NCBI GenBank assembly: GCA_022759065.1
Contig: JAEMPZ010000259.1
Location: 1-15,563, forward strand
DNA: 15,563 nt
Direction: 5' to 3'
Source: Acidobacteriota bacterium
GTDB taxonomy: Bacteria; Acidobacteriota; UBA4820; DSQY01
The notes beneath the pieces were generated by a model. It worked only from the letters and a program-made list of their open reading frames with translations, was not told the DNA's origin and made no database searches. Each line of letters starts with the position of its first letter. The first letter of the stretch is position 1. Of this stretch, positions 1 through 15,563 are shown piece after piece. The translations under genes and the position numbers were made by a program.

Positions 1-71
1 TCCCATGCAGCACAACCGTCGCCGAAGGCACCCCATTTCCATCGCGGAATTTCGGAACGTGCGGGACACCG

Positions 72-725
72 TTATCTCCCAGTCTCGGGATTGGATAATA
101 AAGCCATGGCAAGGTCGTCCGGAGATTGGAGGACCGCTTGAGCCTTTTGGCCAGGTGCAAGCTTGCCGTAGCCCCAGGCGGCGAAGAGAAAGGGCACGCG
201 GGCGGCTTCGGCGGTGGCGGCGTCAACGTCGGTGTCTCCAACGTAAAATGAGGCTTCGGGCGAGGCCCCCAGCTTTTCAAGAGCAAAGAGCAGCATGGCG
301 GGGTCGGGCTTGGCGGGCAGCCCCTCCTCGGCGCCGACGACGAATGAGATCTCTTTGTCCCAGCCGAAAGCGGTGACGATCTTTCTGGAGTAGTACCCCT
401 TCTTCATCGTCACGACGGCAAGGGGCGCTAGGCTGGAAAGATATTGGAGGGCGCCATCAATGCCCGGAAAGGGGAAGGTGGCGTCAAGGTAGTGGCCGTC
501 GTACCATTGCCGGAACTGGCGCGCCGCCTCGTCGCAGCGGCTGGAGTCCTTGAGAAAGGCGCGGAAGCAGTCGCGCAAGTGGTGGCCAATCGTCGCCACT
601 AGGAGATCGTCCTCGGGCGCGGGCTCGCCAAGAGCTTCAAAGGCGTGGTGGAACGCCGCGAGCACGTCCCTGCGGCTGTCAATCAGCGTGCCGTCAAGGT
701 CGAAAACGATTGCCGCATTCGGCAT
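72..725 (-). CDS. HAD-superfamily hydrolase, phosphoglycolate phosphatase-like
   Basis: A 217-residue haloacid dehalogenase-fold phosphatase, probably cytoplasmic, that would remove phosphate from a small metabolite through an aspartyl-phosphate intermediate. All HAD motifs are visible. Motif I is DLDGT (nucleophile Asp9, acid/base Asp11), motif II has Thr106 in VVTMKK, motif III is the lysine of AKPDP (Lys139), and motif IV is GDTDVD (163-168). Residues 15-85 are a helical cap of the type found in phosphoglycolate phosphatase (Gph) and PpaX, and the length is normal for those families. The ATG at 725 has an AAAGGAA ribosome site about 10 bases upstream. It is the last gene of the minus-strand series, 56 bases after the OPT transporter, so it may be co-transcribed. 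The fold is certain; the substrate cannot be read from sequence, so no symbol is given. Confidence 0.88.
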   Translation of the reverse strand: MPNAAIVFDLDGTLIDSRRDVLAAFHHAFEALGEPAPEDDLLVATIGHHLRDCFRAFLKDSSRCDEAARQFRQWYDGHYLDATFPFPGIDGALQYLSSLAPLAVVTMKKGYYSRKIVTAFGWDKEISFVVGAEEGLPAKPDPAMLLFALEKLGASPEASFYVGDTDVDAATAEAARVPFLFAAWGYGKLAPGQKAQAVLQSPDDLAMALLSNPETGR

Positions 726-744
726 CAGCGCAAATTCCTTTCTC

Positions 745-765
745 GCCTGACCCCTGACGCCTGAC
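745..765 (-). repeat. Three tandem heptamers, GTCAGGN
   Basis: On the minus strand, three uninterrupted 7-base units of the form GTCAGG plus one variable base fill much of the 56-base gap between the OPT transporter stop codon and the HAD gene. The array begins 16 bases after the stop codon. It does not encode protein and is not a hairpin. Confidence 0.7.
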
Positions 766-781
766 GGCCGATCCCTTCCCC

Positions 782-2839
782 CTAGCGCGTCTCCCTAGTA
801 GGTTTCATCACAAGCCGGTAGAGAACGTATACCAGCGCGGCCATGGCGAGAAGTCCAGGCCAGCCTCCGAAAGGGGGCTCCTTGACGACCGCGAGGAAGT
901 CGCCTTTGAAAACAGGCCAGATGCCCGCAAGCGTTATTGGAACGGCGAGGAGAATGCCCATCAGCGCTTCTCCGGAAATTAGGCCCGACGCAAACAGAAG
1001 TCCCAGCCTGTCGCCGCGCTCCCCGGCCTCTTTCAATCGCGCCGTCAATTCGGCGGAAGCGCCTTGTTCCCGTCTCGCCCTGGCGCGGGCGACGAAGTAG
1101 GAAATAAGCCCGCCGGCGAGAATCGGCACGGAGAGCTTGAAGGGCAGGTAAATGCCCACCGCCACGGCGAGCACCGGGGTCCGAAAGTTGCTCTGCCTCG
1201 ACTTCAGGAAAAGGTCAATACAGATGATGCCGACGGCGATGAGCGCTCCGATGCTCACCATCGTCCAAGGCAGCCCGCCCTGAAAGACGCCGCGCGAAAC
1301 GGACGCCATGAGGGTCGCCTGCGGCGCCGGAAGAGGGGACGGGTGCGCCGCGGTCCACGCGGCGTCAACGTTCATGGGGACCCCGACGCCGTACTTGAGG
1401 TTGAGCACTTTGAGCACCGGCGCAATGACAAATGCCGAGCTCAGCACGCCGAGAATCAGCATGAACTCCTGCTTCCACGGAGTCGAGCCGACGATGTAGC
1501 CAGCCTTCAGGTCCTGGAGGTTGTCGCCTGAGATCGAGGCGGCGCAGCAGACGACGGCGCCAATGAGGATGGCCGCCGCCGGGCCCGTGGCGCTTCCGTG
1601 GCCGAGGAAAAGCAACAATACAAGGGAGGCGAAAAGGATAGTGGAGATGGTGACTCCCGAAATTGGATTGTTCGAAGAGCCGACCAGCCCCGCCATGTAG
1701 CCGGCGACCGCCGCAAAAAGAAAACCGGCTACGATCATGATCGCCGCCATGACCAGGCTGATAAGCGTGCTTTCGACTACGAGGTGATAGACGAAAAAGA
1801 GCGGGACGATGGAGGCCACGGCGCAGACGATGACCCAAATCATGGGAATGTCCTTGTCCGTCCGGTCTATGGAGCTCCCCGCCTTTTCATCCCGCAGCGC
1901 GCGAAGGCCGCTGACGACGCCCGTGAGAAGCTGGTTGCGCATCTGGATGATCGCCCAGAAACCGCCCACGCACATCGCGCCGACGCCGAGGTAGCGAATC
2001 TGAGTGGCCCAGAGGGCCGTTGCGCCGTCAACCGCTCCAAGAGGCACGCCCTCCGGGGTCGCCGGCCAGCCGTGGGTGGCCGCGTAAATTGGGATGGCTA
2101 TCCACCAGGAAATGGCCCCGCCGAGAAAAACAAGAACGGCTATGTTGAGCCCTACGATGTATCCGACGCCTAAAAGCGCCGGAGAAAGGTCGCTGCCGAT
2201 GTAGGCGACGGCGTTGCCGGCTTTTGCCCCCAGTTCGAGCGAAGAGGCCCACAGCTTTAGGCCGGCCTCCTGGCAGAGTTTCAACGCCCCGCCGGCAAGG
2301 CCCGCTCCCATTATTGCCCCGAGGGAGCCCTTTTCGCCTGAAACACCGGCGGCTTGTCCGGCCTTCAGCACTTCAGCCGTGGCAATGCCCTCGGGAAACT
2401 TGATCTCCTTTGAGCTTTGAACCACCAGCGCCCGCCTCAAGGGGACGGAGAATAGCACGCCTATCGTGCCTCCCAATGCGCAAATCAGGAAAGTCTGCCA
2501 ATAGTTGTAATCCTTCCAGAAACCGAGGATCACCAGCCCCGGAATCGTAAAGACGGCGGCGGCGGCGACTGCCTCTCCGGCGGACGCCGCCGTTTGCACT
2601 ATGTTGTTTTCAAGTATGTTGCTTTTCTTGAAGAGCGAAAATACGGCCATCGAAATCACGGCCGCCGGGATGGAAGCCGACACCGTCATTCCGGCGAAAA
2701 GGCCGAGGTAGCCGTTGGCAGCCGCGAGAATTACGGCAAGAAGAATGCCGAGTATCAGGGCCTTGGCGGTGATTTCGGGAAGAGTCTGGTTTGAGGGGAC
2801 TACCGGTGAATGGTTGCCCTGCCGTTCCTGGTTTGCCAT
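782..2839 (-). CDS. OPT-family oligopeptide transporter
   Basis: A 685-residue polytopic inner-membrane protein of the OPT family, whose members move oligopeptides or metal chelates, probably by proton symport. More than a dozen long hydrophobic segments run through the protein. The first is at about residues 26-48, followed by the NGYLGLFAGMTVSASIPAAV region (42-61) typical of the bacterial OPT branch. The polar signature KEIKFPEGIATAEVLKAG follows near residues 140-160. Further conserved stretches are GSSNNPISG in the middle and SGEALMG near the C-terminus. I chose the ATG at 2839 because a GGAGG site lies five bases before it; an in-frame TTG at 2851 overlaps that ribosome site and is unlikely. 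The gene begins 37 bases after the response regulator, so it may be in the same operon and a target of that pair. Substrate is not deducible. Confidence 0.92.
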   Translation of the reverse strand: MANQERQGNHSPVVPSNQTLPEITAKALILGILLAVILAAANGYLGLFAGMTVSASIPAAVISMAVFSLFKKSNILENNIVQTAASAGEAVAAAAVFTIPGLVILGFWKDYNYWQTFLICALGGTIGVLFSVPLRRALVVQSSKEIKFPEGIATAEVLKAGQAAGVSGEKGSLGAIMGAGLAGGALKLCQEAGLKLWASSLELGAKAGNAVAYIGSDLSPALLGVGYIVGLNIAVLVFLGGAISWWIAIPIYAATHGWPATPEGVPLGAVDGATALWATQIRYLGVGAMCVGGFWAIIQMRNQLLTGVVSGLRALRDEKAGSSIDRTDKDIPMIWVIVCAVASIVPLFFVYHLVVESTLISLVMAAIMIVAGFLFAAVAGYMAGLVGSSNNPISGVTISTILFASLVLLLFLGHGSATGPAAAILIGAVVCCAASISGDNLQDLKAGYIVGSTPWKQEFMLILGVLSSAFVIAPVLKVLNLKYGVGVPMNVDAAWTAAHPSPLPAPQATLMASVSRGVFQGGLPWTMVSIGALIAVGIICIDLFLKSRQSNFRTPVLAVAVGIYLPFKLSVPILAGGLISYFVARARARREQGASAELTARLKEAGERGDRLGLLFASGLISGEALMGILLAVPITLAGIWPVFKGDFLAVVKEPPFGGWPGLLAMAALVYVLYRLVMKPTRETR

Positions 2840-2851
2840 GCGCTCCTCCAA

Positions 2852-2868
2852 ACGGGCCGGACGCCCGT
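2852..2868 (-). promoter_or_regulatory. Small hairpin between regulator and transporter genes
   Basis: A perfect inverted repeat (ACGGGC, five-base loop, GCCCGT) lies between the stop codon of the response regulator and the ribosome site of the OPT gene. On the minus strand it is followed by only three T residues and then GGAGG. It could act as a weak attenuator, an mRNA-processing stem or a modulator of translation. The stem is short, so a role is inference. Confidence 0.35.
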
Positions 2869-2876
2869 CATTTGAT

Positions 2877-4265
2877 TCATTTCAATTGGGCTTCGGAGCC
2901 TTCCAGGCTGAACTTCTTCAGCCTGTACCTGAGCGTGTCACGCGTCAGGCCCAAGAGCCTCGCCGCCCTGCTCTGGTTGCCTCCGGCCCGCTTAAGCGCC
3001 TGCTCGATAAGGCTTCGCTCGACCTCTTCCAGCACGACGCCCTGCGGGGGGAGCTCGAAGCGCTGCTCGATGTCTTCCTCCGCCTGTCTGCCGATGATTT
3101 CCCGCGGCAGGTCATCAACGTCTATGACCTCTTTGTTTTCGAGGATCATGACCCGCTCGATGAGGTTCTTCAGTTCGCGCACGTTGCCCGGCCAGGAATA
3201 TTCGGTGAGCGCGAGCATTGCCGAGCGGCTGGCGCCGAGAGTGTTCTTCTTGAATTCGCGGTTGTAGTGCTCTATGAAGTGCTTTACAAGAAGAGGAATG
3301 TCCTCGGGCCGCTCTCGAAGCGGGGGGAGGCTTATGGGCAGAACGTTCAGGCGGTAGTAGAGGTCCTTGCGGAAACGGCCTTCCTTCGCCACCTGCTCCA
3401 GGCTTACGTTCGATGAGGCGATCACCCTGACGTCAACCGCTATGTCCGCTACGCCGCCGATTCGCTTGAACGTCCTGTCTTCCAGGAGGCGAAGCAGCTT
3501 GACCTGGATGTTTTCGCTGATCTCGCCCACCTCGTCCAGAAATACGGTGCCGCCATCGGAAAGCTCGAAGATGCCCTTCTTGGTTCCACCGGCGTCCATG
3601 GAGCCGCCCTTCTCCTGGCCGAAAAGTTCGCTTTCGAGGAGCGTCTCCGGAAGGGCGGAGCAAGTAATGGTCATGAATGGTTTTTTCGCGCGGTCAGAGG
3701 CGTAGTGGATCGCGTTCGCCAAAAGGTCCTTGCCGGTGCCGCTTTCGCCCTGGAGCAGAATGGTCGTGGCGGACGACGTGGCGATCTTTCTCACGAGGTC
3801 GAAGACCTCTCGCATCTTCAGGTTGTGGCCGACCAGGTTGCCAAGGCCGAACCTCTCCTCGTGTTCCCGGCGGTAGCGTCCAAGCTCCCTCTTCAGCGCG
3901 GTCGTTTCGAGGGCTTTCTGGATAGTGACGAGGATCTCGTCCATTTCAAAAGGCTTGTTCAGGTAGTCGAAGGCCCCGAGTTTCATCGCCTCGATGGCGC
4001 TTTCCACCGTGGAGTATGCCGTCATCATTATCACCGGCAGGTCCCTGAAACGCTTGCCCACTTCACGAAGGACCTGAATGCCGTCCATGTCGGGCAGGCG
4101 GTAATCCAGAAGGAGCAGGTCCACCTGGGTTTCCTCAAGAGCTTTCAGCGCCCCGGCGCCCTTGTCGCTCTCAAGCACCCTGAAGCCTTCCTTCGTCAAG
4201 CGGTTCGCAAGGGACCAGCGTATAAGCTTCTCGTCCTCTACCAGAAGGACAGTCTCGTTCGCCAT
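2877..4265 (-). CDS. NtrC-type response regulator with degenerate GAFTGA loop
   Basis: A 462-residue DNA-binding response regulator in three parts. Residues 1-125 are a receiver with acidic pocket Glu10/Asp11/Glu12, phospho-acceptor Asp54, Thr82 and Lys104. Residues 143-385 are an AAA+ domain with Walker A GESGTGKD (173-180) and Walker B GGTVFLDEVGE (238-248). Residues 408-455 are a Fis-type helix-turn-helix (GGNQSRAARLLGLTRDTLRYRL). Length and order match NtrC/ZraR relatives. The odd point is loop L1: the GAFTGA that contacts sigma-54 reads GGSMDA (220-225), although the flanking ELFGQEKG and FELSDGGT are intact. I chose the ATG at 4265 because it overlaps the kinase stop codon (TAATG) and has an AGAGGAA site; a longer reading from 4340 would lie inside the kinase gene. 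Its partner is surely the kinase just upstream. Target promoters are not visible. Confidence 0.95.
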   Translation of the reverse strand: MANETVLLVEDEKLIRWSLANRLTKEGFRVLESDKGAGALKALEETQVDLLLLDYRLPDMDGIQVLREVGKRFRDLPVIMMTAYSTVESAIEAMKLGAFDYLNKPFEMDEILVTIQKALETTALKRELGRYRREHEERFGLGNLVGHNLKMREVFDLVRKIATSSATTILLQGESGTGKDLLANAIHYASDRAKKPFMTITCSALPETLLESELFGQEKGGSMDAGGTKKGIFELSDGGTVFLDEVGEISENIQVKLLRLLEDRTFKRIGGVADIAVDVRVIASSNVSLEQVAKEGRFRKDLYYRLNVLPISLPPLRERPEDIPLLVKHFIEHYNREFKKNTLGASRSAMLALTEYSWPGNVRELKNLIERVMILENKEVIDVDDLPREIIGRQAEEDIEQRFELPPQGVVLEEVERSLIEQALKRAGGNQSRAARLLGLTRDTLRYRLKKFSLEGSEAQLK

Positions 4266-6535
4266 TAGACATTCCTCTTTTCGGCAGGCAGGCGGATGGT
4301 AAAGACCGTTCCCTTGCCTGGTTCCGACGAAACCTCGCACCAGCCCCCGTGCCCGCGGACGAGGCGCTGCACGATAGAAAGGCCAAGCCCGGTTCCCACG
4401 TGCTTTGTCGTGAAGAAGGGCTTGAACATGTTTGCCATCACTTCCGGAGGAATCCCCGTGCCGGTGTCCGCCACGGTCATTACGACGGAATCCTTCTCCG
4501 CCCTGGCGTCAACCGTCACGGTCCCGCCATCTGGCATCGCCTGCGTCGCGTTCGTCAGGAGGTTGGCTAGAACCTGCTGAATCTGCAGCGGGTCGGCGAT
4601 AACGTTCGGAAGGTCCTCGCGGACAAGATTCTTGAAGGCGACGCCCGGGGAAGAGAGAGCTTCCTTGCAAAGGCCGACGGAAGCTTCCACGAGAAGGTGA
4701 ACCGGCACCGGTTCGGTCCGAAGGTTGAGCGGCCTGGCGTAAGCAAGGAGATCTTTTACGAGGGCGTCAAGGCGGCGAATCTGGGAAAGGGCCTCGCGAA
4801 AGATGGCAAAGCGCGGGTCGCTCTCAACGTGCACGCGGCCCATTACCTCCATCGCTCCCCGAAGGCCGGCGATCGGGTTCTTTATCTCGTGGGCGATTGA
4901 GGCCGCCAGCCGGCCAAGCTCCGCAAGGTGTTCCGCCTCGCTGAGCTGGGCCTGCAGGCGCTTCAGTTCGGTAACGTCTTTCAAGACGTAGGAAACGCCG
5001 CGTTCGGCGGCGCCGGAAATCTCGGTTCGAGTCACCAGCAAGTCAATGGCGCGCCCGTTTCCCCGCACCGTATATTCGAAACGCTCGGAGGCCGGCAGGT
5101 CTCCCTGCGCGGGCAGGGCGGTCGTGTGTTCGGGCTTGAGAAACGTCTCAATGGGTTTCCCCAGGGCCTTGTCCGCCTGTATCCCGAATATCAGCGCGGC
5201 GCCCCTGTTCCATGAAGCGACGTGGCCTTGGGAATCAACCGTGATGAGCCCGTCCGTTGAGCCGTGGAGGAGCGAAAGCAGGTAGCGGTCTCTCGAAGCC
5301 ACCTCTTTTCTGAGCGCCTCTTCGATGCTTATGTCCTGGGCGAAGCCCATCGTGCCGATGACCTCGCCGCGTTCATCCTTGAGAAGGCTTGCCGTGAGGC
5401 GCACCGGGACCGTCAATCCCTTCTTGTCGCGAAAGGCGGTGACGGTGTCGCGCACGAAGCCTTGTTCCCGCAGGGAACGGGTGATGCGGGCCGCCTCGGC
5501 TCGCCCGCCGACGTAATAGTCCGAGACGCGGGCGCCGAGCACCTCCTCCTCGCTCAAACCAAAAACGCGGCTTGCCGTGCGGTTGAAAACGGTGATGCGC
5601 CCCTCCGTGTCGGTCGCTATGATCGCGTTCACCGACGAATCGAGGATATTCCGGACCATCTCGCGCGTTCGAGCCAGGGAACGCTGCGTCTCCTGTTGAG
5701 AGGTAATGTCCAGAAATATCTGCATGACGTGCGGCCCTTTCACCGCGGCAAAAGTAACCGGGCGGACGAGCATCAGATAATCGCGCGTCGCGCCGGGAGC
5801 CCCGGTTTGAACAAGCCGCTGGACCGTTCCTTGGGCGATCTCATTCTCAAATTGGGCCGACTCCTTGCACTCCGCGCACCCGAGGCGCAGGACGTGGGCG
5901 CAAGGCCGCCCGACGGCGCGTTCGGGGGCGACCGCCAGCAGGTCGCGAGGCATTCCGCGGTTCATCCATATCACCTTGAGGCTGGAGTCCAGAAGGATTA
6001 TCCCCACGTTCATCGCGGCGAGAATCTGATCGAGAATGTCCCATTCCTGCTGAAAACGGGCGGCGCCCACCTCGCAGGCTTCGAGTTGCCGCCGAGCCTC
6101 GGCTTCGCGCCTTTCCGCCTGCATCTGGAACGCGTCCAAGAGCCCGTAAAGCGCCTGATTGAAGGCCTGTTCAACCATGTCGCGAGCTTCGGTTTTTGAC
6201 GCGAGCCTTGAACTTGCGATCCTCTTGAGGAGCGTTCGTCGCCCCGCTTCGAGCGCGCGCGCCAGGTCGGAGATGCGAAATCCCTGCTCAAGGCCATAGC
6301 CGGCGAGAGTCTCGCAAAGGGGTTGCATCGGCTCGGGCAGGCCGCCCTGCCATCCGGAAACGGCGCTCTGAACGCAGGCCGCTGTCATCTTCAAAAGGCG
6401 CGCTTTGTCAAAAGGCCTGAAGGAAGGGATCTCCGCTGGAAGCGCGCTGCTCCAGTCGAGCGCCCACCGCGCCTCCGAGCGCTTCAGCCACGAATCAAAC
6501 GAGATGCCCGGCGCTTTAACGGCTGTCGGCGTCAT
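4265..6535 (-). CDS. Soluble multi-PAS sensor histidine kinase
   Basis: A 756-residue histidine kinase without membrane segments or signal peptide, so cytoplasmic. Residues 40-150 form a helical region resembling RsbRD-type N-terminal sensor domains (tentative). Three PAS domains follow, at about 165-285, 290-405 and 412-525. The HisKA domain has phospho-acceptor His549 (SIAHEIKNPIAGLRG). The HATPase domain has N-box NLLTNATQAM (658-667), G1 DTGTG (690-694), FFTT (707-710) and G2 GTGLGLS (714-720). All catalytic boxes are intact. The first PAS carries a Cys212-X7-Cys220-X2-Cys223 cluster that could hold a metal, heme or redox switch. The gene overlaps the hydratase gene by 20 bases and shares one base with the regulator gene, so translation is coupled on both sides. 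Its ribosome site is weak, as expected for coupling. Signal unknown; an internal redox or metabolic cue is the natural guess. Confidence 0.94.
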   Translation of the reverse strand: MTPTAVKAPGISFDSWLKRSEARWALDWSSALPAEIPSFRPFDKARLLKMTAACVQSAVSGWQGGLPEPMQPLCETLAGYGLEQGFRISDLARALEAGRRTLLKRIASSRLASKTEARDMVEQAFNQALYGLLDAFQMQAERREAEARRQLEACEVGAARFQQEWDILDQILAAMNVGIILLDSSLKVIWMNRGMPRDLLAVAPERAVGRPCAHVLRLGCAECKESAQFENEIAQGTVQRLVQTGAPGATRDYLMLVRPVTFAAVKGPHVMQIFLDITSQQETQRSLARTREMVRNILDSSVNAIIATDTEGRITVFNRTASRVFGLSEEEVLGARVSDYYVGGRAEAARITRSLREQGFVRDTVTAFRDKKGLTVPVRLTASLLKDERGEVIGTMGFAQDISIEEALRKEVASRDRYLLSLLHGSTDGLITVDSQGHVASWNRGAALIFGIQADKALGKPIETFLKPEHTTALPAQGDLPASERFEYTVRGNGRAIDLLVTRTEISGAAERGVSYVLKDVTELKRLQAQLSEAEHLAELGRLAASIAHEIKNPIAGLRGAMEVMGRVHVESDPRFAIFREALSQIRRLDALVKDLLAYARPLNLRTEPVPVHLLVEASVGLCKEALSSPGVAFKNLVREDLPNVIADPLQIQQVLANLLTNATQAMPDGGTVTVDARAEKDSVVMTVADTGTGIPPEVMANMFKPFFTTKHVGTGLGLSIVQRLVRGHGGWCEVSSEPGKGTVFTIRLPAEKRNV

Positions 6536-7316
6536 CTCGCACCCAGCCGGGCTTTCGTTTCCCGAAAAAAGCGTCCAGCCCTTCTTGAATGTCCGCGCTC
6601 TCTCTGGCGAGGAGATTGGCCGCCGCCGCGGCTTCGAGGGCGGCGCGCAGGGGCATGCCGGACGTGTGCGCCAGAAGTTCCTTGGTCAGGGCCAGGGCGC
6701 CAGGCGCGCCGCGGGACAGGCGCCGAGCTTCCTCCAACGCTTTGTCAACCAATTCGTCACGGCTCGCGACGAGGGCGACGAGCCCTAGGGCGCGGGCTTC
6801 CTCGGCGCTGTAAGCGCGCCCGCTCAACAGCATCGCCCTCGCGGCGCGTTCGCCGAGCTGCCTCGATATCAGCACCGATACGAGTGCAGCGACAAACCCC
6901 ACTTTGACTTCCGGGTAGCCGAAGGATGCTTCAGGCGCGGCCAGGATGATGTCGCAGGCGGTGGCAAGGCCGCAGCCCCCGGCGAGGGCCGGCCCGTTTA
7001 CGGCGGCGATTATGGGAAGCGGGGAGGCGAGCAGGGCGAGGAAAAGAGCCTTGAATCTTTCAGAATCGGCCTGGTTGTCTTGAGGCGATGAGCCGCGCAT
7101 CGAGCCAAGGACGGCGAGGTCCGCGCCGGCGCAGAACGCTTCCCCGGCGCCGGTCAGAACAATGGCCCGAAGCCCCCGTTGAGAGGAGGCGTCGTTGACG
7201 GCGGCGGTCAGCGCCATCACCATCCGCGGGTTGAGGGCATTGCGCGCCTCGGGCCGGTTAAGCGTCAATAAAAGCGTTCCGCCGATTTGTTCAAAGAGCA
7301 ACACGTCGTCGGGCAA
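6516..7316 (-). CDS. Enoyl-CoA hydratase/isomerase family protein, LiuC-like
   Basis: A 266-residue crotonase-fold enzyme of standard length that acts on acyl-CoA thioesters. The N-terminal LNRPEARNALNP motif, the first oxyanion-hole stretch FCAGADL (61-67) and the second at NGPALAGGCGLATACD (107-122) are all present. Of the two glutamates used by true enoyl-CoA hydratases, the first is Gly116 here and the second is kept as Glu136 (FGYPEVKVGF). This pattern occurs in LiuC-like methylglutaconyl-CoA hydratases and other crotonase branches, as far as I recall. Translation starts at TTG 7316; a GAGGAG site five bases upstream overlaps the stop codon of the carboxylase gene, nine bases away. Being paired with a methylcrotonyl-CoA carboxylase-like subunit fits leucine degradation, where carboxylation is followed by hydration. 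An ordinary short-chain enoyl-CoA hydratase or isomerase remains possible. Confidence 0.88.
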   Translation of the reverse strand: MPDDVLLFEQIGGTLLLTLNRPEARNALNPRMVMALTAAVNDASSQRGLRAIVLTGAGEAFCAGADLAVLGSMRGSSPQDNQADSERFKALFLALLASPLPIIAAVNGPALAGGCGLATACDIILAAPEASFGYPEVKVGFVAALVSVLISRQLGERAARAMLLSGRAYSAEEARALGLVALVASRDELVDKALEEARRLSRGAPGALALTKELLAHTSGMPLRAALEAAAAANLLARESADIQEGLDAFFGKRKPGWVRDDADSR

Positions 7317-7325
7317 CTTCGCTCC

Positions 7326-8618
7326 TCAAGTTTGAAATACGCCGGTTTTGAGCGGCGGCACGTCGGGATTCAGGGCGGCTATGTCAAGCGCCCTGATCAA
7401 CGCTTCCCTTGTCCTGGCTGGCTCTATGATGGCGTCAATCCACAGCCGGGCGGCTCCGTACTTTGGGTCGGTCGCTTCCGTGTAACGCTGCCTTATTTCG
7501 AGAAGCGCCTGCTGCTTTTCATCTTCGGTGATGGTTTTGCCGTTTTTTCGAAGCTGCGAAAGCCGGATGTCCAGTAGCGTGTTTGCCGCCTGGTCGGCGC
7601 CCATGACGGCGTATTTAGCGGACGGCCAGGAGAAAAGGAATCGCGGGCTGTAGGCACGGCCACACATGGCGTAGTGGCCGGCGCCGAAGGAGCCGCCAAG
7701 AATGACGGATATTTTGGGAACTTCGGCGTTGGAAACGGCGTTGACCATCTTTGCTCCGGCCCTTATAATTCCCGCGTATTCGGCGTCCCTTCCCACCATG
7801 AAGCCGCTGACGTCGTGAAAAAAGAGAAGCGGTATTCTCTGCTGCGCGCAATCAAGGATGAAGCGGGCCGCCTTGTTGGCGCTTTCGACGTAAATGACCC
7901 CGCCTATTTCTACGGGTTTCCCCTTTTCCTTCATGTGGGTCTTCTGGTTGGCGACGACTCCAACCGACCAGCCGCCGATCCTGCAATAACCACAGACGAT
8001 GGTGCGGCCATACTCAGCGCGGTATTCCGTGAAGGCGCTCGCGTCCGCAACGCGCGCGATGATCTCGCGAACGTCGTACTGCCCCGAGGATGATTCGGGG
8101 AAAATGCCGTATATCTCGTCAGCCGAATAGACGGGCTCCTCCGGCGTTTCGCGGCGAAACGCCGGAGGCGGCGGTGGAGCGAGGTGAGATGCGACTTCCC
8201 GGATGCGCTCAATGCACGAGGCGTCATCCTTCTCTCTGAAGTCAACGGTTCCGGAAACCGCGGCGTGTACCGTGGCGCCGCCAAGCTCCTCGGAGCTGAT
8301 GGATTGGCCTATGGCCGCCTTAACAAGGGCCGGGCCTCCGAGGTAGAGCCCTGATCCATCCGTCATCAAAAGGGTGTCGCACATCACGGGGAGATAGGCG
8401 CCGCCCGCGACGCACGAGCCCATGATCGCTGCTATTTGGGGGACGCCCTGGGCGGAAAGGCGCGCGTTAAGGTAAAAGACGCGGCCGAAGTCGTCAATGT
8501 CTGGAAAGACCTCATCCTGGAGCGGGAGAAAAACTCCCGCCGAGTCCACCAGATACAGGACGGGCAGGTGGTTTTCCAGCGCGATCGTCTGGGCTCGTAT
8601 GACTTTTTTCGTCGTCAT
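7326..8618 (-). CDS. Acyl-CoA carboxylase carboxyltransferase subunit, C-terminal part (frameshifted)
   Basis: This 430-residue reading frame is the main body of a biotin-dependent acyl-CoA carboxylase beta (carboxyltransferase) subunit, most like methylcrotonyl-CoA carboxylase. Visible landmarks are VDSAGVFLPLQDEVFPD (24-40), the first oxyanion-hole stretch GSCVAGGAYLP (67-77), GGPALVKAAIG, EELGGATVH, and the second oxyanion-hole stretch GGSFGAGHYAMCGRAYSP (308-325). The first ATG overlaps the stop codon of the N-terminal frame as ATGA, but family alignment shows that this Met is internal: the preceding residues lie in the other frame. Adding one T to the five-T run at 8623-8627 (A on the plus strand) would join the frames into a normal protein of about 554 residues. 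No biotin carboxylase or biotin-carrier subunit is in the window. It is either a sequencing error, a real mutation, or two coupled polypeptides. Confidence 0.85.
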   Translation of the reverse strand: MTTKKVIRAQTIALENHLPVLYLVDSAGVFLPLQDEVFPDIDDFGRVFYLNARLSAQGVPQIAAIMGSCVAGGAYLPVMCDTLLMTDGSGLYLGGPALVKAAIGQSISSEELGGATVHAAVSGTVDFREKDDASCIERIREVASHLAPPPPPAFRRETPEEPVYSADEIYGIFPESSSGQYDVREIIARVADASAFTEYRAEYGRTIVCGYCRIGGWSVGVVANQKTHMKEKGKPVEIGGVIYVESANKAARFILDCAQQRIPLLFFHDVSGFMVGRDAEYAGIIRAGAKMVNAVSNAEVPKISVILGGSFGAGHYAMCGRAYSPRFLFSWPSAKYAVMGADQAANTLLDIRLSQLRKNGKTITEDEKQQALLEIRQRYTEATDPKYGAARLWIDAIIEPARTREALIRALDIAALNPDVPPLKTGVFQT

Positions 8619-8627
8619 CGGGAAAAA
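8615..8627 (-). other. Single-base frameshift site in carboxylase gene
   Basis: The N-terminal frame reads through TVKAGPF and then ends at TGA (8615-8617). The family sequence would continue as a second Phe, Pro and Met into the downstream frame. A run of five T residues (minus strand, 8623-8627) precedes the junction, and six would restore the frame. The stop and downstream ATG overlap as ATGA, the layout used for translational re-initiation. The zero-frame codons do not form a canonical X-XXY-YYZ slippery heptamer. Confidence 0.8.
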
Positions 8628-8989
8628 GGCCCGGCCTTCACGGTCGCGTCATTTGCTATGATCATAAAAAGGCGGCCCTGGATGAGCCCCGTCCCGGTGA
8701 TCACTCCGGCTGCTGGCGCTCCACCCCATTCCTGGTACATGTCGTGGGCCGCGAAGAGGCCGAGTTCTTGGAAAGAGTCCTCGGAGTCCAGCACCAACGC
8801 TATGCGTTCGCGCGCGGTCATCCTGCCTTTTTCATGCTGCTTCTTTATCGCCGGTTCGCCGCCCCCTTGTCGCAAGATGGCCTCAAGGTCGCGGATTCGC
8901 CGAACCATGTCAAGGTTGGCGTCCCGGTTTTTTTTGAAGTCGAGCGAATTTTTTCTTGCCGGGGCAATTGCGGTTTGGAGTTTAGTCAA
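8615..8989 (-). CDS. Acyl-CoA carboxylase carboxyltransferase subunit, N-terminal part (frameshifted)
   Basis: These 124 residues are the start of the same carboxyltransferase subunit. They include a helical lead-in, the KGRMTARERIALVLD motif typical of acyl-CoA carboxylase beta subunits, and the GVITGTGLIQGRLFMIIANDATVKAG segment of the first crotonase-like half (only short parts are quoted as markers). The last two or three residues before the stop are out of frame and meaningless if the frames are really continuous. Translation begins at TTG 8989 with a strong GGGAGGAGG ribosome site (8994-9002), and an extended -10 promoter lies just upstream. On its own this fragment lacks both oxyanion holes and could not be active, so function depends on joining with the downstream frame. 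Confidence 0.84.
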   Translation of the reverse strand: MTKLQTAIAPARKNSLDFKKNRDANLDMVRRIRDLEAILRQGGGEPAIKKQHEKGRMTARERIALVLDSEDSFQELGLFAAHDMYQEWGGAPAAGVITGTGLIQGRLFMIIANDATVKAGPFSR

Positions 8990-8993
8990 GGAG

Positions 8994-9017
8994 CCTCCTC
9001 CCGAAAGCAGTATTATA
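8994..9017 (-). promoter_or_regulatory. Extended -10 promoter and ribosome site for the carboxylase operon
   Basis: On the minus strand a perfect extended -10 element, TGCTATAAT, occupies 9012-9020 (the hexamer itself is 9012-9017). No good -35 box is seen at the usual distance, as is common for extended -10 promoters. The GGGAGGAGG ribosome site at 8994-9002 follows at once, so the leader would be only about 16 bases. It probably starts transcription of the carboxylase-hydratase genes and perhaps of the genes behind them. Confidence 0.6.
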
Positions 9018-9097
9018 GCACCTTCGGCTCCCGGAGGGGTGCGGGGAATCCCGCTGCTTCAATAAAGGCCGCGGTTGATGATACGGAGCGATTTGGA

Positions 9098-9139
9098 AGT
9101 CCGGCCCGGGCGGGGGCCGCGTAATGATGGCCCCGGACT
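9098..9139. terminator. GC-rich stem-loop after the HU gene
   Basis: An inverted repeat, AGTCCGG (9098-9104) and CCGGACT (9133-9139), begins directly at the HU stop codon. A competing inner stem GGGGCC/GGCCCC is also possible. On the minus strand, the direction of HU transcription, no T tract follows. On the plus strand it is followed by TTTTTT, which is only the complement of two lysine codons of HU. It most likely ends or stabilises the HU message, but it is not a textbook terminator in that direction. Confidence 0.45.
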
Positions 9140-9428
9140 ATTTTTTCCTGAGCGCCTGTTTCAGCGATTTAGCGGGCTTGAAGGCCGGGTAGATCCTGTC
9201 CGCCACTTTCACGGACTCGCCTGTCTTCGGGTTGCGCGCCTTGCGGGCCTTGCGCACGCGAATGTGAAAAGTGCCGAAGCCGGAGATAATAACATTCTCT
9301 CCATTTTTCAAGCTGGTGGAAATCAACCCCTTGCCGGGACGCGCGAGCGCGTCAATGACCGCGCGGACGTCCTTCTTCTGAACTCCCGTCACTTCTGCAA
9401 GCTTCTCAATCAACTCGGTCTTGGTCAT
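9138..9428 (-). CDS. HU/IHF-family DNA-binding protein
   Basis: A 96-residue histone-like protein that forms dimers, bends DNA and compacts the nucleoid. The sequence shows the two N-terminal helices (TKTELIEKLAEVTGV and a second from about 19), the VIISGFGTF beta strand (46-54) and the DNA-gripping arm with the HU signature RKARNPKTGE (62-71), including the intercalating Pro67. The C-terminal AFKPAKSLKQAL (82-93) closes the fold. Residues 29-40 (ARPGKGLISTSL) are a little unusual compared with standard HU, where this is a smooth helix and turn. The start is ATG 9428 with a GGGAGGT ribosome site five bases upstream. It is a stand-alone gene with its own strong promoter, placed behind rel. Confidence 0.95.
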   Translation of the reverse strand: MTKTELIEKLAEVTGVQKKDVRAVIDALARPGKGLISTSLKNGENVIISGFGTFHIRVRKARKARNPKTGESVKVADRIYPAFKPAKSLKQALRKK

Positions 9429-9453
9429 GCCGCACCTCCCTCGATCGCACCGG

Positions 9454-9482
9454 AGTATAGTGCATTACCTTGCCATCGTCAA
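9454..9482 (-). promoter_or_regulatory. Sigma-70 promoter of the HU gene
   Basis: On the minus strand a -35 box TTGACG (9477-9482) and a -10 box TATACT (9454-9459) are separated by exactly 17 bases. Each matches consensus at five of six positions. The promoter begins right behind the rel stop codon and sits about 25 bases before the HU start codon, giving a short leader with the GGGAGGT ribosome site at 9434-9440. This indicates strong housekeeping expression independent of rel. Confidence 0.8.
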
Positions 9483-9486
9483 GGCT

Positions 9487-11631
9487 TCACCTTATGTCGC
9501 GCCGGACTTCGATGACGCCGGCGAGGCGGGATAACTGGCGCAGGATCTGGCTGAGGTGGGCTTTATCCCTGACCGCCAGGACGAGCTTTATCCGCCCTTC
9601 GCCGCCCCCCGTGAGCACCCCCTCGATGTGTCTGATGCCCGCCTTGTGGTCGGACACGACTTTGGTCACCGAGGCGACCATCCCCGAGCGGTCTTCAGTG
9701 TGGAGAGTTACTGGAACGTCGTGAAGCGCCGGGGCGTTCTCTGAAACCGGTTCCCAAGCGACCTCGAGTATCCGGTCAGGGTTATAGGAGAGCCTCTGTA
9801 GGTTCTTGCAGGTGGCCCTGTGAACGACCAGCCCTTTCCCGCGGCTGATGAAGCCGACTATTTCATCGCCGCGTATCGGCTTGCAGCACTTGGCCAGCGT
9901 GGTCAATAGGTCGCTCGCGCCCCTGACGATTATCGGCGCGCCCTTTGAGGGCTCCATGTGAGCTTCAACAAGCGCCGCCGGTATTGTCTCCTGATCGGCA
10001 ACGAGGCGCCGGGCGATCGTCCGCGCGGCCACCTTTCCGTAGCCTATTTCGGCGTAAAGGACGTCCAGGTCGGCCAAGGCGAGTTTCTTCAAGAGATCCG
10101 CGACGCGTCCTGCTTCCTGCGCCTCTTTTAAGTGGACTTTGAGCCTGCGGCATTCGCGATCCAATGAAGCCTTGCCAATCTCTATGGCGCGCAATTTCTC
10201 TTGCTGGTTGAGCCATCCCTTTATTTTGCTTATCGCGCGGCTCGTCACGACACAGTCCAGCCAGTCTCGGGAGGGCTTGCCGCCGGGGCTTGTCACGATT
10301 TCAACCCGGTCGCCGCTGTTAAGTTTGGTCTTCAGCGGGACCAACTTGCCGTTTATCTTGGCGCCCGTGCACTTGTGGCCGATCTCCGTATGAACGGCGT
10401 AGGCAAAATCAATCGGAGTGGCCCCGTGAGGGAACGACATCACCGTGCCTTTGGGCGTGAAGACGTACACCTCTTTAGGGAAGAGGTTCACGCGGAGGTT
10501 TTGGACAAATTCCGCCGAGTCCTGGCTTCCCTGGCGGATCTCATCAAGCTGCCGCAGCCAGGCGATCGTCGCCTCTTCGTCCTCTTTTGTCAGGCGCCCT
10601 TCCTTGTATTTCCAGTGGGCCGCTATGCCGTTCTCAGCTTCAGCGTGCATCTGCCACGTGCGGATTTGAATTTCAAATGGCTGGCCGTTTGAACCTACGA
10701 CCGAAGTATGGAGCGAGCGGTAGTGATTATCCTTGGGGATGGCGATGAAATCCTTGAAGCGCCCCGGGATCGGCTTCCAGAGCGTGTGGATGCCGCCAAG
10801 CACGGCGTAGCAATCTCTGACCTCCTCGACCAGAATCCTGAAGGCCATGTAGTCGTAGACCTGTTCCACGGCAATCGCCTGGCGCTGGAGCTTCTGAAAT
10901 ATGCTGTAAAGGTGCTTCGTTCTCCCGCGCACCTCCCCTTTGACTTGAAGCTCCGCCAGTATTTTCTCCAGGGTGGCCCTCGTCTCCTCCAGAAACCCTT
11001 CGCTGTAGGTTCTCTTGGCCGAGAGTGCGCTCGTAAGCCGGGCGTAATCCTCGGGGAAACCGTAGCGAAAGGAGAGATCTTCAAGTTCGGTCTTCATTTT
11101 GCCGAGGCCCAGGCGGTATGCTATGGGCGCGTAAATCTCAAGCGTCTCCTTGGCTTTGGCCGGGCGCTTCTCTTGCGGAAGCGCGTCCATGGTTCTTAGG
11201 TTGTGCAGGCGGTCGGCCAGTTTTACGAGGATTACCCTGATGTCATCCACCATGGCGAGTATGACCTTGCGAAGCGTCGCCCATTCGTTTCGCTCGCCGC
11301 CGGGAAGCTTTTCCTCGATCTTGGTCAGGCCTTCGACGATGTGCGCCACTTCATCGCCGAAGCGCTTTTTGATTTCCGAGAGGCTGACCGAGTGGTTGTC
11401 TTCGACCACGTCGTGAAGAAGGCCCGCCACGAGGGCCACGTCGTCCGCCTTCAGTTCGGCCAGGATGTCGGCCACGGCGATGGGATGAACCAGGTATGGT
11501 TCGCCGGAGTATCTAGTCTGCCCCTCGTGGGCCATGGCTGAAAAAAGGTAGGCGCGTTGAAGCAGCTTGTCGTCAGAGGAAGGGTTGTAAAGCTTGACCT
11601 TCTCTATGACGTGGTCTATTCGCGGCAGCAT
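9487..11631 (-). CDS. rel: Bifunctional (p)ppGpp synthetase/hydrolase, Rel/SpoT family
   Basis: A 714-residue stringent-response enzyme that makes and degrades (p)ppGpp. The HD hydrolase domain (about 25-175) is intact, with His49, HDVVED (73-78) and Asp140 in ADRLHNLR. The synthetase domain (about 230-345) has GRTKHLYSIFQKL (236-248), Asp260 and EIQIRT (320-325). A TGS domain (about 384-446) holds the conserved HTEIGHKCTGAKING stretch. A conserved cysteine region (KCCKP, 581-585; Cys608) and an ACT domain (about 637-714) complete the long Rel layout. Both activities should therefore be present, unlike synthetase-only RelA. I placed the start at ATG 11631 because family members begin just before RIDHVIEKV and a GGAGAGG site precedes it. 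A longer start at ATG 11706 also has a good GAGGAAGG site and would add 25 unmatched residues. Confidence 0.95.
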   Translation of the reverse strand: MLPRIDHVIEKVKLYNPSSDDKLLQRAYLFSAMAHEGQTRYSGEPYLVHPIAVADILAELKADDVALVAGLLHDVVEDNHSVSLSEIKKRFGDEVAHIVEGLTKIEEKLPGGERNEWATLRKVILAMVDDIRVILVKLADRLHNLRTMDALPQEKRPAKAKETLEIYAPIAYRLGLGKMKTELEDLSFRYGFPEDYARLTSALSAKRTYSEGFLEETRATLEKILAELQVKGEVRGRTKHLYSIFQKLQRQAIAVEQVYDYMAFRILVEEVRDCYAVLGGIHTLWKPIPGRFKDFIAIPKDNHYRSLHTSVVGSNGQPFEIQIRTWQMHAEAENGIAAHWKYKEGRLTKEDEEATIAWLRQLDEIRQGSQDSAEFVQNLRVNLFPKEVYVFTPKGTVMSFPHGATPIDFAYAVHTEIGHKCTGAKINGKLVPLKTKLNSGDRVEIVTSPGGKPSRDWLDCVVTSRAISKIKGWLNQQEKLRAIEIGKASLDRECRRLKVHLKEAQEAGRVADLLKKLALADLDVLYAEIGYGKVAARTIARRLVADQETIPAALVEAHMEPSKGAPIIVRGASDLLTTLAKCCKPIRGDEIVGFISRGKGLVVHRATCKNLQRLSYNPDRILEVAWEPVSENAPALHDVPVTLHTEDRSGMVASVTKVVSDHKAGIRHIEGVLTGGGEGRIKLVLAVRDKAHLSQILRQLSRLAGVIEVRRDIR

Positions 11632-11655
11632 GAGCCGGCCTCTCCATGGTCTTAT

Positions 11656-11684
11656 AGCATAAGCGTTTTCCCGCTTGGCGGCAA
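11656..11684 (-). promoter_or_regulatory. Candidate promoter of rel
   Basis: On the minus strand TTGCCG (11679-11684) and TATGCT (11656-11661) are spaced by 17 bases, each matching consensus at four of six positions. An overlapping alternative -10, TGCTATAAG, lies a few bases further on. It fits translation from ATG 11631; if the longer start at 11706 is used this promoter would be internal. Confidence 0.45.
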
Positions 11685-11699
11685 GGGCGGGCCAAATCG

Positions 11700-11748
11700 T
11701 TGACATGGTGCCTTCCTCTTCGTATAGTGTATGCGTTGGGTTAGGAGG
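11700..11748 (+). promoter_or_regulatory. Sigma-70 promoter and ribosome site of the chemoreceptor gene
   Basis: A perfect TTGACA (11700-11705), a 17-base spacer and TATAGT (11723-11728) form a strong sigma-70-type promoter. A consensus AGGAGG ribosome site follows at 11743-11748, five bases before the TTG start codon. The strength is notable, since chemoreceptor genes in many bacteria use the flagellar sigma-28 promoter instead. It points away from the rel promoter in a shared region of about 120 bases. Confidence 0.82.
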
Positions 11749-11753
11749 TCGCC

Positions 11754-14700
11754 TTGAATACGCGGATCTTGGTGAGGGGATTGCTCGCGACGGCCGGCTG
11801 GTTCGTCCTCAGCCTACTCTTTGGGCTGGTGCTGCTTCCAGGCGAAGCGCGCGGCGCGAAGCTCTGGAGCTATCTGGCTATTTTGTCGGTCATCTTCGGT
11901 TTTGGCGCCGCGTGGTACGCCGAAAATCTTAGGCGCGGGTACCGAAAAAGGCTCGACCGCGTGATGTCGGCGATGGTGGCTGGCAACCTGGCGGCCGGAG
12001 TGGACCAGGAACAGTCGGGCCTCCAGGCTGATTTCCCCGTATTGCCGAGGCTTTTGAGGACCTTCAGGAACCTGATAGCCTATCTCCAGGGGACGAGCCA
12101 CAACGTCTCAGAGGTGTCCGTTACTCTCGCGAAGAAAACCCGCCAGCTAAGCGCCGACGCCAACGAACAGGTCTCTTCGGTCGAGAAGGCAAACGCCTCC
12201 ATCAAGCAGCTGGATCGCGAGATCGGCACCGTTGTCGAGCAGATGGACTCACTCTCCGGGTTTACAGAGCAGACGAGCTCATCCATCCTGCAAATGCGCA
12301 GCTCAATACAGGAAGTGGTTGAAGCCTCGCAGCACCTTGCTGAATTCGTTGACGAAATCGCCGCGAGCATGACCGAGATGGCCCGCTCCATCGAGGAGGT
12401 GGCCTCCCATTCTGACGGCCTTTCATCTTTCGCCATAGAAAACGCCTCCGCCATGGTTGAAATGGATGCCACGACAAGCCAGATTGCTGAAAACATCAAG
12501 GAGACGGAGGCGCTTTCAGGGCAGGTTGCCAGGGTGGCGCAAGAGGGTGGAAACACAGTCAAAGATACCGTCGGGGGACTGGAGAAGATACAAGAAGCCG
12601 TCGAGGGCACGGTCAAGGCCATTGAATCCCTGGGTTCCCGGTCGCAGGAGATCGGCAAGATATTGAAGGTGATCCGAGACATAGCCGACCAGACCAACCT
12701 GCTCTCCCTTAACGCCGCGATAATCGCCGCGCAGGCTGGGGAGCACGGGAAAGGCTTCGCGGTCGTGGCCGAGGAGATACGGGAGCTCGCTGAACGCACG
12801 GCGGCTTCCACGGCGGAGGTCAGCGAGATCGTCAACGCCATCCAGAAAGAGGCCACGGCCGCGGTGCGCGTTACCAGGGAAGGCATGGACCGGGTTCAGG
12901 AAGGAATGGCGCTTGGGAAGGCATCCGAGGAGAGCCTGCAAAGGATCCGAGAGGCGATCGGGCTGGCAGCGACCAGCATCAGCCACATAGTCAGGGCGGC
13001 GGCCGAGCAGTCCAAGAGCTCGCGCCAAGTCACTGAGGCAATCGAGGAGATGACAAAGCGGGTCGAACGGATCTCCGTGGCCACCCGCGAACAGGCAAAC
13101 ACCAGCCAGATGATTTTAAAGAAAACGATGACGATGAAGGAACTGACCCAGGCGGTGCAACAGGCCGCGACGGATGAATCCGCCGGCAGCGATACGATCA
13201 GCCGCGGGATGGAAAGGGTTAGATCTTCAGTGGAAACAAGCCACCAGGCGCTTCTAGGCATGTCAAAGGCCAGCCAGCGCATGGTGGAGGCGGTGCAGGT
13301 GATATCGGGCGCGAGCATGCAGACCCACGGCAGCGCGCGCGATCTCGCTTCCGCCGCCTCCCTTTTGAGGCAGGAATCGCTTCTCCTGGCCGAAAGGCTT
13401 GGAGGATTTGTCCTCCCCGCGCCGAACCGGGGCGGACAGCTAACGATTGGCTTAGTGGCATACAACTACAACCTCGACCCGGCTTTTGCCAATAACGTCA
13501 GGGACGGCCAGCTTTGCCACGCCTGGGGGGAAGGGCTTTTGAAATTCGGCGACGACACGCGGCTGCTTGCGGGATTGGCTGAATCGTGGGAGGTCAACTC
13601 GGAAGGGACGCTCTACACTTTCCACCTTAGAAAGAATGCCGTTTTTCACAACAACAGGCCGGTCACGGCGCAGGACGTGCTTTTCTCGTGGCACAGGTCC
13701 TTAAGCCCCAGGTTGACCGGAAGCTCGCAGTGGTTCCTTTCCGCGGCTGAAGGCGCGCTGGAGTACATGGAGGGAAGCGCCCAGAAGATCACAGGCCTCA
13801 AGGCGCCGGACGACCGGACGGTTTCGGTCAAGCTGAAGGAGCCGGTCGCCTTTTTCCTTTACATGCTGACGACGCCGGAGGCGTTCATTCTTCCGAGGGA
13901 AGCAGTGGATGAACAGACCCTGCAGATCACGCAATACATCGGCTGCGGGGTTTATAAAGTGGCCGAAACCTCGAGGGAAAAGGTCACTCTCACGCGCTTT
14001 AACGGCTACTATGACCAGTCCGTGGGCTTTGCCGACCGGGTCATTTTCGACTACGGCTCCGCGTCGGAAGGAGAAGTGCTTGAGGGCCTGCGAGAAGGCA
14101 GGCTCCACGTCGCCCTCTCGCTCTCCAACGAGGCTCTTGAGGATTTGCTCCAGGACCCTGCTTGGGAAAGCAACACCGAGTCTACGGTGCTGCTCAACAC
14201 GCAAATCGTCGCCGTCAGAAACGACATGGCGCCTGGCAACATCAAGGAGTTCAGGCAGGCGCTCAATTACGCCGTGGACCGCCAGGGGCTGCTTTCCGGT
14301 TATGCCCACTCCAGGGTGACGCCCGCAAGGGGGATATTGCCCCCAGGGATGCTTGGATACCGTTCCGACAGGCAGGGTTACGCCTATGATCCCGATAAGG
14401 CCAAGTGGCTCTTGGGCCGCGCCGGTTTCCAGGGAGGCCTTGACCTGGCCATCCAGGTTGACACGAGCCGCCAGTCGCAATACCAGGAGTTTCAAAAGCT
14501 CGTCACCATGTTCGGCGACGTGGGCGTGAGGATCAAATTGGAACCCTTGAGCCACGAAGCCTTTGAAGCCAGAAGGCGCCAGTCTGGCCGGCCGTTATTG
14601 TACTCGACCGGGTGGTATGCCGATTTCCCCGACCCGGACAATTTCTTCTACGTGCTCTTCCACCGCAAGGGGGGCGACGCGCTGGACCTGCGCTACTCCA

Positions 14701-14945
14701 ACCCGCAGCTCGATGAGATTATTGAAAAGGCCCGGCGCTCGCTCGACATGGACGAGAGGACCGAACTTTACCACCAGGCCGAGGACATCGTAGTCGAGGA
14801 AGCGCCCTGCGTCTTTTTATACCACAACTGGGGACGCGTCCCATTCAGGCCGGAAGTGATGGGCATGAAGCTCTCCCTCACGCCGCCACTTTTAAGGCCA
14901 GAGCACGTATGGCTCGCCGGCGCGGGGAAAGAGGGTAAAGGGTGA
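11754..14945 (+). CDS. Chemoreceptor fused to a family-5 solute-binding domain
   Basis: A 1063-residue fusion. Membrane helices are at about 8-28 and 38-56, joined by a loop of some ten residues, so there is no periplasmic sensor. A HAMP-like segment (about 60-112, with [10 protein letters not shown]) leads into a methyl-accepting chemotaxis signalling coiled coil (about 115-550). Its hairpin tip is [18 protein letters not shown] (313-330). Residues 560-1055 form a complete peptide/nickel-type extracytoplasmic binding fold (SBP_bac_5). It begins [19 protein letters not shown] and includes LAESWEV (607-613), [25 protein letters not shown] (quoted in part as [12 protein letters not shown]), and [13 protein letters not shown] (953-965). 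Positive residues before helix 1 and after helix 2 predict both ends inside the cell, so the binding domain should be cytoplasmic. SgrR, a regulator with a cytoplasmic family-5 domain, is a precedent. No frame break joins the halves. Start is TTG 11754 with AGGAGG. Likely output is CheA/CheW signalling in response to an internal solute. Confidence 0.93.
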
Positions 14946-15006
14946 AGGGTGGGCGTTAGAAGTTAGACGTGGAGAGTTATGAGTTAAGAGTTAGGAGTTA
15001 TGAGTT
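14930..15006 (+). repeat. Degenerate heptamer tandem array over the chemoreceptor stop codon
   Basis: Eleven 7-base units run in unbroken phase. The first three have the core GGGT (14930-14950), the next three are transitional, and the last five have the core GAGTT (through 15006). The fifth base is G in all eleven units, and the last base is T in ten. The array includes the last residues (KEGKG) and TGA stop of the chemoreceptor gene. A further near-copy, GAGTTGA, ends at 15008. Confidence 0.7.
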
Positions 15007-15037
15007 GAGGTGCTAATATTTTACCAACTCAAAACTC
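14995..15037 (+). terminator. Stem-loop between convergent genes
   Basis: The last heptamers (14995-15006) pair with AACTCAAAACTC (15026-15037) with one mismatch. The stem extends through GGT/ACC (15009-15011 with 15023-15025), leaving a two-base bulge and an 11-base AT-rich loop. This gives about 14 base pairs in the space between two converging genes, where a terminator is expected. There is no clean T tract after it, so it may act in both directions or only stabilise transcript ends. Confidence 0.45.
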
Positions 15038-15076
15038 ACAACCAATGCTATTACCGCGCATGGAAGGGCATATTTC

Positions 15077-15108
15077 ACTCTCTCACCCTCTGACTTTCTC
15101 ACTTTCTC
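15077..15108 (-). repeat. Four tandem octamers, consensus GAGAAAGT on the minus strand
   Basis: Read on the minus strand, four uninterrupted 8-base units (two exact GAGAAAGT, two variants) begin six bases after the stop codon of the small right-edge gene. The tract is almost purely purine on that strand. It has a different unit length from the heptamer array 70 bases away. Confidence 0.65.
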
Positions 15109-15114
15109 GCTTCC

Positions 15115-15510
15115 TTACTCAAACCGGAATCGCTTGAGCGCCTTGGGGTTGACGTATATCTGAAGATTGTTTGAATTTGGGTTGAGCGGCGTCACGAAAA
15201 ACCCTCTTGAAGGGGCGGCTTCCAACGTGGCGATGCCCATCAAAACCTCGCCGTCAGTGAACTCCATTCGCACTTTTCTCCCAGGAACCGCCTGGTAAAT
15301 AAGTGGCGGAGGCGGGCGGTGGGTATTTTGGCTGTCCGTGACGAACTGCTTCACGAAGCAGACCATCTTCACCGCGGACAATTCAATGGTTCGCATCGGC
15401 CCGTCGCATTCAGTAACCATGATCCGCTCATCCGATGGCAGGAAGTTGTCCCCGAAAGCTTTCAAAACCGTCCCATCCAGAAAGCGAATGACCATCCTGT
15501 CGTCAAACAT
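15115..15510 (-). CDS. Small uncharacterised protein, LDG...VKMVCFVKQF type
   Basis: A protein of 131 residues from the chosen ATG, soluble and rich in beta-strand-like segments, with no signal peptide or membrane helix. It has a twofold feel: MVIRFLDGTVLKAF in the first half and VRMEFTDGEVLMGI in the second share a strand-turn-strand pattern around a central DG. The first half ends in IELSAVKMVCFVKQF. Small proteins with an LDG...VKAVFFVKDF layout occur in deltaproteobacterial genomes, as far as I recall, without assigned function; I cannot name the family with certainty. The frame stays open to the window edge (possible TTG at 15561), so a longer protein is possible. I chose ATG 15510 because a candidate promoter lies just before it, though the ribosome site is weak. 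It converges on the chemoreceptor gene. Confidence 0.7.
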   Translation of the reverse strand: MFDDRMVIRFLDGTVLKAFGDNFLPSDERIMVTECDGPMRTIELSAVKMVCFVKQFVTDSQNTHRPPPPLIYQAVPGRKVRMEFTDGEVLMGIATLEAAPSRGFFVTPLNPNSNNLQIYVNPKALKRFRFE

Positions 15511-15532
15511 CAGAAAGTGACCTAAAGGGCAC

Positions 15533-15561
15533 AGTCTACACCTCGCCGAACGCGGGGACAA
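15533..15561 (-). promoter_or_regulatory. Candidate promoter of the right-edge gene
   Basis: On the minus strand TTGTCC (15556-15561) and TAGACT (15533-15538) are 17 bases apart, each matching four of six consensus positions. The first transcribed base would be about 16 bases before ATG 15510. The match is modest and lies at the very edge of the window. Confidence 0.3.
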
Positions 15562-15563
15562 GG

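Follow-up and report, generated by a model that had tools for sequence, protein, structure and literature searches.

A conserved chemoreceptor family with a family-5 solute-binding domain joined to the C-terminal end of its signalling coil

The DNA analysed here (the window, 15,563 nucleotides from an Acidobacteriota bacterium) carries on its forward strand, at positions 11754-14945, a gene that joins a chemoreceptor to a solute-binding protein. Its open reading frame begins with TTG, encodes 1063 amino acids without an internal stop codon and aligns over its full length with 51 homologous clusters. Two Pfam profiles match the product: MCPsignal with 151 bits, its best stretch covering residues 260-435, and SBP_bac_5 with 226 bits over residues 607-973. 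These matches confirm the original prediction, made from the letters of the sequence, that one uninterrupted frame leads from a chemoreceptor into a complete family-5 solute-binding domain. Contig 14 of a genome assembly of 1.91 Mb, 275 contigs and 86.5% completeness makes up the entire window.

Ahead of the gene, on the same strand, lie a sigma-70-like promoter site, TTGACA-17-TATAGT (11700-11728, 11 of 12 matches), and, 5' of the TTG start, a ribosome-binding site that can be read directly as AGGAGGT (11743-11749). The promoter block and the AGGAGG site are nearly identical in the nearest relative, locus L024. The promoter and ribosome site that had been described as strong are thus present and conserved in this relative, but the promoter site, which is the only sigma-70-like match between 11550 and 15100, is close to the number expected by chance (a mean of 0.9 in shuffled sequences).

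The encoded protein starts with a putative helical membrane hairpin (residues 8-57; 11775-11924, forward strand, as are all features below). Its two hydrophobic helices, near residues 8-28 and 36-57, are about nine residues apart, and the structure model places helices at residues 2-27 and 35-75. Our hydropathy analysis is a simple 19-residue mean scan with a cut-off of 1.6 rather than a trained topology predictor, and in the whole-chain scan the second helix falls below that cut-off, although the model is still helical there. Residues 57-110 (11922-12083) form a HAMP-like segment. Pfam HAMP gives no match on the protein at E<=1, but the region and the Pfam HAMP of the sister receptor L015 can be aligned with a single small gap, and all 52 family sequences keep Gly77. 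The label ‘HAMP-like’ thus appears fair for what is a degenerate segment. The signalling coil follows, with an N-terminal arm at residues 97-330 (12042-12743) that MCPsignal recognizes, a tip at residues 312-349 (12687-12800) and a C-terminal arm at residues 331-554 (12744-13415). The family-5 solute-binding domain, without a signal peptide, occupies residues 555-1056 (13416-14921).

A fusion seen in one contig could be an assembly artefact, a caveat that had been raised together with the proposal of an architecture search. We used the binding domain as the query of a protein search, in which the best 7993 candidates were scored; at least 53 of the best 120 of 197 matches contain both an MCP and an SBP_bac_5 domain. 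The full-length alignment comprises 52 sequences, the window protein's own cluster and 51 homologous ones that are 28-85% identical to it; left out were the truncated P0019 and three sequences without the MCP domain, P0049, P0073 and P0091. In all 52 clusters the fusion aligns end to end and the order of the domains is constant. A contig search returned the fusion in 23 of 79 loci, 20 of which match from residue 115 or earlier to residue 1048 or later in one open frame, while two are cut at contig ends and one is split into two frames. These loci belong to Acidobacteriota (Aminicenantes, Blastocatellia, Holophagales, Thermoanaerobaculia) and to Myxococcota (Myxococcus, Pyxidicoccus, Corallococcus, Archangiaceae).

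Among 297 genomes of the window's phylum, a full-span match occurs in at least 27, the window's own included (28 matches, one genome having two); this is a lower bound, as two best candidates were scored per genome and the best matches were considered. One stop codon interrupts the matched stretch in three of the 28 (G081, G010, G026), and three further genomes with split or cut copies (G124, G229, G109) stand outside the 27. Within the window's own family the fusion is present in nine of nine genomes, one copy being cut at a contig edge. L024 also shares the divergent rel neighbour and the downstream gene with the window, and is the only one of the 23 fusion loci to do so. Because the same fusion recurs in many independent assemblies, and with the same neighbours in L024, misassembly and chance are excluded. 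The fusion is a real, conserved and unusual receptor family.

The original prediction knew of no characterised chemoreceptor with this order, but the architecture is already in print. Table 1 of Moine et al. 2014 (PMC3945109) gives the orphan receptor McpK of Myxococcus xanthus (MXAN_6456, 1048 amino acids, MCP domain at 246-463) together with a ‘bacterial extracellular solute-binding proteins domain’, which is listed there unremarked. The portions of that paper available to us hold nothing specific to the McpK binding domain, including the side of the membrane on which it lies. Locus L086, from another M. xanthus strain, encodes a 1048-residue fusion of the window protein's family, which we take to be McpK; McpK and the window protein are about 28-29% identical. 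Our full-text search of open-licence papers found no further studies of the MCP-SBP_bac_5 architecture beyond this one.

The coil of the fusion has a fixed geometry. As read from the alignment, the N-terminal arm has 234 residues and the C-terminal arm 224, each in 51 of 52 sequences. These fixed lengths, and an MCPsignal match with a hairpin tip, place the first half of the fusion by sequence among the methyl-accepting chemotaxis proteins. McpK was placed in class 44H (PMC3945109), in contrast to the 234 plus 224 residues that we count for the fusion family, including Archangium P0081. Within the same genome, the arm length matches in three of the four other receptors. These ordinary receptors, L015, L018 and L019, can be aligned over the entire coil and terminate at position 554 or no more than about 4 residues from it; from tip to receptor end they have 225-228 residues, compared to 225 in the window protein. 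The fourth, L017, has a classical tip and only 155 residues from tip to end. The binding domain begins at about residue 555, directly past the point where the ordinary receptors stop, and from the pattern of the family we read this as the start expected of a mature binding protein after its signal peptide. The fusion would thus join a whole receptor end to a whole mature binding protein. The common length class and end point of L015, L018 and L019 are also as expected if they share arrays with the fusion.

The tip itself departs from the classical one. At two positions that we take to correspond to the trimer contacts Glu385 and Arg388 of Tsr, each of the 53 fusion rows shown carries Ile or Leu at the first and Gln at the second, and the classical Glu/Arg pair is absent from them. 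The window protein and L015 share Ile and Gln, and in L018 and L019 the Ile is followed by Gly in place of Gln, so the non-classical tip is a trait of the class rather than damage. Because it affects two trimer-contact positions, it also makes the signalling partners uncertain.

Textbooks present family-5 binding proteins as the part of nutrient uptake that works outside the cell, contacted by receptors from across the membrane. The structure model of the C-terminal domain, a check that had been proposed, is mostly at pLDDT 80-95 and has the fold of the peptide-binding proteins DppA and OppA. Together with the SBP_bac_5 match, this fold places the domain in family 5 and supports the earlier view that it is intact. 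Several coil stretches are less well modelled (182-227 and 428-471, pLDDT below 50), and the geometry between binding domain and coil is therefore beyond the reach of the model. NCBIfam profiles favour DppA with 136.9 bits over SgrR with 29.7 bits, the latter a weak partial match at residues 602-754. Asp957 (14622-14624), within the motif W-ADYPDPDNF, aligns to DppA Asp408, the residue that binds the amino end of the peptide, and is Asp in 52 of 52 fusions. This anchor is also found in 47 of 53 free, transporter-type relatives, so on its own it is no proof of a peptide ligand. At the position of DppA Arg355, which contacts the dipeptide carboxylate, the window protein has Thr904; two residues on, Arg906 is Arg in 37 of 52 sequences. 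With moderate confidence, we infer that the ligand is a short peptide.

The neighbourhood does not add to this. An OPT gene in the window had been offered, as speculation, as a pointer to imported peptides, and we reject it as a clue to the ligand: it lies 8.9 kb from the fusion gene, on the opposite strand and beyond unrelated genes, and no OPT match was found at any of the 23 fusion loci in up to 9 kb on each side. Apart from this distant gene, no permease gene was recognized in the window. The same genome has separate SBP genes (L021, L022). Judged by first residues, the open reading frames around 8 of the 23 fusion loci reveal no recognizable shared neighbour. NtrC-type matches in L025, L030, L042 and L043, and one kinase-type match in L025, are at least 3.6 kb from the fusion. 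No conserved transporter gene was recognized beside the fusion at these loci.

This last result would fit a different function for the domain, that of a docking or structural module with a relic pocket. Its partner at the inner face of the membrane would be a second protein, for instance a transporter or another receptor of the array. Four conserved positions specific to the fusions, Gly599, Phe700, Thr816 and Leu867, could form such a protein contact. A relic pocket should drift, however, and few parts of the domain are as well conserved as the motif W-ADYPDPDNF, in which W954, D957, P959, D960, P961, D962 and F964 are invariant in 52 of 52 sequences. We regard a docking module as unlikely, though it is the strongest of the competing explanations, and favour a domain that still binds a ligand.

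What the receptor controls is a separate question. The genome encodes CheA, CheW, CheR, CheB and CheC in addition to several receptors. FlhA was not found in it, an absence that is not proved in a genome 86.5% complete, and a flagellar output is disfavoured. Ten matches belong to the ATPase family shared by type IV pili and type II secretion. This gene content hints at a non-flagellar output, which could be type IV pilus motility or another behaviour.

The receptor could also have a role other than taxis, its non-classical tip feeding a chemosensory system for the control of exopolysaccharide, development or gene expression, a role that has been proposed for McpK and the Dif system. The failure to find FlhA and the Ile or Leu plus Gln at the tip of every fusion row shown are compatible with this idea, as is the assignment of McpK to the Dif system in 2014, although that assignment rests on phylogeny and length class rather than on an interaction assay (PMC3945109). 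The same study attempted the deletion of every mcp gene of M. xanthus and obtained all except mcpC. In the parts of the text we consulted, mcpK is in neither of two named lists, that of motility-defective mutants and that of five mutants without defects; at least 13 mcp mutants have fruiting defects (PMC3945109), so the mcpK mutant may have one too. On the other side, homologues of the type IV pilus ATPases are present in the window's genome, so taxis on surfaces could still be the output. We consider a role outside taxis improbable, at nearly the same level as the docking module.

To place the binding domain among its relatives, we built two arbitrarily rooted trees by quick searches that included no bootstrap. 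The first contains 63 of 144 extracted domains, picked for spread (L034 was dropped, as no domain could be extracted). In it, 25 receptor fusions and the domains of P0049, P0065 and P0073 form one group (SH-aLRT 100) that excludes every one of the 25 free proteins and the ten remaining multidomain ones. The second tree has 52 picked rows, among them both domains of P0049, P0065, P0073, L109, L110 and L111. Here 19 fusions and these 12 domains are separated from 14 free and 7 other multidomain rows (SH-aLRT 99); the 12 domains make up one group (99) that adjoins four myxobacterial fusions. P0065, L109, L110 and L111 are giant proteins with a Ser/Thr kinase, an AAA domain and two binding domains each, and P0049 and P0073 have two binding domains without a kinase match and may be cut. 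In both trees the fusions need two changes, with the four myxobacterial fusions beside the kinase-type domains; a single origin of the fusions was not rejected in the second tree (p-AU 0.245). The grouping suggests one cytoplasmic branch of family-5 binding domains.

The cytoplasmic position follows mainly from the topology of the receptor half. A tiny-loop hairpin would return the chain to the cytoplasm, where the tip must meet CheA, and the window protein has no later stretch fit to cross the membrane: after residue 500 the best 19-residue mean is 1.03. The coil of all 52 members is likewise free of stretches at 1.6. Four members (P0048, P0050, P0052, P0056) have no hydrophobic N-terminal helix at all, with best means of 0.29 to 0.82, and loci L029 and L044 similarly lack a hairpin or hydrophobic N-terminal helix. 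DppA and OppA proteins are exported and serve ABC importers, whereas the domain of the window protein has neither a signal peptide nor a hydrophobic stretch ahead of it and is joined to the coil. The positive charges after the second helix of the window protein are not found in every relative. We strongly infer that the binding domain is cytoplasmic; the members without a membrane segment strengthen this claim of the original prediction.

Some observations point the other way, toward an exported domain that acts as a periplasmic sensor with the hairpin, or a single helix, as an odd anchor. By name, nearly all of the listed relatives with solved structures are transport-system binding proteins. 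Some members have a weak second helix: in the 48 that bear a hairpin, it reaches 1.6 in 34 and 1.3 in 47, the exception being P0081 at 1.24. This counts against a cytoplasmic placement because a single helix would put the remainder of the protein outside. McpK is listed with three predicted membrane segments (Moine et al. 2014, PMC3945109), which would also leave its C-terminus outside; in L086 we see two hydrophobic segments and a borderline stretch (1.43) in the coil past the tip. Finally, stretches of 1.6 to 1.9 occur inside the binding-domain part of P0043 (1.63, the only one of 52 members) and of loci L031, L033, L036 and L044. Nevertheless, with a tip that must be cytoplasmic ahead of the domain, no hydrophobic stretch between the two, four members without an N-terminal helix and, as nearest domains in the trees, giant Ser/Thr kinases with no stretch at 1.6 (P0065, L109, L110, L111), export is very improbable.

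Taken together, these observations support a model in which the fusion is an array chemoreceptor whose sensor is a cytoplasmic DppA/OppA-type domain on the C-terminal end of the coil, signalling by lobe closure to CheA and CheW; we put the probability of this explanation as a whole at roughly two in three. The minimal hairpin, absent in some relatives, would tether the receptor to the inner membrane face. The C-terminal arm would return from the kinase-binding tip to the membrane-near end, which would place the binding domain beside the HAMP-like segment. A cytoplasmic ligand, most likely a short peptide, is the presumed trigger that would close the two lobes; closure would twist or shift the joined C-terminal helix, and the four-helix bundle would pass this change on to the tip with CheA and CheW. 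Type IV pilus motility or other non-flagellar behaviour would be the probable output. The sensor had been described as placed after the signalling tip rather than before it. This is correct along the sequence. In space, however, the C-terminal arm runs back up from the tip and would bring the domain to the membrane-near end, the usual entry point of signals, as it does in TlpD.

Helicobacter pylori TlpD is a direct precedent for such coupling. Its tip, more than 140 Å away, changes together with the C-terminal CZB domain (PMC12871147). As we propose for the fusion, TlpD binds its ligand inside the cell with a domain that ends the coil on the C-terminal side and is coupled to a distant tip; unlike the fusion, it is fully soluble, its sensor is a small CZB domain that binds zinc, and its coil reaches about half the length of the Tsr coil (PMC12871147). 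By analogy, the fusion most likely works like TlpD. With the architecture already tabulated and an intracellular C-terminal sensor already described in TlpD, the fusion is less novel than first thought.

Family-5 domains inside the cell also have a precedent in SgrR, which uses one as a sensor. SgrR resembles the fusion in this domain, as the partial 29.7-bit match reflects, and differs in being a transcription factor and not a receptor. The giant proteins with a Ser/Thr kinase, an AAA domain and a double SBP_bac_5, from the same phylum, are closer in that their binding domains group with those of the fusions, and differ by their kinase and ATPase domains. A more far-reaching idea, which we offer tentatively and hold to be somewhat less probable than its converse, is that a branch of the family moved to the cytoplasm as an intracellular peptide sensor and was reused by two unrelated machineries, chemoreceptor arrays and giant Ser/Thr kinases; in the arrays, lobe closure would act on the C-terminal end of the coil and cells would steer by their internal peptide pool rather than by external cues.

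SBP-type domains are also known to act as the sensory parts of signalling proteins, both cytosolic and membrane-bound (surveyed in PMC9602780), and the part of that survey we could consult names no chemoreceptor of this kind and does not contain the words ‘fused’ or ‘fusion’. Our analysis newly establishes the breadth of the family, its fixed coil geometry and the separation in trees of its binding domains, with those of the giant Ser/Thr kinases, from the sampled exported ones. A cytoplasmic family-5 domain at the far end of the coil would give the chemoreceptor array a large and well-understood two-lobe clamp as its input, and some bacteria may thereby steer their behaviour by an internal ligand, perhaps a peptide. 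McpK makes such internal sensing experimentally approachable in M. xanthus, a laboratory organism already used for mcp deletions. Judging by their grouping with kinase-borne domains, these receptors may belong to a wider, little-studied class of intracellular sensors.

The gene that follows the fusion of chemoreceptor and family-5 solute-binding domain encodes a DUF6982 protein (window 15115-15561, minus strand), and this neighbour is kept beside the fusion in L024, the locus with its nearest relative, at 82% identity across 131 amino acids. On the other side, a rel/spoT-family gene (window 9487-11706, minus strand) runs divergently from the fusion gene. Its first listed start is overlapped by the -35 element of the fusion gene's promoter-like site, and the true start may lie further inside the frame.

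Two ordinary receptors from the same genome, both with several predicted membrane helices and a NASIIAAGAGEHG tip, share the coil-length class of the fusion. They are encoded in L018 (175-2799, minus strand) and L019 (5581-8127, plus strand).

Elsewhere in the window, a carboxyltransferase is recognized by profile match (Carboxyl_trans) in two overlapping frames (7326-8989, minus strand). These frames, of 124 and 430 amino acids, meet at 8615-8618 and cover profile positions 1-73 and 77-483; the split may be a frameshift, a sequencing error or a true split. Next to the OPT transporter gene, overlapping frames (2877-6535, minus strand) encode a histidine kinase that contains PAS, together with a response regulator of the NtrC type.

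The protein from cluster P0065 and those from L109, L110 and L111, loci from the window's phylum, are giant Ser/Thr kinases of 1835-1963 amino acids with an AAA domain, each ending in two C-terminal family-5 binding domains. In a hydropathy scan, none of these four kinases has a stretch at the 1.6 cut-off. Six further multidomain proteins (clusters P0090, P0096, P0098, P0105, P0108 and P0112) carry the Pfam labels PF00211 (nucleotide cyclase) and PF13191 (AAA_16), with the family-5 domain terminal. The same scan finds a borderline hydrophobic stretch (1.64-1.77) just ahead of that domain in five of them. These six proteins perhaps represent a further branch of intracellular binding domains.
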